A DNA stretch of 63,229 nucleotides, from NCBI GenBank assembly GCA_029907465.1, contig JARYLV010000008.1, positions 1-63,229 of the forward strand, written 5' to 3'. The notes under the pieces were generated by a model. It was not told where the DNA came from and searched no databases. It was given only the letters and a program-made list of their open reading frames with translations. Both the position numbers and the translations under genes were made by a program. Shown piece by piece: positions 1-63,229 of the stretch; positions within the stretch are counted from its first letter, which is position 1, and the number at the start of each line of letters is the position of its first letter. Origin of the DNA: Methanomassiliicoccales archaeon (GTDB lineage: Archaea > Thermoplasmatota > Thermoplasmata > Methanomassiliicoccales > JACIVX01).

Positions 1-216
1 AAGATCTCACGAACGAGATTGGCGATGCACCCCACGATGAGGATGTTCTTGAACGTTTTCCTATTGTGGGCACATTAAAGGAAGACTGATCATATCTGCG
101 GACTTTCGGAAATGAAGATGTCGAAGTCGCCATATCTAAAAGGAGAATTTCCAATGATTAATCGAGAACTAATCAACTCAAATGAGGGGAATTTCCCCTT
201 CATTCCCTATCAGATT

Positions 217-1329
217 TTAATCGATCTGAATGCTTCGACCTTTGTCCTTTTTAGTGGCCTCTGCAATTGATTCGACTTCTTTTTTCTCCTTTTCCATCGC
301 CTCTTCAAGTGATCTCAATTCCTTTTTGAGTTCCTCTGGTGTCGGTATCGGACCGAGGATATCGTCCACTCTTCCGACAGCTCTCTCTATGTCCTCAATC
401 CTGCTCGCATCTCGCGGTGGCGTTTGTCTTGCCATACCTAGGTACTCAGATGCGCCCTCAACAAGTCTCGTTAGCTCAAACGGCAGGACGAACTTCGTCG
501 CGGGACCGCTTCCGAGCTCTTTCAATGTATCGAGAGAAAGAACTGTCAACGCTTTTGAATCGAGCGGTGTTGCTCCTAGGGACAGAATCCTAAGCTTCTG
601 GGCCTCTCCCTGGCTTCGCAGAATCGTAGCGAGCCTCTCTCCTTCTGCCTCAAGAATCTTTGCCTGTCTGATACCTTCGGCCTGGAGAATCCTTGCCCGT
701 TTCTCTCCTTCGGCATTGAGGATCGCTGCTTTTTTCTGACCATCTGCTTTTAAAATAGCGGCTCGTCTCAGTCTCTCGGCCGACGTCTGCTCTTCCATCG
801 CCTCTTTGACTTTACCAGCCGGATCGACCTCCCTGATCTCGACTGCCTCGACTTTTACCCCCCATTTGTCCGTTGCTTCATCGAGGACATCTCTCAGGTG
901 GAGATTGATCTTCTCTCTGTTCGAAAGTATCTCGTCGAGCTCCATGTCCCCAATGATCGATCTTAGTGTTGTCTGTGCGAGATAGATCGTCGCCATTCGG
1001 TAATTAGTCACCTGGAAGAATGCCTTGGTAGGATCAATGACCTTGATATAAATGATGGCATCGACATTCGTAGGGGAGTTATCCTTTGTAATAACCTCTT
1101 GCCTAGGGACATCCAACACTTGTGTTCTCAGATCGATCTTGACAACCTCATTGATTAGCGGGGTTACATAATTGAAGCCTTGGTTGAGAACTCTTACAAA
1201 CCTGCCCAGCCTCATGTAAATGGCCTGTTCATAAGGCCTCACGATTTTAATACCGCTCGCAAGGATCCCTATTGCTGTAAAAATCGCAAGTAACAAAAGC
1301 GATAATATGACCGCACTCATTACATCCAT
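217..1329 (-). CDS. SPFH/band-7 (stomatin-like) membrane protein
   Basis: A 370-residue stomatin/prohibitin-family scaffold protein, expected to oligomerise in the cytoplasmic membrane. Residues 5-27 form one N-terminal hydrophobic anchor. The SPFH core follows (motifs VRPYEQAIYMRLGRF and VEIREVDPAGKVKEAM). Next comes a long charged coiled coil with repeated AEGEKRA/AEGIRQA/AEGERLA units (about residues 190-245), typical of the family. The C-terminus is charged (EKEKKEVESI). A short NfeD lies immediately upstream on the same strand, the classic stomatin-NfeD pairing, so the two probably act together in membrane organisation or quality control. The family assignment is secure. The client proteins are unknown. 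Confidence 0.93.
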   Translation of the reverse strand: MDVMSAVILSLLLLAIFTAIGILASGIKIVRPYEQAIYMRLGRFVRVLNQGFNYVTPLINEVVKIDLRTQVLDVPRQEVITKDNSPTNVDAIIYIKVIDPTKAFFQVTNYRMATIYLAQTTLRSIIGDMELDEILSNREKINLHLRDVLDEATDKWGVKVEAVEIREVDPAGKVKEAMEEQTSAERLRRAAILKADGQKKAAILNAEGEKRARILQAEGIRQAKILEAEGERLATILRSQGEAQKLRILSLGATPLDSKALTVLSLDTLKELGSGPATKFVLPFELTRLVEGASEYLGMARQTPPRDASRIEDIERAVGRVDDILGPIPTPEELKKELRSLEEAMEKEKKEVESIAEATKKDKGRSIQID

Positions 1330-1370
1330 TCTATTTGCCCCCAGTTCCCAAATTTCTCAAAAATCTCCAA

Positions 1371-1862
1371 TCAATTCACCTTCTCTTTTGTCTCATTCAT
1401 CGACACCTTTTCATTGGCCAATTCCTCAACAAATACATGAACTCCCTCACTATTCTTAACAACGACGCGCGCTCCAACAGGTATGATTTTTGACGCAGTC
1501 GCGCTCCAGATATCGTTCTGGATGCGTACTTTTCCTCGAAGATCGTATGGTGTCACCTCACGGACGACAATGCCGGTTGAACCAATTAATGAAGTTGCGA
1601 CCGTTGTTTCAGGGGGTGCTGGGGGGGCCAGCTTCTGATAGAGCTTGATTGTAACAAGCGTCGTTGGGATGAGAACGATGACGGCCGCAACAGGTGCCCA
1701 CCAGCTCAGTAGCCATTCCGGGGACACTAAACCGATCCCGCCGAGAACAATTAAGACAGTAGCTGGAACGAGGATAAAAGACCCTGGTGACGCCGCCTCA
1801 GCGATTAGCATAATAATGCCAATAACGATGAATGCAAGTGCCAGTATCGTACCTAGAGACAT
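1371..1862 (-). CDS. Short NfeD-family membrane protein
   Basis: A short NfeD with no ClpP-like protease domain. Several hydrophobic segments (from MSLGTILALAFIVIGIIML onward) are followed by a C-terminal OB-like domain (GSTGIVVREVTPYDLRGKVR ... IPVGARVVVKNSEG). I chose the ATG at 1862 because the family begins right at this first membrane helix. An in-frame TTG at 1916 would add 18 non-conserved residues. A TATA-like stretch (CTAAATAC in gene orientation) lies about 25 nt ahead of the ATG, which would suit a leaderless message. The stomatin gene follows 41 nt downstream, so the two are likely one operon. NfeD OB domains are thought to bind or regulate the partner SPFH protein. Confidence 0.87.
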   Translation of the reverse strand: MSLGTILALAFIVIGIIMLIAEAASPGSFILVPATVLIVLGGIGLVSPEWLLSWWAPVAAVIVLIPTTLVTIKLYQKLAPPAPPETTVATSLIGSTGIVVREVTPYDLRGKVRIQNDIWSATASKIIPVGARVVVKNSEGVHVFVEELANEKVSMNETKEKVN

Positions 1863-1977
1863 CGTTATTTTAATTGAGGTTGTGGTATTTAGACCTATGT
1901 TCCGTAATCTTTTCAAAGCTCAACTCAGACAGCCTTGATCAAGTCTCAGAGTTCATTTCCTGCATTTGTATCTCATT

Positions 1978-2565
1978 TCAAACGGCGAGGACGGGGCCAG
2001 AAGGAGTCTTGATAAATGGAAGATAAATGATTTTTTCATCTTTCACAATAAGAGAATAATCGAGATACTGGAGGACTCCTGGTTTTTCAGCTTCTATCGT
2101 CACGACGACAAAATCAGCAAGTTCCTGGGCTTCCTCTTTTGTCAACAGAACAGGCATTCGTGGAACACCGCCGAAATTCATTGTCGTATGATAGTGAGGC
2201 GGATTTAGTGTCAGGCGTGTAGAGAGTATTTTGAAGTCTTCTAAACTGACGTCGAAGGCGGGAATGAATACAAAGAGCATCCCAGAATCTCTATCGCCCT
2301 TGATCCACTGAGATAGGCGGAAAAAAGAGCCTCGCTCGACATTTTTTGATCTGATGGAGAAGTCGCAATAAAGTCGCCAAAAGGGCATATACATTCTTTC
2401 ACCTGCAGTACCTGGAGCAAAGTCCGCAATCTCATAATCAATGCTCTCGATGCCATGATTTCTCGTATGCATCATCTTACAGTTATCGCAGAGAAAGATG
2501 CGCTCCTTGTTTTTCATGCGGATCGGCGTTCCGCACGACGGACACTTGATCTGCACAATTTTCAT
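1978..2565 (-). CDS. Zinc-ribbon protein of the SPFH/zinc-ribbon operon
   Basis: A 195-residue protein starting with a zinc ribbon (CPSC at residues 9-12, CDNC about 28-31). It continues with a domain related to the next two upstream genes, including the shared MPFWRLYCDF segment that matches LPFWNIDLKV and FPVYMFKRR in its neighbours. It has no clear transmembrane helix, unlike those two relatives. It overlaps the upstream gene by 4 nt (ATGA), so it is the last gene of a translationally coupled operon. The biochemical function is unknown. The context (SPFH protein with C-terminal zinc ribbons) suggests a membrane-associated complex. Confidence 0.8.
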   Translation of the reverse strand: MKIVQIKCPSCGTPIRMKNKERIFLCDNCKMMHTRNHGIESIDYEIADFAPGTAGERMYMPFWRLYCDFSIRSKNVERGSFFRLSQWIKGDRDSGMLFVFIPAFDVSLEDFKILSTRLTLNPPHYHTTMNFGGVPRMPVLLTKEEAQELADFVVVTIEAEKPGVLQYLDYSLIVKDEKIIYLPFIKTPSGPVLAV

Positions 2566-3569
2566 CTATACACCCTCTGAAACTTCCGCGTTACCTCTGA
2601 AATCTCCTTCAAAATCTCTCCTGGTGAATGTGACCTCTCGCTAAAGTCCCCGACAATGATCTCGGAGCCTCGCCTAAAGAATCGGTAGAAAACATAAAGA
2701 ATGGCAACGCCTGCTCCGATTGCAGCTAGCGCTATGCCGGGGTCTGCCTGTGATATTAAGATCCCTGCAGCCGCGATCAAACCTCCTATAGATGCACCAG
2801 CGGTAACGGCGAGACTTTGAAATATGGGATCTCCTGGTGCTCTGCCAGAAATGATCTTACCAGTCACACCGTCGATCGTACAGACGTACATGCGATCTCG
2901 GTACTCGTAGCGAACGACCCAAATCGGATAATACGCGAGAAAAATTCTCCTGGGAAGAACGTGAAGTCGCTCAAAAGTGATTTCTGTCAATCGAGTGCTG
3001 TCACGCGCTCGAGAGAAAGCATCATCCTTTGCATGCTGCAGTGCATCATCCCTACTCGTTGTTGATTCGAAAGTTGGTATCATTTCGAAATCTTCAAAAC
3101 TTGTCTCACCGGATAAGTTTCTCAAATTCCGTATGCCTAAATCTCCTGGATCGCAAGCGATCTCGGTGAAAACATATTCCTTCATGATCATGATTTCCTT
3201 TGGAATCCGCTCTTTGCGCATGTTTCCCTTTGAATCGGTATGAATGTGTTCCTCATATCCACAGATCCATCCTGCGACTTTCAGATCAATATTCCAAAAA
3301 GGAAGATAGATTGGGTAACACTCGACAACCTTGCCCGATCTCTTGAGATCTCTTGCCTTAAATCCTTCGGACCACCAGCGTTTCGATTCTAGGACAACGG
3401 AGTCCTTTGTGATTTTATTTTTAAAGGCTATTGTGTATACACCGCTATCCCCCTCGATAAAGAGCGCTGAATCACAGTAATCACAAATCACAACATTTTC
3501 GCCTTCGCTGGCGTTGATCGTTCCGCCACAGGCTGGACAATTGAGGCTAATCGTGATATCCATGTTCAC
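2562..3569 (-). CDS. Zinc-ribbon membrane protein (paralogue 2 of the operon)
   Basis: A 335-residue protein with an N-terminal zinc ribbon (CPACGG about residues 11-16, CDYCDS about 29-34). A soluble region follows, containing YPIYLPFWNIDLK and later LAYYPIWVVRYEYRDRMYV. Then come two hydrophobic segments around residues 250-295 and a short charged tail. The repeated FFPIW/YYPIW plus [I/V]DG.[S/T]G.[I/V] motif is shared with the next gene upstream (FFPIWRIDYIFD, VVIDGSSGEV), so the two are paralogues. Both junctions are 4-nt ATGA overlaps. No enzymatic motif is visible. I infer a role in the same membrane-linked complex as the SPFH protein. Confidence 0.8.
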   Translation of the reverse strand: MNMDITISLNCPACGGTINASEGENVVICDYCDSALFIEGDSGVYTIAFKNKITKDSVVLESKRWWSEGFKARDLKRSGKVVECYPIYLPFWNIDLKVAGWICGYEEHIHTDSKGNMRKERIPKEIMIMKEYVFTEIACDPGDLGIRNLRNLSGETSFEDFEMIPTFESTTSRDDALQHAKDDAFSRARDSTRLTEITFERLHVLPRRIFLAYYPIWVVRYEYRDRMYVCTIDGVTGKIISGRAPGDPIFQSLAVTAGASIGGLIAAAGILISQADPGIALAAIGAGVAILYVFYRFFRRGSEIIVGDFSERSHSPGEILKEISEVTRKFQRVYR

Positions 3570-4309
3570 ATTCTCCTTGCCACCACTAGTGCCGTAAGAA
3601 ATACACTGATAAGGGTTACTCCCATCAACATGAGTGCAACCGGAAGATTGAATACCGCAAGAAGCCCCTCAGCGACGAATGCAATAAACCCTACTGTTGC
3701 AACAAGCATATAACCCATCGAACTTCGAGCAGGAAAACTCGAGGAGAAGACCTCACCCGATGAGCCATCTATTACTACATCATACTTCTTTCCATCAAAA
3801 ATGTAATCGATTCTCCATATCGGAAAGAAAACTAGCGCTTGTTCCACACGCTCCCCAGGGAGGCTATTGAGATACGACAACATCTCAATATCTAGATTAA
3901 CCAATTCTGCCCCTTGCTTATCGAAAGAGGAGTCGAAAATTCTTAGGTCCCCCGCGGGGATTTTCAGGCGATGCAATCCTGGCAATGTCGTGGATGCAGC
4001 AGGTTCAACGAAGACTTGTTCTTTGCCATTAACTCTCCTCTTGAACATATAAACGGGGAAGTATGCGTTCTTGACTAATGCGATCTCCGCTTTTTTGTCG
4101 AGGTCCTTGGCTCTTGATGGTCCAGCTGCCCACCGTCTAAAAATGCCAATTGCATCATTTTCCCTGACCGCGAAGGGAATAATGTAATAGAACCCAGCGC
4201 CAGACTTGTCGATATATATTTCAGTCCTACAAAAAGCACATTTTGTGAACTTCGTCCCAGCGTCGATGAGAACTGCAGCGCCACATTTCGGACACTTGAT
4301 TGATGCCAT
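3566..4309 (-). CDS. Zinc-ribbon membrane protein (paralogue 1 of the operon)
   Basis: About 247 residues from the ATG at 4309 (MASIKCPKCGAAVLI), preceded by a GGGA motif. An upstream in-frame extension would run into the preceding gene and adds nothing conserved. The zinc ribbon is CPKC ... CAFC. The middle domain shares the FPVYMF and FFPIWRIDY motifs with its downstream paralogue. The C-terminus holds two hydrophobic helices (MGYMLVATVGFIAFVAEGLL and VALMLMGVTLISVFLTALVV). Its function is unknown. It sits between the SPFH/zinc-ribbon gene and the two other zinc-ribbon genes in a tightly packed operon. Confidence 0.8.
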   Translation of the reverse strand: MASIKCPKCGAAVLIDAGTKFTKCAFCRTEIYIDKSGAGFYYIIPFAVRENDAIGIFRRWAAGPSRAKDLDKKAEIALVKNAYFPVYMFKRRVNGKEQVFVEPAASTTLPGLHRLKIPAGDLRIFDSSFDKQGAELVNLDIEMLSYLNSLPGERVEQALVFFPIWRIDYIFDGKKYDVVIDGSSGEVFSSSFPARSSMGYMLVATVGFIAFVAEGLLAVFNLPVALMLMGVTLISVFLTALVVARRM

Positions 4310-4334
4310 CGATGTCCCTTTGTTTTCTAACCAA

Positions 4335-5447
4335 TCACAGTGGCTTTCCGCATTCTGGACAGAATTTCGAAGTTGCAGGAACTTCGGCACCGCAATTTCC
4401 GCATTTTTTCATCGAAGAAATGTTAACGCCACACGACGGACAGAACTTGGAACGGGGTGGTACGTCAGCTCCACAATTAGGACACTTTGAGGTTTGAGTC
4501 GACGTCAAGGGCGATCCACACTCCGCGCAGAATTTGTTAGTGGCGAGGTTCTGAGTACCACATTTCGGACATCGAATCGCAGCTTGTGGCGGTGCAGCAG
4601 GTGGAACCTGCTGCGACTGGCGCATCGAATCAAGCATCGTCCATCCCATACCAATTCCAGCACCTACACCTACTCCGGCTCCCGCCGCGCCGCCAGATGG
4701 ATTCTGTGCAGCGTCCCGCATCGCCTGTCCGGTCTGATATTGGATATAATTGGCACCGAGCACCTGCATGGAGGATCTCGTATCGACGGCCTTTTGTACT
4801 TCTTCTGGAAGCGAAATATAAAGCCCCGATATTTTATCGATGAGAACGCCATAGAGGTCGAAATGATCTTTCGATCTCGAAAGGATGACTTGCTCAATTG
4901 TCGTCAGGTTGCTTGCAATATCGGCGACGCCTAACCCCTGGTTTTTCATGTCCCCTAGAACGTCATATACAAGGACGACGACTTGCTCCCTGATTCTCTC
5001 CTCAACTTCAGCGCTCGTTGCAAAGTTGAGTGTGCCTATAAATTGATTCACAAAATTCGCGGGAGATGATATCTTGTAACGAAATTCACCAAAAGCTCTC
5101 AGATTGACAAGACCGAATTCTTTATCTCTGAACGGGTACGGCTGCTTGCTTCCGAATTTACCATCGAAAACTCTCTTCTGAAGATAAATGACTTCAGCCT
5201 GCTGCTGCACGCCTGAAAGAAATTTCACAATCGGTCCGACGATAGGGGCGTTAATGGACGTAAGGGCGTACCTATCAGGGCGATCAATATACGCGAGTAC
5301 TTTACCATCTCGGAAGAAAACCGCTATTTCATCTTCTCTCACAACAATATTATCGTTAAATCGGATGTTCCTTGGCATCCTGAACATAATGTTGTTTCTC
5401 TTGTCAGCATCTTCCCATTTGAATGTCTCAGCGCCAATGATACTCAT
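4335..5447 (-). CDS. YdjI-like SPFH protein with three C-terminal zinc ribbons
   Basis: A 370-residue protein. Residues 1-225 form an SPFH-type domain of the virion-core/YdjI kind (VVREDEIAVFFRDGKV, FGLVNLRAFGEFRYKI, GVLIDKISGLYISLPEEVQK). A Gly/Ala-rich linker (about 250-270) and a Pro/Ala stretch follow. Then come three zinc ribbons: CPKC/CAEC (293-310), CPNC/CPSC (322-339) and CGNC/CPEC (349-366). In Bacillus, YdjI is linked to recruiting membrane-stress factors; that is family knowledge. Here it sits between a coiled-coil protein and three zinc-ribbon membrane proteins, which suggests a dedicated membrane-integrity assembly. Translation starts at MSIIGAE, 3 nt after the stop of the upstream gene. 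Confidence 0.88.
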   Translation of the reverse strand: MSIIGAETFKWEDADKRNNIMFRMPRNIRFNDNIVVREDEIAVFFRDGKVLAYIDRPDRYALTSINAPIVGPIVKFLSGVQQQAEVIYLQKRVFDGKFGSKQPYPFRDKEFGLVNLRAFGEFRYKISSPANFVNQFIGTLNFATSAEVEERIREQVVVLVYDVLGDMKNQGLGVADIASNLTTIEQVILSRSKDHFDLYGVLIDKISGLYISLPEEVQKAVDTRSSMQVLGANYIQYQTGQAMRDAAQNPSGGAAGAGVGVGAGIGMGWTMLDSMRQSQQVPPAAPPQAAIRCPKCGTQNLATNKFCAECGSPLTSTQTSKCPNCGADVPPRSKFCPSCGVNISSMKKCGNCGAEVPATSKFCPECGKPL

Positions 5448-5450
5448 TGA

Positions 5451-5981
5451 TCACACCTCGGTACCTTCAACAACTCTCAGGCGGCTGCGAAATTGATCTT
5501 CAAAATCGGCAGCTTTGCTCTTAATATCCGTGATCATTCTTTCAACCTTCTTCATCTCCACATTCATCGTATCTCTTTTCAAATCATCAATGTCACTAGA
5601 TATCGATGATTGTAGTTCCAGCATTCTCAAATCGTATTCGTAAAGCGTATTGAGCTCTTCTTCATGAATTGTTATATCTGATACCAGACCTGAATATCCC
5701 GTTTCCGCGTAAGAAACCAATCCTTCAAGCTTCTTGAACTGGTTAATAAGGCCCCCGATCGCATCAAGTATCTCAAAGGATTGGTGTTGCGCCAGAAAAG
5801 ATCTACATTCCTCGAGCTCTTTGCGCTGCTTTGCAAGCTTATCGGCCAGCTGTCCTCTTAACATTCTGTCTGCATCTCTCAGATCTTCTCGAAACCTATA
5901 ACCCCTAAAACCTGGGATATAGCTTTGAATTCTCTTGAGGAGACCACGGTCTTCCTCAACTCTCCTCCGGATGTCTGTCAT
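5451..5981 (-). CDS. Coiled-coil protein, first gene of the SPFH/zinc-ribbon operon
   Basis: A 176-residue, highly charged and probably mostly helical protein. It opens with RIQSYIPGFRGYRFREDLRD, a signature I associate with small conserved proteins encoded beside SPFH genes. Heptad-like helices follow up to residue 170. It has no membrane helix. An AGGAG Shine-Dalgarno lies 8 nt before the ATG, and a TATA-like element sits about 45 nt upstream, so it heads the operon. Its arrangement next to the YdjI-like protein recalls a PspA-type coiled coil, but sequence similarity to PspA is not evident. The function is inferred from context only. Confidence 0.75.
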   Translation of the reverse strand: MTDIRRRVEEDRGLLKRIQSYIPGFRGYRFREDLRDADRMLRGQLADKLAKQRKELEECRSFLAQHQSFEILDAIGGLINQFKKLEGLVSYAETGYSGLVSDITIHEEELNTLYEYDLRMLELQSSISSDIDDLKRDTMNVEMKKVERMITDIKSKAADFEDQFRSRLRVVEGTEV

Positions 5982-6021
5982 CTCTTTTTCTCCTGAATGT
6001 TACACAAACTATTGAGGTTGT

Positions 6022-6034
6022 AGCTTAAATACAT
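6022..6034 (-). promoter_or_regulatory. TATA box of the five-gene SPFH/zinc-ribbon operon
   Basis: In gene orientation the sequence reads TGTATTTAAGCTA. The TATA core is about 45 nt upstream of the ATG at 5981, leaving room for transcription to start near 6000 and for an AGGAG ribosome site. Confidence 0.5.
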
Positions 6035-6264
6035 TGTTAAAGGCACTTTATAGCGCCTCAAGCGATCCCTGATGTTTCTGATATCACTGTTTGCATCTTG
6101 GCTAGGTATTTAATGTAATATCGATGTGATCGATAAAGTGATTCACGTGATGTTCTCAGCAAGGCGGTATGGAATTGATCACCAATTTAGGAAATTGTTA
6201 TGGTTTTAGGAGATAAGGGGGATTACACTGGAGAGATTAAATAGATTTTAGAGATTAGGTAGGT

Positions 6265-7197
6265 GTGATGAATCGTGTCGGGAAGCTCCGCCAAGTAGCC
6301 TACTATGGATTATGGTTCTTGAAGTCAAAACTGGGATCAAGAAAACCACTCGTCAATACAATGATCATCAATTATGAGTGCAATCTTCGATGTAAACACT
6401 GCAGTATAGTTGCTCACGCTGAAGAACTGCCTGGACCAAAATCAATGAGCTATGAACTTGCAGTAAAAGAGATGAAAGAACACTTTGAGAATGGTGCCAG
6501 AATACTGTTTTTTGAAGGAGGGGAACCAACATTATGGCGTGATGGCCGTAAAGGACTAAAAGACCTTATCATCGCAGGAAAAGAAATTGGTTATTTTGTC
6601 GTCGGCTATACCACCAACGGGACGCGTGAGATTGATGAAACGAGTGACGTGATTTCGGTCAGTCTTGATGGGCCTAAACCGGTTCACGAAGAGATTCGTG
6701 GACATGGGACATTTGATTCCCTCATGAAGAATCTGGAAAGAACGAATCATTCGAACATTTTCGCCAACATGGTCGTTACGAAGATGAATATGAATTTTGT
6801 GAAAGAAACGGTTGAGGTGGTCTCGGAAAACCACAAGATACGGGGTATCATGATTAATTTTCTCACTCCGCCACCGTACTCCATTGCCCTCGACATTCAG
6901 GAGAAGCGGAAGATAGTCGATCTCGCTTTAACGATGAAAAGACAGGGGTACCCAATCCTCAACACTGATAGGGCTTTGAAGGAATTGCTGGAGGAGAATT
7001 ACTCGCAGAAATGTCCCTATTGGGTATCAGCATTCGTTCTGCCTGATGGTTCCAAGTATTTTGGATGCCCGCTCCAGAACACGAGTTCATGTGAGCAGTG
7101 TGGCTTTAACGCCGTGAGGGAGTACCGACTGATCACTGTTGGCAATCTGCAGACCATTACCCAGATGTCACGTAGATTCGCAATATCGAAGCAATGA
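6265..7197 (+). CDS. Radical SAM protein (HpnH-like) with C-terminal cysteine cluster
   Basis: A 310-residue radical SAM enzyme. The [4Fe-4S]/SAM motif CNLRCKHC (CX3CX2C, C39/C43/C46) is followed by a GGEPTL motif. The C-terminal third has further cysteines (KCPYW, GCPLQN, CEQCGF) that could hold an auxiliary cluster, as in SPASM/twitch enzymes. The TPPPY segment resembles HpnH-type proteins that adenosylate polyprenoid precursors. The start is GTG at 6265 or ATG at 6268, after an AGGTAGGT stretch. The 3' end overlaps the convergent MenA-like prenyltransferase gene by 41 nt. The substrate is not determinable, though proximity to a prenyltransferase makes a lipid or quinone substrate plausible. 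Confidence 0.85.
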   Translation: MMNRVGKLRQVAYYGLWFLKSKLGSRKPLVNTMIINYECNLRCKHCSIVAHAEELPGPKSMSYELAVKEMKEHFENGARILFFEGGEPTLWRDGRKGLKDLIIAGKEIGYFVVGYTTNGTREIDETSDVISVSLDGPKPVHEEIRGHGTFDSLMKNLERTNHSNIFANMVVTKMNMNFVKETVEVVSENHKIRGIMINFLTPPPYSIALDIQEKRKIVDLALTMKRQGYPILNTDRALKELLEENYSQKCPYWVSAFVLPDGSKYFGCPLQNTSSCEQCGFNAVREYRLITVGNLQTITQMSRRFAISKQ

Positions 7198-8125
7198 TTA
7201 TCAACAACTGGAATGAGAAAGAGAGCATGAACGCGAGAGGTGCGGGTCTTACATATCTGAAACGGTCACTTTCATTGAAAAGCGTTCTCGAGATCTTGTA
7301 TGAAAAGGGGATTGAGAGGAATACCAGTAGGTAGAAAATGCTTGATATTGCAATATTGATCACCGATATCAGATAAATGAGAAACATAATGATGACTACT
7401 AACTTCGACGCGTTTCTCAGGCCAAGGCGAACACAGAGGTCCTTCTCTCCTGCCTCGAGATGCGCTTCATACCCTGACATCTCGTCGACCAACCGCATAT
7501 TCATGACAAGGAGGCCGACTGAAAGTGCGACCAAGAACGCGTCATAGCTAAAGAACCCGGTGGTGACAAAAAAAGAAAAGAAAGAAATCATAAAGAAAGA
7601 GAGGAAGACGTCGAACTCACCAAGGCCGCGTGCTCCAAGGTTCATGGGTGGGGCTGTATAAAAGTAACTTAGGAAGAATGCGATGAGGCCGAGAAGGATG
7701 ACAATAATACCTCCGTGGATGACTATTGGAATTGAGAGAAGGATTGCTAAACCCGCCAGAAGAGCCATGAGTGTTTTGCCCTCTGATTCAGTAACATAAC
7801 CGAGGTCAAACGCATTTCCAGACCAGTATAACTTACTATTCAATATCTCCTTCGCCCCTCTTTCAAATTCCTTATCTCTTGAGAAAAATCTTGAGGAGTC
7901 AGCGCCACTCTTATGATCAAAGTAATCATTTGAGAGGTTGACAAAAAGGGCTAAAACAAAAACATCGAGTACAATGAAAACACCAATTACGACTTGAGGG
8001 GTGTGAACCAAAGCGGTGAAGACACCGGTAAGCGATGCAAGGACAAACGGTAGGGTATAGGTGAATCGGAAGACGTTTTTCAGCCATTCCCATTTCGTGA
8101 TCGAAGATGTTCCTACGGTGTCCAT
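7157..8125 (-). CDS. UbiA/MenA-family prenyltransferase
   Basis: A 322-residue integral membrane prenyltransferase with about eight to nine hydrophobic helices. The first Asp-rich motif is NDYFDHKSGAD (NDxxDxxxD, binding Mg-prenyl diphosphate). The MenA-like YTAPPMNLGARGLGE loop follows. A second acidic motif, VDEMSGYEAHLEAGEKDL, stands in place of the usual DxxxD-GKRTL. The family attaches isoprenoid chains to aromatic acceptors or glyceryl lipids. The YT.PP and RGLGE motifs favour the menaquinone branch, but no other men or mqn genes are in view. A strong AAGGGAG/GGGGGA ribosome site precedes the ATG. Confidence 0.88.
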   Translation of the reverse strand: MDTVGTSSITKWEWLKNVFRFTYTLPFVLASLTGVFTALVHTPQVVIGVFIVLDVFVLALFVNLSNDYFDHKSGADSSRFFSRDKEFERGAKEILNSKLYWSGNAFDLGYVTESEGKTLMALLAGLAILLSIPIVIHGGIIVILLGLIAFFLSYFYTAPPMNLGARGLGEFDVFLSFFMISFFSFFVTTGFFSYDAFLVALSVGLLVMNMRLVDEMSGYEAHLEAGEKDLCVRLGLRNASKLVVIIMFLIYLISVINIAISSIFYLLVFLSIPFSYKISRTLFNESDRFRYVRPAPLAFMLSFSFQLLIIIASILRIYVTSG

Positions 8126-8608
8126 GTCCCCCGCTCCCTTATTCCAATGTTATGCGATATTCCTCTCTCAATTTCGGTGAGGGTTGGGAAGTATCTTGTT
8201 ACAATAAATAACCGTTTCAACTACTACTGCAACTTGCAATCAAACTATTAGATTTGTCGGAGCATTATGGTTCTTTTTGTTAGAAATACCGACGGATTTA
8301 TTGAGTTGCAAAAATGAGTCATTAATAAGTCGCGGCACTAATGTCCATCGTGAGCGGCCACTGTGTATCCAAACTAATTCCCAAATAGTGTTGGCGATCA
8401 TTTTAGCGAAATGATTCTTTAGAGTTTCGTATAATTTCATGATTAGGAGCTTTCTTACAATTTCCATAACGTTTATTCGTAATTCTTCATTCGCGTTATT
8501 TCGCATAGAAGTAGATCAGATAGATGGTGGTAAGGCTTGTTCAATGTGACATTAGGTCAATTTTTTCTTTCATCATTTTTCTTGAATGCGCTTAATATTG
8601 CGAACAAA
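8126..8608. other. 483-bp AT-rich intergenic stretch
   Basis: No convincing gene. A minus-strand reading frame at 8240-8506 could encode 88 residues, but it has no ribosome site, no recognisable motif and an unusual Asn-rich composition. It may be a remnant associated with the neighbouring methyltransferase. Confidence 0.5.
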
Positions 8609-9424
8609 TCATGTTCTCTTCTTTTTGAAGATTAATATATATTCGTGATCATTTTTCGGAAAATACGCGACGGGATAACCATACACAAGACGACCGCCGG
8701 TGCTGTAGTTGAGAATGTAGATATTTATATTAATGAGTTCTAAACCAATTTTCTTTGCAATCTGTATATAATCCGAATGGATTGGACATTTTGCATTTTT
8801 TTTGAAGAGATCCTGCGTATTCACTATCGCATACTTTTCAGGTTTCAAAACGCGCATCATCCCTTCAAATGCTCTCTCCATTTCGCTAAGGAATGTCGAA
8901 TAATCATGAATATTCCCTAACTGACCAGGATGTTCATGATTGTAATTCACCACGTCAAAATATGGAGGAGATGTAACAATGAGATCGATCGATTCATCGG
9001 GCATTTCCTCCATGATCTTTCTGCAATCTTCCTCGAGAACTAAATGGGTGGTATCAGGTAATGAATCTGTTTGGGCATCCCTTAGTCGCTCAATCGTAGT
9101 CATTACGGAAAAAGGGTTGATATCGATACCGGCACTGTTTCGCCCCAGTTGGAATGCGACAACATTCGTGGTCCCAGAACCACAGAAAGGATCGAGAACT
9201 GTTTCCCCAGGATGTGAAAATAATCTGATGTATTTCTCTGGAAGCTCAGGAATAAATCGCGCAGGGTGAGAGTCTTTCCAGACATGTCTTTTGTTTACAT
9301 TGAGAACAGTTGACCCGAGCTGACTTATTTCTTTACGGCTAAGGCAGTTTAATCGTGTCGGTTTACATGAGCATGTTCGCTTCGTTGGAAGCCAGCTATA
9401 ATCTTGATCTGTAAGAATTTTCAT
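8609..9424 (-). CDS. Orphan DNA methyltransferase (N4-cytosine/N6-adenine type)
   Basis: A 271-residue amino-methyltransferase. Motif I for SAM binding is LDPFCGSGTT (residues 77-86), followed by GIDINP. The catalytic motif IV is TSPPYFDVVNY (151-161). The order, FxGxG before SPPY, is that of alpha/gamma classes. SPPY-type motifs occur in N4-cytosine and N6-adenine enzymes, so the modified base cannot be decided. Residues 18-27 hold CSC and a further cysteine that could bind metal. No restriction endonuclease lies beside it, so it is either an orphan regulatory methyltransferase or a remnant. The flanks are AT-rich intergenic DNA, which fits acquisition by transfer. Confidence 0.86.
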   Translation of the reverse strand: MKILTDQDYSWLPTKRTCSCKPTRLNCLSRKEISQLGSTVLNVNKRHVWKDSHPARFIPELPEKYIRLFSHPGETVLDPFCGSGTTNVVAFQLGRNSAGIDINPFSVMTTIERLRDAQTDSLPDTTHLVLEEDCRKIMEEMPDESIDLIVTSPPYFDVVNYNHEHPGQLGNIHDYSTFLSEMERAFEGMMRVLKPEKYAIVNTQDLFKKNAKCPIHSDYIQIAKKIGLELININIYILNYSTGGRLVYGYPVAYFPKNDHEYILIFKKKRT

Positions 9425-9744
9425 GGTCGTATCGAATTGATGATCAAAGTGCTGAATTTGATTTTTTCGGTTGTGTTAAAAAATTACGGATTTTTAATAT
9501 GAAAACCAAACAGATATCAGGAGGCTGACTGAAAACTAATTCTAACTTCCTTCTTTATCTCCCAAAGTGATCTTTCCTTGTCCCTTCATCTCGGAAAATA
9601 ATTCAAGAAAAACGCAAAGAGACGAGTTTTTTCACCATTCTTTAATTATCCTTTTTCAAAAGATACAAATATTATTACGATATTTTCCGACTCCATACCA
9701 TTGATATGATAAGACATGACACGGAAAGAGTATGAGGTGAAAGC
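9425..9744. other. 320-bp intergenic region upstream of the glutamate-synthase-like gene
   Basis: AT-rich and without a supported ORF. A SD-like AGGAGG near 9521 is followed by no start codon. The promoter-like element at 9666-9680 is listed separately. Confidence 0.5.
9666..9680 (+). promoter_or_regulatory. Probable core promoter of the glutamate-synthase-like gene
   Basis: CAAATATTATTACGA contains a TATA-like AAATATTA. The same 15 bases occur again just upstream of the rpe start (28424-28438), which supports a promoter role. The predicted transcript start near 9695 leaves a leader of about 50 nt with a GAGGTGA ribosome site. Confidence 0.45.
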
Positions 9745-11412
9745 GTGAGCGCGATCGAAAATGCTAGATCTACGACTGGAACACGAACACGTGTTTCTGA
9801 TGTGAGCCCATTGAGTGGCATGTGTCCATTGTGCATCGAAGAATGCCAGACTCTTTGCGAGGTTGGGAAGTCTGCTTTTAGGGGAAGAGAAGTTCTCTAC
9901 CCCAGTCCTGAGTATTTCGGCGTCAGTACAGCGGCATCAAACAAGGATTTCATGCTTGACTGGTCGCATTTTCAGATACTATCGGAGCTTATTGGTGCCT
10001 GGGGTATAGATCCTATACCGGACAAGGCATTCTTTGAGAATGCAGATGTTACGACTGCTGTTGCCACGCATTCCAAGAAGCCGATTAGACTTAAGGTACC
10101 AGTTACGATTGCTGGTCTTGGGTCAACTGCTGTGGCAAAGAGAAATTGGGACGGTCTTGCAAAGGGTGCCGCACTCTCCGGTACGATACTTGTTATTGGT
10201 GAGAACGTATGCGGTATGGATCCCGAAGCAACATACACCAATGGAAAAGTTGCCGACTCACCTGATCTCAGGAGCAGAGTAAAAGCATATAAGGAGCTAT
10301 GGGACGGTGTACACGGGGAAATAGCAGTACAGACGAATGTTGAAGACCAGAGGGGAGGCGTTGATGACTACGCGCTCTCAAAGCTTGAAGTTAACGTTAT
10401 TGAAAGAAAATGGGGCCAGGGTGCAAAGTCTATTGGTGGCGAGGTGAGACTCTCATCAATCGAGCGGGCAATTGAACTCAAGAAGAGAGGGTATATTGTT
10501 GTTCCTGATCCTGAGGATAAGGCTGTACAAGAGGCGTTCAAATCTGGTGCTTTCAAGACGTTTGAGAGGCATAGCAGAGTGGGATTTCCCGATGCGAGAG
10601 CCTTTATTGAAGACGTTGAGAGGCTGAGAGAGAAGGGCGCAAAGTATGTGTTTTTGAAGACTGGAGCCTACAGACCAGAAGTTGTCGCTTTTACAATGAA
10701 GGCTGCTTCTGAGGCAAAGATCGATTTGATCACCTTCGATGGTGCTGGGGGAGGTACAGGGATGAGCCCTGTTCCAATGATGAACGAATCGAGTACTCCG
10801 ACGATCCACTTGGAAGCTCAGGTTCTCAGGTGCGTCCAGATCCTCAAGGAACAAGGTAGATTCATTCCTGATATCGCAATTGCAGGCGGATTTGTTAACG
10901 AGACACAGATTTTCAAGTCGATTGCGATGAGCAATCTTGGCGATGGACCCGTCGTAAAGGCAATTGCAATGGCACGAGCCCCGCTCCTCGCTGTTATGAA
11001 GTCAAATTACTTCACGCGCCTCGCAGAATTGAAGAAGTTGCCAAAGAATTTTGCTGATGAATATGGAGACAATCCAGAAAACTTTTTCATCGCTGCCCGG
11101 GACATCGAGAGGAAGTTCCCTGATCTAAAACTCGGCAAAGATATTCCATGGGGTGCAGTTGGACTTTACACATATTTCGTAGACAGATTGGGTGAGGGAC
11201 TGAAGCAGTTGATGGCAGGCTCAAGGAAGTTCAAACTCCAGTACTTGAGCAGAGACGATATTGTCTCGTTGACGGAGAAGGCTACGAAGGTCACAGGTAT
11301 TGAAACGCTTGAAGGAATGGCTGAAAGGGTCATCCCAATGATCCTTGAAAACTGGGAGGATGTTAGCAACAGAGATGTGATCAGAATTAGCCCCCAGATG
11401 GTGCGACATTAA
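9745..11412 (+). CDS. FMN-binding glutamate synthase-like protein
   Basis: A 555-residue protein matching the FMN/(alpha-beta)8 domain of the large glutamate synthase subunit, without the glutaminase domain. Visible hallmarks are GGEVRLSS-type, DGAGGGTGMSPVPMM and AIAGGFVNE segments. An N-terminal cysteine cluster (CPLCIEECQTLC, residues 26-37) could hold an Fe-S centre. GTG is the start, after GAGGTGAAAGC. Such stand-alone archaeal homologues are usually annotated as glutamate synthase-like. With no amidotransferase partner beside it, the true substrate is uncertain. Two downstream T-tracts look like a terminator. Confidence 0.87.
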   Translation: MSAIENARSTTGTRTRVSDVSPLSGMCPLCIEECQTLCEVGKSAFRGREVLYPSPEYFGVSTAASNKDFMLDWSHFQILSELIGAWGIDPIPDKAFFENADVTTAVATHSKKPIRLKVPVTIAGLGSTAVAKRNWDGLAKGAALSGTILVIGENVCGMDPEATYTNGKVADSPDLRSRVKAYKELWDGVHGEIAVQTNVEDQRGGVDDYALSKLEVNVIERKWGQGAKSIGGEVRLSSIERAIELKKRGYIVVPDPEDKAVQEAFKSGAFKTFERHSRVGFPDARAFIEDVERLREKGAKYVFLKTGAYRPEVVAFTMKAASEAKIDLITFDGAGGGTGMSPVPMMNESSTPTIHLEAQVLRCVQILKEQGRFIPDIAIAGGFVNETQIFKSIAMSNLGDGPVVKAIAMARAPLLAVMKSNYFTRLAELKKLPKNFADEYGDNPENFFIAARDIERKFPDLKLGKDIPWGAVGLYTYFVDRLGEGLKQLMAGSRKFKLQYLSRDDIVSLTEKATKVTGIETLEGMAERVIPMILENWEDVSNRDVIRISPQMVRH

Positions 11413-11442
11413 TAAGACAGAAAAAGATCATTTTATATTAAC

Positions 11443-11457
11443 ATTTTTTTATTTTTT
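11443..11457 (+). terminator. T-rich terminator after the glutamate-synthase-like gene
   Basis: Two six-T runs separated by one A lie about 30 nt past the stop codon, which is the usual form of archaeal intrinsic termination. The rest of 11413-11745 shows no gene. Confidence 0.5.
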
Positions 11458-11745
11458 CTTATCTCTCTAAATGAAAGGCTTTAAGAAATCTATGTTAATC
11501 TCAGTGGAGAGGGAATTATTTTATCATTAAGTGCGCGAACAGTTGGTTGATCGAAAAAATTATTACTCCAAATTCTGATTTCGAGCTACAGTGTCTGCCT
11601 TCGTTAAACAGCAGAAAAATGCAACAACAGAGTTTTTAGTGGAATTTTTCGAGAAATCAGCTACTATCCCGTTTTTTAATCAAGACGCTAGTGTTTCGGA
11701 GAGGTTTTTGTGAGGTAGTTTGCGCGTAATAGGGAGTGATCTTCC

Positions 11746-12261
11746 GTGGATGTGTATGAAGCGATAAAGACAAGACGAAGCATAAGGAAGTACAAAGGTG
11801 ACATTGTTCCAGAGAATGTTCTCAAAAGAATCCTTAATGCAGCAAGGCTGGCACCGACAACCGAGAATTTTCAGCCATGGAGAATTGTTGTTGTAAGCGA
11901 CGAGGATATAAAAAGAAAATTGGTGTCTGCCTGTAACAATCAAAAATTCATTGCGGAAGCACCGCTTGTCCTCGTTGCATGCGGTCTTCCAGATGAAGCT
12001 TATCCGATGCTTGGTGGATACATGAACAGTTATCCAGTTGATGTGGCAATTGCAATGACTCATCTCACCCTGGCTGCGACGGCAGAAGGTCTGGGAACTT
12101 GTTGGATCGGGTCATTCAAGGAAGAAAAGGTAGCAGAAGCGATCGGCGCACCTCCAGAAGCTAAAGTAGTCGCAATAACCCCACTGGGATACCCTGCTGA
12201 AGATGGTGAAAAAACTGAAAGGAAGAATTTAGACGAACTCGTATCATATAACAAATACTGA
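11746..12261 (+). CDS. Nitroreductase-family FMN oxidoreductase
   Basis: A 171-residue nitroreductase-fold protein. The N-terminal TRRSIRKYKGD signature is followed by LAPTTENFQPWRIVVV, the FMN-binding region. AEGLGTCWIGSF is the second FMN loop, and VVAITPLGYPAE closes the fold. GTG is the start, with AGGGAGTG 8 nt upstream. The family uses FMN and NAD(P)H (or F420/ferredoxin) to reduce nitro, quinone or enone substrates. The real substrate is not predictable. It stands alone between two noncoding stretches. Confidence 0.9.
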   Translation: MDVYEAIKTRRSIRKYKGDIVPENVLKRILNAARLAPTTENFQPWRIVVVSDEDIKRKLVSACNNQKFIAEAPLVLVACGLPDEAYPMLGGYMNSYPVDVAIAMTHLTLAATAEGLGTCWIGSFKEEKVAEAIGAPPEAKVVAITPLGYPAEDGEKTERKNLDELVSYNKY

Positions 12262-12403
12262 TCAGACCTACTATGAAATGAACTTGTGGTCTGCTTCCAA
12301 GGGATTTAGGCGAATAATCTTCAGGTTTTAATTTAGCCGAAATAGTTCGGGGAATTTATAATAAATGACTTTATCGATTTAAACGATAGTTAATTGAGGA
12401 GAA

Positions 12404-12664
12404 ATGACAACCACTTCTGGCAAGAATTCTTGCGAAATCAAAGTCGATAAGACACTCGACTGTATGGGCCTCTACTGTCCAGTTCCTATTCTTAAGACAA
12501 GAGAAGAAATCGAAGGCCTAGCAAGCGGGCAGATTCTGGAGATTCTAGCAGATGATCCAGCGATAGAGGAAGACATTTCAAGATGGAGTAAGAGGACAGG
12601 CAATGAGGTTGTATGTATTGAGAAGAAAGAGAACGGTTTAAGAATTCTTGTCAAGAAAAAATAG
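12404..12664 (+). CDS. TusA-family sulfur carrier
   Basis: An 86-residue sulfur-relay protein with the diagnostic CPVP motif (C25-P28), whose cysteine carries a persulfide, and the LADDPAIEEDI segment typical of TusA/SirA. A GAGGAG site lies just before the ATG, and a TATA-like TTTATAATAAATG occurs near 12353-12366. It heads a five-gene operon: TusA, DsrE-like, NifS-like, IscU, thioredoxin-fold protein. It therefore probably donates sulfur within an archaeal Fe-S or thio-cofactor route. The partner is inferred, the family is certain. Confidence 0.93.
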   Translation: MTTTSGKNSCEIKVDKTLDCMGLYCPVPILKTREEIEGLASGQILEILADDPAIEEDISRWSKRTGNEVVCIEKKENGLRILVKKK

Positions 12665-12679
12665 AAGGAGTTGGTCCAA

Positions 12680-13048
12680 ATGGTTACAAAAAAGAAGATA
12701 TTGTATGTGCAGACATCGGGAATAGATCGACCCGAGAGGCTCTATGCGCCATTTATTTTGGCTACGACAGCAACCGCGATGGACATTGATGCAACGGTAT
12801 ATTTCTTGATCAAGGGCGTAGAGGGTGTGAAAAAAGGAGAGGCTGAGAAAATCAAGATTGGAGACTTTCCCTCATTAAAAGAAGTCATGGATCAGGCCCA
12901 TAAGAGTGGTGTAAAAATGTTCGTCTGTGATCAGAGTACACAGCTCCTAGGTTTATCAAGAGGAGATTTCGTTGAATATGCTACGGTCGTTGGCGCAGCT
13001 ACATTGAATGACCTTTTGTTGGATGCTGATGCTGTTATCTCATTCTGA
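12680..13048 (+). CDS. DsrE-family sulfur-trafficking protein
   Basis: About 122 residues of the DsrE/DsrF-like fold (KKILYVQTSGIDRPERLYAP at the start, VKMFVCDQST in the middle). I chose the ATG at 12680 because the AAGGAG at 12662-12668 is correctly spaced from it. The in-frame TTG at 12671 would be too close. The candidate persulfide cysteine is in FVCDQST. It lies 15 nt behind TusA and 12 nt ahead of the NifS-like gene. TusA-DsrE pairs relay sulfane sulfur in sulfur oxidisers and in thiolation pathways, so a relay role is likely. Confidence 0.88.
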   Translation: MVTKKKILYVQTSGIDRPERLYAPFILATTATAMDIDATVYFLIKGVEGVKKGEAEKIKIGDFPSLKEVMDQAHKSGVKMFVCDQSTQLLGLSRGDFVEYATVVGAATLNDLLLDADAVISF

Positions 13049-13060
13049 GAGGGTTTTGCT

Positions 13061-14233
13061 TTGAATATGGTCTATATGGATTATGCCAGTTCGTCACCCG
13101 TAGATCCCCGCGTCATTGAAACAATGATCCCCTACTTTTCCGAGAAACACGGCAACCCCTCATCCGTTCACCAGGTCGGTAGAGAATCATTTGAGGCGCT
13201 CGAGGATTCAAGGAAGAAAATCGCGAGTTTGGTTAATGCGGAACGAGCAGATGAAATCGTATTCACATCCGGTGCGACAGAATCAATAAACCTCGCAATC
13301 AAAGGAATTGCATTTCGCCAAGCCAACAGAGGGAAACATATTATAACGAGCGCAGCAGAGCATATATCGACGATAAATATTTTGAAATTTCTGTCCACGA
13401 AGGGATTCAAGATCACGTTTTTGCCCGTCGACGAATTTGGGTTTGTCGATCCTGTTGCTGTTAACGACGCAATTACCAAAGAAACAGTACTCATTTCGAT
13501 TGGTTACGCCAATGGTGAGGTGGGATCCATTCAGAATATCGGCGAAATCGGCAAAATCGCAAGAGACCACGGGGCTAGTTTTCATGTTGACGCAGTAGCG
13601 GCTATCGGTAAGTTAAACATAGATGTGCGCAAGGAATTCATCGATTTATTATCATTTTCCTCTAATGATATTTATGGCCCGAAGGGAGTAGGAGCTCTCT
13701 ATATCAGGAAGGGGACGAAGATTGAGCCCGCGATCCATGGGGGTGGTCAGGAACGAGGGTTGAGATCTGGAACTGAAAATCTCCCCGGCATCGTTGGATT
13801 TGGGAAAGCAGCGGAGATTGCGATGAGAGAAATGGAGGCAGAGACGGAACGGTTGACGCGCCTCAGGGATAAATTAATTGAGGGGATCCTTGAGAAAACC
13901 GAAAAGGCTTGGCTCAATGGACATCCATCAAAAAGAATTTCCAGCAATGCAAATTTCAGGTTCAAATATATCGAGGGTGAATCTCTTGTGTTGCGTCTCA
14001 GTGATTTCGGAATTGCGGCTGCAACGAGCTCTGCTTGCACCTCGAAGACCCTTGAACCCTCTCATGTTCTGCTCGCAATGGGTGTTCCAGCGGCAGACGC
14101 TCAGGGAAGTCTGCTGTTGACAATGGGCCGATGGACAAGGGCTGAAGAAGTGGAATATGTCATAGAGAACGTACCAGCGGCTGTTGATTTTCTAAGAAAA
14201 TTGTCTCCGCTGGTTCCACAGCAGGAGGTATGA
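13061..14233 (+). CDS. NifS/IscS-type cysteine desulfurase homologue lacking the PLP lysine
   Basis: A 390-residue class V aminotransferase-fold protein. The start is TTG after GAGAGGG, with an alternative ATG at 13067. Conserved parts present are MDYASSSPVDP, TSGATESINLAIKG, the EH pair (H101), HVDA (D177), GPKGVGALYIRKG, RSGTEN and the sulfur-accepting C326 in SSACTSKTLEPSHVL. The SxHK that normally bears the PLP-binding lysine is SSND (N202-D203), and the DxxQ glutamine is alanine (A180). A classic internal aldimine therefore cannot form. I recall the same Lys-to-Asp change in Archaeoglobus fulgidus IscS, so it is a known variant rather than decay. It overlaps IscU by 4 nt, so a scaffold-partner role is likely. 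Confidence 0.92.
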   Translation: MNMVYMDYASSSPVDPRVIETMIPYFSEKHGNPSSVHQVGRESFEALEDSRKKIASLVNAERADEIVFTSGATESINLAIKGIAFRQANRGKHIITSAAEHISTINILKFLSTKGFKITFLPVDEFGFVDPVAVNDAITKETVLISIGYANGEVGSIQNIGEIGKIARDHGASFHVDAVAAIGKLNIDVRKEFIDLLSFSSNDIYGPKGVGALYIRKGTKIEPAIHGGGQERGLRSGTENLPGIVGFGKAAEIAMREMEAETERLTRLRDKLIEGILEKTEKAWLNGHPSKRISSNANFRFKYIEGESLVLRLSDFGIAAATSSACTSKTLEPSHVLLAMGVPAADAQGSLLLTMGRWTRAEEVEYVIENVPAAVDFLRKLSPLVPQQEV

Positions 14234-14673
14234 ATGTGTATAGTCGGAAGTGTATGGAGCACTTCAGAAATCCAAGAAACGTTGGAACGATTGAAAACCC
14301 AGACGGGGTTGGTCGCGTTGGAAATCCAGTATGTGGAGATTTGATGGAAATTCAGATAAAGGTCGAAAATGATACTATTTCCGACATAAAATTCAGAACA
14401 TTTGGCTGCGGAGCTGCTATTGCTACGAGCAGCATGATCACAGAATTGGCCAAGGGAAAAACACTGGAGGAAGCACTTAAGATCACAAGAGGAGATGTCG
14501 CTGACGCACTTGAGGGGCTTCCACCGATAAAAATGCACTGTTCGAATTTGGCGGCCGATGCATTGCACGCCGCAATCATGGACTATTACAAGAGAACTGG
14601 GAAGAAGCTCGAAAAGGATGATGTGCAAAGAGTAGAAGGATTTCATGATGGAGAAGAATCAACCGAGATTTAA
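14230..14673 (+). CDS. iscU: IscU-type Fe-S scaffold protein
   Basis: A 147-residue scaffold carrying every expected ligand: C35 and D37 in NPVCGDLM, C60 in FGCGAAIATSSM, and H103/C104 in KMHCSNLAADAL. It assembles [2Fe-2S]/[4Fe-4S] clusters and passes them to apo-proteins. ATGA overlap with the NifS-like gene makes translational coupling likely, consistent with an IscS-IscU complex. The C-terminal 30 residues are longer and more charged than in bacterial IscU. Their coding sequence overlaps the start of the next gene by 29 nt. Confidence 0.94.
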   Translation: MNVYSRKCMEHFRNPRNVGTIENPDGVGRVGNPVCGDLMEIQIKVENDTISDIKFRTFGCGAAIATSSMITELAKGKTLEEALKITRGDVADALEGLPPIKMHCSNLAADALHAAIMDYYKRTGKKLEKDDVQRVEGFHDGEESTEI

Positions 14674-16768
14674 TCGCTTGGCAGGTTCGAACAGTTCATA
14701 TCTAAGACGTCATGCAACCAACCCCGTAGATTGGTATCCATGGAGTGATGAAGCTTTCGAGAGAGCCCGGGCTGAAAACAAACCAATTTTTCTCTCTATA
14801 GGATATAATTCTTGTCATTGGTGTCATGTAATGGAAAAGGAGTCATTCGAAGACATCGAGGTCGCTCAATTAATGAATGACTCTTTTATCTGCGTGAAGG
14901 TTGATAGGGAGGAGCGACCTGATATTGATAACATCTACATGAGCGCCTGTCAATTGATGGGAGGAGGTGGTGGTTGGCCTCTCACCATTGTAATGACTCC
15001 AGACCTCAAGCCGTTCTTTGCTGCAACATATATTCCAAAGGAAAGTGCATATGGACGAATTGGCTTAAAGGACTTGATCCATGCGCTTAACCGGATCTGG
15101 AAAACAGAAAGAAATAAGGTCGAGGCGGTCGGTCAAATGCTTGTGGATATGCTGGAAACTGTTTCAAAAGGGGGACCCCCATTGGATCTTTCTGAAGAAA
15201 TACTTCACGAGGCTTTTGGATCGCTTCAGACCTCATTTGACGATGAGTATGGAGGATTTGGGACAGCGCCAAAGTTTCCCACACCCTGCAAATTGATATT
15301 CCTCATGCGCTACCACGCAAGAACAGGAGAAAAAGAAGCATTGGAAATGGTGCTTAAGACGCTCAAGAACATGAGATATGGTGGATTGTACGATCATCTT
15401 GGTTTTGGATTTCATAGGTATTCAACAAATAGAAGATGGCGAATCCCTCACTTCGAAAAGATGTTGTATGATCAGGCATTACTTGCACTTGCCTATTTGG
15501 AAGCGTTTCTTATAACGGGAGAAAATGAATTTGAAAAAACCGTTAAAGAAGTCTTTGATTATGTGATTAGAAATCTACGTTCGCCGAATGGCGCATTTTT
15601 TTCATCGGAGGATGCTGATGTCGACGGAATCGAGGGAGGATTCTATCTATGGAGGTTGGAAGAGGTAGAACAGGTGCTTAACGAAGAGGAATTCACCGTC
15701 GCCAAACGAGTTTTCGATATTTCGAACGAAGGTAATTTTGTTCTGCATGATGGCAAGATGATTAGTGGTGCAAATATCCTTTATATGATCGAGTCCTTTG
15801 ACAAAGCGGCAATTTCTTTGAATATGACACCCGAAAAATTTTGTGAGATTTTCGAGAACTCACGGGACAAACTTTTTAATGCGCGAGGCAAAAGAAAAAG
15901 ACCAGAGAAGGATGAGAAAATTCTCGCCGATTGGAACGCCCTAATGATCGTCGCGCTAGCTAAGGCCGCATCAGTCTTTGATGATAAGGAGATAGGGGCT
16001 GCAGCAAGGGAAGCTGCTGACTTCATCATAAAGGAAATGATTGATGACGATGGAACACTTCATCACTCATATGCCAATGGCCAGTTATCAGACGTGTGCT
16101 TCCTCGATGATTACGCATTCTTTATTTGGGCTCTTCTTGAATTGTATGAGCTCACTTTTGAACCACGATTTTTGAAATTGGCGAATGATCTCACAATCAA
16201 AATGAAAGATCTCTTCTGGGACGAAGAAATTGGCGGATTTTTCACGACTGCAGCTCATGCGCCAAACATCATTGTAAGACAGAAGGAAGGGTATGATGGA
16301 TCGATTCCATCTGGCAACTCCGTCGCATCTTCAGTCCTTGTGAGGCTCGGACATTTATTGGACAATGAAATGTATATGGAACTTGCGAGACGCACTATCT
16401 CAGCGTTTTCGCCACAAGTCCTGTCTGCGCCCGACGGCTTTCCTATGATGCTTACTGCCCTGGAATTACTCTTAGGACCGCGTTTTAGAGTCATGGTCGT
16501 CAAATCTGAAAATGATGTAATCCAGTCTGAAAAAATCATTAGTGTACTCAGGAGGAAATACCCGCCGAACATTGATATCCTTTACTGTGATTTGCAATCA
16601 CCATTCTTCACTGAGTTATCGGAGATCGCTCCAGCAGTAAGAGATGCGATTATGCTTGATCGCAAAACAAAAGTATATGTCTGCTCAGAAGAGTCTTGCT
16701 TCGAACCAACAACAGACCTAAATGCGGTCATAGATCTCGTTGGAGGAAGGAAAGCTGTCAATATCTGA
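14645..16768 (+). CDS. DUF255 thioredoxin-fold/six-hairpin protein (YyaL/SSP411 family)
   Basis: A 707-residue protein of the widespread YyaL/spermatogenesis-associated 20 family. The N-terminus (residues about 8-170) is a thioredoxin-like domain with NSCHWCHVM (C57-C60) and DREERPDID. The rest is an alpha/alpha toroid (GGLYDHLGFGFHRYS, RWRIPHFEKMLYDQA, DADVDGIEGGFYLW). The ATG at 14645 is preceded by AAGGA and lies inside the end of iscU, so the genes are coupled. The family function is unsettled. Placement behind desulfurase and scaffold suggests a thiol or persulfide redox role. Confidence 0.92.
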   Translation: MMEKNQPRFNRLAGSNSSYLRRHATNPVDWYPWSDEAFERARAENKPIFLSIGYNSCHWCHVMEKESFEDIEVAQLMNDSFICVKVDREERPDIDNIYMSACQLMGGGGGWPLTIVMTPDLKPFFAATYIPKESAYGRIGLKDLIHALNRIWKTERNKVEAVGQMLVDMLETVSKGGPPLDLSEEILHEAFGSLQTSFDDEYGGFGTAPKFPTPCKLIFLMRYHARTGEKEALEMVLKTLKNMRYGGLYDHLGFGFHRYSTNRRWRIPHFEKMLYDQALLALAYLEAFLITGENEFEKTVKEVFDYVIRNLRSPNGAFFSSEDADVDGIEGGFYLWRLEEVEQVLNEEEFTVAKRVFDISNEGNFVLHDGKMISGANILYMIESFDKAAISLNMTPEKFCEIFENSRDKLFNARGKRKRPEKDEKILADWNALMIVALAKAASVFDDKEIGAAAREAADFIIKEMIDDDGTLHHSYANGQLSDVCFLDDYAFFIWALLELYELTFEPRFLKLANDLTIKMKDLFWDEEIGGFFTTAAHAPNIIVRQKEGYDGSIPSGNSVASSVLVRLGHLLDNEMYMELARRTISAFSPQVLSAPDGFPMMLTALELLLGPRFRVMVVKSENDVIQSEKIISVLRRKYPPNIDILYCDLQSPFFTELSEIAPAVRDAIMLDRKTKVYVCSEESCFEPTTDLNAVIDLVGGRKAVNI

Positions 16769-16857
16769 AATAATGATTGCTTGATCTATTCATGAATTAT
16801 TCTTCGGCCAACAATTTTTCGGTCGAACAGAATGCAGAGTTGATTAGCTTGAAATGA

Positions 16858-17628
16858 TCATTTCGCACCAACGGCATCTCCACTTTCATTTATTTTGATA
16901 TCCGCGATACTTTCCTTTACACTTGTGTTTCCAACGAAGACCACGCGGAACCTTTTCTTAAATCTCCTGAATGCGAAAAGGACGGGAGATCCGAGAACGA
17001 GGGCAAAAATCACATTGCCAATCGAATGCAAGATGCCAAATGGTAACCCCATAGAAAATACTAGAAGGAATTTCGTTGTATCGAGCCCATAAAGCCATAT
17101 CCAGCTACTAAAATCTAGAAGTGTATTGTAAAAAATCCCAAAAACAGCACCGAGGGCTGCGAGACCCCAAACCCCAAGATTTGGAAAACGTTTTCCGATC
17201 AGACCAGCGATCAATCCCACTGCCCCCCATCCGACCATTTGCCAAACGGTCCAGGGCCCCTGCCCAAGGAACATATTTGAAACAATGGCGGTCATGCTGC
17301 CGACCATGATCCCCGCGAGAGGGCCGAAAACAATGCCAGTTGCAGCAATCAAAAAAGTGCATGGTTGAATATTTGGCAACGCTGCGAAGGGAATTCTCGA
17401 TGCCGCAGTGATTGCTGATAGGATGCCTATTAACGCAATCTCTTTCGAGGAGACTGACGATTCTTCGAATTTGATGAAAATGAGAAGTATCATGAAAAAA
17501 ATAAATGACGTGGTTAGCAGGGTCGAATATAGTCGTAGACCTATGGGATCGTAAATTGTCAACAGAATTAACGAGGCAAGACTCACTATTGCCCCCGCAC
17601 ATACAATTAATTTTACAACACCTCTCAT
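16858..17628 (-). CDS. ECF transporter S component (CbrT-like)
   Basis: A 256-residue membrane protein with six or more hydrophobic helices. The core AASRIPFAALPNIQPCTFLI, FGPLAGIMVGSMTAIVSNM and GQGPWTVWQMVGWGAVG matches substrate-binding S components of the type usually annotated CbrT or unspecified. It overlaps the ATPase gene by 4 nt. The downstream companions are fused EcfA-EcfA, EcfT and two DUF4430 proteins, a domain homologous to part of transcobalamin. The substrate is therefore probably a corrinoid, but this is context-based and another vitamin cannot be excluded. Confidence 0.87.
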   Translation of the reverse strand: MRGVVKLIVCAGAIVSLASLILLTIYDPIGLRLYSTLLTTSFIFFMILLIFIKFEESSVSSKEIALIGILSAITAASRIPFAALPNIQPCTFLIAATGIVFGPLAGIMVGSMTAIVSNMFLGQGPWTVWQMVGWGAVGLIAGLIGKRFPNLGVWGLAALGAVFGIFYNTLLDFSSWIWLYGLDTTKFLLVFSMGLPFGILHSIGNVIFALVLGSPVLFAFRRFKKRFRVVFVGNTSVKESIADIKINESGDAVGAK

Positions 17629-19094
17629 GATGCAATTATCCCTCCATTATTCCCCGTGACCGCTGGATAGATATGATCAATTGGAATCTCGTATAAACGT
17701 CCGTCATGCAGTTTCAGAACTCTGCTTGCGTACTCAGCAATAAACCTAAGATCGTGTGTGACGATGATCGTTGTGACCCCCTCTCTCTGCAGCGATTTCA
17801 GAATCTGGCCGAGCTTTGCCTTATTCCATTGATCCAATCCCCGTGTAGGCTCATCAAGTGCTAATATCCTCGGTTTTGCGACGAGTATTGAAGCCAATGC
17901 TGCCCTCTCTCTTTCACCGCAGCTCAGATCCCGAGGAAAAGTCTTGCGATATTTTGATAGATCAAGGATGGAGAGAGTCCACGAAATCCTTTCTTCCCAT
18001 TCGGTTTTTGCTATTCGGAGATTTGTAAGTGTAAATTCGAGCTCCTTTTGCAAATTCTTCTCGAATAAATAGTCATTAGGATTTTGGCTGAGATATCCGA
18101 TCAAAGAAGCCAATTCCGCAGTCGACCGCCCTGAAACATTCTTTCCGAAGAGGTAAACAGACCCCTTCTCCGGCTTTAGCAGACCATTGAGGTTTTTCAA
18201 AAGTGTTGATTTTCCGCTCCCGTTCGCTCCTGTGATAGCTAGTATCTCGCCCTTCCTAGCAGAAAGATTCAAGCCTCTTAGTACATGAGAATTGCCATAG
18301 GAAAACCAAATATCATTCGCCTCGAGGATCACTTCTTGATGTGGGTTAAGTTGATCCACCGTTCTTGAAAACGGATAAATTATTTTTTCGCGTTTCAGGT
18401 ACGGTATGGCCTCCTCTCGTTTGCCATCGAATTCAACCTTTCCGTTTTTCATGAATATCACTCGATCGGCATATTGGAGACATCTCTCCAGCCTATGTTC
18501 AACGAGGATGATTGTAATACCCATCGAAACGTTGAGATTCTTTATTGATTCCAAGAAGGCCTGAGCATTTTCTCCATCTAGTTGAGATGTGGGCTCGTCG
18601 AGAATAAGATACTTCGGTTGCATCGCGAGAATAGATGCCAGTGCAACTTTTTGCTTTTCACCACCGGACAGTTCAGGAATAAAGCGGTTCCCGAAATTCC
18701 TTAAGCCAAAATAAGAAATATATTGTTCGATCCTTTCCCTTATTTTCTCAACCGGCAAGCCTATATTCTCCAATCCAAAAGCAAGTTCATTCTCAACATT
18801 TGTCATGACGAGCTGATTTTCTGGATCCTGGAATATCATTCCGATCGTGCCAGCAAGTTTTGATGGTGAAGTCTTTTTCGTATCAATTCCATCGATCGTA
18901 ACGCTGCCAGAAAAAGTTCCTCCGTAAAAATGCGGTACTAGACCGTTGAGTGTCCTGCATAGCGTTGATTTTCCGCATCCTGACTTTCCCACGATGAGTA
19001 TGAATTCGCCCTCACGAATTTCAATTGATATGTTTCTAATAGCTGGTTCAGATGAATCTGGGTATGAGAAAGTAACGTTCTCGATCTGTATCAT
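17625..19094 (-). CDS. ECF transporter energising ATPase, two fused ABC domains
   Basis: A 489-residue protein carrying both ABC ATPases. The first half has Walker A GKSGCGKST, signature ELSGGEKQK, Walker B LILDEPTS and the switch histidine in LVEHRLE. The second half has GANGSGKST, signature DLSCGERER, ALDEPTRG and VTHDLRF. It therefore replaces separate EcfA1 and EcfA2 subunits. The second signature has Cys where Gly is usual (LSCGE), which may make the sites asymmetric. ATGA overlaps join it to both neighbours. It powers substrate uptake through EcfT and the S component. Confidence 0.94.
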   Translation of the reverse strand: MIQIENVTFSYPDSSEPAIRNISIEIREGEFILIVGKSGCGKSTLCRTLNGLVPHFYGGTFSGSVTIDGIDTKKTSPSKLAGTIGMIFQDPENQLVMTNVENELAFGLENIGLPVEKIRERIEQYISYFGLRNFGNRFIPELSGGEKQKVALASILAMQPKYLILDEPTSQLDGENAQAFLESIKNLNVSMGITIILVEHRLERCLQYADRVIFMKNGKVEFDGKREEAIPYLKREKIIYPFSRTVDQLNPHQEVILEANDIWFSYGNSHVLRGLNLSARKGEILAITGANGSGKSTLLKNLNGLLKPEKGSVYLFGKNVSGRSTAELASLIGYLSQNPNDYLFEKNLQKELEFTLTNLRIAKTEWEERISWTLSILDLSKYRKTFPRDLSCGERERAALASILVAKPRILALDEPTRGLDQWNKAKLGQILKSLQREGVTTIIVTHDLRFIAEYASRVLKLHDGRLYEIPIDHIYPAVTGNNGGIIAS

Positions 19095-19969
19095 TTCCGA
19101 CCTCCGAGCATGATTGGTGAAATACTTCCGATTAGGAGGGCAAGGGCAACAATATCGTTGAAAGAATATCTGAGTGTGGCACCACTGAGATAATCTGCAT
19201 TCCCATAGCCGAGAACAAATAGAGAAATTCCTAAAACCACTGAAAGACCAAACGATGACGCCATTAATATTTCACGTCTTGTCATTCTCCGCTCGCCAAA
19301 ATTCGTCCTCTTTGTTGCTCCAAATCCTCTAGTTTCCATCGCCTCGGCAACCGAGATTGATCTTTCCAGTGAATTGAGCAACAATGGCATTATGACTGCA
19401 GCGCGTGATTTGATTTTATCGGCAAATTTTCCTTTCTCAAATTCCATGCCCCGTGCCTTCATCGAGTCTATTATATTGCCAACATCGGCTGCGATGGTTG
19501 GATACATTCGTAAGGAGAGGGAAAGACTTGATGTGATCTTGTAACCTAATTTTGACATCGCCCGGAGGGCTTCATCAGGATGAATCGCATAGGTGAGAAT
19601 TGAGAATGCAGAAACTGCAAGAAAGAGTCTCAGGCACATGCTGATCGCAAAAAATATTGATTCAGTTGTTATAACAACCGGTCCAAAATTCAGGATTTTG
19701 TTGGAACCGCTTGAGATCAGTATATTGAATAGAAAAACAAAAAGAGCGATATAAACAGCGTATTTAAGAATGCTGAGTGTCGATTTGAATATCTTCGCTA
19801 TATAAGTAACGAGAATGACAAAAACGAAGAGAAGAGCAAGATAGAGGATATCTGAAATAAGTATGGAAAAAATGAATATCACTAGGACGAACAATAATTT
19901 CAGCCTTGCATCCAGGGAGTGAATTCTCGACTCTACAGATTTGTAGGGAAAGATCATGATATCTACCAT
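19091..19969 (-). CDS. ecfT: ECF transporter transmembrane subunit EcfT
   Basis: About 292 residues from ATG 19969 (MVDIMIFPYK). Longer in-frame starts run deep into the preceding gene. The family hallmarks are SVESRIHSLDARLKLL near the start, a block of hydrophobic helices, and the coupling helices with SMKARGMEF and AMETRGFGATKRT (two A-R-G motifs), which contact the ATPases. Its gene start overlaps the end of the DUF4430 lipoprotein gene by 7 nt. The product bridges the ATP-driven subunits and the S component. Confidence 0.92.
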   Translation of the reverse strand: MVDIMIFPYKSVESRIHSLDARLKLLFVLVIFIFSILISDILYLALLFVFVILVTYIAKIFKSTLSILKYAVYIALFVFLFNILISSGSNKILNFGPVVITTESIFFAISMCLRLFLAVSAFSILTYAIHPDEALRAMSKLGYKITSSLSLSLRMYPTIAADVGNIIDSMKARGMEFEKGKFADKIKSRAAVIMPLLLNSLERSISVAEAMETRGFGATKRTNFGERRMTRREILMASSFGLSVVLGISLFVLGYGNADYLSGATLRYSFNDIVALALLIGSISPIMLGGRK

Positions 19970-20457
19970 GAAGGCTCGGCAAATCTCCACTCTACAATAT
20001 CTCCATTGTTGAGACGCCACTGGTCACAGGCTTTCGTAGCATATTCACCATTTACCCAATACTGCCAGCCACGACCAGGTCTTTCATTCTTCACACCAGC
20101 AATCGCTTCAATAAAATTACCCATTCCCAAATAATAGCGGATATCGAGTGTAAATTCACCTATTTGCGCGGCTTTTTGTGTCAGTTCGAGCACATTTGAA
20201 ACATTTGAAATATTTTTGAAGACCCAGACAGTACGGCCATTGTTTTCTTTTGAGTCGACGATCATCCATTGTCCATTAGCCTTGTCCCATATTGTCAAAT
20301 TTCCCGGCTGGATCGTACCTTCAGGTCCATTGAAATCGATAACTAATGTCGCTGTAATCTTTTCTGTACTCCCCCCGTCACTAAGGCACCCAGAAAATAG
20401 AAGGATCGCCGCTATGGCGGCGATTACAACGCCTTTTAAGATGAACCGGTTTTCCAT
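19963..20457 (-). CDS. DUF4430 lipoprotein associated with the ECF transporter
   Basis: A 164-residue secreted or anchored protein. A signal with lipobox ILLFSGC (cysteine about residue 24) precedes a DUF4430 domain with the family pattern GWQYWVNGEYATKACDQWRL ... NNGDIVEWRF. DUF4430 is homologous to the C-terminal domain of transcobalamin/intrinsic factor. The product is thus a likely extracytoplasmic ligand-capture protein for the ECF importer encoded directly downstream, most plausibly for corrinoids. No binding residue can be proven from sequence alone. Confidence 0.85.
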   Translation of the reverse strand: MENRFILKGVVIAAIAAILLFSGCLSDGGSTEKITATLVIDFNGPEGTIQPGNLTIWDKANGQWMIVDSKENNGRTVWVFKNISNVSNVLELTQKAAQIGEFTLDIRYYLGMGNFIEAIAGVKNERPGRGWQYWVNGEYATKACDQWRLNNGDIVEWRFAEPSW

Positions 20458-20471
20458 GTGGACTCCTAGCC

Positions 20472-22112
20472 TTATTTCCTCCTTTTGATTACTACCAAGG
20501 TGACAATTGCAGCTATTGCAACTAACAGAGCAGCAACAGGCAAGATAAGGCCCTGATCGCCACTCCTTTCTGTTGGAACTGAAAGTGCATAGACATGGCC
20601 ATTGTCAGAAGCGACAAATACCATATTGTCCGTAATCGTTGGTGAGCACATTGAATACTGAGAGGGTCGAAGGGTTTCATGCCACATGACATTTCCTTCT
20701 TCGTTGAGGGCGTAAACTTCACTTGTGTTATATGAAACGACATAAATTGTGTTGCGACCAATCGATGGTGAGCCCTTCAGCGAAGCACCGAGATCCCTTT
20801 TCCATATGACCTCTCCATTCCTTGATATCATCGTGACGCCGTCACTTGATGTGACTACGATGCCACTCGAAGTGAGCGCAGGCGAGCTCGAAGTAGCGTT
20901 AATGTCAATATTCCACCGCAATGTCCCATTGTAAAAGACTGCCGCAACTCCTCCATCTATAGGCACGTAGTTTTCGTAGATAGCATAGGTAACGATGATC
21001 ATTTCATCCGTTAGCAATGGTGCAGACCTTATTCTCCCCCCTATTGTGATATTCCACAGTTCGCCAGATCCATCCGATGAGATTGCGTGCAACCTTCCGT
21101 CCTCCGATCCAATGTAGATTGTGCCGTTCTGGGCGGACGGTGATGAAAAATAGATAGAGGACGCGATTTTATTGTCCCAGAGGAGGGAGCCGTTTTCGGC
21201 AAAGGCATATATCTTGCCATCACCGCCGCCCACTATGATTTGATTGCGATAGAAGATTGGTGACGAAGTGATACCAGCAATGGGATTCGCGATTTGGGCA
21301 CTCCACTCAAGTGATCCATTATGGCGATTCAAGGCGTATATCTTGCCATCTGTTGAGGGGACTACAATCAAACTGCCAGCAACCACTGGTGTAGCAATTT
21401 GATATCCTGCCGCATCGATATCAGCTTGCCAGAGAATATTTCCGGAAAAATCAATACAAGTGACTTTCGGTGCGGACGTGTATTCAAAACTTGTCCAGTC
21501 ATAAATGCCTGCGGTCACGACAAAGATCCGATCATCGCAAGTGACGATTGAACTCGAAATTCCCCCATTCGACAGATTCAAATCCCATACAATCCTGCTC
21601 TTTTCGAGGGAAATTCCATCTGAATATCCCGTATTCATCAAATCATGCCTGAAACTCGTCCAGGGGTAACGATTATTAGGCGTCGCAATAGGCGACACAC
21701 AAGAGTAATCAGGTCGATCCATTACGTAGCTCCATGCAACAGCTTCAACATCAGAGGCATGCAGATCAGCTGCTCCCATCGTTGATAACTGCCAACTATT
21801 CAAGGTTGAATTCCAGATCCACAAATGCCACCATTCGTAGGGCCAGTTCCCAAGTATCCCATCAAAACCATTAACAAAAACCCCGTAAGGAGATTCCATG
21901 TAGTCGACCTCAATGTGCAGCCTGTCAGCAGCTTCCTGCGTTAGATTGAAAACATTCATCCCCTCAGAAACAGGCACGTCTGCCCAAAGAACACGTCCGT
22001 TTCCGAAATCAATCAAAACAGGACATCGGTGCATCTCATCTGCGGCTTGCGCAGCAAAAATGCCTGCTCCAGATAATACAAGCATTGCGACGATAGCCAG
22101 TTCCCATTTCAT
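20472..22112 (-). CDS. Surface protein: signal peptide, DUF4430-like domain, PQQ-type propeller, C-terminal anchor
   Basis: A 546-residue protein with four parts. A signal peptide ends near AAQAADE (residue 25). A DUF4430-like domain follows (about 30-120; GVFVNGFDGILGNWPYEWWH, AVAWSYVMDRPDY). Repeated WD/PQQ-like blades run about 150-500, each with patterns such as GKIYALNRHNGSLEWSA and GTIYIGSEDGRLHAIS. A final helix plus KRRK stop-transfer (about 520-546) anchors the C-terminus to the membrane. It begins the transporter operon, 14 nt ahead of the DUF4430 lipoprotein. The combination suggests an extracellular docking or display platform for the ligand taken up by the ECF system. Confidence 0.87.
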   Translation of the reverse strand: MKWELAIVAMLVLSGAGIFAAQAADEMHRCPVLIDFGNGRVLWADVPVSEGMNVFNLTQEAADRLHIEVDYMESPYGVFVNGFDGILGNWPYEWWHLWIWNSTLNSWQLSTMGAADLHASDVEAVAWSYVMDRPDYSCVSPIATPNNRYPWTSFRHDLMNTGYSDGISLEKSRIVWDLNLSNGGISSSIVTCDDRIFVVTAGIYDWTSFEYTSAPKVTCIDFSGNILWQADIDAAGYQIATPVVAGSLIVVPSTDGKIYALNRHNGSLEWSAQIANPIAGITSSPIFYRNQIIVGGGDGKIYAFAENGSLLWDNKIASSIYFSSPSAQNGTIYIGSEDGRLHAISSDGSGELWNITIGGRIRSAPLLTDEMIIVTYAIYENYVPIDGGVAAVFYNGTLRWNIDINATSSSPALTSSGIVVTSSDGVTMISRNGEVIWKRDLGASLKGSPSIGRNTIYVVSYNTSEVYALNEEGNVMWHETLRPSQYSMCSPTITDNMVFVASDNGHVYALSVPTERSGDQGLILPVAALLVAIAAIVTLVVIKRRK

Positions 22113-22244
22113 TTAGCCACCTTCTCATCCTGGATGATTAATATTGGATGTATCATCCCACTATTTAGGACAATTCTATTCTTATATTTAGTCGTTTCTA
22201 GCAGAAATCAATAATATTCTAAGGAGAAAAAGTAAAAAATCAAA

Positions 22245-22829
22245 TCATAAAAGGTCAAATGCGGCTGTTAATGCCCCTATTTCCGCGAGTTGTTTATCTG
22301 ATGATCTTCCCACGATGATCACATCTCCTTCATTAAGCTGGAAAGTACCTCGCAGCAATTTTGCGATATCTGGTCTTTTCGAATCGAGATCGTAGTCGTT
22401 TGGGATTATGAGGCGTCCCTCTCTGATAACGATCGTTGTGGCACCATCCGCCCCTGCTTTCACAGCTGAATCACGCTGTTCAATACCAGACCTCACCTCG
22501 TGACTCTTTCCAGCGACTTTCACTGCCACGCCATATTGCCCCATTGTAATCTCGGTTGGTTCCAGATGTCTGATTTCAATTGGTATCTTCTGTAAAAACT
22601 GGAGCCCCTTTGAGGTGATCTTGACGCCGGAATGTTTAACATCTACAAACTTCTTGGCTCTGAGATATTCAATGATCGTTCGCATACTCCCTTCACCTAT
22701 GGCAACCAATTGCGCCAGTTGTCTCCTGCCTAGTCGTTCCCCATCGGATAGCACTTGCAGTGTCTTGTACACGTGGTAATCTGAGAAACGATGAATCGGA
22801 CCGTATTTTGGAGTGGGAATGATTTTCAT
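22245..22829 (-). CDS. Archaeal DUF4443 protein with winged-helix N-terminus
   Basis: A 194-residue protein. Residues about 10-80 form a helix-turn-helix/winged region (LGRRQLAQLVAIGEGSMRTI, then YLRAKKFVDVKHSGVKI). The C-terminal half resembles DUF4443 (GADGATTIVIREGRLIIPND, LNEGDVIIVGRSSD). It directly follows methionine adenosyltransferase with a 3-nt gap, so the two share a transcript. It may sense a metabolite and control its own operon. The DNA target and ligand are unknown. Confidence 0.82.
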   Translation of the reverse strand: MKIIPTPKYGPIHRFSDYHVYKTLQVLSDGERLGRRQLAQLVAIGEGSMRTIIEYLRAKKFVDVKHSGVKITSKGLQFLQKIPIEIRHLEPTEITMGQYGVAVKVAGKSHEVRSGIEQRDSAVKAGADGATTIVIREGRLIIPNDYDLDSKRPDIAKLLRGTFQLNEGDVIIVGRSSDKQLAEIGALTAAFDLL

Positions 22830-22832
22830 ACA

Positions 22833-24029
22833 CTAGAATACAGAGATCTGACCATTTACTATTTTTTCTGTTATTTTGTCGATGTTCGCGAGCCAATAGG
22901 AAGTGATGCTCTCCGCCTCTTTTTTCAATTTTTCGAAATTCGCATTGTTGTCGAGGATAAGCTGCACACTTGCAGTATGGGGGTCATAAATCGGTCGTCC
23001 AATCTGGGAAAGAAGGCGCACTCGGGCTTCGAGAATATCTCCACTCCCTATCTGAGCAATTTCCTCTGCGATCTGCTTTGCAAGAATATTATATAACTTT
23101 CCTACGTGCGTCACGGGATTTTTACCTGCAGATGCTTCCATACTCATTGGCCGATATGGCGTTATAAGTCCGTTGACCCTATTACCGCGTCCGACCGAAC
23201 CATCATCACCATTCTCCATTGAAAGACCAGTAACTGTGAGATAATATATACCCTCCTTGTAATTGTCTGCTGCGTTAATTGTGACATCGACCTCACAATT
23301 TGTGAATTTGACGGCGTGATCCGCAACCATCTGGGTCAATTCCTCAACGACACTTTGATAATGATCTGGATCATCAACATACCTGTCGACCATTGCGCAG
23401 GCAATTGTAAGTGAAATCCTATTGTTTATTCGTGACGCCATTACCTTTACGTCCTCACCAGTTTCCCTCAATTTTTTCTTAACAGGCCCATTGATAAATT
23501 TCTCTATTTCAAGAACAACGCGCTCTGTATCGCTCAACGGTGCATAACCAACACCAAAAGACGTATCATTTGCTAGGAGTTTTCTTGTTTCGTAAACGCT
23601 CGTGAGGTCGATGCTCCCTTTTCCAATTCTGCAATCGAGCATGACGTCAGTTGTTACATCCAAATTCGGGAAGTGCTGTTTCAAATAATCTGAAGCAGCC
23701 TTAATTGCAGTATGCCTGATAGGCAATCGTTCACCATTAACCTCCGTTGTCGCTCTCCCGACGAGCAGGATATATACTGGCTCGAGAATTACCCCTCCTC
23801 CAAATTTCGGCGCTGATTGCCCACCCACTATTTGCGTCTCATCAGTATTGTGGTGAAGAATTCTTCCGTAGCGTTCTATATACATTTTGCACAATGCTCT
23901 GCTTACCGATTCAGCTAAACCATCTGCCACACTATCTGGGTGGCCGATTCCTTTTCTTTCGACGAGCTCAACTCTCTGTCTTGATACCGGCGTGTAGTCA
24001 ATTTGTTCAACGACAATGTTTGGTACCAT
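22833..24029 (-). CDS. mat: S-adenosylmethionine synthetase, archaeal type
   Basis: A 398-residue enzyme of the archaeal MAT family (distinct from bacterial MetK). It makes SAM from methionine and ATP. Recognisable parts are [17 protein letters not shown] near the N-terminus, [31 protein letters not shown], and the C-terminal [20 protein letters not shown] with [16 protein letters not shown]. Its length equals the family norm. It is read away from the HTH-CBS regulator gene, and the intergenic region (24030-24181) holds a TATTTAAATG element in mat orientation. SAM supplies the radical SAM enzyme, the methyltransferase and other users. Confidence 0.97.
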
Positions 24030-24181
24030 TAACCATCACCTTTTTTATTAGCCCTTGAATACGCGATTTGCGATCATCAGTTCGTGCCAATCGCGAAGTT
24101 AACGCCGCAACAGGATTTCGCATTTAAATACATGTTTGATGCAATTATTCAAATAGGAATAATCTCCTTTTTTTTCTTATT

Positions 24182-24745
24182 ATGAAATTTCCTGATTCCT
24201 CCGAAATCAAACAGCTGCGAAAATCGCTAGATCTAACGCAATCCGAACTCGCGAACCTTTCAAATGTCAGCCAATCGACGATAGCCAAGATTGAAAGGGG
24301 AAGAATATCTGGCAGTTACGAAATAATGGTCAGAATATTCAGTGCTCTTTATGAGGAAATGAATAAACGTAGACAAGGCAAGGTCGCCAAGGATGTTGCG
24401 TCTAAGAATGTTGTGGGAATAAATATTGGAGAGAAAGTCAAGAAAGCGTCGGAAATGATGAGAGAAAAAGGATTTTCACAGCTTCCTGTCTTTGATGGAG
24501 ATAGACCTATCGGAAGCATAAGCGAATTTGGAATTCTCCGCTTTCTAAAAGAAGGTGTGAGCATGAAAGATCTCGCGGAAAGATCTGTTGAGTCTGTCAT
24601 GGATGAAAGCTTTCCTATCGTCAGTGAAGAAACCCCCCTTGAAATTGTGACCTCACTCTTGTCATTTTCAAAGGCGGTGTTGGTCGCGAGGAGGGGGAAA
24701 GTCACTGGTATTATCACAAGCTCTGATGTATTGAAGCTTATCTAG
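24182..24745 (+). CDS. HTH (XRE) transcriptional regulator with CBS pair
   Basis: A 187-residue protein. Residues 8-58 are a Cro/cI helix-turn-helix (LRKSLDLTQSELANLSNVSQ, TIAKIERGR). Two CBS motifs follow (about 75-125, GFSQLPVFDGDRPIGSIS; about 133-187, VLVARRGKVTGIITSSDVLK). CBS pairs bind adenosyl ligands such as AMP, ATP or SAM. The gene diverges from mat, so a SAM- or adenosine-responsive control of mat is an attractive inference. ATTCAAATAGG lies about 27 nt ahead of the ATG, consistent with a leaderless mRNA. Its 3' end faces the URO-D gene, 9 nt apart. Confidence 0.92.
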   Translation: MKFPDSSEIKQLRKSLDLTQSELANLSNVSQSTIAKIERGRISGSYEIMVRIFSALYEEMNKRRQGKVAKDVASKNVVGINIGEKVKKASEMMREKGFSQLPVFDGDRPIGSISEFGILRFLKEGVSMKDLAERSVESVMDESFPIVSEETPLEIVTSLLSFSKAVLVARRGKVTGIITSSDVLKLI

Positions 24746-24754
24746 ACTAAAGAG

Positions 24755-25903
24755 CTAGCTTGGTTGAAAGTCACGTGCAACTGCATACATAGCAATGATA
24801 TTCTCAGGCGGGGTATCAGGCTGAATATTATGAGCCGGGGCAAATATCCAACCTCCACCTGGTGAAAGAATTCTCATTGTTTTACGAACACTTTCTTTAA
24901 TATCATTTACAGAACCAAATGGCAATAGCCTTTGGACATCAATTCCTCCATGGAAGCAGATTCGGGATCCAAATTCTCTCTTTAGCAATTCGGGTGCCAT
25001 GTTTTTTGCAAGGGGCTGTATTGGGTTCAGAATGTCGATTCCTATTTCAATGAAATCATTCACATAGGAATAAACAGAGCCACATGTGTGATAGAAAAAC
25101 TTCGCCTTTGTTATCTCTTTTATTTCTCTGACGTAGCGAGCCGTATAAGGTTTGATGAATTTGCGATAGTCTTCCAACGAGACAAAACCACCAGTTTGCA
25201 TCCCCATATCATCATAGTACACCGCCACATCTATGTAGTCTCCCACTTCGTTGTAAAATGATTTACACACATCAATAGCCACATCGGTGATCTTGGTCGC
25301 AAAGGCATCATAGAACTCGGGGTTAGTTCTCATGTCAAGCAACCACTTATCAAATCCACGCAGTCCCGCATACATATGGAAAATCCGACCAGCATATCCC
25401 GGGTGCGCAAATATCGCATAATCTGTCTTGGTGTACAGTTCCTTCGCTTCCTTTCTTTTCCCCTTTGTAAAAACTGGGTCATCTGGGTCTGGCCAAAACG
25501 GATAATTTTCAATATCTTTAATGGACTTAGCGTCTCTCAACGGCGCCAGTTCATCTGGGATACTCTTATATAGCCCAGATGGTTTTAGAATTAGTCCCCA
25601 TGAATCCCTATAAAGACCGTTAGCAAGCTCTTCTAACGGTTTTCCCCCGATGCTGATATGACGGATATCAATATCAAATCGCTTCAAAATCCTCTCATCA
25701 ATGTTTTGTACACAGCTTAATCGCGTATTGATTTGCGGTTCGATCGGATCGGTGATTCCCATCGCGCGACAAAGCGCTTCGTATCCAAATGGACGACCCA
25801 TCACAATTCCAGATACGACGCCCCCAAAATCCAATGGTACTCGATCGGGTTCCTTCAAATTGATAGATGCCAAAACCCTTTCTCTTGGTGTCATCTGAGT
25901 CAT
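24755..25903 (-). CDS. Uroporphyrinogen decarboxylase-family protein, probable corrinoid-dependent methyltransferase
   Basis: A 382-residue URO-D fold protein beginning with MTPRERVLASINLKEPDRVP, the usual entry of MtaA/CmuA-like members. YHTCGSVYSY places H272 and C274 in the zinc-binding motif of methylcobamide:thiol methyltransferases. GGIDVQRLLPFG and FAPAHNIQPDTPPEN complete the barrel. Archaeal members usually move methyl groups between corrinoid proteins and a thiol; heme synthesis is less likely without other heme genes. A corrinoid importer 3 kb away is consistent. The actual methyl donor and acceptor are not determinable. Confidence 0.87.
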   Translation of the reverse strand: MTQMTPRERVLASINLKEPDRVPLDFGGVVSGIVMGRPFGYEALCRAMGITDPIEPQINTRLSCVQNIDERILKRFDIDIRHISIGGKPLEELANGLYRDSWGLILKPSGLYKSIPDELAPLRDAKSIKDIENYPFWPDPDDPVFTKGKRKEAKELYTKTDYAIFAHPGYAGRIFHMYAGLRGFDKWLLDMRTNPEFYDAFATKITDVAIDVCKSFYNEVGDYIDVAVYYDDMGMQTGGFVSLEDYRKFIKPYTARYVREIKEITKAKFFYHTCGSVYSYVNDFIEIGIDILNPIQPLAKNMAPELLKREFGSRICFHGGIDVQRLLPFGSVNDIKESVRKTMRILSPGGGWIFAPAHNIQPDTPPENIIAMYAVARDFQPS

Positions 25904-26078
25904 CTACATCAACCTGCTTTAACTACTGCGAATGTCGTTTGATTACATCTATTTTCTGAAGGACTATTGTAGTTGACCCACTCCAATTATAAGAAATTCC
26001 ACATTATCCGGCGATGGACAATGCGATCATGTTTATCACAAAGCCGGCGATGTTCTCGTGCATTGTTGCCTTCTTCAA

Positions 26079-26990
26079 TTATTCCTTCCTGCGCTTCACA
26101 GTGACTTCCAAAAGATCTTCTGTAATAAAACTATTTGAAAAAATCGCACGGGCTTCTTTCTCAAGGATCGAAGCGTCTTCATATCTATTACTGATATGAT
26201 TTAGGTAAAGAACGCCAGCATGCGCCTTCAACGCGATCAGTGCAGCCCCTTCTGCAGTTGAATGACCGTATTCATCAGCTTGTTCACGAAGCGACGAGTC
26301 GAGGGTAGCTTCATGTATGATCAAGTCTGCGTTTTCAGCAGCCTCAGCGAATCTGTCACAAGGTCTCGTATCACCTGATATGGCGATTTTGATGCCTGGT
26401 CGTGGTGGACCGGTCACCATTTCAGGAGTTATCAACTTCCCATTAAGCTCAATACTGCGACCTTCCTGTAGCACCCGGAAAAAAGGTCCCTCCCTCAGAC
26501 CTAACGCCTTGGCTTTTTCTGGGAGAAAACGTCCAGGTCTATCCGTTTCCTTTAGAATATAACCATAGGCGGGTACAAGATGATCGACTTCGATCGCATG
26601 TATGTCGTATCCGTTAAAGTGCAAAGATTCACGAGGCTTCAATTCCACCGATGATATTTCAAATCCTGGCGAGAAGTACCCTAAATTTGCAACCTTGCGA
26701 ACGATTTCGTCGATACCTGGTGGACCAAAAATCTCAAGTTTCTTTTTGCGACCAACAAAGTTCATTGATTGAATAAGGCCAGGTAGGCCAAGGAAGTGAT
26801 CGCCGTGAAAATGAGTGATAAAAATCTTCTGAATCTTCATAAATGAGGCGTTTGATAACATGAATTGTCTCTGCGTCCCCTCTCCACAATCGAACAGGAT
26901 GATTTCGGATCCGATCTGGAATGCAGTTGCCGGGAGGTTTCTCTTCGGTGTAGGCAATCCTCCGCCAGTACCGAGGAATATGATTCGCAC
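26079..26990 (-). CDS. rnz: Ribonuclease Z
   Basis: A 303-residue metallo-beta-lactamase-fold endonuclease that trims pre-tRNA 3' ends. It shows the RNase Z pattern FLGTGGGLPTPKRNLPA, the metal-binding HFHGDH (H60-H65), ISGDTRP, HEATLD, the C-terminal HSTAEGAA box, and an exosite-like insertion around EGPFFRVLQEG. Its length is normal for the short form. The tRNA genes in this window do not encode CCA, so trimming at the discriminator base is needed, which fits RNase Z. An MFS gene lies 25 nt away on the same strand and the two may be cotranscribed. Confidence 0.96.
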   Translation of the reverse strand: MRIIFLGTGGGLPTPKRNLPATAFQIGSEIILFDCGEGTQRQFMLSNASFMKIQKIFITHFHGDHFLGLPGLIQSMNFVGRKKKLEIFGPPGIDEIVRKVANLGYFSPGFEISSVELKPRESLHFNGYDIHAIEVDHLVPAYGYILKETDRPGRFLPEKAKALGLREGPFFRVLQEGRSIELNGKLITPEMVTGPPRPGIKIAISGDTRPCDRFAEAAENADLIIHEATLDSSLREQADEYGHSTAEGAALIALKAHAGVLYLNHISNRYEDASILEKEARAIFSNSFITEDLLEVTVKRRKE

Positions 26991-27015
26991 ATTTGCCCTA
27001 TTGGTCAGGACGGGA

Positions 27016-28098
27016 TTAATCCTTTGCGGGGACTTTCATCCGATTGCTTGTTGCAAATACTATAAGTCCACTGATAGCGAGCATTGTCGCGATATACATT
27101 GAGCCGTGGTATCCGAATTTGAATGAAACGACACCTCCAAGTGCTGCTCCAATGATTGCTGAGATCGAGAGGAATGACTGGAGCATACCTGCACTTGTTC
27201 CCTTTTCCTCATTCCTCTCCATAACATATTTTAGCGATCCAACATACAGACATGACCAAGCAGATGCAAGCAAGATTTGCGCCGGGACTATTTGCCAATA
27301 GACTGTTGCAAGTGTGTATGATGGGAAGGTAGCCGCTGAGAGGGCGAAACCAGCAATGACTAATCTGTTCGAACTGTAACGATCCAAAAATTGCATGAAA
27401 ATGAATTGACCAATCGAGTTCACTGCATAAATCGCCCCGATGAAGATCGGATCTGCCCCTAAATCCTCGAGAAAAATTGGGTAGGTCACCCAAATCATAT
27501 TCGCACCTACATGTCTGAGCATGACTGAGAGACATACAGGGAGATTCCTCTTGATCACTGTCACTGGAAAAAGCGGTATTTTGTGTAATGATTGCTTTCC
27601 AAACGGTAAATATAACGATAACGCAAATGACGCGGCCAAAAGTGCCGCACTTGCCAAGAAGATTTCATAATATACCCCGATGATTCCTGCGAGGAAAACT
27701 CCAAGTCCAAAACCTAGGCTGCCGTAAGCACTGAATTTTCCAATTTTTTTCCCTGATTCATAAACATAGGCAATAAGTGCCGAAGGAAACATGCCGGCAC
27801 AAACGCCAAGAAAGATTCTAACTAAAATCAGAGATATTGTGTCTGTAGAAAATATTTGGATTGCACAAGCTATCGATGAAAGCAAAAGACCAGATATGAG
27901 AATGAAACGCCTGCCGTATACATCAGAGGCCCTCCCAAAGAAATATGAAGATAAAAAAACTGATGCGTTATATGACGCCACGATTATACCTATTTCAGCA
28001 TTCGTTGATCCAAATTCATTCCGTGCCAGATTCGGAATGAATAGAGAGGCAGCGGAGAGCCCTGCGCTGGACAGCATCTGGATTGTTGAGGGCTTCAT
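27016..28098 (-). CDS. MFS transporter
   Basis: A 360-residue protein with about 11-12 hydrophobic helices. The loop 2-3 signature appears as GRASDVYGRRFILISG, and IGKFSAYGSLGFGLGVFLAG and YSSNRLVIAG mark further repeats. It belongs to the proton-driven major facilitator superfamily. There is no substrate clue in the sequence or neighbours. It is slightly short for the family, but the topology looks complete. Confidence 0.88.
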   Translation of the reverse strand: MKPSTIQMLSSAGLSAASLFIPNLARNEFGSTNAEIGIIVASYNASVFLSSYFFGRASDVYGRRFILISGLLLSSIACAIQIFSTDTISLILVRIFLGVCAGMFPSALIAYVYESGKKIGKFSAYGSLGFGLGVFLAGIIGVYYEIFLASAALLAASFALSLYLPFGKQSLHKIPLFPVTVIKRNLPVCLSVMLRHVGANMIWVTYPIFLEDLGADPIFIGAIYAVNSIGQFIFMQFLDRYSSNRLVIAGFALSAATFPSYTLATVYWQIVPAQILLASAWSCLYVGSLKYVMERNEEKGTSAGMLQSFLSISAIIGAALGGVVSFKFGYHGSMYIATMLAISGLIVFATSNRMKVPAKD

Positions 28099-28159
28099 TA
28101 TCGGTGTGAATTCCTTTTCGTAATTAACTCTTTCGCTGGTTATTATTATCCTCTAATTC

Positions 28160-28375
28160 TTAGCGACCAAGCATTTCGAGCTCTCGCTCACGTCTCGTCG
28201 CCTTCTTGAATTGTTTGTAATGGTCTTTGCAGAGGTGCACCCTTCTGCCCTCCATTTTGAGATTCAGTCCAGCTTTTTCTGCGAGCTTTGAGGACACGGA
28301 ACGCTCTCCCGGTTTTGTACAACCAGCGACGCCACAAATTTCTTCTTTACTAAGTTCTTTTTCTCCTACTGTCAT
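28160..28375 (-). CDS. Small CxxxxC...CxxH zinc-finger protein
   Basis: A 71-residue protein from the ATG at 28375 (a TTG at 28426 would add 17 unlikely residues). A possible metal site is formed by CGVAGCTKPGERS in the first half and HLCKDHYKQFKK in the second, a C-x4-C...C-x2-H treble-clef-like arrangement. The C-terminus is basic (KKATRRERELEMLGR). Nucleic-acid or ribosome binding is plausible, but no named family is recognised. Confidence 0.65.
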   Translation of the reverse strand: MTVGEKELSKEEICGVAGCTKPGERSVSSKLAEKAGLNLKMEGRRVHLCKDHYKQFKKATRRERELEMLGR

Positions 28376-28423
28376 TAATGAGGCATCTGCTGAGCTGTAA
28401 AAAGACTTTTTGAAGGAAAGTGG

Positions 28424-28438
28424 CAAATATTATTACGA
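28424..28438 (+). promoter_or_regulatory. Core promoter of rpe (repeated 15-mer)
   Basis: CAAATATTATTACGA, identical to the element at 9666-9680. The TATA-like AAATATTA is centred about 30 nt upstream of the ATG at 28460. This matches leaderless transcription of rpe and supports that start over the TTG codons at 28442. Confidence 0.55.
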
Positions 28439-28459
28439 GGGTTGTTGATACAAAACTGG

Positions 28460-29116
28460 ATGATAAAGATTGCTCCTTCAATTCTATCAGCGAATTTTTC
28501 AAGATTGGGAGAAGAGTTGAAAAGAGCAGAAGATGCCGGTGCTGATTGGATCCACATAGATGTTATGGATGGTCATTTTGTCCCAAATATCACAATAGGT
28601 CCTGTCGTCATCAAGTCTATTCGTCCTTCGTGCTCCCTTCCATTCGACGTCCACCTTATGGTTGCCTCCCCAGAAAGATTCATTGATGAATTCGCAAGAG
28701 CCGGGGCCGATCTCATTACTATTCACATCGAATCAACCGAATCAATTGAGAAAACTCTGAGGCAAATCAAGTCACTGGGCAAAAAAGCTGGATTATCATT
28801 AAATCCTGCAACACCTTTTGAAACAGCAAAAAAGTACATGGAACTTGTCGATTTAGTTCTTGTCATGACGGTTCAACCCGGCTTCGCTGGCCAGAAATTC
28901 ATGCCCGAAGTCATCCCAAAGCTGAAAGAGATCCGCCAGTTTATCGATCACTCGGGTCTTGATATCGAGGTAGAAGTAGATGGGGGGATTAACAGGCAAA
29001 CGTGCAACGTTGCAGTCAATGCCGGTGCAACTGTCCTTGCGGCAGGGAGTGCGCTTTTCAGTGCTAAAGACATGAAAGAAGAGATAAGGATCTGGAAAGA
29101 ACTCGTGACACGTTAA
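28460..29116 (+). CDS. rpe: Ribulose-phosphate 3-epimerase
   Basis: A 218-residue TIM-barrel enzyme interconverting D-ribulose 5-phosphate and D-xylulose 5-phosphate. The family motifs are KIAPSILSANFSRLGEEL, DWIHIDVMDGHFVPNIT (catalytic Asp), LPFDVHLMV, VLVMTVQPGFAGQKF and IEVEVDGGIN (second catalytic Asp). I selected the ATG at 28460 over the upstream TTG at 28442 because the TATA element fits a leaderless start there. It serves pentose metabolism. No other pentose-pathway gene is adjacent. Confidence 0.95.
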   Translation: MIKIAPSILSANFSRLGEELKRAEDAGADWIHIDVMDGHFVPNITIGPVVIKSIRPSCSLPFDVHLMVASPERFIDEFARAGADLITIHIESTESIEKTLRQIKSLGKKAGLSLNPATPFETAKKYMELVDLVLVMTVQPGFAGQKFMPEVIPKLKEIRQFIDHSGLDIEVEVDGGINRQTCNVAVNAGATVLAAGSALFSAKDMKEEIRIWKELVTR

Positions 29117-29202
29117 GCGTTCATGTTTTGATTTCTTTACTTGGCAAACACCGACGTAATTTTCAGAAAGATAGATAAAGAACCCTTTCTATCCCCTGAC
29201 GG

Positions 29203-29382
29203 ATGTCTGAATCGAATGGATTTACGAGTAGGGGTTTTCTTATATTGCTCACTGTAGTTTTTCCATTGCTCTTTCTCGCTGCAGCCATCTATTTGGGCTC
29301 AAACATCTGCGTGACAATCGCGATCATAGCATGGATCGGGATTGGTCTCACGATCCTCTACCTACCTCATTTAAAGGAATAA
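29203..29382 (+). CDS. Small two-helix membrane protein (59 residues)
   Basis: An ATG-to-TAA reading frame of 59 codons. A polar start (MSESNGFTSRG) is followed by helix 1 (FLILLTVVFPLLFLAAAIYL), a short turn, helix 2 (VTIAIIAWIGIGLTILYL) and the tail PHLKE. The hydrophobicity pattern and clean two-helix layout look like a genuine microprotein rather than chance. No ribosome site is obvious, though an ATAAAGAA element lies about 25-30 nt upstream. The function is unknown. Confidence 0.55.
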   Translation: MSESNGFTSRGFLILLTVVFPLLFLAAAIYLGSNICVTIAIIAWIGIGLTILYLPHLKE

Positions 29383-29713
29383 CCATCGTTGACAATTCGT
29401 ACTTATTGTCCTTTTTCTGTGATTTCCTCAACATAAAAAAATTTCCAGATGGTTTTCGAAAATCCACATTATAGGTATGGAAAAGATATCCCTATAAAAG
29501 GAAGTATTTTCTGATCGGTAATCTACCAAAAAACTTGTTTGGACATAAAGGGTATTTTGCGCGGAAAAACATCGAAATTGATTCTTCTTGAATGAAATCT
29601 AGATGCTGAAATGCAAAACAGGGCGTTTATTCTATTTGCAACAAAACAAAATTCCAAAGATATATGTTCGAATGAAGTCATATTGAGAAACGGTATTGGT
29701 CAAGGTAGATAGT
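29383..29713. other. 330-bp AT-rich noncoding stretch
   Basis: No gene is supported between the microprotein and fen. AAAGATATATG near 29656 is a possible TATA box for fen. TTATTGTCCTTTTTCTG soon after the microprotein could act as a terminator. Confidence 0.45.
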
Positions 29714-30748
29714 ATGGGTGTCAATCTTTCAGAGATTGTTCCAGTCGATGTATTGGCTCTCGATGCCTTATCAGGTAAACGAATTGCGATCGATGCTTAT
29801 AACGCGATCTACCAGTTTCTTTCGGTCATACGGCAGCCCGACGGCACACCACTCATGGACTCAAAAGGAAGAATCACTTCACATCTAGCTGGATTGCTCT
29901 ATCGAAATGCGAACCTTTTGGAAGCGGGTATTCTTCCAGTCTATGTATTTGATGGTATTCCACCTGAAATGAAAAGCCAGACAATTCTGGAAAGAAGCGA
30001 GAGGAGAAATAGGGCGAAGAAGGAATGGGAGGATGCATTACGAAGTGGCGATTATGCCAAGGCTTTCTCAAAAGCCACTCAATCGACGAGGATAACAAAT
30101 GAAATCGTTGCATCGTCTAGGATTCTACTTACATATCTCGGGATTCCGATCGTGCAAGCGCCCGAAGAGGGAGAAGCCCAGGCGGCGTATATGGCATCAA
30201 AAGGAGATGTATGGGCCGCGTCGTCCCAAGACTTCGACTCATTACTTTTTGGTGCACCGCGACTTGTGCGAAACTTAACATTGACGTCAAAAAGGAAATT
30301 GCCAGGTAGGGAAGATTTCAAGGAAGTCAATATCGAACTCATTGAATTGCAAAAAACGCTCGAGTACCTCGGCATTTCCAGAGATCAACTCATCGACTTG
30401 TGCATATTAATGGGGACAGACTATAATGAAGGCTTGTTTGGAATCGGTCCTAAGAAAGCGTTGAAATTGATCAAAGACTATGGAAATTTAGAAACTGCGT
30501 TGAAAGCCATTGGCGCAGAAATTCCCAAGTATGATGCCATTAGGAGAATATTCAAAGATTTTGAAAAAACTGATCAATATTCTATCGAGAACAAGGCGGC
30601 TGAAAAATCAAAGGTAATTGAATTCCTATGTGAAGAGCATGATTTTTCGAGAAATCGAGTCGAAAATGCTCTCTCAAAAATTGACGCAGCCTGGACAAAA
30701 ATAAAAACTCAACAACGTCGGCAACAGAGTCTCGACTTATGGAGTTGA
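29714..30748 (+). CDS. fen: Flap endonuclease 1
   Basis: A 344-residue structure-specific nuclease for Okazaki-fragment and repair flaps. The start at MGVNLSEIV (29714) is fixed by family alignment, since Gly2 is needed at the active site. It has IAIDAYNAIYQF, YVFDGIPPEMK, APEEGEAQAAYM, SSQDFDSLLFG and LMGTDYNEGLFGIGPKKAL (helix-hairpin-helix). The C-terminus QQSLDLWS is a PCNA-interacting box (Q-x2-L-x2-W). The catalytic acidic residues are all present. The IleRS gene lies downstream on the same strand. Confidence 0.96.
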   Translation: MGVNLSEIVPVDVLALDALSGKRIAIDAYNAIYQFLSVIRQPDGTPLMDSKGRITSHLAGLLYRNANLLEAGILPVYVFDGIPPEMKSQTILERSERRNRAKKEWEDALRSGDYAKAFSKATQSTRITNEIVASSRILLTYLGIPIVQAPEEGEAQAAYMASKGDVWAASSQDFDSLLFGAPRLVRNLTLTSKRKLPGREDFKEVNIELIELQKTLEYLGISRDQLIDLCILMGTDYNEGLFGIGPKKALKLIKDYGNLETALKAIGAEIPKYDAIRRIFKDFEKTDQYSIENKAAEKSKVIEFLCEEHDFSRNRVENALSKIDAAWTKIKTQQRRQQSLDLWS

Positions 30749-30862
30749 AGATAGAGCATTCATACGAGTCTATGTAGTATGGGGAATTCTTTTAAATGCC
30801 ATTTTACCAGGTTACTTAATTTTAAAAAGGTCGAAGGATATTTGGTCAGTGAAGTGACACCG

Positions 30863-33800
30863 ATGATTAAGCAAGTTCAACAAAATTACAATCCAGCAGA
30901 AATTGAACAGAAAGTAAAGGAATACTGGGAGATCACAAACGCGTATAAGAAAACAAAAGAGCTTCGATCAAGTGGTTCGGATTTCTATTTTGTTGACGGC
31001 CCTCCATACACGACTGGATCAATACATCTTGGGACAGCATGGAATAAAATCATTAAAGATACTGTGATCAGGTTCAAAAGGATGCAGAAATTCAACGTAA
31101 GGGATCAACCCGGCTACGATATGCACGGACTCCCGATTGAGGTAAAGGTCGAGCAGTCGATTGGAATAAAGAGTAAGAAGGAAATTGAAGAATACGGAAT
31201 CGATAGGTTCGTCAGTACTTGCAAGGAATTTGCTCTCGATTTTCAGAAAAGGATGACTGAACAGTTTAAGGAGCTTGGCGTATGGTTAGATTGGGAAAAC
31301 CCATATATGACGATCAAGCCAGAGTATATAGAGGCAGCTTGGTGGACTCTCAAGAGGGCATATGATCAGGGTCTTTTAACGATTGCACACAGAGTCTTAT
31401 CGTGGTGTCCGCGGTGCGAAACAGCGCTCGCCGAAGCAGAAATTGAGTACTGGGATGAAAAAGACCCATCAATTTATGTCGAATTTCCTTTGAGGGACGA
31501 AGAGGATGTTGCATTGCTCGTTTGGACCACGACTCCATGGACTCTGCCTGCGAATATGGCCGTCGCAATACATCCCGATTTCACATATGCTAAGGTCAAG
31601 TACTTCGGACCTGGTGGTGAAAGTAAAACGATCATCGTTCTTGATAGTTTAGTCGAAGAAGTTGCCGCCCTTTCAGATTATGAAGAATTCGAAGTATTGG
31701 AGACCATTGAAGGGGACGATCTAATTGGATTAGAATACATACCTCCCTTTTACGAAGAGATGCCGTATCAAAAGAATGTAGCGGGTAAATGGGTTCATAG
31801 GGTAGTGCCGTCGAAAAATGTGGCCGCCGAAAATACAGGTCTCGTTCATATCGCTCCAGGACATGGTCCAGAGGATTTTGAGATCGGAATGGAATTCGGT
31901 CTGGAAGCATTCTGTCCAGTTGATGGCACTGGTAGGTTTACTAAGGAGGCAGGAGACTGGCTCGCAGGAATGAATGTAAGAAAGTCCAATGCGGTGATCA
32001 TTGAACGTCTCAGGGAAAAGGGTTTACTATATTATGAAGGAACGATCGACCACCGGTACGGCCATTGCTGGAGATGTGACTCCCCCATCATATACAGAGT
32101 GACTGACCAATGGTTCCTCCGAGTGACTCAGATCAAGGAGATGATGCTTGAAGAGATTGAGAAGATAAGATGGACTCCTGATTGGGCCGGCTCATCGAGA
32201 GAGTATGATTGGACTCTGAATGCGAAAGACTGGTGCATCTCGAGGCAGAGATACTGGGGGATTCCCCTCCCTGTATGGAAATGTGGATGTGGGGAGATGA
32301 AGATCATCGGAACGATATCCGACCTCAGAGGTGCAAAGGGATACAGAGACGGCATGGAGCTTCACCGTCCGTGGATTGATACCGTAATCTTAACATGCGA
32401 GAAATGTGGCGGGGAGATGAGGCGTGTTCCTGATGTTCTTGATGTCTGGTTTGATTCAGGTGTATCAACATGGGCGCAGCTCGGTTTCCCCGGGAATCGG
32501 AAAGATTTCGATAGATGGTGGCCAGCGAAGTGGATTACCGAAGCGCATGATCAGACAAGGGGTTGGTTCTATTCGCAGCTCGCCGCTAGTTGCATCTGTT
32601 TTCAAAGGGCGCCATACGAGTCCGTCCTCATGCACGGCTGGGTCCTGGACCCCACAGGACAGCCGATGTCCAAGAGTAAGGGGAATGTCATAGAACCTTC
32701 AGCTGTCATTAAAGAATACGGCGCAGATGCCTTGAGATTTTATATGATGAGGACAAACGCACCTTGGGAAGATATTGCGTTTCAGTTTGAAGGAGTCAAG
32801 AACGCGAGAAGAACACTTAACATTCTTTGGAATGTCTGCAATTTCGCCACCTCATATATGGTAATTGATAACTTTGACCCCTCATCCGTGAGTAATGAAA
32901 TGCTAAAAGACCATTTACGAACAGAAGACCTGTGGCTTATCTCAAAATGTGAGAAGCTGAAGAACGATGTCACCCGATATCTCAATTCATACGAATTGCA
33001 TAAAGCATGCAGGGCACTCGAAGACTTCATTTTGGAGGATGTCAGCAGGTGGTACGTGCGACTAGTTAGAGACAGAATGTGGAAAGAGGAGGGCGATTTG
33101 GATAAACTCGCAGCGTACAGGACACTCTATGATGCGTTGATGACCACCGTTAAACTGATTGCGCCATTTTGCCCACATATCGCGGAGGAAATTTACCAAC
33201 ATCTTGACGGCTCACTTGAAACTGTGCACATGCTAGAATGGCCAGTTCCGGACATGACAAAGACAAATGATCGATTGGAAACGGCAATGAGAACCGTTCA
33301 GGAAATCGTTGAGATCGTAACAAGAGAAAGACAAAGCAAAGGCGTAAAGTTGCGATGGCCCCTAAGACGGTTGATTATCAAGCCAGCAAATAAGGAGATG
33401 ATGGATTCAATCAAATCACTTGAGAGCGTGCTCCTTTCGCAAGCCAATGTTAAGGCAATAGAGTACGTCGATCCAGATCATGAATGGGAGGAGCTGATTT
33501 TGAATGTAGTTCCGAACCCTCATGCCATCGGAAAAGTCTATAGACAGTGGTCAAGTAAGATTGCCGTACTCTTAAAGAGCAGACCTGCAAAACAAGTGAA
33601 AGAGAGCATTGAGAAGGGGGAGTACTATCTAGGCATAGAAGGGCAACTTATAAAGATCGAGCCGAATATGGTCTCATTCACCGTATCACTTCCCCCTGAT
33701 GTGGTAAGCGCAAAATTCTCTGAAGGTGAGCTATATATCGATTTCAAAATCACGCAGGACATAGAGGCAGAGGGATTCTCGCGTGAATTGATTAGAAGAA

Positions 33801-35110
33801 TTCAGCAGATGAGAAAAGACGCGAAATTAGATATTGAAGAGTACATCAGAGCTCAAATAAGAGCACCGACGAAACTTATTGAGTTCTTCAAAGTCCATAT
33901 GCAGTATATTATGGGCGAAACGAGAGCCAAGGAGCTCGAATTTGTCGATGAACCAAAAGGCGAACTCGTCAGAGAATGGGACATCGAAGGAGAGAGTGTT
34001 GTCATTGGCATCACTTCGATGCATATAAGAGACGCTATGAAGGAGTTCATGAAAATCCCTGGCCTTACAAAAGAAACAGCAATTGCGTTAGTGGAAAGTG
34101 GCTTTAGAAATCTGGAAGAACTGAAAAAAGCGAACGAAGAACGTCTCTCCAGCATTAAAGGGTTAAACAAGAACGATGTGAGGAAGATACTTCATTTCTT
34201 CACAAAAAAAGAAGTTGCTGAAGGTGAGCCTTGCCCTAGCTGCGGCGCACCGATCAAGCCGGGGGTAACGACTTGCCCTTCCTGCGGCAGATCGATCAGC
34301 ACTGAGGAAGAAGTAATGCCAAAAGAGCGGTTAATCGCTTATTTGCTTAGGATCCCCAGGATGAATTCATTAAAGGCTGAGATGCTGTATGACGCTGGGT
34401 TTAACACCATTGAAAAGATCAAGAAAGCAACCAGAGAGGAGCTCAGATCGCTGAAGGGTATCGGTGCGAAAACAGCGGATATGATATATCAATATGCTCA
34501 GTCAGGCGGATTTGAAAAGAATATCACGTGTGGCAAATGTGGATCGGAGATTAGGCCTGATGCTCTCGCTTGTCCTTCATGTGGGACGAGCGTTCCTGTC
34601 GAAGGTGAAGAGATTGAAGAAATTGAAAAGCCTGAGGTTAGGGAAATCGAAGGCCTCGCATTGGAGAAGACTTTCACCTATCTTATCAAGGAGGAAAAGT
34701 CAGATAGATCCTACGAACTGTTCACGAAAGCACTCTCTAAGGGGTTCAAAGGATTCTGTGTGACAAGGAATTATCCATTAAAGATCAAGACGAAGTACGA
34801 CTTGGGAGACACCCCAATCATCTGGCTTTCTAATGTAGGGAAGGACAATAGTCTAAGGCCAAAGGATCTTGAGAAACTAAGTGTCTCTCTGGAACAGTTC
34901 CTTTTGTCAACAAGTAATGGCATTATACTTCTCGACGGGTTGGAATACTTGATCACAAATAACAATTTCCTGACTGTGCTGCGATTTATTCAGTCTCTCA
35001 GAGACCAAGTTGCGATTAGAGAGGCGATACTTCTTCTTGCCCTCAATCCGTCAACGCTTGAACAACACGAATTGAATCTGCTAGAGAAGGAAGTTGATGT
35101 AACGATCTAA
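30863..35110 (+). CDS. ileS: Isoleucyl-tRNA synthetase fused to HhH/zinc-ribbon/DUF835 module
   Basis: About 1,415 residues. Residues 1-1055 are a full archaeal IleRS: DGPPYTTGSIHLGT (HIGH variant, H55), WTTTPWTLPAN of the editing domain, QRYWGIPLPVWKCGCG, PMSKSKGN (602-609), an anticodon-binding domain, and a normal end at EGESVVIGI. The same frame then runs on for about 357 residues. This adds an HhH-like helical pair (about 1058-1115), zinc ribbon CPSC/CPSC (C1124), a second HhH unit (RIPRMNSLKAEMLYDAG ... LKGIGAKTADMI), zinc ribbon CGKC/CPSC (C1223), then a DUF835 domain (about 1267-1410; IILLDGLEYLI). No stop intervenes. The start is ATG at 30863, with TTG at 30842 possible. The synthetase charges tRNA-Ile; the tail role is unknown. 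Confidence 0.93.
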   Translation: MIKQVQQNYNPAEIEQKVKEYWEITNAYKKTKELRSSGSDFYFVDGPPYTTGSIHLGTAWNKIIKDTVIRFKRMQKFNVRDQPGYDMHGLPIEVKVEQSIGIKSKKEIEEYGIDRFVSTCKEFALDFQKRMTEQFKELGVWLDWENPYMTIKPEYIEAAWWTLKRAYDQGLLTIAHRVLSWCPRCETALAEAEIEYWDEKDPSIYVEFPLRDEEDVALLVWTTTPWTLPANMAVAIHPDFTYAKVKYFGPGGESKTIIVLDSLVEEVAALSDYEEFEVLETIEGDDLIGLEYIPPFYEEMPYQKNVAGKWVHRVVPSKNVAAENTGLVHIAPGHGPEDFEIGMEFGLEAFCPVDGTGRFTKEAGDWLAGMNVRKSNAVIIERLREKGLLYYEGTIDHRYGHCWRCDSPIIYRVTDQWFLRVTQIKEMMLEEIEKIRWTPDWAGSSREYDWTLNAKDWCISRQRYWGIPLPVWKCGCGEMKIIGTISDLRGAKGYRDGMELHRPWIDTVILTCEKCGGEMRRVPDVLDVWFDSGVSTWAQLGFPGNRKDFDRWWPAKWITEAHDQTRGWFYSQLAASCICFQRAPYESVLMHGWVLDPTGQPMSKSKGNVIEPSAVIKEYGADALRFYMMRTNAPWEDIAFQFEGVKNARRTLNILWNVCNFATSYMVIDNFDPSSVSNEMLKDHLRTEDLWLISKCEKLKNDVTRYLNSYELHKACRALEDFILEDVSRWYVRLVRDRMWKEEGDLDKLAAYRTLYDALMTTVKLIAPFCPHIAEEIYQHLDGSLETVHMLEWPVPDMTKTNDRLETAMRTVQEIVEIVTRERQSKGVKLRWPLRRLIIKPANKEMMDSIKSLESVLLSQANVKAIEYVDPDHEWEELILNVVPNPHAIGKVYRQWSSKIAVLLKSRPAKQVKESIEKGEYYLGIEGQLIKIEPNMVSFTVSLPPDVVSAKFSEGELYIDFKITQDIEAEGFSRELIRRIQQMRKDAKLDIEEYIRAQIRAPTKLIEFFKVHMQYIMGETRAKELEFVDEPKGELVREWDIEGESVVIGITSMHIRDAMKEFMKIPGLTKETAIALVESGFRNLEELKKANEERLSSIKGLNKNDVRKILHFFTKKEVAEGEPCPSCGAPIKPGVTTCPSCGRSISTEEEVMPKERLIAYLLRIPRMNSLKAEMLYDAGFNTIEKIKKATREELRSLKGIGAKTADMIYQYAQSGGFEKNITCGKCGSEIRPDALACPSCGTSVPVEGEEIEEIEKPEVREIEGLALEKTFTYLIKEEKSDRSYELFTKALSKGFKGFCVTRNYPLKIKTKYDLGDTPIIWLSNVGKDNSLRPKDLEKLSVSLEQFLLSTSNGIILLDGLEYLITNNNFLTVLRFIQSLRDQVAIREAILLLALNPSTLEQHELNLLEKEVDVTI

Positions 35111-35925
35111 AACGCATGGCTATTACAATTTCTCGCACCTCCGCTGTTTGCAAGAAGCGACGATACGACTTTATCTAGCCCGGGGACTATTTCGTATGAA
35201 GCCAGTTCGTTTGGAAGAATCCAGCGATATTCAGTGTGTTCCCAATCAGTAGTTATTTTTGATTCGTCAACATCAAACAAATAGGGGTGGATCGTCCAAA
35301 GGACATCCCCTGATCTGATCATTAATGGCTCGCCAGTTTTTACAAGCTTAGCGCTATTGACACCTAGTTCTTCCAATATCTCCTTAAATGCAGTTTCCAA
35401 AGGCATTTCGCCCTTTTCGACAAAACCGCTGACACCTGCCCAGTATCCTTTAAAGGTTCCCACCTTCTCACTGCGCCTCAGTATCAAAATGCGATCCTTT
35501 CTTTTCAAAATACATGACACGACATGTTTTTCAGCGACCCTAGGGATTTCGACGGTGCCGTTATTCCCATCGACAAGCGCACGATCCCCATCTCTCAATA
35601 GGGACAAATCGATCTTGTCTACGAGCGGTAAGCCTGCCATAACAGCGCCGGTTGCCACGATTGGTTCGGCTTTTTCATTAATAATTGCAGCCGGAGAATT
35701 GCCCGCTCTCTTTAGCTCCAAAATCGTATAAGAACCAACAGTGCTACCCTTCCCCACAGGAAAAACTAGTACCCGACCAGCAATTTGTCTACCTTTCAGT
35801 TCTTTAGGAGTCAGCAAAGAACCTGATTTGGTGTCAACCCCTCCGAGAAAACTGAACGGACAGTGAATGAGGACAAGGTCGCCCTCCGCTTTGCCCTTAG
35901 AGATGCCCCTACCTTTTAAAATCAA
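35107..35925 (-). CDS. Aconitase X swivel (DUF126) domain fused to a Nudix hydrolase
   Basis: A 272-residue two-domain protein. Residues 1-130 are the small swivel subunit of aconitase X (LKGRGISKGKAEGDLVLI, FPVGKGSTVGSYTILELKRA, GDRALVDGNNGTVEIP). Residues about 134-262 are a Nudix fold with box GFVEKGEMPLETAFKEILEE (residues 167-186). The Arg of the Nudix REUxEE motif is Lys, while the three catalytic Glu remain. It overlaps the catalytic subunit gene by 4 nt. In archaea this dehydratase makes trans-anhydromevalonate 5-phosphate in the modified mevalonate route. Why a Nudix is attached is unexplained. Confidence 0.9.
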   Translation of the reverse strand: MILKGRGISKGKAEGDLVLIHCPFSFLGGVDTKSGSLLTPKELKGRQIAGRVLVFPVGKGSTVGSYTILELKRAGNSPAAIINEKAEPIVATGAVMAGLPLVDKIDLSLLRDGDRALVDGNNGTVEIPRVAEKHVVSCILKRKDRILILRRSEKVGTFKGYWAGVSGFVEKGEMPLETAFKEILEELGVNSAKLVKTGEPLMIRSGDVLWTIHPYLFDVDESKITTDWEHTEYRWILPNELASYEIVPGLDKVVSSLLANSGGARNCNSHAF

Positions 35926-37091
35926 GTTATCATCCCCAGGAGTTCGACACAGTCAGCACATTTGACCTTTTGCGCGCACAATGTTGGAAGATAATTGCAA
36001 GCCTTTGCCGAATTAGTCGCAGTGCATGAGTACATGTCTTCAATTGGAGCAACTACCATGCATGTATCACAAACGACCTTTCCAAATTTCTCGAGAATTT
36101 CAACTTCCTTTTTGCATCTTTCTTTAACATATCGCGATGTGCAAAACCAGACATCAATGTCCCTTGTCTTCCTCCTCGATTGCAAGAATTTCGCGAGAAC
36201 TTTCATCTCCCCAATCGACAAATGCGGACAGCCCAACGCGATGAGCTCAGGCTCTTCCCCAGTATTAAGTGATTCACATGCATCATGAAGTTCTTTCTCA
36301 CCGATCTCAATTTTTTCGAGCGTATCAACATCATAGCGATCTGCGCCGGGCGTGACTCCCTCAATATGAAAAATGGCAATAGAGCCAGATGCCGCCATAG
36401 CAGCCGCAAGAGTCTTGATTTCATCTTGAGAAGGTCGTATACCTCTGAAATATGGGACACCGTTCGATACAATTCTGCCAACGGCGTGGCCAAGCAAGGA
36501 GTGATTAAAAACCCCATCTCCAACATCTGCCTCGACAACTACCGTGGGCATTCGATTTTCATTGAGGTGAAGCCCATAATGCGGTGTCTTTCCGATAATC
36601 GCTGCTGCAAGGGCACCAGGTCCTCCTTCCCTGTTCGTTCTCGCTCCGATAACAGAATTAACATAAGAGAGTGCAGAGGATTCGGCCCACGCAACGATAT
36701 CTCCCATCCGTGGCACATTTGTGGTCAAATAGGGCGTACAAGTACAGCTGATTTCGATTCCCATTCTTCGGTAGCATTCAACGATATCGATTTGTTTTCG
36801 CGCGAATATACTCGAAACCCCCATTTCCTTCCACCGTGTCAAATCCATACCAGCGGGATTGAGAGTCGTATGGACACTTACTCTCGCATTACTTGAGATG
36901 TCCAAAAGAAAATCAAGACCTCCCTCACCTATTGTCTTGTATGAGACGCCCGAAAGATGTGCTGAAGAGATAGGAACCAACCGATCCGCATCGTACACTG
37001 TGCCGATCGCCACGAGCAACTCCATAGCCTTTTGATAACCGTATCCTTTCTCTCCATCGAGAATGGCTTCTTCCTCTCTCGTAAGGTACAT
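35922..37091 (-). CDS. Aconitase X catalytic subunit (DUF521), probable phosphomevalonate dehydratase
   Basis: About 389 residues from the ATG at 37091 (MYLTREEEAILDGEKGYGYQ), the conserved family start. Motifs are GGLDFLLDISSNARVSVHTT, CTPYLTTNVP, SYVNSVIGARTNREGGPGAL, and a cysteine-containing C-terminus (DTCMVVAPIED, TNSAKACNYLP) expected to hold the Fe-S cluster. With the swivel subunit encoded next, it should dehydrate mevalonate 5-phosphate in the archaeal mevalonate pathway. Hydroxyproline-type aconitase X is less likely without proline genes. The tRNA-Arg gene lies upstream on the same strand, 76 nt away, and could share transcription. Confidence 0.9.
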   Translation of the reverse strand: MYLTREEEAILDGEKGYGYQKAMELLVAIGTVYDADRLVPISSAHLSGVSYKTIGEGGLDFLLDISSNARVSVHTTLNPAGMDLTRWKEMGVSSIFARKQIDIVECYRRMGIEISCTCTPYLTTNVPRMGDIVAWAESSALSYVNSVIGARTNREGGPGALAAAIIGKTPHYGLHLNENRMPTVVVEADVGDGVFNHSLLGHAVGRIVSNGVPYFRGIRPSQDEIKTLAAAMAASGSIAIFHIEGVTPGADRYDVDTLEKIEIGEKELHDACESLNTGEEPELIALGCPHLSIGEMKVLAKFLQSRRKTRDIDVWFCTSRYVKERCKKEVEILEKFGKVVCDTCMVVAPIEDMYSCTATNSAKACNYLPTLCAQKVKCADCVELLGMIT

Positions 37092-37166
37092 GCAAGCAAT
37101 GCGTAGAGATCTGCATTTTAAAACATTTTGCGTCAATGGACGACCGATCATATTGAGATGTAATAG

Positions 37167-37285
37167 CGGGCCTGCCGGGAATTTCATCCCCTTTTCAAAG
37201 GAGAATTTGAACCCGAGTCTGAGGCTTTCTCCGTAGAAAAGCTACACCGGAGGCCTCTGTGATATCCAAGCTACACTACAGGCCC
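37167..37285 (-). tRNA. tRNA-Arg(CCG) with two introns
   Basis: In gene orientation the acceptor GGGCCTG (37285-37279) pairs with CAGGCCC (37174-37168), with discriminator G at 37167. The D-arm is TA then GTGTAGCTTGGATATCAC. Anticodon stem GAGGC/GCCTC encloses loop CTCCGG-A, anticodon CCG. After position 37 is a 20-nt intron (37246-37227), where CTCCG pairs with CGGAG across a bulge-helix-bulge. A second 25-nt insertion (37204-37180) splits the T-arm after TTCAAAT. Removing it joins TCGGG-TTCAAAT-CCCGG, a full 5-bp T-stem with one GU pair. The mature RNA would be 74 nt. CCA is not encoded. Confidence 0.88.
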
Positions 37286-37311
37286 TTTCACACACCGATA
37301 GGTAAAACCAA

Positions 37312-37320
37312 CAATAAACC
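37312..37320 (-). promoter_or_regulatory. TATA box of the tRNA-Arg gene
   Basis: GGTTTATTG in gene orientation, centred about 30 nt upstream of tRNA position 1. This spacing suits transcription starting at or just before the mature 5' end. Confidence 0.5.
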
Positions 37321-37458
37321 TTTTGAATTAATGAATAAATATTGAAAAGGTGTAACAAACCTTCCGTGTGACCCAGTCCAGATCTTTAGAGTCTGATAAC
37401 AGGGCGGGACGATGCACAATGATTATTACAGATAACAGTGATTGAGCCTTTGGCACGC

Positions 37459-39060
37459 ATGAAACTTCCATTTAAGTGGCTCAGAGATAAAGACCGTCGA
37501 ATCATCGTGATTATCATCTTATCGCTCATAATTGTAGATTTTCTATTGATTTATTTTAATGTCAGTTCAGCGACTGAGGACAGGGTCGTTGAAATCAAAA
37601 ATGCACCGTCGATTATTTTGGACGTTCAACGTATTGGTAATAATGGTATTTTAATCAGGACGAATTCTTCGATTTATCGGACAGGATATGACGCTCTCGT
37701 CAAATTCGATGTTTCAGGAATCCCGATTGATTGCGTAACTGGAAGTGCCACTGGTGCTGTGGCAATTGCAAATGATCATGGAGAAGTCCATTATTATAAA
37801 CCGGGAGAGATCCAGCCACTTTTTCGCGTCAATCTTAATGGCAATGTTGACCTATTGGGAATTCTTGAAAAATACGCGATGCAGGTGTATACTCCATCGC
37901 AGATTGCGTGTCTTGTAAGAAATGAATCTGGAACCTATCTCATGCAACTTTCCATATCTTCCGGTGGGGGAGTTCTCTGGAATTACAAATTCGAGGGGGA
38001 TGCCGTTTGCTCATCAGTATCCAACTCAGGTAAAGGTATCGCCGTTGGTCTTGATAACAACACTGTTTACGTATTCAAGAGCACGGACAATAGAATTCGT
38101 GCAATCTTTCATTTTTCCGAGAAGATCCGCGAATTAGCGATTTCTTCGACAGATCTTCACCTAGGGGTCTTATTCGGAGATGCGGAGAGATATTTAGCAA
38201 GCCTGGATCTTTATGAAAAAAGGATTCTCTGGACAAGAGAGGTACCGGTCGATTCCGAGGGTCTTCAAGTTCATGGTGATGGCGAATGGTATGCATTAGT
38301 CTCCAGTAACATGATTTTAGCAATTAACGGTACATCAAGCAAACCATTGCTGCATTCATCATCCCTGGTAGAGTTTGCATTGCCCACGGTCGCTGACGAG
38401 TTTTTCATCTCAACAGAGGACAAAATTGAGAAGTATAGGATAGGTCGAAATAGTCCGATCTGGCGAGCTGATATTACGGGAGTGGAGCATTCGAGCCTGT
38501 TAACTGATGCTGCTGGATCAGTACTTATTGGGTGGGGCGGGGATCGGTATGTCGTCATCGACGATTCAATAGGCATTTACGGCAACAGCATGTTATGGCG
38601 TCTCATCGGCTTTCTCCTAATTGGTGAGGCAATTGCTGTTCCTCTTTTTGTCTGGCGAAGAAAACTTGCTAAATTAGACAGACACGCATTTATTGTGATA
38701 CTAGCAGGTGCGTTGAGTGGTGCTATTGCTGGGACAATTATCTCAGACCCAGACCCAATCACGTTTTTCGGTGGTATAAATTCGTATCTAGCAGTCGCCG
38801 CATCAATCGCCGCCTTTTCTGCATTTTTTTCGTGGAATGCCGAAGGTGGAATAGGGGGTATCGTTTACGGAGTTGCGATCGGATTGGTCGCATCGATTCC
38901 GATTGCAATTACCGCATCCTTTGTTCTGTGGACACTTGGCTTTGAATTTAGTAGCGGTGGGATTTTATTCTCAGCTGCACTCAATGGCTTCATTACTGGG
39001 TTCAAAATGGCGTTTGTCGGAGCGATTGTCGGCTTTGTCTATCATTATTTCTCGAAGTAA
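37459..39060 (+). CDS. Membrane protein with beta-propeller-like domain and C-terminal helices
   Basis: About 533 residues from ATG 37459 (GTG 37438 would add 7). One N-terminal helix (IIVIIILSLIIVDFLLIYF) leads into a large extracytoplasmic WD40/PQQ-like region. It has repeated strands such as GKGIAVGLDNNTVYVFKS and LHLGVLFGDAERYLASLD. The last 170 residues contain about five hydrophobic helices (from WRLIGFLLIGEAIAVPLFVW, then AGALSGAIAGTII and GIVYGVAIGLVASIPIAI). No signature identifies a function. The fold is inferred from pattern only. It stands alone downstream of the tRNA promoter region. Confidence 0.75.
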   Translation: MKLPFKWLRDKDRRIIVIIILSLIIVDFLLIYFNVSSATEDRVVEIKNAPSIILDVQRIGNNGILIRTNSSIYRTGYDALVKFDVSGIPIDCVTGSATGAVAIANDHGEVHYYKPGEIQPLFRVNLNGNVDLLGILEKYAMQVYTPSQIACLVRNESGTYLMQLSISSGGGVLWNYKFEGDAVCSSVSNSGKGIAVGLDNNTVYVFKSTDNRIRAIFHFSEKIRELAISSTDLHLGVLFGDAERYLASLDLYEKRILWTREVPVDSEGLQVHGDGEWYALVSSNMILAINGTSSKPLLHSSSLVEFALPTVADEFFISTEDKIEKYRIGRNSPIWRADITGVEHSSLLTDAAGSVLIGWGGDRYVVIDDSIGIYGNSMLWRLIGFLLIGEAIAVPLFVWRRKLAKLDRHAFIVILAGALSGAIAGTIISDPDPITFFGGINSYLAVAASIAAFSAFFSWNAEGGIGGIVYGVAIGLVASIPIAITASFVLWTLGFEFSSGGILFSAALNGFITGFKMAFVGAIVGFVYHYFSK

Positions 39061-39144
39061 CAGGAGTATAGTGAAATTAAGGAAATGCGCTCGAGCGCGC
39101 ACTATCTTTTTCAAATCCCTCTATCGTTCCAGAAAAAGTCACAT

Positions 39145-39297
39145 TCATTTCTTCTTGAATTCCGTATAACCGCATTTCCCACAGGATATCCTATCCCCGT
39201 GCTCCGCGAGGAAAACCCCGGGACCACACTTCGGACAATGCCTTTTCTTCCGTTCCAATTTCCCGCCGCTGATCTGATAATAATCTTTCTTTGACAT
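39145..39297 (-). CDS. rps27ae: 30S ribosomal protein S27ae
   Basis: A 50-residue zinc-binding ribosomal protein (start [20 protein letters not shown]). The ribbon is [20 protein letters not shown] followed by KCGYTEF. Length and pattern match archaeal S27ae exactly. It lies 12 nt after the S24e gene, the standard archaeal neighbour, in the cluster RpoE1-Spt4-dephospho-CoA kinase-S24e-S27ae. It contributes to the small-subunit head. Confidence 0.95.
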
Positions 39298-39309
39298 CAC
39301 TCAATCCTC

Positions 39310-39654
39310 CTATTTCTTTGCTGTGGCAGCCGGAGCCGCTGTTTGTGCTTTCTTCTTTTCTTCCTTTTGTATGAGCTTATTTCGCACGAGTAAGTGCTTG
39401 CTCTCATGTTTTTTTGCTGCATCAACAGAACCGTATACCTTTGCGTAACCTCTTGTCTCTGTCTTTCCGAATTCAGTCCTTGCACTCGCAATAACGACTC
39501 GCTCCTTTTGAACATTGAGTAATTCAGCGAGTTTCGATTTAATCGCATCTCTCGATGGTGTCGGCTCTCCTTGGTGATCGACCCTGAAATACACTTCTAT
39601 CCGTTCCTGCAGAACGTTCTCCTTCTTGCTTTCAATTTCAACCTTCAATTCCAT
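39310..39654 (-). CDS. rps24e: 30S ribosomal protein S24e
   Basis: A 114-residue ribosomal protein from ATG 39654 (MELKVEIESKKENVLQERIE), preceded by GGAGGA that overlaps the end of the upstream gene. Archaeal/eukaryotic S24e hallmarks are HQGEPTPSRDAIKSKLAELL and VVIASARTEFGKTETRGYAK. The tail is Lys/Ala-rich (KKKAQTAAPAATAKK). It overlaps the kinase gene by 10 nt, so translation is coupled. Confidence 0.96.
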   Translation of the reverse strand: MELKVEIESKKENVLQERIEVYFRVDHQGEPTPSRDAIKSKLAELLNVQKERVVIASARTEFGKTETRGYAKVYGSVDAAKKHESKHLLVRNKLIQKEEKKKAQTAAPAATAKK

Positions 39655-40202
39655 TCCTCCATTGCGCAAATAAGTGCTTTTGCTTTCTTAGATATTTGAT
39701 TATTGATTTTTACAAGAACCATCCCCTTATCAGGAAGCCCGTACAAAAGGCATGACCCTTCTGGTGCATAGGCAGCACAGACTAAAGCAGCAAGATCCTC
39801 CTCGCCATCAACAAAAATCTTGGTTCGCCTTTTCTTAATCATCGCACCCTTTATCTCAGTAATCAGTTCGGTAGTGATATGCGCAGGTGGGTTCCTTACA
39901 CAGACAGTGTCTCCATCAAGGGCTTTAATCAATTCTTCTAGGGCAATCACCTTTTCCCTCTTCGTCTTGAGGTCAAATATCAATAAATCTGGTAGTATTC
40001 CTTTATCTAAAAGGGTAAGGGTTACAATATCGCCTACAGTGATAATTTTACTACATCCCTTGACTTCGACGGCAAGAGATTCTTCATCAATAATCTCCCC
40101 AAAAGGCATATGCAGTTGCTCTCTCATCGCTTCTGGCAAGATCCACCCCCTTCGAGGTAATCGAGGTTCATCGGACCCTGAGGGCGAATTTTCCATTGAC
40201 AT
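39645..40202 (-). CDS. GTP-dependent dephospho-CoA kinase (DUF359)
   Basis: A 185-residue archaeal enzyme for the last step of coenzyme A synthesis, phosphorylating dephospho-CoA with GTP (family knowledge). Motifs include VGDIVTLTLLDKGILPDLL, DLKTKREKV, VRNPPAHITTELITEI and VDGEEDLAALVCAAYAPEGS with LLYGLPDKGMVLV. The start MSMENSP overlaps the end of the Spt4 gene, with an alternative start two codons later. Its place between Spt4 and S24e is the conserved archaeal order. Confidence 0.94.
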   Translation of the reverse strand: MSMENSPSGSDEPRLPRRGWILPEAMREQLHMPFGEIIDEESLAVEVKGCSKIITVGDIVTLTLLDKGILPDLLIFDLKTKREKVIALEELIKALDGDTVCVRNPPAHITTELITEIKGAMIKKRRTKIFVDGEEDLAALVCAAYAPEGSCLLYGLPDKGMVLVKINNQISKKAKALICAMEEWN

Positions 40203-40353
40203 TTATGCCCATCCTCTTCGCGATCTCAGATTTTGTATGATCTATGATAATTACATAGCCCTGCCATTCTTCCGATGTTGGATTTCCGCAAAGCGGGCAG
40301 GTTTCCTCCTCTGTAATGTAGTTACAATGTTTGCATGCTCGTTGAACCTTCAT
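40168..40353 (-). CDS. spt4: Transcription elongation factor Spt4 (RpoE2)
   Basis: A 61-residue zinc protein (MKVQRACKHC, CPLCGNPTS, WQGYVIIIDHTKSEIAKR, GKFALRVR). It pairs with Spt5 to keep RNA polymerase processive. I chose the ATG at 40353 because it overlaps the RpoE1 stop as ATGA and aligns with the family. An upstream in-frame start would extend into rpoE1. Its four cysteines form the zinc site. Confidence 0.95.
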   Translation of the reverse strand: MKVQRACKHCNYITEEETCPLCGNPTSEEWQGYVIIIDHTKSEIAKRMGINVNGKFALRVR

Positions 40354-40913
40354 GAGGCACCTCCCTTCTTCTTTCGATCTTCCTCGATCCATTCAAATTT
40401 TCCCAGACCCGGCTGTCTCATCGTCAGGCCTATTTTACTCTCCCTTGGAGATTTCTCGTTTAAACTCAGTGCTACGATTCTTGCCCGAACTTTATCATTG
40501 AGCCTCAAGTCTCTTTTTGTATCCTTCCCGATCAGGCGTTGATTGTCTATATCAACATCAATCCTATCATCTGTAATCTGGCTAATATGCAGTAATCCAT
40601 CCAGTGGACCGAATCGGATAAATGCACCAAATTTCATAACTTCGCAAACAAATCCTTCCACAATTTCATGAAGTTGCGGCCTAAAAATGAGTGCTTCGAA
40701 CCGGACTTTTTGATAGACCGCACCATCTCCATGAACCACTCGTCCAAGTCCAACAGGCTCAATGTTTTTTATAAGGACAGTAAACGAATCATTTCCTTCG
40801 ATCTTCCCTTCGAAAGACTCGCACGCTAATTCCTTGATAACTTTGTCCATGTCTTCACCGAGTCGATGTGGTGGAATTCTGACCACTTTCTCCCGGGTTG
40901 TTAGCAAATACAT
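40350..40913 (-). CDS. rpoE1: DNA-directed RNA polymerase subunit E' (Rpo7)
   Basis: A 187-residue stalk subunit. The N-terminal RNP-like domain (MYLLTTREKVVRIPPHRLGE, VGLGRVVHGDGAVYQKVRFE) is followed by an S1 OB-fold (residues about 82-165; EGFVCEVMKFGAFIRFGPLD, GLLHISQI, VRARIVALSL). With Rpo4 it forms the stalk binding nascent RNA. It is the first gene of the cluster that continues with Spt4, dephospho-CoA kinase, S24e and S27ae. Confidence 0.96.
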   Translation of the reverse strand: MYLLTTREKVVRIPPHRLGEDMDKVIKELACESFEGKIEGNDSFTVLIKNIEPVGLGRVVHGDGAVYQKVRFEALIFRPQLHEIVEGFVCEVMKFGAFIRFGPLDGLLHISQITDDRIDVDIDNQRLIGKDTKRDLRLNDKVRARIVALSLNEKSPRESKIGLTMRQPGLGKFEWIEEDRKKKGGAS

Positions 40914-41030
40914 TATAAGTCCCTCTTGGCTAGTTCGGCATAACTCACCCTTTATTTAAATCTTGAGCCCCCATCAATATGCTATTATCTATCTGGACAA
41001 AAATTGGGAAAAAGGAAAAGTTTTTTGCTC

Positions 41031-43169
41031 TCAAACGACAAAGAGTGCAGCGAAAACCAGGGTGATCGTTGAGAGCAGCTTTACCAGCACATGCAAGGAA
41101 GGCCCTGCTGTGTCCTTGAACGGATCGCCCACCGTATCCCCGACAACAGCGGCTGCATGAGCAGGCGTTCCCTTGCCTCCATGATGGCCCGCCTCGATGT
41201 ATTTTTTGGCATTGTCCCAGGCGCCACCGCCATTGTTCATTAGTGTTGCCATTAGTACACCTGCAATTGTTCCAACCATGAGCAGTGCTCCGACGGCTTG
41301 GACGGTCTCTGTATATCCTAGAAACCTCAGGATTAGTCCGAAGGCAACAGGGACTACGACAGGAAGTATACCTGGCAGGACCATTGCCTTCAATGCACCC
41401 TTTGTGCTGATATCGACACATCTTGCATAGTCCGGTTTGGATTTTCCTTCAAGAAGACCGGGGATCTCCCTGAATTGCCTGCGAACCTCGTTGATCATAT
41501 CGTAAGCAGCCTTTCCAACGGCCCGGATTGCCAGCGATGCAAAGAGGAAGACAAGCATTGCACCAACAAATGCACCAATGAAAACTGGCGGACTTGCGAT
41601 ATCGACGTGGAAGACATCTGCTAGAGTCAAGGTACCGGAACCGGGCACGACTGCATTCATCTTATCGTTCATCAGCTTCGCGACTTCTTCGAAATAGGCT
41701 GCAAAGAGCAGGAACGCAGCGAGAGCAGCGGATCCCATTGCGTAACCCTTCGTAAGCGCTTTCGTAGTATTTCCGACGGCGTCAAGTTTGTCTGTTCTCC
41801 TCCTGATGTCCTCAGGTTGGTCGGACATTTCAACGATTCCGCCGGCGTTGTCTGTGATTGGCCCAAATGTGTCCTCAGCAAGAATGAATGCACAAGTCGC
41901 GAGCATACCCATTGTAGCTACAGCGGTGCCGTATAGTCCGTAAATAAAGGATTCAGAGCCATCAGGTGCAGCCATCATTCCGAGCTGATACGCAGCGAGT
42001 AACGAAATGCCAATCGCAACAACTGGCATAGCAGTTGTCTCAAGCGCGACCGAGAATCCTGTGATAATATTCGTCGCGGGCCCTGTCTCTGACGCCTTTG
42101 CGATCTCCCTTACAGGCCTCCATTCACCTGCAGTATAATACTGGGTGATGTACACAATAATAATGCTGAGAGCAATGCCAACAAGTCCGCAGTAGAAATA
42201 CATAATGCTGCCGAGCATCTGATCTACCGCGATATAGAAGAAAATCGCCGCAAGAACGCAGGTGAGATAATATCCTCGGTTGAGTGCACTCATCGGCCTC
42301 TCATTTTCATTCCTCAACCTGACAGCCATGATACCGATGATAGCTGCAAAGACACCAAATGCTCGAACAACGAGCGGGAAGAAAATCCAGCCATATTGCT
42401 GCTGTCCAGTTGTCTGTTCTATGAAGAGAAAGATAGATAGTCCAAGAATCATCGCACCAATGTTTTCTGCTGCAGTTGATTCGAAGAGATCGGCACCACG
42501 ACCAGCACAGTCGCCGACGTTATCGCCGACAAGATCTGCTATAACTGCTGGGTTCCTCGGATCGTCCTCGGGAATGCCCGCCTCTACTTTTCCGACAAGG
42601 TCAGCACCAACATCCGCGGCCTTTGTATAAATACCGCCGCCTAGCTGAGCGAATAATGCAGCAAAACTTGCACCGAATGCGTATCCCACTGCATAAAATA
42701 GTGCCTCTTTCAAACCGAAGAAGGCATCGTAGAGGAAGACGACCCCAGCAACGCCGAGTAGACTCAACGATACGACCGCCAATCCAGATACTGCTCCTCC
42801 GCGGAATGAGATAATCAGTGCCTCGTTGAGCGATCTTCTCGCACCACTCGCCGTCCTAATGTTTGAATTAACAGATACGTACATACCGATATATCCAGAC
42901 AGTGCAGAGAAGAATGCCCCGAGGAGGAATGCCATTCCAACTTCGAGTCTGATACCCAGCGATATAATGATTGATAGTATAACGCTGATAATCGCGATCG
43001 TCTTGTATTGCCTCGCAAGGTATGCCATCGCTCCGACCCTAATCGCTTCCCCGATTTCTTGCATTTCTGGCGTGCCTTTGTCCTTTCTGAATATTCCCCA
43101 CGTAAGATAGCCTGCGAATAGGAGTCCAATGATGCCTGCTAGCGGAATAATGTATAGCAACGGATCCAT
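41031..43169 (-). CDS. hppA: Membrane-bound H+-translocating pyrophosphatase
   Basis: A 712-residue integral membrane ion pump with about 16 helices that couples PPi hydrolysis to proton export. Landmarks are the substrate loops AADVGADLVGKVEAGIPEDD and AVIADLVGDNVGDCAGRGAD, EDTFGPITDNAGGIVEMS, and the C-terminal GDTVGDPFKDTAGPSLHVL. The segment GNTTKALTKG has Lys where K+-dependent enzymes have Ala, so this should be the K+-independent type. A strong TATA element lies about 110 nt upstream. It conserves energy from the PPi made by biosynthesis. Confidence 0.97.
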   Translation of the reverse strand: MDPLLYIIPLAGIIGLLFAGYLTWGIFRKDKGTPEMQEIGEAIRVGAMAYLARQYKTIAIISVILSIIISLGIRLEVGMAFLLGAFFSALSGYIGMYVSVNSNIRTASGARRSLNEALIISFRGGAVSGLAVVSLSLLGVAGVVFLYDAFFGLKEALFYAVGYAFGASFAALFAQLGGGIYTKAADVGADLVGKVEAGIPEDDPRNPAVIADLVGDNVGDCAGRGADLFESTAAENIGAMILGLSIFLFIEQTTGQQQYGWIFFPLVVRAFGVFAAIIGIMAVRLRNENERPMSALNRGYYLTCVLAAIFFYIAVDQMLGSIMYFYCGLVGIALSIIIVYITQYYTAGEWRPVREIAKASETGPATNIITGFSVALETTAMPVVAIGISLLAAYQLGMMAAPDGSESFIYGLYGTAVATMGMLATCAFILAEDTFGPITDNAGGIVEMSDQPEDIRRRTDKLDAVGNTTKALTKGYAMGSAALAAFLLFAAYFEEVAKLMNDKMNAVVPGSGTLTLADVFHVDIASPPVFIGAFVGAMLVFLFASLAIRAVGKAAYDMINEVRRQFREIPGLLEGKSKPDYARCVDISTKGALKAMVLPGILPVVVPVAFGLILRFLGYTETVQAVGALLMVGTIAGVLMATLMNNGGGAWDNAKKYIEAGHHGGKGTPAHAAAVVGDTVGDPFKDTAGPSLHVLVKLLSTITLVFAALFVV

Positions 43170-43277
43170 AAACGAACCTTCCTGGTAATTTTGGCGGGTA
43201 ATTTTTGTTCTCCTATAAATCGTTTGTTCTTTTAATAGGGATCTGCGACGATGATCTTATGGCACGTTTCTTGCGGA

Positions 43278-43292
43278 CTTATATATTTTTTG
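43278..43292 (-). promoter_or_regulatory. TATA box upstream of hppA
   Basis: CAAAAAATATATAAG in gene orientation. The site is about 110 nt before the ATG at 43169, giving a predicted leader of roughly 80 nt. No convincing secondary structure was recognised in that leader. Confidence 0.45.
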
Positions 43293-43415
43293 TCAAGACA
43301 GCATTGACTTTTTTTACCCTTTATTTATAATTATTATTATGTATTAAACATAACCTTGCGGAAGATATCTTTAGCAAACCATAGATCTTCGACATCCAAT
43401 CGACATGATTTCCCT

Positions 43416-44126
43416 TCAAAATCTCGCCTTAAGTACGACGATCCCATCGGATCTCGTAATATCAATCGATTGTCTTCCGGTCAAGTGATTAGTCCCCCTC
43501 ATTTTCAAGACCTCGAGGTACTTTCTTCGTGTGCCAGCCTCCTCTGACAACATCAATAAGATAATGCCGTCAACAGCATATGCAATTTCGGCTGGATATA
43601 GTTCATTTGGGTTAACTTCTCCCGTTACTACTGTTGTTACACTCCAATTCTTCAACATATTTGTCATATCAAAAAGGAATGTCCTGTAGTCGCTTTTGAT
43701 CATGCTGCCAACGACGGTGACAGGGTCGATAACGATTCTCTGTGGGATAAACTCGGCAATTTTATTCTCAATCGTGTCCAATATTTGATCACCGTCCATT
43801 TTTCTGAGGGTTGAGCCGAGATCCATGTAAATAATCTCCTCTCCGAAATATTCGGGCCTAACAAAATCGAATTGAGAAGCAAACCTTAGCATCCATTGAG
43901 TTGGCTCACTTAGGGTGGTTATGTATAGGCCACGTTCTCCGAGCTCGGCGCCCTTGCAAAGGAACTTCAGACCGAAAGTCGTTTTACCAGTCCCTGCGGT
44001 GCCTGAAACGAGTATCACGGACGGGAACGGAAATCCTCCCTCGATCATTTCATCGAGGCCAGGTATCCCGGTTGGAATTCTTACCAAACCTTGCACTTTT
44101 TTATTAGAATTTTCAATAACACTCAT
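43416..44126 (-). CDS. RAD55/KaiC-like RecA-superfamily ATPase
   Basis: About 236 residues from ATG 44126 (MSVIENSNKKVQGLVRIPTG). Walker A is GTAGTGKTT (residues 42-50), preceded by GIPGLDEMIEGGFP. Walker B is RIVIDPVTVV. The C-terminal segment KMRGTNHLTGRQSIDI is typical of KaiC-family single-domain proteins. These commonly act in archaeal signalling or DNA-linked regulation. It follows a P-loop-less relative with 1 nt between stop and ATG, so the two probably form a complex. Confidence 0.9.
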   Translation of the reverse strand: MSVIENSNKKVQGLVRIPTGIPGLDEMIEGGFPFPSVILVSGTAGTGKTTFGLKFLCKGAELGERGLYITTLSEPTQWMLRFASQFDFVRPEYFGEEIIYMDLGSTLRKMDGDQILDTIENKIAEFIPQRIVIDPVTVVGSMIKSDYRTFLFDMTNMLKNWSVTTVVTGEVNPNELYPAEIAYAVDGIILLMLSEEAGTRRKYLEVLKMRGTNHLTGRQSIDITRSDGIVVLKARF

Positions 44127-44127
44127 T

Positions 44128-44841
44128 TTACAATCCCCCAGATCCTCTACCTGGTTCGACCCGCTCGTTGTTCGCTCCACGCGTGCCAGTTTGTAACCCA
44201 GCCAACAACTGATAATTCTCAATTTTTAGTTCCCTTTTACAGAAACCCCTTGCAGTTTCGTAAAGAAGCGGATACTTTTCACTGTCTATAACGATCGGAA
44301 AGAATATATCGTTCACTGTCGACGTCAGATGAACAAAATTCCTCAAGAAATTTTCAACGACAAGATACCCATTATAATTTAGGAGTGTCGCGACGTTGTC
44401 AATGAGTACAAAACCGCATGATTTGAGATCGACACATCCTTGTGGATCGTCACAAGAAAAGTTTGAAATCACATCTGGTAAAGCATCGATTCTGAATGGT
44501 TCCTTGATTAGATTGATTCCAGCCGTCAAGACCTTCCGATCTGCAGAAAAGTCGCTAATGACATCGAGGAAGGTCAGTCTATCAGTGTTGACTCTGTGCA
44601 TTTTAAGGAGATAAACGAAATATTGATATGGCCTGTCAACCAAGATAAGGAGACCTCGCATTTTCATAATGTCGGCTAACGCTTTGGTCAAGATGAGATT
44701 GATCCGCATAAGCTGAGTGAATTTAACGTCAAAGAGAATTGGCATACATTCCCTTGACCTATTTATCTCTGAGGCAAGTGATTGGGCAAGTGCAATATCC
44801 TTTGCATTCATTCCTCTCGCAAGTGATGTTAGAAATTCCAA
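44128..44841 (-). CDS. Degenerate RecA/KaiC-like protein without a P-loop
   Basis: A 237-residue protein. Strand-loop patterns MRGLLILVDRPYQYFVYLLK, DRLTFLDVIS and GFVLIDNVATLLNYN correspond to RAD55-like beta strands, but the Walker A region is absent. The C-terminus is Gly/Arg-rich (TRGANNERVEPGRGSGG). Its gene immediately precedes the intact KaiC-like gene. I infer a regulatory partner that binds rather than hydrolyses nucleotide. The fold assignment is from pattern alone. Confidence 0.65.
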   Translation of the reverse strand: MEFLTSLARGMNAKDIALAQSLASEINRSRECMPILFDVKFTQLMRINLILTKALADIMKMRGLLILVDRPYQYFVYLLKMHRVNTDRLTFLDVISDFSADRKVLTAGINLIKEPFRIDALPDVISNFSCDDPQGCVDLKSCGFVLIDNVATLLNYNGYLVVENFLRNFVHLTSTVNDIFFPIVIDSEKYPLLYETARGFCKRELKIENYQLLAGLQTGTRGANNERVEPGRGSGGL

Positions 44842-45043
44842 TGCCTTAAAAAGATTCTTTAGTGATTTTCAAGATTGATAGAAAATCATCCAGCTTGAAG
44901 TCAATTATTGCCCAGCTATAAATAACAAGCCAATATCACTTGCCGATGCCCAACGAGTATCGATATTCTCTTCTAGCCAATTCCAGTAAAAAATGCCGTC
45001 CAGTCCGAAATCGATGTATATTTGTAAAGCTTTTTTCCTACGA

Positions 45044-45748
45044 ATGCAATTGAGCGGCGACCTGCTTGGACTTGTCCTCGTTTACCTCTATGTTTTTTTG
45101 GTTGTTGTATTTTCTATCATTATGAGAAACAGATGGGACGGAGACGCAAGAAGGAAGTTTGTACATATTGCTGTAGGAAATATCGTCTTTTTCTGGTGGA
45201 TTTTCGACAGCGCGTGGGTCATGGCTTTTCTCGCGGCTGCTCCCTTCGTCCCATTGCTGCTACTCGTCTCACCTTATTCTCCAATTCCAAGGCTTCGCGA
45301 ATCGATTCTCGGCAAAACTTCAGAACAAGGACATGGACTCGGCCTCGTCATGTATGCAATTTCTTGGACAGTTCTTGCATACGTTTTCTTCCAAGATAGA
45401 ATAACTGCATCGATCGGAATTGTTGCAATGTCGTATGGTGATGGCCTCGGGGGGTACATCGGAAAAAGGTATGGAAAACGGAGAATTTTTAGAAATAAGA
45501 GTCTCGAAGGGTCTTTTGCTGTTTTTCTAGCAACAGTCATATCGACTTTCCTGATAATAGAGTATTACAGCTTCCTATCCCAGAATGGCTTCTTCAGCGC
45601 TGTCATTCCGGGACTGCTGGGAGTAATTCAGATTTCACTCATCACTGGAATACTTGTGTCTATTGTAGAGTTGATCACGCCCGGAGAAATCGACAACCTC
45701 GTAATTCCGCTTTTGACCTCAGGATTACTCTACCTTTTGGGGATATAG
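45044..45748 (+). CDS. Polyprenol/phytol kinase-like CTP-dependent membrane kinase
   Basis: About 234 residues with seven or so hydrophobic helices. The DGK/VTE5/dolichol-kinase signature is present: ARRKFVHIAVGN early, then MSYGDGLGGYIGKRYGK and KSLEGSFAVF, residues that bind CTP-Mg. The family phosphorylates isoprenoid alcohols such as geranylgeraniol. I placed the start at ATG 45044 because GTATATTTG lies about 25 nt before it, matching leaderless expression. The thymidylate-kinase-like gene starts 4 nt after its stop, so the two are likely cotranscribed. Confidence 0.83.
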   Translation: MQLSGDLLGLVLVYLYVFLVVVFSIIMRNRWDGDARRKFVHIAVGNIVFFWWIFDSAWVMAFLAAAPFVPLLLLVSPYSPIPRLRESILGKTSEQGHGLGLVMYAISWTVLAYVFFQDRITASIGIVAMSYGDGLGGYIGKRYGKRRIFRNKSLEGSFAVFLATVISTFLIIEYYSFLSQNGFFSAVIPGLLGVIQISLITGILVSIVELITPGEIDNLVIPLLTSGLLYLLGI

Positions 45749-45751
45749 TCA

Positions 45752-46342
45752 ATGCGATGGATCGTTGTTGACGGAATCGACGGTTCAGGAAAAACCACTC
45801 ACGCCGTCTGGATTAAGGAATATTATCATAAAAAAGGTGAATCGACTTTAATCTACTTTCACCCATCTGACCGGCTCCTAGGCAAGATTTCGAAGGCGGC
45901 ACTTAAAAAATCAGGGAAGATAATGCAGATTGTTGCTGCTGTTTTTTTTATTTTCGATGTTTTATGGTCATTAGGGTCGATGAAAAAGGAATCGAGACGA
46001 TATGACAACATCGTTTTTGTCAGATATCTCATGGCCACAGCATATCTTCCTGAACGACTTATGAAATCAGGCTATGAATTTTTCAAAAATCTTTTGCCAA
46101 TCCCAGAAAGACTGTTGCTCATCGATATTGACCCCGTAATTGCCTACACGAGAATTACCGCACGGCAAGATGAAATGGAGATGTTTGAATCTCTTGACCA
46201 ACTCAAAAAGATACGCGAAAGAATGCTGATGCTCGCTAAGGATAACTGGTATGTCATTGATAATAGTTGCTGTGACGAAGTATCCGTGAAACGGCTCACT
46301 GAGATTTTGGAGTGCTGGGACCGGGAGAAGCAGATTCCATGA
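45752..46342 (+). CDS. Thymidylate kinase-like P-loop kinase
   Basis: A 196-residue P-loop kinase (GIDGSGKTTHAV at residues 8-19). VFVRYLMATAYL corresponds to the DR(Y/F) substrate region and PERLLLIDIDPVIAYTRI to the TMPK motif. The LID arginines (ARQDEMEMFESLDQLKKI) are typical. It follows the polyprenol-kinase-like gene directly, so another substrate is possible. Its 3' end overlaps the convergent MFS gene by 47 nt. Confidence 0.83.
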   Translation: MRWIVVDGIDGSGKTTHAVWIKEYYHKKGESTLIYFHPSDRLLGKISKAALKKSGKIMQIVAAVFFIFDVLWSLGSMKKESRRYDNIVFVRYLMATAYLPERLMKSGYEFFKNLLPIPERLLLIDIDPVIAYTRITARQDEMEMFESLDQLKKIRERMLMLAKDNWYVIDNSCCDEVSVKRLTEILECWDREKQIP

Positions 46343-47486
46343 GAAATCTAACAAGCCAAATTGCCAAAATAGCGGACACCGCGAGCGCGATGGTGAAAAT
46401 GTAGATTGCTTCAATCCCACTCACAACGTAAATTGGCGCGGCAACAAGAGGGGCGAGCGAATAACCAAAGAACCTCGCGCCATTGAAAAGCGATGATGTC
46501 GTGCCCCTTTGCCCTGGCCTTATCTCAACGGAAAGCGTAAGCAACGGTGCCCAGACAATCGCTGTTCCTGCGCCCAGAACGACTAACGATGCAATGATGA
46601 GATATACTGATTGTGCATAACTTAGCATAATCATGGAAACCACGATCAATACATACCCAATTGTCGGCGTTGCAAATCTTCCAATCTTGTCGGTGAGTCT
46701 TCCCCCGATCGGTGCGGCCAAGATCCCAGCAATTCCTGTGGTGGCCATCACTGTTCCAATTTCGCTTTCAGATAGCCCCAGCGGAGGAAGTGACAAATGG
46801 TCAGACATGAAGGAAATCGTGCTGATGTATCCTAGAAACGTCAAGAAGCCGGTAATAGAAAGGACGAGAACACTTTTCTCGCCTATCGCTCTTTTCAAGT
46901 TCCTCAAGATTTCTCTCGGTGTCTGCGATCCCTTAACAAAAAGAACATCTCTAAATTGCCTATCGAAGAAAATCGCCACAAACATAACGAGAATCGCGAT
47001 AAAAATGAATACAGCCCGCCAACTAATCAATACAATGAAACCTGCAATAAATGGACCAAGAGCAATCCCCGCGGTCGTTGCTGCGCCCAGGTATCCCATC
47101 GCCTTTCCCCTCTCTTCATACGGCACGATGTCTCCAAGAATTGCGACGAGCACAGGATTAACAAATCCATAACCAAAGCCTTGAACCGTTCGCGAAAGTA
47201 AAAAAACAGGGAGATTTGGGCTTAACGCACACATCATACTACCAATCGCGTAGAACGAAAAACCGATGAGAACGGTTTTCTTCCTATCATAGACGTCGGA
47301 AATCGTACCCGAAAAAAGGGTGAATAGTGCAAAGGGGATCATGAAAAAGGAAATTGAAAGTAGAACCGATGGTGCCGATGCATTCAGCTCGCTTTTCAAA
47401 GTCGGAACAAGCGCTAGTACTGCGTTACCCGAAACGGGACCGATGAATGAACCCAGATAAACAGCAAGTCTTTTCGGATCGGCCAT
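46296..47486 (-). CDS. MFS transporter (multidrug-like)
   Basis: A 396-residue protein with 12 hydrophobic helices. Signature regions are GTISDVYDRKKTVLIGFSFY, LSRTVQGFGYGFVNPVLVAI and GRLTDKIGRFATPTIG, and the AGIALGPFIAGF stretch resembles motif C of drug-proton antiporters. Export is therefore more likely than import, but the substrate is unknown. It overlaps the kinase gene tail to tail. Confidence 0.9.
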   Translation of the reverse strand: MADPKRLAVYLGSFIGPVSGNAVLALVPTLKSELNASAPSVLLSISFFMIPFALFTLFSGTISDVYDRKKTVLIGFSFYAIGSMMCALSPNLPVFLLSRTVQGFGYGFVNPVLVAILGDIVPYEERGKAMGYLGAATTAGIALGPFIAGFIVLISWRAVFIFIAILVMFVAIFFDRQFRDVLFVKGSQTPREILRNLKRAIGEKSVLVLSITGFLTFLGYISTISFMSDHLSLPPLGLSESEIGTVMATTGIAGILAAPIGGRLTDKIGRFATPTIGYVLIVVSMIMLSYAQSVYLIIASLVVLGAGTAIVWAPLLTLSVEIRPGQRGTTSSLFNGARFFGYSLAPLVAAPIYVVSGIEAIYIFTIALAVSAILAIWLVRFLMESASPGPSTPKSQ

Positions 47487-47643
47487 TTTTCAGGAGATGC
47501 AGTTTCTCATATATCAACGAAGTGTACAGGGCAAAAAGATAAACGCCAAAAGTTGCTCTTAATATCGAGTGATTAATAAAATAAAAAATAGTTCTATCTT
47601 GGAAAATAGTAAGTAATTGATGATTTCTCCTTACCCCCCTTTC

Positions 47644-48537
47644 TTAGTTTTCCTTTTTTTCACTAGGTATCGGCGTGCCATGCCAGTCCAGCGGTTCGAC
47701 GTGAATAAGAACGCTCGTGTTAGGTAATCTCCTGGAAATTTCTTGCTCCAGATGGTCGACGATCTTATGTGAATCCTCCACGCTCATTTCTGGTTTCACA
47801 ACAATATGCATATCGATAAATCTCTGATTTCCTGCTTTCCTCGTCCTCAGCGAATGAAATTCAATATAGCTCGGCATATGCTCCAATAACACATTCCTGA
47901 TGACCATTTCTTCTTCTGCAGGGAGCTTCTCATCAACGAGGCCTCGTGTCGACTCCTTGAAAAGACTGTATGCTGCTTTAAGGATGAGAATAGCAATCCC
48001 AATTGCAATTAATGGGTCGAGGATGGTTATTCCTGTCATTAATATTGCGATCAAACCAAGAAAAACCCCCAATGAGGTAAGAACATCAGTCTTTAAGTGA
48101 AGAGAGTCCGCCTTTAATGCAATCGAATCTTCGTCCTCAGCTACTTTTCCCAAATAACGCGAAACGAAAAGGTTGACAATAGCCGAAATTCCCATAATAA
48201 CAATGCCAATTTCAATGAATTCTACACCAGTGCCGCTAACAATTTTCATTCCAGATTCATAAATAATGATTGCCGACACGAAAAAAATCAGTAATGCTTC
48301 AATGATGCCTGCAACATTCTCATATTTTCCATGGCCGTATGCATGGTCGGAATCAGCTGGCTTTATAGCTTTCCTAACTGAATAATTTGCGACGATCGCA
48401 GCGATGAGATCCATAATTGAGTGCAAGGCTTCAGAAATTATGCTGATAGAGAACATCACAGTCCCTGCTATTAATTTCAGGCACACTAGTGAAGCATTGC
48501 TAACAATTGAAATCCTTGCAGCCTTAACTCGTTTCAA
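47644..48537 (-). CDS. Cation diffusion facilitator (CDF) transporter
   Basis: About 297 residues, start TTG 48537 (KRVKAARISIVSNASLVCLK follows). A TATA-like AGTATATTTTATTTT is centred about 26 nt upstream, so a leaderless TTG start is likely, and the longer reading frame to 48645 is probably untranslated. Six helices bear the CDF pattern SISIISEALHSIMDLIAAI, DSDHAYGHGKYENVAG, and ALKADSLHLKTDVLTS (metal-binding HD residues). A cytoplasmic C-terminal domain ends with HIHVEP-like strands. It exports Zn/Fe/Mn-type divalent ions in exchange for protons. Confidence 0.93.
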   Translation of the reverse strand: MKRVKAARISIVSNASLVCLKLIAGTVMFSISIISEALHSIMDLIAAIVANYSVRKAIKPADSDHAYGHGKYENVAGIIEALLIFFVSAIIIYESGMKIVSGTGVEFIEIGIVIMGISAIVNLFVSRYLGKVAEDEDSIALKADSLHLKTDVLTSLGVFLGLIAILMTGITILDPLIAIGIAILILKAAYSLFKESTRGLVDEKLPAEEEMVIRNVLLEHMPSYIEFHSLRTRKAGNQRFIDMHIVVKPEMSVEDSHKIVDHLEQEISRRLPNTSVLIHVEPLDWHGTPIPSEKKEN

Positions 48538-48555
48538 GATTATCGTAGAGCTGAG

Positions 48556-48570
48556 AAAATAAAATATACT
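48556..48570 (-). promoter_or_regulatory. TATA box of the CDF transporter gene
   Basis: AGTATATTTTATTTT in gene orientation, centred about 26 nt ahead of the TTG start. This positioning decides the start choice. Confidence 0.55.
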
Positions 48571-48731
48571 TAGGTTTTTCCCGGCAGAAGAATCAAATCT
48601 AATTTTAGTGACATTTGATAGGATAATAATAGGAAATACTTCCATCGCTTCCGAAATTATTTCTACATGTTATTTGTTGAAAGGACGTCATAAACAATAC
48701 AAAAAATCAAGAAAGGTGGAGTGTTCAGACA

Positions 48732-49676
48732 ATGCCGATGGGTAGGCCTGTTAAGGATATAAAACTCAAAATACCAATGACCGTTAATCAATTGATCCTC
48801 GAAATGCAAGACTCTGGAGGATTCACTGCCAAGAAATTGTCAGACGCAGTCGATATCATTGAAAGAATGTTCAGAGATAGTGAATGTACCGTATTTCTAT
48901 CATTCCCTGCGTGTATTATGGCGACCGGTACAAGGGGAATCATGGTAGAGCTGGCAAAAAGAAAACTCATTGATGTGATCATAACAACGTGTGGAACCAT
49001 TGATCACGATCTTGCAAGATGCTGGAAAAGCTATTATCACGGGGATTTCTTCATGGATGATGCCGAGTTGAGAAGAAGGGGAATCAGCAGATTGGGAAAT
49101 GTACTCGTCCCAGACGAAAGCTACGGTCTAATCCTTGAGGAGAAACTCACTCCGCTATTTGAGGAAATACTCGGAAATAAAAATTCGATCTCGACGAGAG
49201 AAATTATCGATGCTGTTGGCGAACATTTGGATAACCAAGATTCATTGATTTATTGGTGCCATAAGAATCGCATTCCGATTTTTGTTCCAGGAATTACAGA
49301 CGGCGCCTTCGGAACACAGCTTTGGATGTATTGGCAGACGCATAGGAAATTTTCGATCGATTTGTTCAAAGATGAGCAGGATCTTTCGGACATTGTATTC
49401 GAGGCGAAGAAGGCAGGGGCAATTATTGTAGGTGGTGGCATTTCAAAACACCACACGATCTGGTGGAATCAGTTCCGTGGCGGACTTGATTATGTTGTGT
49501 ACCTGACAACGGCTCAAGAATATGATGGCAGCCTATCTGGTGCGAGAGTACGAGAGGCGGTATCTTGGGGGAAAGTCAAGGAGACAGCTGACGAAGTCAC
49601 GGTCGAGGGCGATGCAACAATAAGCTTTCCGATTATCGTTGCAAGTGTCCTAGAGAGACTGGAGGGGCTGAATTGA
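48732..49676 (+). CDS. dys: Deoxyhypusine synthase
   Basis: A 314-residue enzyme transferring the aminobutyl group of spermidine to a lysine of aIF5A. Hallmarks are FLSFPACIMATGTRGIM, TTCGTIDHDLARCW, FVPGITDGAFGTQLW, and the catalytic segment SGARVREAVSWGKV with Lys281. Its length and all motifs agree with active archaeal enzymes. GAAAGGTGG precedes the ATG. Its stop overlaps the start of the IDH-family gene (TTGA). Confidence 0.96.
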   Translation: MPMGRPVKDIKLKIPMTVNQLILEMQDSGGFTAKKLSDAVDIIERMFRDSECTVFLSFPACIMATGTRGIMVELAKRKLIDVIITTCGTIDHDLARCWKSYYHGDFFMDDAELRRRGISRLGNVLVPDESYGLILEEKLTPLFEEILGNKNSISTREIIDAVGEHLDNQDSLIYWCHKNRIPIFVPGITDGAFGTQLWMYWQTHRKFSIDLFKDEQDLSDIVFEAKKAGAIIVGGGISKHHTIWWNQFRGGLDYVVYLTTAQEYDGSLSGARVREAVSWGKVKETADEVTVEGDATISFPIIVASVLERLEGLN

Positions 49677-50671
49677 AAAAGGTCGTCGTCATCGGTGGCG
49701 ACGGTATTGGTCCCGATGTAGTATCTTCAGCGGTAACTATTCTTAAATCTCTTGCCCTTCCGATTGAATTCATAGAAGGAGAGATGGGATATGAATGTTT
49801 CAGGAGAAAGGGAGAATATCTCCCACAACCAACACTCGATTTGCTTGAGGAATCAGATGCTTGTCTTTTCGGTGCCTTGACAACTCCTTCAGATCCTGGT
49901 TATAAGTCCCCGTTGTTGTTCATCAGGCAATATTTCGATTTGTACGCAAATGTCCGTCCGTTCAAACGACTTGTCCCTTCGATTGGGCTTGTCGATATGG
50001 ATCTTGTGATTGTTCGTGAGAACACTGAAGATGTTTACACAGGCATAGAGAGAGAGGTGAGTGATGGTGTGGTTCTCGAGCGTAAGATTACCGAGAGAGC
50101 GTGCAGACGAATTGTTAGATTTGCAATTGGTCTTTGTGAGAAGCAAGGAAGGAAGAGAATCACATGTGTCCACAAGGCCAATGTGATGAAAAGATCCGAC
50201 GGTCTTTTTAGAAAAGTCTTTTTTGAAGAGGTCAGAAATACAAAGCTCCTCGCAAATGAAATGCATGTGGACGCAATGGCTGCTGCTCTCATCACAAAGC
50301 CATACGCGTACGATTGCCTCGTGACCCTCAATCTCTACGGCGACATTCTTTCCGATGAGGCTGCGGCGCTGGTAGGCGGACTTGGACTCGCGCCCTCTGC
50401 GAATATTGGAGAGAAATTCGGCCTATTTGAACCATGTCATGGGTCAGCACCAGATATCGCAGGTAAGGGGGTCGCAAACCCAACTGCCGCAATCCTCTCA
50501 TCTGCACTCATGCTAAGGTTTTTCGGCGATTGTGCATCCGCTTTGAAAATAGAAAGAGCCGTTTCTACGGCGATTGAACGCGGTATCAGAACCCCGGACA
50601 TCGGAGGGACATATACCACAAAGACTTTTACCGAGGCATTAGTACGGATCATTGAGGAGATCGAGGATTGA
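49673..50671 (+). CDS. Isocitrate/isopropylmalate/homoisocitrate dehydrogenase family enzyme
   Basis: A 332-residue NAD(P)-dependent beta-decarboxylating dehydrogenase. Features are GGDGIGPDVV, the substrate loop LLFIRQYFDLYANVRPFKRL, RENTEDVYTGIERE, HKANVMKRSDGLF, LNLYGDILSDEAAALVGGLG, and GSAPDIAGKGVANPTA. The start is TTG within the stop of deoxyhypusine synthase, with GGAGGGG upstream. The substrate side chain cannot be read reliably. NAD-isocitrate, 3-isopropylmalate and homoisocitrate dehydrogenases remain possible, and no leu or aks genes are adjacent. Confidence 0.9.
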   Translation: MKKVVVIGGDGIGPDVVSSAVTILKSLALPIEFIEGEMGYECFRRKGEYLPQPTLDLLEESDACLFGALTTPSDPGYKSPLLFIRQYFDLYANVRPFKRLVPSIGLVDMDLVIVRENTEDVYTGIEREVSDGVVLERKITERACRRIVRFAIGLCEKQGRKRITCVHKANVMKRSDGLFRKVFFEEVRNTKLLANEMHVDAMAAALITKPYAYDCLVTLNLYGDILSDEAAALVGGLGLAPSANIGEKFGLFEPCHGSAPDIAGKGVANPTAAILSSALMLRFFGDCASALKIERAVSTAIERGIRTPDIGGTYTTKTFTEALVRIIEEIED

Positions 50672-51209
50672 AATTGGCCCTTAATTGTTCAGTCCTCAAT
50701 TTTCCGGCAGCGAATGAATTCAGGAAAAATGAGGTCATCTTTTCGAGTTCCCATGAAAAGAATCCAGAAACGTTCGTCTTTCTTCCGATCTGATATATCT
50801 GGAAGTTTCGTATTTCAATTATGAGCAAAATGCCCAATAGCCCTAGCATGAAAAGGATTTCAACAACAGAGGCGACGCCCAGGTACTCGATCTGGATTGC
50901 ATCCATTGCAATGTGGATTCCCCATGCGAGGAGAGGGATCGCAAATCTGAATGACGCAGATAATGGTGCGACAACAAGTATCGCCATAGGGCTATGGAAG
51001 GCCGATTTCCATTGGATTGGCGAGGAAAGCAGCACCTCCTTGTTCGCAATATTGAGAATACCGTTCTTGCTGACAAACTCTGGGATACCAAAGATATGAT
51101 CGATATCGATAAAGACTCCAAAAAGAAGCGCCACAAAAGCCTCGTTCCTATCGAGATCGAAAAGATGAATCATCAAAAGGACAATCAAAAGGTGTGTAAT
51201 CATCAGCAT
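50649..51209 (-). CDS. YdjM/DUF457-like membrane-bound metal-dependent hydrolase
   Basis: About 186 residues from ATG 51209, preceded by AAAGGGAAGCAC (an in-frame TTG at 51227 lies inside that site). There are four or five hydrophobic helices. Metal-type residues sit at MITHLL, FIDIDHIFG, SAFHSPMA and WGIHIAMDAI, consistent with the DUF457 pattern of His/Asp in membrane segments. Its activity is unproven in the family. The 3' end overlaps the IDH-family gene by 23 nt, convergent. Confidence 0.7.
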   Translation of the reverse strand: MLMITHLLIVLLMIHLFDLDRNEAFVALLFGVFIDIDHIFGIPEFVSKNGILNIANKEVLLSSPIQWKSAFHSPMAILVVAPLSASFRFAIPLLAWGIHIAMDAIQIEYLGVASVVEILFMLGLLGILLIIEIRNFQIYQIGRKTNVSGFFSWELEKMTSFFLNSFAAGKLRTEQLRANFNPRSPQ

Positions 51210-51435
51210 GTGCTTCCCTTTGTTCAAATTATAACTGTTGCATCATTCAACGGAAGATTTATTGTTGAGAAATATAAAAATCCTAAAGGCTCGATTATCA
51301 ATTTTGATATTTAATGTATCCATTTTGAATCACTACGTTTAGCCAGCAAATAAATCCAAGAGTTCACGATAGTCGGCGAAGATTCTTAGACGTATTTCTT
51401 GATTTCTATGCAAAAATTCGATTCCTCAAAAATTC

Positions 51436-51657
51436 TCAGTACTGAAGGATAATTAGCCGGCACTTCTGGCAGCGATATCCTAGTAGGCTAAAAGCGAGTT
51501 CCTTTTCGCTGATTTCGAGTTTCTCAATACTGGTCCTGATAAAGCGCCACTGGATACCGCATTGCACGAGAGGATAACATGAAGAAAAGACTGTTGACCG
51601 ATACCCCGAGGTGATGTAGCCGCGCTCCATCTCCTCGTCGCACTTCGGACACTTCAT
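51436..51657 (-). CDS. Small zinc-ribbon protein (DUF6487-like)
   Basis: A 73-residue protein from ATG 51657 (MKCPKCDEEMERGYI), the usual start of this ribbon family. The second knuckle is at the end (LGYRCQKCRLIILQY). The middle contains IQWRF and a Ser/Glu-rich segment. Upstream in-frame codons would add 33 unconserved residues. The function of the family is unknown. Confidence 0.75.
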   Translation of the reverse strand: MKCPKCDEEMERGYITSGYRSTVFSSCYPLVQCGIQWRFIRTSIEKLEISEKELAFSLLGYRCQKCRLIILQY

Positions 51658-51880
51658 ATTTGTATATTTCTTTGAAGGATTATATCTTGATTTTTCCTCA
51701 TAGTCGACAGTAGTCGTATCTTGATTTACCATTAGATTTGAAATTGAAGGAAGCATCGGATCTGAGATTATTAGTCATGAAATATGAGTGCATTAGATCT
51801 CCCGCTAGCACGATCATATCTAAAAATGCGATTGCTTCCTTGATCTGGTTTTAAGTAAAGCAACCCCGCAGGAGGGGACG

Positions 51881-51979
51881 ATGGTTCCTTTCATTTCCAT
51901 CGGTTGTGAGTTCTCATGTTGCGGATATGGCCCATTACAAAGAAAGCTTTCAAGTCTAGTAGCACATTCGCCACCATGA
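51881..51979 (+). CDS. Cys-rich 32-residue candidate microprotein coupled to DUF2117 gene
   Basis: A short frame with ATG at 51881 directly behind GGAGGGGACG, one of the strongest ribosome sites in the window. It encodes MVPFISIGCEFSCCGYGPLQ, then RKLSSLVAHSPP, and its TGA overlaps the ATG of the DUF2117 gene as ATGA. Three cysteines (C9, C13, C14) are arranged C-x3-CC. The ribosome site and coupling argue for translation, either as a functional microprotein or as a leader peptide controlling the next gene. It matches no family I recognise. Confidence 0.6.
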   Translation: MVPFISIGCEFSCCGYGPLQRKLSSLVAHSPP

Positions 51980-53049
51980 TGAGAATAGGTATTGTCGTCC
52001 ATGGGCCCGAAGCCATTGACACAGGGTTGCTGCAAAAAGTGTTGGAGATCGTGAAAGAAAAATCAGCAACAGCAAAAACGATCATGAGCGGCTTCACTGG
52101 TGTCGCGGCCGTTATCGATGGTGGCCTCGAAAATCTTATCGGCATCGATCAATGCGTACTGCCATCCGAAGCCCTTTTGATGCTAGATAAAGAATCAGAT
52201 GCATTGATTCTCCTCAATTACGGTAAAAATAGAGAATCGATCATCCGTTTTGGAGAGATTGTTTACTCACGAGTCAAAGATAAAATTGAGAAACCTATGT
52301 ACCAGATCGATAATGGAGTCATGATCAATTGGACAGATGCCGAGATACCTATTATTGCCGAAATTGCAGAGAAACTTGGTCTCGAAAAGATTGGAACTCC
52401 AAAGACTTCGATCTCGGGTAAAGATGAAAAATGGAGAACAATTAAGGGTATTATTCCAGGTGAGAACATTTGGATAAACGGAATCGTCATCGGAAGAGCG
52501 ATCTCCTCAGAAGTCGCAATTGCGAAAAATGATGATGGACGACTGATTGCGAGAGGCATCCATCTAAAACAGAGCGGTGTCGAACGGTTGAGGAATTTCG
52601 ATCCGTTTTCAGCACGGGTGAGAAGCGGCGTTATTAGACGAACAAAGGCCACTCCCCGCAGTATCACGAATGAAAGAAGAAAAGGAATCTATTTGATTGA
52701 TCATTCGGCTGAAGACGCAATTTATTCATGCCGATACGCAAGATTTGTGATCACTGTCGGTGATGATACGAGCAAAACAGCATCGAGTGTCCTCTACAGA
52801 TTCAGCGTTCCTATTGTTGCTATCACAGATGGAGATGAAGATGGTATTTGCGAGGAGAGATTATTTTACCCGGGATCGATCCTAATGAAGCTAAAGAGCG
52901 GATTCGATGATCTGGTCGGAAGCGAATTGAGAAGAATTGTTTTCCAACACGGCAATGTGATCGACGACGAAGATATGTCACCAGAGAAGGTTGCTGACAT
53001 AATCCGAAAGATTGCTGGAGATTCACTCATTGCCGAGGAGAGATTTTGA
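51976..53049 (+). CDS. DUF2117 family protein
   Basis: About 357 residues from ATG 51976 (MMRIGIVVHGPEAIDTGLLQ). DUF2117 proteins are largely confined to methanogens and relatives, and their role is unknown. Conserved-looking stretches are TIMSGFTGVAAVIDGGLE, DALILLNYGKNRESII, IDNGVMINWTDAEIP, KAISSEVAI-like blocks, and VGDDTSKTASSVLYRFSVPI. ATGA overlap couples it to the upstream Cys-rich frame. The composition suggests a soluble alpha/beta protein; no cofactor motif is obvious. Confidence 0.8.
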   Translation: MMRIGIVVHGPEAIDTGLLQKVLEIVKEKSATAKTIMSGFTGVAAVIDGGLENLIGIDQCVLPSEALLMLDKESDALILLNYGKNRESIIRFGEIVYSRVKDKIEKPMYQIDNGVMINWTDAEIPIIAEIAEKLGLEKIGTPKTSISGKDEKWRTIKGIIPGENIWINGIVIGRAISSEVAIAKNDDGRLIARGIHLKQSGVERLRNFDPFSARVRSGVIRRTKATPRSITNERRKGIYLIDHSAEDAIYSCRYARFVITVGDDTSKTASSVLYRFSVPIVAITDGDEDGICEERLFYPGSILMKLKSGFDDLVGSELRRIVFQHGNVIDDEDMSPEKVADIIRKIAGDSLIAEERF

Positions 53050-53156
53050 CCAATAATACAGATTTATTGAATTCGCAAATCATGTCAAATTCATCTACTT
53101 CGAGGTCAAATACTAAAGAGAAACAGGTGATGAACTGATAAAGGCTTGAATCGGGA

Positions 53157-53609
53157 TCACGCTTCTTTTTTTAGTTTTGCAAGTTCCTTCTCAATAAAAG
53201 GTTTGTAATTACGCGAACAGCATCTTCCTGCGGGATTTGTAAACTTGCAGAAACCACCTCCGCCAATCCCAGTTATTTTTTTTACCTCCTCGAAGTTTCT
53301 TGCACCATTAGCAATCGCCTTTAAGACTTCTTCCTCAGTTACCTGCTTGCAATAACAAAGAGGACGTGGTGAGTCTTTTTCCTTGAACGTAACTCTTGTT
53401 TTGACGTCAGCTTTCCTTAGAACTTTACTGGATGATTGGTTGAAGTATACTACATCACATTCAGGATTTTCACAAATATAAAATCTTTCTTCTCCAAGTG
53501 GCCATGTAGTCTCCTTCGCATGAATGATGACTGTGATCTTTTCGACTTCTAGTCCTTCATTAGTACAATTCGGGCATGTGGGCATAATGAGTTGTATAGG
53601 AACTGTCAT
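53157..53609 (-). CDS. CopZ N-terminal-domain protein ([2Fe-2S] and zinc), no HMA domain
   Basis: A 150-residue protein. Residues 12-51 carry a zinc-type CPNC ... CENPEC set. Residues 85-131 have CYCKQVTEEEVLKAIANGAR ... GGFCKFTNPAGRCC, the BFD-like [2Fe-2S] signature of Archaeoglobus CopZ. The copper-binding HMA domain that normally follows is absent, as the protein ends at KELAKLKKEA. It could be a redox or copper-reducing half, or an electron carrier in its own right. No copper ATPase is in the window. Confidence 0.83.
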   Translation of the reverse strand: MTVPIQLIMPTCPNCTNEGLEVEKITVIIHAKETTWPLGEERFYICENPECDVVYFNQSSSKVLRKADVKTRVTFKEKDSPRPLCYCKQVTEEEVLKAIANGARNFEEVKKITGIGGGGFCKFTNPAGRCCSRNYKPFIEKELAKLKKEA

Positions 53610-54349
53610 ATTTACTACTTTAATTGCTCTGAACCGAATCTAAATCATTCCAAATTTTCGAATACATGCTATTATCAATTATTGAACATCCTTGCTAATC
53701 CAATTGTGGTTATGAAAATTGTTCCTTGAAACTCGAGGATCAACCTTCAAAACATTCCAGGTATCAATTTTGAGAAGCCTCGTTGTATCAATTGTTTTCC
53801 TTCCCGTGAATTGGCGCAGGAATTTGAGATTAGATTTTCATTTAGCTTTCTGGATCCATGGGTCTGAGTTCGTTCATTGGGTTAACCTATTATAGCAGAT
53901 CTCTTTGTATGCCGCAAGTGCAAAGTCTGGTTCTGAAACTTATTGATGTTCCGATTGGAATCTGGTTGTTCATATGGTTTTTATTAATTTGTATTGTATT
54001 AGAAATCAACGACAGTCTTAAATAGTTGATAATTTGGCTTCTTCCTAAATCACTTCGGTCACAATTTGACAGCTTTTTTATTCCTGTCTCACGTAATTCT
54101 CATCCCAGCAACTTTAAGATGATCTATACCGAAGCGTTTTTCAGTGAGCAATAATAAGAAAGTCTCGACGAAAGCTGACTAGTTCATTTATGTGGACTGT
54201 CTCTTCGAGAATCCACGAGGAAAATTGCCAATAGATTATAATTTTCCGAGGGGGAAGTCGGTGGCTTCCATCCGTCAATTCCCATTGTCAATACCTCAAA
54301 CGCCAAACAAACTACATTCTGTCGACATTTCGATGCAGTCTTTCGTAGT
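53610..54349. other. 740-bp gene-poor region
   Basis: No supported gene. A 38-codon plus-strand frame (53909-54025) encodes a hydrophobic segment (PIGIWLFIWFLLICIVLEI) but has no ribosome site, so it may be a remnant of a membrane protein. The remainder is AT-rich and lacks recognisable RNA structure. Confidence 0.5.
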
Positions 54350-54742
54350 TCAGCTCTTGGAAATTTTGGTTCTGATGGCAAATATCACCACAAGAGTTAT
54401 CGCTGGAACGATAAGTCCAATTGCAGCTGTCAATTGAATGGTTGCCCCCCATACGTCAAAGAGTATTGTCAAAATGCTGACCATAATCGTTATCCATAAT
54501 CCCCATCGCCTCATCAACAATAGTCCAAAGCCAGCTATGAACCCCAGAATTCCAAGAAGGAAGAACATCATGCTTATTACTTGAATAGTTGTCGAAGAAA
54601 CTTCGACGTCCAAAAGGCCACCTGGAGTGGTGGCATTAAGATATCCAAAGACAAATCTCAAAAATGACTGAATAATCCACATGAGCGCCACGATGCATAC
54701 GAGCGCAGTCGGTTTTTCCGTTGTCTTTTCTTTATTTTCCAT
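54350..54742 (-). CDS. Four-helix membrane protein of unknown function
   Basis: About 130 residues from ATG 54742 (MENKEKTTEKPTALVCIVAL). A longer start is possible, but the extra 12 residues look non-native. Four hydrophobic helices are separated by short loops, with RRWGLWITIMVSILTILFDV as a recognisable DUF2127-like turn. It sits alone in the gene-poor stretch. The function is unknown. Confidence 0.7.
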   Translation of the reverse strand: MENKEKTTEKPTALVCIVALMWIIQSFLRFVFGYLNATTPGGLLDVEVSSTTIQVISMMFFLLGILGFIAGFGLLLMRRWGLWITIMVSILTILFDVWGATIQLTAAIGLIVPAITLVVIFAIRTKISKS

Positions 54743-55645
54743 GTAACACCATTGAGTTGATTCAAACTCGGTCGTCATTTCTAAACTTTACGACCAACAA
54801 ACCAACCATGTGATATTGGTTGTTCCAGCTATTTAACATTCCGATAGGCAAAAGATTGCTTTTTTTTCTGATAAGACTTTTTCATTCTCCTCGCAGTTTC
54901 TGAGATATTCTGTACGAGAGAGATCATGAATGGATTCGAGCGTTTGCTACTTGACAATGGCTATTTCTGAGATTGTTATTGGAATTCCTGATGCATCCAA
55001 TCGGCGCATCTGGTTGACTTTTGAACCGATCGAAATAAGTTGTACCCAAAACTCCCAATAATACCGCATCCTCTAAACAGATCAGCGATTCTTCAATTGA
55101 TTTTCTCCATTCACTTCTTCATTTCCTCCTTTATTCATATGGCGCTCCAGTGTAATACCTACATTCTCTCACTAGCCAGAGCAATAATGAATGTCCATTG
55201 TATTTTGGTGTCGGATAGCAGTGGTTTTTACTTTGAATTAGAATCTACTGGCCTGTGCGTAAAGGCGTGAAACAATAATGGAATTGAAACTTACGTGTCC
55301 AGGACTTCAGATCTTAATGATCCGATCGGTTGGATGAAAAAGATCTAAGTTCGAATTCGAGTTTCTGAAATCTGCTGGAGTAAAAAATGATAATTCATAT
55401 CATATTGGTTAAAACATAGATACAACTTTCTTCCAGACGATAAAGAACTTCAGGGAAATCAATCTCCAAGACTTCACTTCGATTCTGGCAGTCGAGTTAA
55501 AGGATTTTTATACCGACTTATTTATCAAATATCTTCCTTCATGTGCGCTCAAATTTCCCATGATTTTTTCGCCTTCTAAAGCACGAATTGAACAATGAAA
55601 AAATTTATATATAGACATTTTTTATCAACAACAGGAGATTAAATT
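54743..55645. other. 900-bp gene-poor region upstream of the GyrI-like gene
   Basis: No supported gene. The plus-strand frame 55040-55270 has no ribosome site and an odd composition. AAATTTATATATAGACAT at 55599-55616 looks like the TATA box of the GyrI-like gene, about 30-45 nt before its TTG. Confidence 0.5.
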
Positions 55646-56260
55646 TTGACCTTATCAAAATTAGATTTGACTGTGAAATACAGGGAATATTATACAGCGG
55701 AATCAATGCCGGAATTGGTTGAGTTTGGCTGTGCGCAATTTTTAACGATTATGGGAAAGGGTGCTCCTGGCAGCAATGAATTTACGAACAAGATGGAGGT
55801 TCTCTATTCCGTCGCGTATGCTGTGAAAACCTTTTACAAGAAACAAGCTAGTGATTTTGTAGTCCCAAAACTTGAAGGTCTCTGGTGGGTTGAATTTGAA
55901 AAGCCAGTCTTTGAGGTCTCCCGTGACGAATGGTTTTGGAAGCTTCTTATCCGCATGCCAGAATTTGTGACTTCCGAGACAGTTGAAAAAGCGAAGGTCG
56001 AAATCATGAAAAAGAGAAATAGAGAATTGATCAAGGAAGTGCGATTTGAAGAGATGATCGAGGGAGAATGCGTTCAGATTATGCACGTTGGACCTTACTC
56101 AACAGAACCTGAATCGTTATTGAAAATAAGGGAATTAATGGAGGAAAACGACCTAGTAGAAAATGGGCCTCACCACGAAATCTATCTTTCCGACCCGAGA
56201 CGGGTTCCTGTTGAGCAAATAAAGACAATATTGCGGCAACCCGTAAGAAAGCGGGCATAA
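55646..56260 (+). CDS. GyrI-like small-molecule-binding protein
   Basis: A 204-residue GyrI/SOUL-related protein. Typical features are CAQFLTIMGKGAPGS at the front, LEGLWWVEF in the middle, and the C-terminal CVQIMHVGPYSTEPES, then HHEIYLSDPRRVP. TTG start with AGGAGAT 8 nt upstream, preceded by a clear TATA element. Family members bind hydrophobic drugs or, in some cases, hydrolyse them. The AlkD-like gene follows 9 nt later, so the two may form a small stress operon. Confidence 0.85.
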   Translation: MTLSKLDLTVKYREYYTAESMPELVEFGCAQFLTIMGKGAPGSNEFTNKMEVLYSVAYAVKTFYKKQASDFVVPKLEGLWWVEFEKPVFEVSRDEWFWKLLIRMPEFVTSETVEKAKVEIMKKRNRELIKEVRFEEMIEGECVQIMHVGPYSTEPESLLKIRELMEENDLVENGPHHEIYLSDPRRVPVEQIKTILRQPVRKRA

Positions 56261-56269
56261 AGGGGAAAA

Positions 56270-56956
56270 ATGGAATATTTGAGCATACTTGAGGAATTAA
56301 AAAGGCTGTCTAACCCAAATGCTGTAAAAGGCATGGCACGGTTTGGTATCAATCCAGAGAACACTTACGGCGTTTCCATCCCAACCCTAAGGAGGATGGC
56401 TAGAAAAATTGGAAAAAATCATTTTCTCGCTCTGCAACTTTGGTCCTCAGGTATCCACGAAGCGCGAATACTTGCGAGCATGATTGATGATCCAGATCAA
56501 GTAACAGGAAATCAAATGGATCTGTGGATAAGAGATTTTGACTCATGGGATGTATGTGATCAATGTTGTATGAATTTATTTAGTAGGACATCCGTGGCAT
56601 GGGAAAAGGCAGTAGATTGGACTGATCGCGAAAGCGAATTCGAAAAGCGCGCAGGTTTCGTCTTGATCGCGTGTCTTGCATGGTATAATAAGAAAACACC
56701 AGATAACGACTTTATGGTTTTTCTACCTCTGATAAGAAGGGGAGCTAGTGACAACAGGAATTATGTCAAAAAGGCAGTCAGCTGGGCGCTGAGGAACATT
56801 GGGAAAAGGAGTCTGTATCTGAATAGTAAAGCAATTGAAACAGCAAAAGAGATTCAATCCATGGATTCAAGAAGTGCCAGGTGGATCGCTTCAGACGCAA
56901 TTCGAGAATTGACGAGTGAAGGAGTTAAGAAAAGGCTGCGGGCAAAAGAAAAATGA
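56270..56956 (+). CDS. AlkD-family DNA alkylation repair protein
   Basis: A 228-residue HEAT-like-repeat protein. Key features are GISIPTLRRMARKIGKNHF-type start (GVSIPTLRRMAR), HEARILASMIDDP, WIRDFDSWDVCDQCC, NYVKKAVSWALRNIGKR and SARWIASDAIREL. AlkD proteins excise or recognise alkylated purines. The D-x-W motif in the loop (DSWDVCD) is retained. It follows the GyrI-like gene closely. Confidence 0.9.
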   Translation: MEYLSILEELKRLSNPNAVKGMARFGINPENTYGVSIPTLRRMARKIGKNHFLALQLWSSGIHEARILASMIDDPDQVTGNQMDLWIRDFDSWDVCDQCCMNLFSRTSVAWEKAVDWTDRESEFEKRAGFVLIACLAWYNKKTPDNDFMVFLPLIRRGASDNRNYVKKAVSWALRNIGKRSLYLNSKAIETAKEIQSMDSRSARWIASDAIRELTSEGVKKRLRAKEK

Positions 56957-57135
56957 TAGCAAAATCCAGAGCTCCACGACGATCTGTGAATCTGGCATTT
57001 TAGATCAGACTGGCATTACTAATAAATCAAAAGAATGCATAATCCAAATAGATATCTGATAGATTCACTGCCAAATTCATTGTCTCTATTTCGAGTTTCT
57101 ATATTCACAATAAGAAAAAAGGCGCAACTAACACA

Positions 57136-57194
57136 TGGTGCGAGGGTTGGGGATTCGAACCCTTGAACCACTGAGGACAGAATCTTAACTCCTG
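57136..57194 (-). tRNA. tRNA-Leu(TAA)-like 3' fragment with encoded CCA (pseudo-tRNA)
   Basis: In gene orientation, CAGGA-GTTAAGA-TTCTG (57194-57178) is a perfect anticodon arm with anticodon TAA. A 13-nt long variable arm TCCTCAGTGGTTC follows, then AAGGG-TTCGAAT-CCCCA, the acceptor strand CCCTCGC, A and an encoded CCA (57138-57136). The T-stem has lost its outer pairs. No matching 5' half (GCGAGGG) lies on the same strand nearby. The fragment starts exactly at the anticodon stem, as att duplicates of tRNA-targeted integrations do. A T-run follows about 20 nt later. Confidence 0.6.
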
Positions 57195-57311
57195 ATGTCA
57201 ATAAAAATTAATGAGCCCGTCGATGAGTTGCCGCTTCTGATCCTATCCCGATCGATTCAGGTGATGGTTGGTTCGTGGAGAAGATTGGCTTTCGCTTGAC
57301 GATTCTCCGAA

Positions 57312-57605
57312 TCATGGCCTGTCATGGAGAACCAGATCAACGTGGAATAATCGTATGGTCGGCGGTTCGTGGGAGCTTTGCACATTGCCAATGCTCTTCA
57401 CCAGGGCTGAGCTCATGAACGCCTCAGCGGACTCCAGGGAATCGAAAATATGAATGCCACCAAAATGACCTGTCTTATCATCATGGATGTAATATTTCTG
57501 CACCAGGCCGGGCACGGAACGGTACAGGTCGGCCCTCGCCTTGAAGTTACTTATGACATCTTCCTTCGGCAGGTTGCTCTTGAACAGGATGAACACCACT
57601 TCCAT
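57312..57605 (-). CDS. YdhR/ABM-like monooxygenase-fold protein
   Basis: A 97-residue dimeric alpha/beta-barrel candidate. FKARADLYRSVPGLVQKYYI and GGIHIFDSLESAEAFM match the YdhR/antibiotic-biosynthesis-monooxygenase pattern. GGGAGGCC precedes the ATG. It lies between a tRNA fragment and an intact tRNA, in a gene-poor accessory stretch. The substrate is unknown. Confidence 0.78.
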   Translation of the reverse strand: MEVVFILFKSNLPKEDVISNFKARADLYRSVPGLVQKYYIHDDKTGHFGGIHIFDSLESAEAFMSSALVKSIGNVQSSHEPPTIRLFHVDLVLHDRP

Positions 57606-57765
57606 GGAATGGCCTCCCGTTTGTATGATATTGGGAGATTAAAATAGTTGTCGGATGATTCGTTCCTTTACCTTTTCGATGTGACCAATAATTCAATGCT
57701 CGCCCATTGAGGATATTTGAATGATCCGAAGGCAAGGGCACTATTGCCAGCACCTTTGGAATAAG

Positions 57766-57850
57766 TGCGGGGGAAGGGATTTGAACCCTTGGACCCCTAC
57801 GAGACAAGACCCTCAATCTTGCGCCTTTGGCCAGGCTTGGCTACCCCCGC
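57766..57850 (-). tRNA. tRNA-Leu(GAG)
   Basis: Acceptor GCGGGGG (57850 downward) pairs with CCCCCGC, discriminator A at 57766. The D-arm is GCCAAGCCTGGCCAAAGGCGC. Anticodon arm CAAGA-TTGAGGG-TCTTG gives anticodon GAG. The variable arm is long and the T-arm is AAGGG-TTCAAAT-CCCTT. The mature form is 85 nt without intron. CCA is not encoded. Confidence 0.96.
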
Positions 57851-58044
57851 GATCGTTTTCCGAATAACTGGGCTCCCTATTAATTCTTTTCCGAAAGGAA
57901 TTTGTTCCGCGAATATCGCATTCGCTAAAATACGCAACTTATAAGTAGAAATGAAAAAAATAAGCAATCATCAAATAGTTGAGTTTCTTTGAATTCATCA
58001 AAGGAATGTCATAAATTGATTGCAGGTCCAAGGGGGGATTTTCA

Positions 58045-59172
58045 ATCACAAAAGGACAATATACGAAGAGAATTACCCAGGGCAAGGGAGCCTATTCACT
58101 ATATATCCCAAAGAAGTGGATCGAAAAATGGAAGAATGAGCAGTTTAAGGATAGAAATGTCAACCTCCTTCTGCTTGATGACTATCTTATTATAAGTCCG
58201 ATACACAAGGTTTCCTCAATTTCATCGAAGACATCAAGCCAATCAGTTGATGATGTTAAACGATTCTTACTTTCGTCCTATGTAAGAGGCTTTGAGTCGG
58301 CAGAGCTGCTCGCAGAGGATCGATTTTCAGACGAACAGATTATGGGTGCGAGGGATTTTATGCGCTTTCTCGACGAGCGCATTTCTCTTAGCGCTGACGA
58401 GAAGAGAATCTTTTTCAGCGGGAACATCGTGCTCGCTTCAATTCCCTCGAGCGCTCTTCAAATCAGGGCGTTGATCTTCGATAAACTGACAGATGCGGTT
58501 AAGTTAACCATTGAATTGATCGAGCATTTTGACAGGAATAAAAGGCGCGCACTGCATGTCATGCAGATGCTCAGACTCCTTGAGGAAGATATCGATAGGT
58601 TTGCATTCCAAATCTTGAGACAGGCATCGCGGATCGAGGTGTCGATCGAAAGTATCTCTGATCTTTACTTCATTGTATTAACAACGACCATGCTTGAGAG
58701 CATTAGTGACAGTATTTTTGGGATTGTAAGAGACATTTGCAAGATCTATGGTATCGATCATAACCAGCTCTCTTTTCCTACAGACGTTTTGCTGGGGGAA
58801 ATAAGATTTTTACCGATCAAAATTAGTGAGACTCTCGAAAAAGTTCGTGAACTTTACATTTCCCAATTTGAAATTTGTAGAAAATATCTCCAGAAAATCC
58901 GGGATTTTACACTTGCATACGGTTCCGAGGAAGCATATGCAACAAAGGAGGAATTGGTGAGACTTCGTGATGACTTGGGGAATTTACTAAGCAATGCTGT
59001 GAATGACCTCCTCTCCAAGAAATCAAGAAGCGAAATTGAATCTAATATTGCTGATATCCTCAGAATCGGCTATAGAATTGCAGATGTCATCACCAAAATG
59101 GAAGAATTGGCAAAGTTATCCGTCACATTCTATTTTCCAAAAGCAAGAGACAAGGAAGAGGTTAGTCGATGA
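58045..59172 (+). CDS. AbrB-PhoU family regulator with no standard start codon
   Basis: The frame is open from the stop at 58012-58014 and has no ATG, GTG or TTG before 58342. Translation upstream of 58342 clearly continues an AbrB-like N-terminus (GAYSLYIPKKWIEKWKNEQF) homologous to the next gene (GGFSIYLPKKWVRGW). The true start is therefore upstream, perhaps ATC 58045 (7 nt after a GGGGGGA site) or ATT 58015. Either a rare start codon or a frameshift in the G6 run at 58032-58037 is implied. The rest (about 280 residues) is two PhoU-like helical repeats. Expected size is about 375 residues. Phosphate-linked regulation is inferred. Confidence 0.75.
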   Translation: MTKGQYTKRITQGKGAYSLYIPKKWIEKWKNEQFKDRNVNLLLLDDYLIISPIHKVSSISSKTSSQSVDDVKRFLLSSYVRGFESAELLAEDRFSDEQIMGARDFMRFLDERISLSADEKRIFFSGNIVLASIPSSALQIRALIFDKLTDAVKLTIELIEHFDRNKRRALHVMQMLRLLEEDIDRFAFQILRQASRIEVSIESISDLYFIVLTTTMLESISDSIFGIVRDICKIYGIDHNQLSFPTDVLLGEIRFLPIKISETLEKVRELYISQFEICRKYLQKIRDFTLAYGSEEAYATKEELVRLRDDLGNLLSNAVNDLLSKKSRSEIESNIADILRIGYRIADVITKMEELAKLSVTFYFPKARDKEEVSR

Positions 59173-60308
59173 TACAAAACGAGATAATCAAGATGAGAAA
59201 ACGCCTCACGCGCGCAGGTTCAGGTGGATTCTCGATCTATCTACCGAAAAAATGGGTCAGGGGCTGGAGTAGGGATCAAGTGAAGGATAGGGAGGTCGAA
59301 ATGTTCAACATTGAAAACTATCTCATTCTCGCCCCAAAAGGCTCGAAAAAGAAGATCGAGATTTCTGTTGAACACATCGACAGCGAAGACCTCAAGGAAT
59401 ACATCGTTTCATCATTCATAAATGGAGCGGATGAATTCAGATTGCAATCCTCACTACTGACGGACGCCCTTATCGGTGAATCGAGAAGTATCATTAGAAT
59501 GCTCGATGAAAACCTGGAGCCAACATCTAACAATAATGTGGTTTCGTACATCAACAGGTCATCGATTGCTCATGAAACTCCATCGCTGATCGCCTTGCTT
59601 TTCGACAAGCTAAGTGACGGAGAAAACCTCATTTTAGAGCTGATCCAAAGTTTCGATTCAAATCCCGAAAAGGGTATTCATCTATTGAGACTCCTTTATA
59701 TGTTGGAAGAGGAGGACATCGACCGAATCGCCTTTCAGATAATGCGCAATGTATCAAAATTGGACGTTTCATCGCATTCGATTACGGAACTGAATCTGGT
59801 CTGGGCTATGGCAGACGCACTTGAAAGGATTGGCGATACGCTCTATTCGATTACTGGACTTATCTGTGATTTCTACGGCCTCGAAAGGGAAGAATTGAGA
59901 TATCCAGTCGAGTATCTCCAGCAACATATTGTCTCAAAGAATTTCACTTTACCTGAATGCGTAAGACATCTCAAGGACGACATTTCGTCTGATATGAGGA
60001 ACTGCTATTCATTTCTACTGAGGATAAAAAAATCGATACTCGAAAGGAATGGGAGAGACGCTCTCAGGTGCGCGCACGACATCGCCTGTTATATGAAGCG
60101 CACAGAACGCGATTACTGGGACAAAATCGCAAAAATCGCAAGACCTTTGGCCATTAGAGAATATAGCTCATTCCTTTTATGCAATAGCCTCGCATTGAGT
60201 ATGTGGAATCTGTTACTCCTAACTGAAGGATTGGCCAAAAGACTAGCGTTGGTTTATTATGTCGACCAAAAGACCCGATCTGCTGAGATCTACAACGATC
60301 AAGAATGA
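59169..60308 (+). CDS. AbrB-PhoU family regulator (second copy)
   Basis: A 379-residue paralogue of the upstream gene, beginning MIQNEIIKMRKRLTRAG with an AbrB/SpoVT-like domain (GGFSIYLPKKWVRGWSRDQV). PhoU-type three-helix repeats follow (RLLYMLEEEDIDRIAFQIMR, ADALERIGDTLYSITG). ATG overlaps the preceding TGA, so the two are coupled and may form a heterodimer. PhoU proteins restrain phosphate uptake in other organisms. No Pst genes are adjacent here. Confidence 0.85.
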   Translation: MIQNEIIKMRKRLTRAGSGGFSIYLPKKWVRGWSRDQVKDREVEMFNIENYLILAPKGSKKKIEISVEHIDSEDLKEYIVSSFINGADEFRLQSSLLTDALIGESRSIIRMLDENLEPTSNNNVVSYINRSSIAHETPSLIALLFDKLSDGENLILELIQSFDSNPEKGIHLLRLLYMLEEEDIDRIAFQIMRNVSKLDVSSHSITELNLVWAMADALERIGDTLYSITGLICDFYGLEREELRYPVEYLQQHIVSKNFTLPECVRHLKDDISSDMRNCYSFLLRIKKSILERNGRDALRCAHDIACYMKRTERDYWDKIAKIARPLAIREYSSFLLCNSLALSMWNLLLLTEGLAKRLALVYYVDQKTRSAEIYNDQE

Positions 60309-60540
60309 TCTGAGATTGCTCAAATTGCACTTCTCGACCACCGCATTCTAAAATCTCGCAGTCAACGATCGTATGACAATAGTTGCTGGAACATAGCGAA
60401 AATTGATCCCATTATGCATAATAGGACAAGAATGATCCATTGGTAGGATAACAATTCTCGTCCCACCCAAATATCAGGAGTGAATGCGATTTCAATGTAC
60501 TCTTTGTAACTCTCTTATTTTGCTTATCTGATGAACAAAA

Positions 60541-60550
60541 ATAAATATTA
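60541..60550 (+). promoter_or_regulatory. TATA box of the RNase P RNA gene
   Basis: ATAAATATTA lies about 25 nt before the predicted 5' end (60570) of the RNA. Confidence 0.55.
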
Positions 60551-60569
60551 GAAATCTTCTCGTTAATGT

Positions 60570-60868
60570 GCCAGGAGAGGGAGGGCAGCTGACGGTGAGG
60601 GCTCGACCCTCGCTGAGGAAGGTCCCCCCTCCATGAGAAAGGTGGGCCACGCAAGTGGCTGGGCGAGAGCCCAGGCAAGGGCACAGAAACGACACAGCTC
60701 TGGCCGAGGATGATTCGCTCGGCGATGACGTTGGTCAGAGATTTGGTGAAACGGCGACTCCCCACCGGAGCAAGCCCAAACAGCCGGGATGATTTCTCAG
60801 GACTGGCGGGTAGGGCGCTTAGTTGAATGCTGCCTGAAACAGAAGGGGGCCTACTACCCTCACCTGGC
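60570..60868 (+). ncRNA. rnpB: RNase P RNA (archaeal type A)
   Basis: Conserved blocks are in the correct order: CR-I GAGGAAGGTCC (60615-60625), CACAGAAACGACACAG (CR-II/III region), GGTGAAACGG, ACCGGAGCAAGCCCAAACAG, and the 3' ACAGAAGGGGGCCTACTA (CR-V). Terminal GCCAGG at 60570 pairs with CCTGGC at 60863-60868 as helix P1. A TATA box precedes it. It is the catalytic subunit trimming tRNA 5' leaders. A shadow reading frame on the other strand is not real. Confidence 0.93.
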
Positions 60869-60949
60869 ATCCACACTTGGTGAGCACTCTAGACCGGAAA
60901 ATCAAAGAGTAAATCAATCACGAGGAACCGACTTCATGGATAGATTAAA

Positions 60950-61279
60950 ATGAAGATTTTTAGGTATCAGGAAGCAACAGAATTCGAGCCTATTGCCGGT
61001 GTGAGGAGACGAATGCTTGCCTGTGGTGAGAAGGCACAAATCGTTGAATACTTCCTCCCAAAGGGCACAATCTTTCCGCTTCACATGCATCCTCACGAAC
61101 AGACAGGCTTCGTAGAACGAGGCGTACTCCGTGTCTCTATCGGGGGTCAGGAGTATATTCTTGGCGCAGGAGATGGTTATTATATTCCACCGAATGTTGA
61201 ACATTCAACGACGGCACTCGAGGACTGCATTAATGTAGATGTTTTTTCTCCACTGCGGGATGAGTACAAAGATCGTTGA
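60950..61279 (+). CDS. Small cupin-domain protein
   Basis: A 109-residue single cupin barrel. Metal-site motif 1 is FPLHMHPHEQTGFVERG, with its histidines and glutamate. Motif 2 is GDGYYIPPNVEHST. The protein ends with VFSPLRDEYKDR, a common cupin 2 finish. It is a stand-alone metal-binding or sugar/small-acid binding protein. There is no operon partner. Confidence 0.9.
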   Translation: MKIFRYQEATEFEPIAGVRRRMLACGEKAQIVEYFLPKGTIFPLHMHPHEQTGFVERGVLRVSIGGQEYILGAGDGYYIPPNVEHSTTALEDCINVDVFSPLRDEYKDR

Positions 61280-61361
61280 ATTTCTGTTTCATCATCAAAC
61301 AGTTAAAATCCTGCAAGCCATTTAGTGCAGAGTAATGTTTTAGATAGATGGAGGCAGAGGA

Positions 61362-62996
61362 TTGAGCGAAATTCAAATCATTGAATTTATGAAGTTGATC
61401 AAGAAATTGCCTGAGATGCCGAATGTGCAGATGCCTACAGCGGAGCAACTAAGGCGGTTAAGTGAGGGTTATGGGAATCTCACCGAATTCGGGAACTACA
61501 ACTTCTGCTCGGCTGTGAGAAATCGTAGCGCGGGTCTCACGGTTTATATAGGAAACGAGAAAGTCCGTCAGAAAGGGTTGACTAGAGAGCAGCAAGAAAT
61601 CGTGAAAAAGTGGCCGAAAACGATGAAACTGGTTGCAAGGTATTTTCAGAAAGCACCGCTTTATTACATCCCGCTAACGATGGGACATAATGATACTTTT
61701 AATCCGCACTGCAATCTAATTATCTCAAGATACCGTGCTGATTATGTAAGACTCGCATACATGGTTTACAAGACCTTGTTCGAACGATCTGATAGACCTG
61801 GACCTGAGATTTATCTGGTAGATCTTCCCGAATGGCAGGAAAAGGATCGCCAAATCCTCGTGTTTCCAGAAGAACATCTCACGATCGTCCTTGGTAGCGA
61901 TTACTATGGCGAAATAAAGAAAGGATTTCTGCGCATGGGAATGTATCTCGCAAAGGAACACAACATGCTAGGCCTCCACGCAGGTGCAAAAATGATTTGG
62001 GCGAGAGGCGGTGATGGAAGAATCAAGAAACTCGGCATGATCATTTTCGGGCTTACGGCGACGGGGAAGACAACACACTCTTGCCATCACCACGGGCTTC
62101 TCGAGCCCGGTGAAAAAGTCAGAATCGTCCAAGATGATGTTATCTTTCTGAAAAAATCTGGTGAAACTTTCGGTACGGAAAGAGGCTTTTACATAAAAAC
62201 CGAAGGCTTGAATCCAGACGTACATCCACTTCTCTATAAGGCGGCAACCAGTAAAAACGCGATCTTGGAAAACGTCATGGTCGATTACACGGGAAAGGTC
62301 TACTTCGATGATGATGTTCTCACTGGAAACGGAAGGGGCATTATCCAGTTTGACGATCTGGGAGAATGGAGGAACGAGGAAATCAATCTTCCTCCAATTC
62401 GCGATTTAGATAAACTGATCATCGCATTCATCACACGTCGTAACACTGTGCTGCCAATTGTTACAAAACTTAATAAAGCACAGGCAGCAGGTGCATTCAT
62501 GCTCGGCGAATCCGTTGAATCGAGTGGCGGTGATCCTAGGCGAGCGGGGGAATCAATCAGAGTCGTCGGTATGAACCCTTTCATCGTGGGCGATGAAGCG
62601 GATGAAGGGAACTGGTTTTATGATTTTCTCGAAGAGAATGAAAATAGTGTGGAATGCTATCAGCTCAACACCGGTGGTGTTGGAGAACTCGCGGTCACCG
62701 AAAGCGATGGGACGAAAAGAATTGTTAGAAAGGCAACAAGGGTAGAAATCCACGAAATGGCATCGATCATCAGGAACATCTGCAGAGGAACGATTAGGTG
62801 GAGGAAAGAGGCATACTTTAACACACTGGTACCCGAAGAGGTTGAAGGCGTGGACATGAAAAGATTCGAACTGAGGAATTACTATTCGGAGGAGGAGATT
62901 TTCGCACTTGTCGAAAATCTTAAACGAGAAAGAAGAGAATATCTCATGCGTTTCAAGAATCTTTATCCTGAAATCCTGGAAGAGTTCAGTTTCTGA
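61362..62996 (+). CDS. pckA: Phosphoenolpyruvate carboxykinase (ATP)
   Basis: A 544-residue enzyme converting oxaloacetate and ATP to PEP for gluconeogenesis. The kinase-1a P-loop is GLTATGKTT (residues 230-238; usually GLSGTGKTT), with SDYYGEIKKGFLRM (the R/K-rich active-site segment), RIVQDDVIFLKKSGETFGTE and AAGAFMLGESVESSGGD. The start is TTG after GAGGCAGAGGA. The sequence between 240 and 310 is divergent, but the order of motifs is intact. The ATP form is less common in archaea than the GTP form. Confidence 0.9.
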   Translation: MSEIQIIEFMKLIKKLPEMPNVQMPTAEQLRRLSEGYGNLTEFGNYNFCSAVRNRSAGLTVYIGNEKVRQKGLTREQQEIVKKWPKTMKLVARYFQKAPLYYIPLTMGHNDTFNPHCNLIISRYRADYVRLAYMVYKTLFERSDRPGPEIYLVDLPEWQEKDRQILVFPEEHLTIVLGSDYYGEIKKGFLRMGMYLAKEHNMLGLHAGAKMIWARGGDGRIKKLGMIIFGLTATGKTTHSCHHHGLLEPGEKVRIVQDDVIFLKKSGETFGTERGFYIKTEGLNPDVHPLLYKAATSKNAILENVMVDYTGKVYFDDDVLTGNGRGIIQFDDLGEWRNEEINLPPIRDLDKLIIAFITRRNTVLPIVTKLNKAQAAGAFMLGESVESSGGDPRRAGESIRVVGMNPFIVGDEADEGNWFYDFLEENENSVECYQLNTGGVGELAVTESDGTKRIVRKATRVEIHEMASIIRNICRGTIRWRKEAYFNTLVPEEVEGVDMKRFELRNYYSEEEIFALVENLKRERREYLMRFKNLYPEILEEFSF

Positions 62997-63181
62997 TGAA
63001 ACAAAATTTTTGAGACGGTGCTGATCTGTCACAATTTACGCATACGCTAGTTATTCTTCCTTAACGGCGTGAAATCGATTATTCCGCTTTTTTATCATTA
63101 AACGAGGGCTGAAATTGATGCTTTATCGAGAAACGCGTATCAATAGAGATCACTTAACAAATTAATTGGAGGAGCATCAAA

Positions 63182-63229
63182 ATGATTATAAAAGGAAAAC
63201 TATACCTTTTTATCGAGAGAGTCCCTCTG
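63182..63229 (+). CDS. Start of an unidentified gene, truncated by the window end
   Basis: ATG at 63182 after GGAGGAGC. Sixteen codons are visible (MIIKGKLYLFIERVPL), too short to identify. The ribosome site supports it as a real gene. Confidence 0.55.
   Translation, partial: MIIKGKLYLFIERVPL

Follow-up and report, generated by a model that had tools for sequence, protein, structure and literature searches.

The window, the whole 63,229-nt stretch of Methanomassiliicoccales DNA that we analysed, carries a tRNA-Arg(CCG) gene which is very probably single and functional and which is interrupted twice, in the anticodon loop (37/38) and in the T-loop (59/60). Both introns form strict bulge-helix-bulge (BHB) motifs and, judged from the sequence, one splicing endonuclease (EndA) would cut both of them without any need for an enzyme of relaxed specificity. 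The gene, its introns and their motifs, its single copy, its conservation, the empty sites in orthologues and the layout of EndA are read from the sequence itself.

The precursor gene lies on the minus strand and extends from its 5' end at 37285 to the discriminator G73 at 37167 (119 nt; mature tRNA 74 nt; CCA not encoded), with support from orthologues. Exon 1 (37247..37285) comprises the 5' strand of the acceptor stem, the D-arm, the 5' strand of the anticodon stem and positions 32-37 (CTCCGG). It is followed by the 20-nt intron 1 at 37/38 (37227..37246; T GTAG CTTTT CTAC GGAG AA) and by exon 2 (37206..37226), which contains A38, the 3' strand of the anticodon stem, the variable loop, the 5' strand of the T-stem and T54-A59 (TTCAAA). 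The 25-nt intron 2 at 59/60 (37181..37205; TTCTCCTTTGAAAAGGGGATGAAAT) then precedes exon 3 (37167..37180) with T60, the 3' strands of the T-stem and acceptor stem and G73. A script was used to enumerate introns with BHB geometry and to score the spliced cloverleaf resulting from each. The best-scoring solution has the anticodon CCG, a length of 74 nt and introns of 20 nt at 37/38 and 25 nt at 59/60, which confirms the product proposed in the initial annotation, and runner-up solutions for the locus score at least 5 points lower. The spliced tRNA forms a full cloverleaf with the conserved T8, A14, G18G19, T33 and TTCRA and an Arg anticodon. Its stems had been said to pair fully, which is not the case, as 13-22 in the D-stem is U-U and 49-65 is U-G. 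A probable promoter, suggested by the sequence, consists of CAAAAGG followed by a TATA-like TTTATTG at -33 to -27 (37312..37325, minus strand); of the eight relatives compared, the majority have a close counterpart at the same position.

Standard searches miss this gene. ARAGORN in its default mode reported only tRNA-Leu(GAG) in the window, and an Rfam scan at the gathering threshold did not return tRNA-Arg(CCG), the unspliced locus scoring 15.6 bits against the Rfam tRNA model. The ARAGORN miss and the low Rfam score arise because the T-arm is interrupted. Since both default scans overlook this gene, their silence was not counted as absence. The host genome assembly (1.72 Mb, 44 contigs, 96% complete) contains 44 tRNA genes, and no second, intact Arg(CCG) gene was found among them, which supports the initial annotation. 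The 44 include no gene for Val(GAC) or Leu(TAG), either of which might be unassembled or hidden by introns. Because tRNA genes of Thermoplasmatota are easily missed by standard finders, a tRNA that seems to be lacking in these genomes may in fact be present. Wobble could in principle allow tRNA-Arg(TCG) to read CGG, so that Arg(CCG) is not necessarily essential.

Downstream of the tRNA lies the gene for the aconitase X catalytic subunit (35922..37091, minus strand; PF04412), with a likely start at 37091. Its longest open reading frame starts at 37187 (minus strand), inside the T-loop intron, and overlaps the intron and the 3' exon over 37167-37187; a gene caller using this start would overlap and mask tRNA-Arg(CCG). 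The window also encodes a protein that joins an aconitase X swivel domain to a NUDIX domain (35107-35925, minus strand), an isoleucyl-tRNA synthetase of 1443 aa (30779-35110, plus strand) with C-terminal helix-hairpin-helix, zinc-ribbon and DUF835 regions, which is an unusual fusion, and an archaeal RNase P RNA (RF00373; 60573-60865, plus strand).

A BHB is called strict here when a 4-bp helix is flanked by two 3-nt bulges and the cut on each side follows the second base of the bulge. Intron 1 has the central helix CTCC/GGAG, the bulges GG|T and AA|A and the inner helix GTAG/CTAC. The central helix of intron 2 is formed by T54 T55 C56 A57 of the exon (37208..37211) and TGAA of the intron (37183..37186), both on the minus strand; this 4-bp TTCA/TGAA helix is bounded by the bulges AA|T and AT|T, the inner helix TCTCC/GGGGA carries the loop TTTGAAAA, and the T-stem serves as outer helix. 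Both insertions had been predicted to form a BHB, and both do so strictly; the TCTCC/GGGGA pairing initially placed in the second motif is real but constitutes the inner helix, the central TTCA/TGAA helix having been overlooked. An equally good BHB arose in 65 of 200,000 shuffles of the letters of intron 2 and in 13 of 200,000 shuffles of intron 1. The minimum-energy fold obtained with RNAfold contains the T-stem and the inner helix of intron 2 and leaves the TTCA/TGAA helix open. Helices as short as this might become stable only through the enzyme, and the T-loop BHB was retained on covariation and geometry, not on folding energy.

Across the genome, 24 of the 44 tRNA genes contain a total of 27 introns (those of Phe and Cys were solved by hand), a load of about 0.6 per tRNA gene, where averages of 0.21 for archaea and 0.84 for Thermoproteales have been given (PMC8450103). 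The D-arm accounts for six of them (Thr GGT, Ala CGC, Thr CGT, Leu CAA, Lys TTT and Val TAC), the 59/60 site for four (Arg CCG, Arg TCT, Lys CTT and Lys TTT) and the 37/38 site for the remaining 17. The motif is strict in all 10 introns outside 37/38 as against 8 of the 17 at 37/38 (Fisher p = 0.009), although D-arm junctions were picked partly by their fit to the BHB, a bias from which the four T-loop introns alone are exempt, and the junction numbering of the Val(TAC) D-arm intron is ambiguous. By eye, the four T-loop introns share no sequence, as recent transposition would leave, beyond the bases forced by pairing. The tRNA-Lys(TTT) gene (L044:101-234, plus strand, contig C33) has introns in the D-loop and the T-loop and none in the anticodon loop. 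The tRNA-Trp(CCA) gene (L045, contig C27, minus strand) contains a 98-nt intron with C/D-box-like motifs, in which a match to sR3 reaches 16.8 bits, below the threshold of 41; it adjoins tRNA-Arg(TCT), which carries introns at 37/38 and 59/60.

A covariance model built from the 59/60 intron was applied to the genome, the order and the phylum. In the host genome it matches exactly the four expected sites. Of the genomes searched, 83 of 120 in the order and 76 of 295 in the phylum have matches, a minority of the weaker ones in distant families being checked individually. Single genomes hold up to seven (G150, G244 and G351, of the same phylum or class), more than the host genome. Solving loci in their context confirmed real tRNAs with 59/60 introns. 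Across the whole order the tRNA concerned is Arg(TCT), for which the intron is also predicted in the single-contig genomes of the relatives G014 and G035; in more distant members of the phylum it is Arg(TCG), Asp, Glu, Ser or Leu. Three loci (L158, L177 and L190) could be solved poorly or not at all. The initial annotation called T-loop introns rare in archaea; this agrees with the literature for archaea as a whole, but by the sequence matches they are common in the Methanomassiliicoccales lineage.

The only EndA found in the host genome is a single open reading frame of 352 aa with two N-C repeats (PF02778 twice, PF01974 twice). The catalytic Y, H and K motifs are present in the second repeat only, the first having F in place of Y, and from domain order and motifs the enzyme has the alpha'2 layout. 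In the PDB it matches the M. kandleri alpha+beta construct 5x89 best, over 338 residues. Broad-specificity enzymes carry a lysine-bearing loop (CSL or ASL) that follows the YG motif of the N-domain and precedes the LxLS segment, and in the EndA alignment the S. tokodaii enzyme (2cv8), taken as a control, displays its 11-residue CSL insertion there. No insertion of the CSL or ASL type is present in either repeat of the host EndA, of 18 relatives from the order or of 14 other Thermoplasmatota enzymes, and these loop-less proteins include those of genomes in which the T-loop intron model has four to seven matches, G150, G244 and G351 among the genomes whose EndA lacks the CSL. An EndA feature separating genomes with and without T-loop introns was sought and none was found. 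Shorter enzymes of 292-299 aa (G146, G156 and G159) belong to genomes lacking T-loop matches; since enzymes of 318-319 aa (G121 and G150) occur together with five to seven matches, length is not the explanation.

It had been proposed that two introns in one tRNA imply a relaxed endonuclease, as in Crenarchaeota, whose enzyme bears the CSL loop, or in ARMAN, whose enzyme bears the ASL loop. The literature does pair noncanonical and multiple introns with broad-specificity enzymes (PMC6379350, PMC4033280, PMC12397907), nine of the 17 canonical introns of this genome are relaxed by our definition, and the nearest solved relative of the host EndA, M. kandleri 5x89, has been rated 'constrained broad' (PMC6379350). 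Broad specificity, however, accompanies a CSL or ASL, whereas alpha'2 enzymes have neither loop and are narrow in specificity (PMC6379350, PMC12397907), and an insertion at that position is absent from every EndA aligned from the order or the phylum. The 10 introns outside 37/38 are all strict and should be cut by a strict enzyme, and relaxed motifs are confined to 37/38, a position at which BHL introns of full-length pre-tRNA are reportedly tolerated by an alpha'2 enzyme (PMC6379350). We therefore consider it unlikely that a relaxed endonuclease accounts for the two introns, and favour two strict introns cut by one loop-less EndA.

A narrower question concerns the exact T-loop junction. As T60 and the last base of intron 2 are both T, the spliced product cannot distinguish a cut at 59/60 from one at 60/61, and the initial annotation, which placed the 25-nt intron after TTCAAAT, arrived at the right product with the cut one base too late. 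The strict BHB cut rule is satisfied at 59/60 and violated at 60/61, and the 59/60 register is kept in relatives whose intron ends in A or C (for example L048, L049 and L051), which makes the later cut very improbable.

Comparison with relatives corroborates the two junctions. The named genomes that best match the 5' exon belong to Methanomassiliicoccales and to other Thermoplasmatota, which places the window in or close to that order and agrees with the Thermoplasmatota affiliation in the initial annotation. Blast matches were obtained in 54 of 61 genomes, and 74 orthologous loci could be parsed, which carry both introns, the 37/38 intron only, the 59/60 intron only (L066) or neither. The 59/60 intron is present in 18 of the 45 named genomes whose Arg(CCG) shares the 5' exon, and exon 1 is identical (39 of 39) in several relatives. 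Intronless orthologues show no interruption exactly at the predicted 37/38 and 59/60 junctions, and those intronless at both are identical to the predicted spliced tRNA at 65-71 of 74 positions, so the alignment with related tRNA-Arg(CCG) called for at the outset bears out the prediction.

For covariation, 23 distinct 59/60 introns were assembled from the relatives and from Arg TCT, Lys CTT and Lys TTT of the host genome. In the proposed structure 97.8% of the cells are paired as against 75.9% in shuffles, with 76 double-side changes as against 21.9 and a covariation of 0.618 as against 0.189; the observed pairing, double-side changes and covariation were reached in none of 500 shuffles, and support falls sharply when the structure is shifted by one column. 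The exon position R57 covaries with the intron, being G57-C in 19 sequences and A57-U in four. In one relative (L050) the T-loop BHB is asymmetric by a single base. That the T-loop insert stays unspliced, in a decaying pseudogene or a tRNA with an enlarged T-arm, is hardly credible, given that this is the sole Arg(CCG) copy found and its exons are strongly conserved, that the inserts differ in loop sequence and length and keep their BHB by compensatory changes, that the insert is missing from orthologues at precisely the junction predicted and that three other tRNA genes of the genome carry a T-loop insert too. On single copy, conservation and covariation, the pseudogene reading of tRNA-Arg(CCG) was rejected.

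For a precursor with two separate strict BHB introns, we infer the transcription, cleavage and ligation of tRNA-Arg(CCG), and their order, as follows. An EndA of the alpha'2 layout, with two fused N-C repeats of which the second is catalytic, should cut both motifs independently, because each local motif is the standard arrangement of 3-nt bulge, 4-bp helix and 3-nt bulge. An RtcB-type ligase should then join the exons. RtcB is present only as two fragments (C22:19956-20249 and C32:10646-10795), a 3' part and a 5' part that stops at a contig edge. In the precursor T54-R57 would be held in the central helix of the T-loop BHB, and the elbow between D-loop and T-loop would form only once the 59/60 intron is gone, which suggests an early removal of this intron.

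Taken more widely, it seems rather likely that Thermoplasmatota combine an intron load close to that of Crenarchaeota, in the D-arm, anticodon loop and T-loop, with a single-chain EndA devoid of CSL and ASL. Their noncanonical introns would then need a strict local BHB, relaxed motifs would be tolerated only at 37/38, and the accepted rule that such introns demand a broad-specificity enzyme with a loop would fail. Reviews link introns at odd positions to special endonuclease types and euryarchaeal introns to single canonical ones (PMC4090602, PMC4033280, PMC6379350), and tRNA-Arg(CCG) with its relatives provides a natural counter-case among methanogen relatives. Since orthologues with and without introns occur within one order and the enzyme is loop-less throughout, co-evolution of introns and endonuclease becomes directly testable. 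A search of open-licence papers, which did not extend to tRNA databases such as GtRNAdb, turned up no earlier account of tRNA introns at noncanonical positions for either Methanomassiliicoccales or Thermoplasmata.

The closest counterparts of the T-loop intron are the 59/60 introns of Crenarchaeota (Thermoproteales), which occupy the same site, have a local BHB and often accompany a 37/38 intron (PMC4090602). They belong to a different phylum with a heterotetrameric (alpha-beta)2 EndA, unlike the CSL-less alpha'2 layout seen here, and hBH/HBh' forms also occur among them, whereas the 59/60 introns examined here are strict. Korarchaeum cryptofilum, described as the sole archaeon with an alpha2 enzyme and noncanonical tRNA introns (PMC4033280), likewise joins a homodimer-type EndA with such introns, but its enzyme is said to bear a CSL-like loop that the aligned Thermoplasmatota enzymes lack. 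Several introns per tRNA gene are also known from euryarchaeal methanogens, since Methanothermobacter thermautotrophicus and Methanopyrus kandleri have pre-tRNAs with two introns (PMC4033280). Euryarchaeota as a group have been described as having essentially single canonical introns (PMC4090602), in contrast to the 24 intron-bearing genes reported here, with 10 of their introns outside 37/38. With respect to the enzyme, both repeats have full N and C domains as in M. kandleri EndA (5x89), whose alpha and beta subunits are separate, whereas a natural single chain is present here. The EndA of Archaeoglobus fulgidus (alpha'2; 1RLV, 2GJW), described as narrow in specificity (PMC6379350), shares the single chain, the two repeats, the lack of CSL and ASL and the catalytic motifs in the second repeat, but it is 305 aa long as compared to 352 and aligns only from residue 63 of the host protein. 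Where the T-loop intron sits and which motif it forms are thus already known from Crenarchaeota (PMC4090602), while the lineage, the intron load and the pairing with a loop-less single-chain EndA appear to be new.
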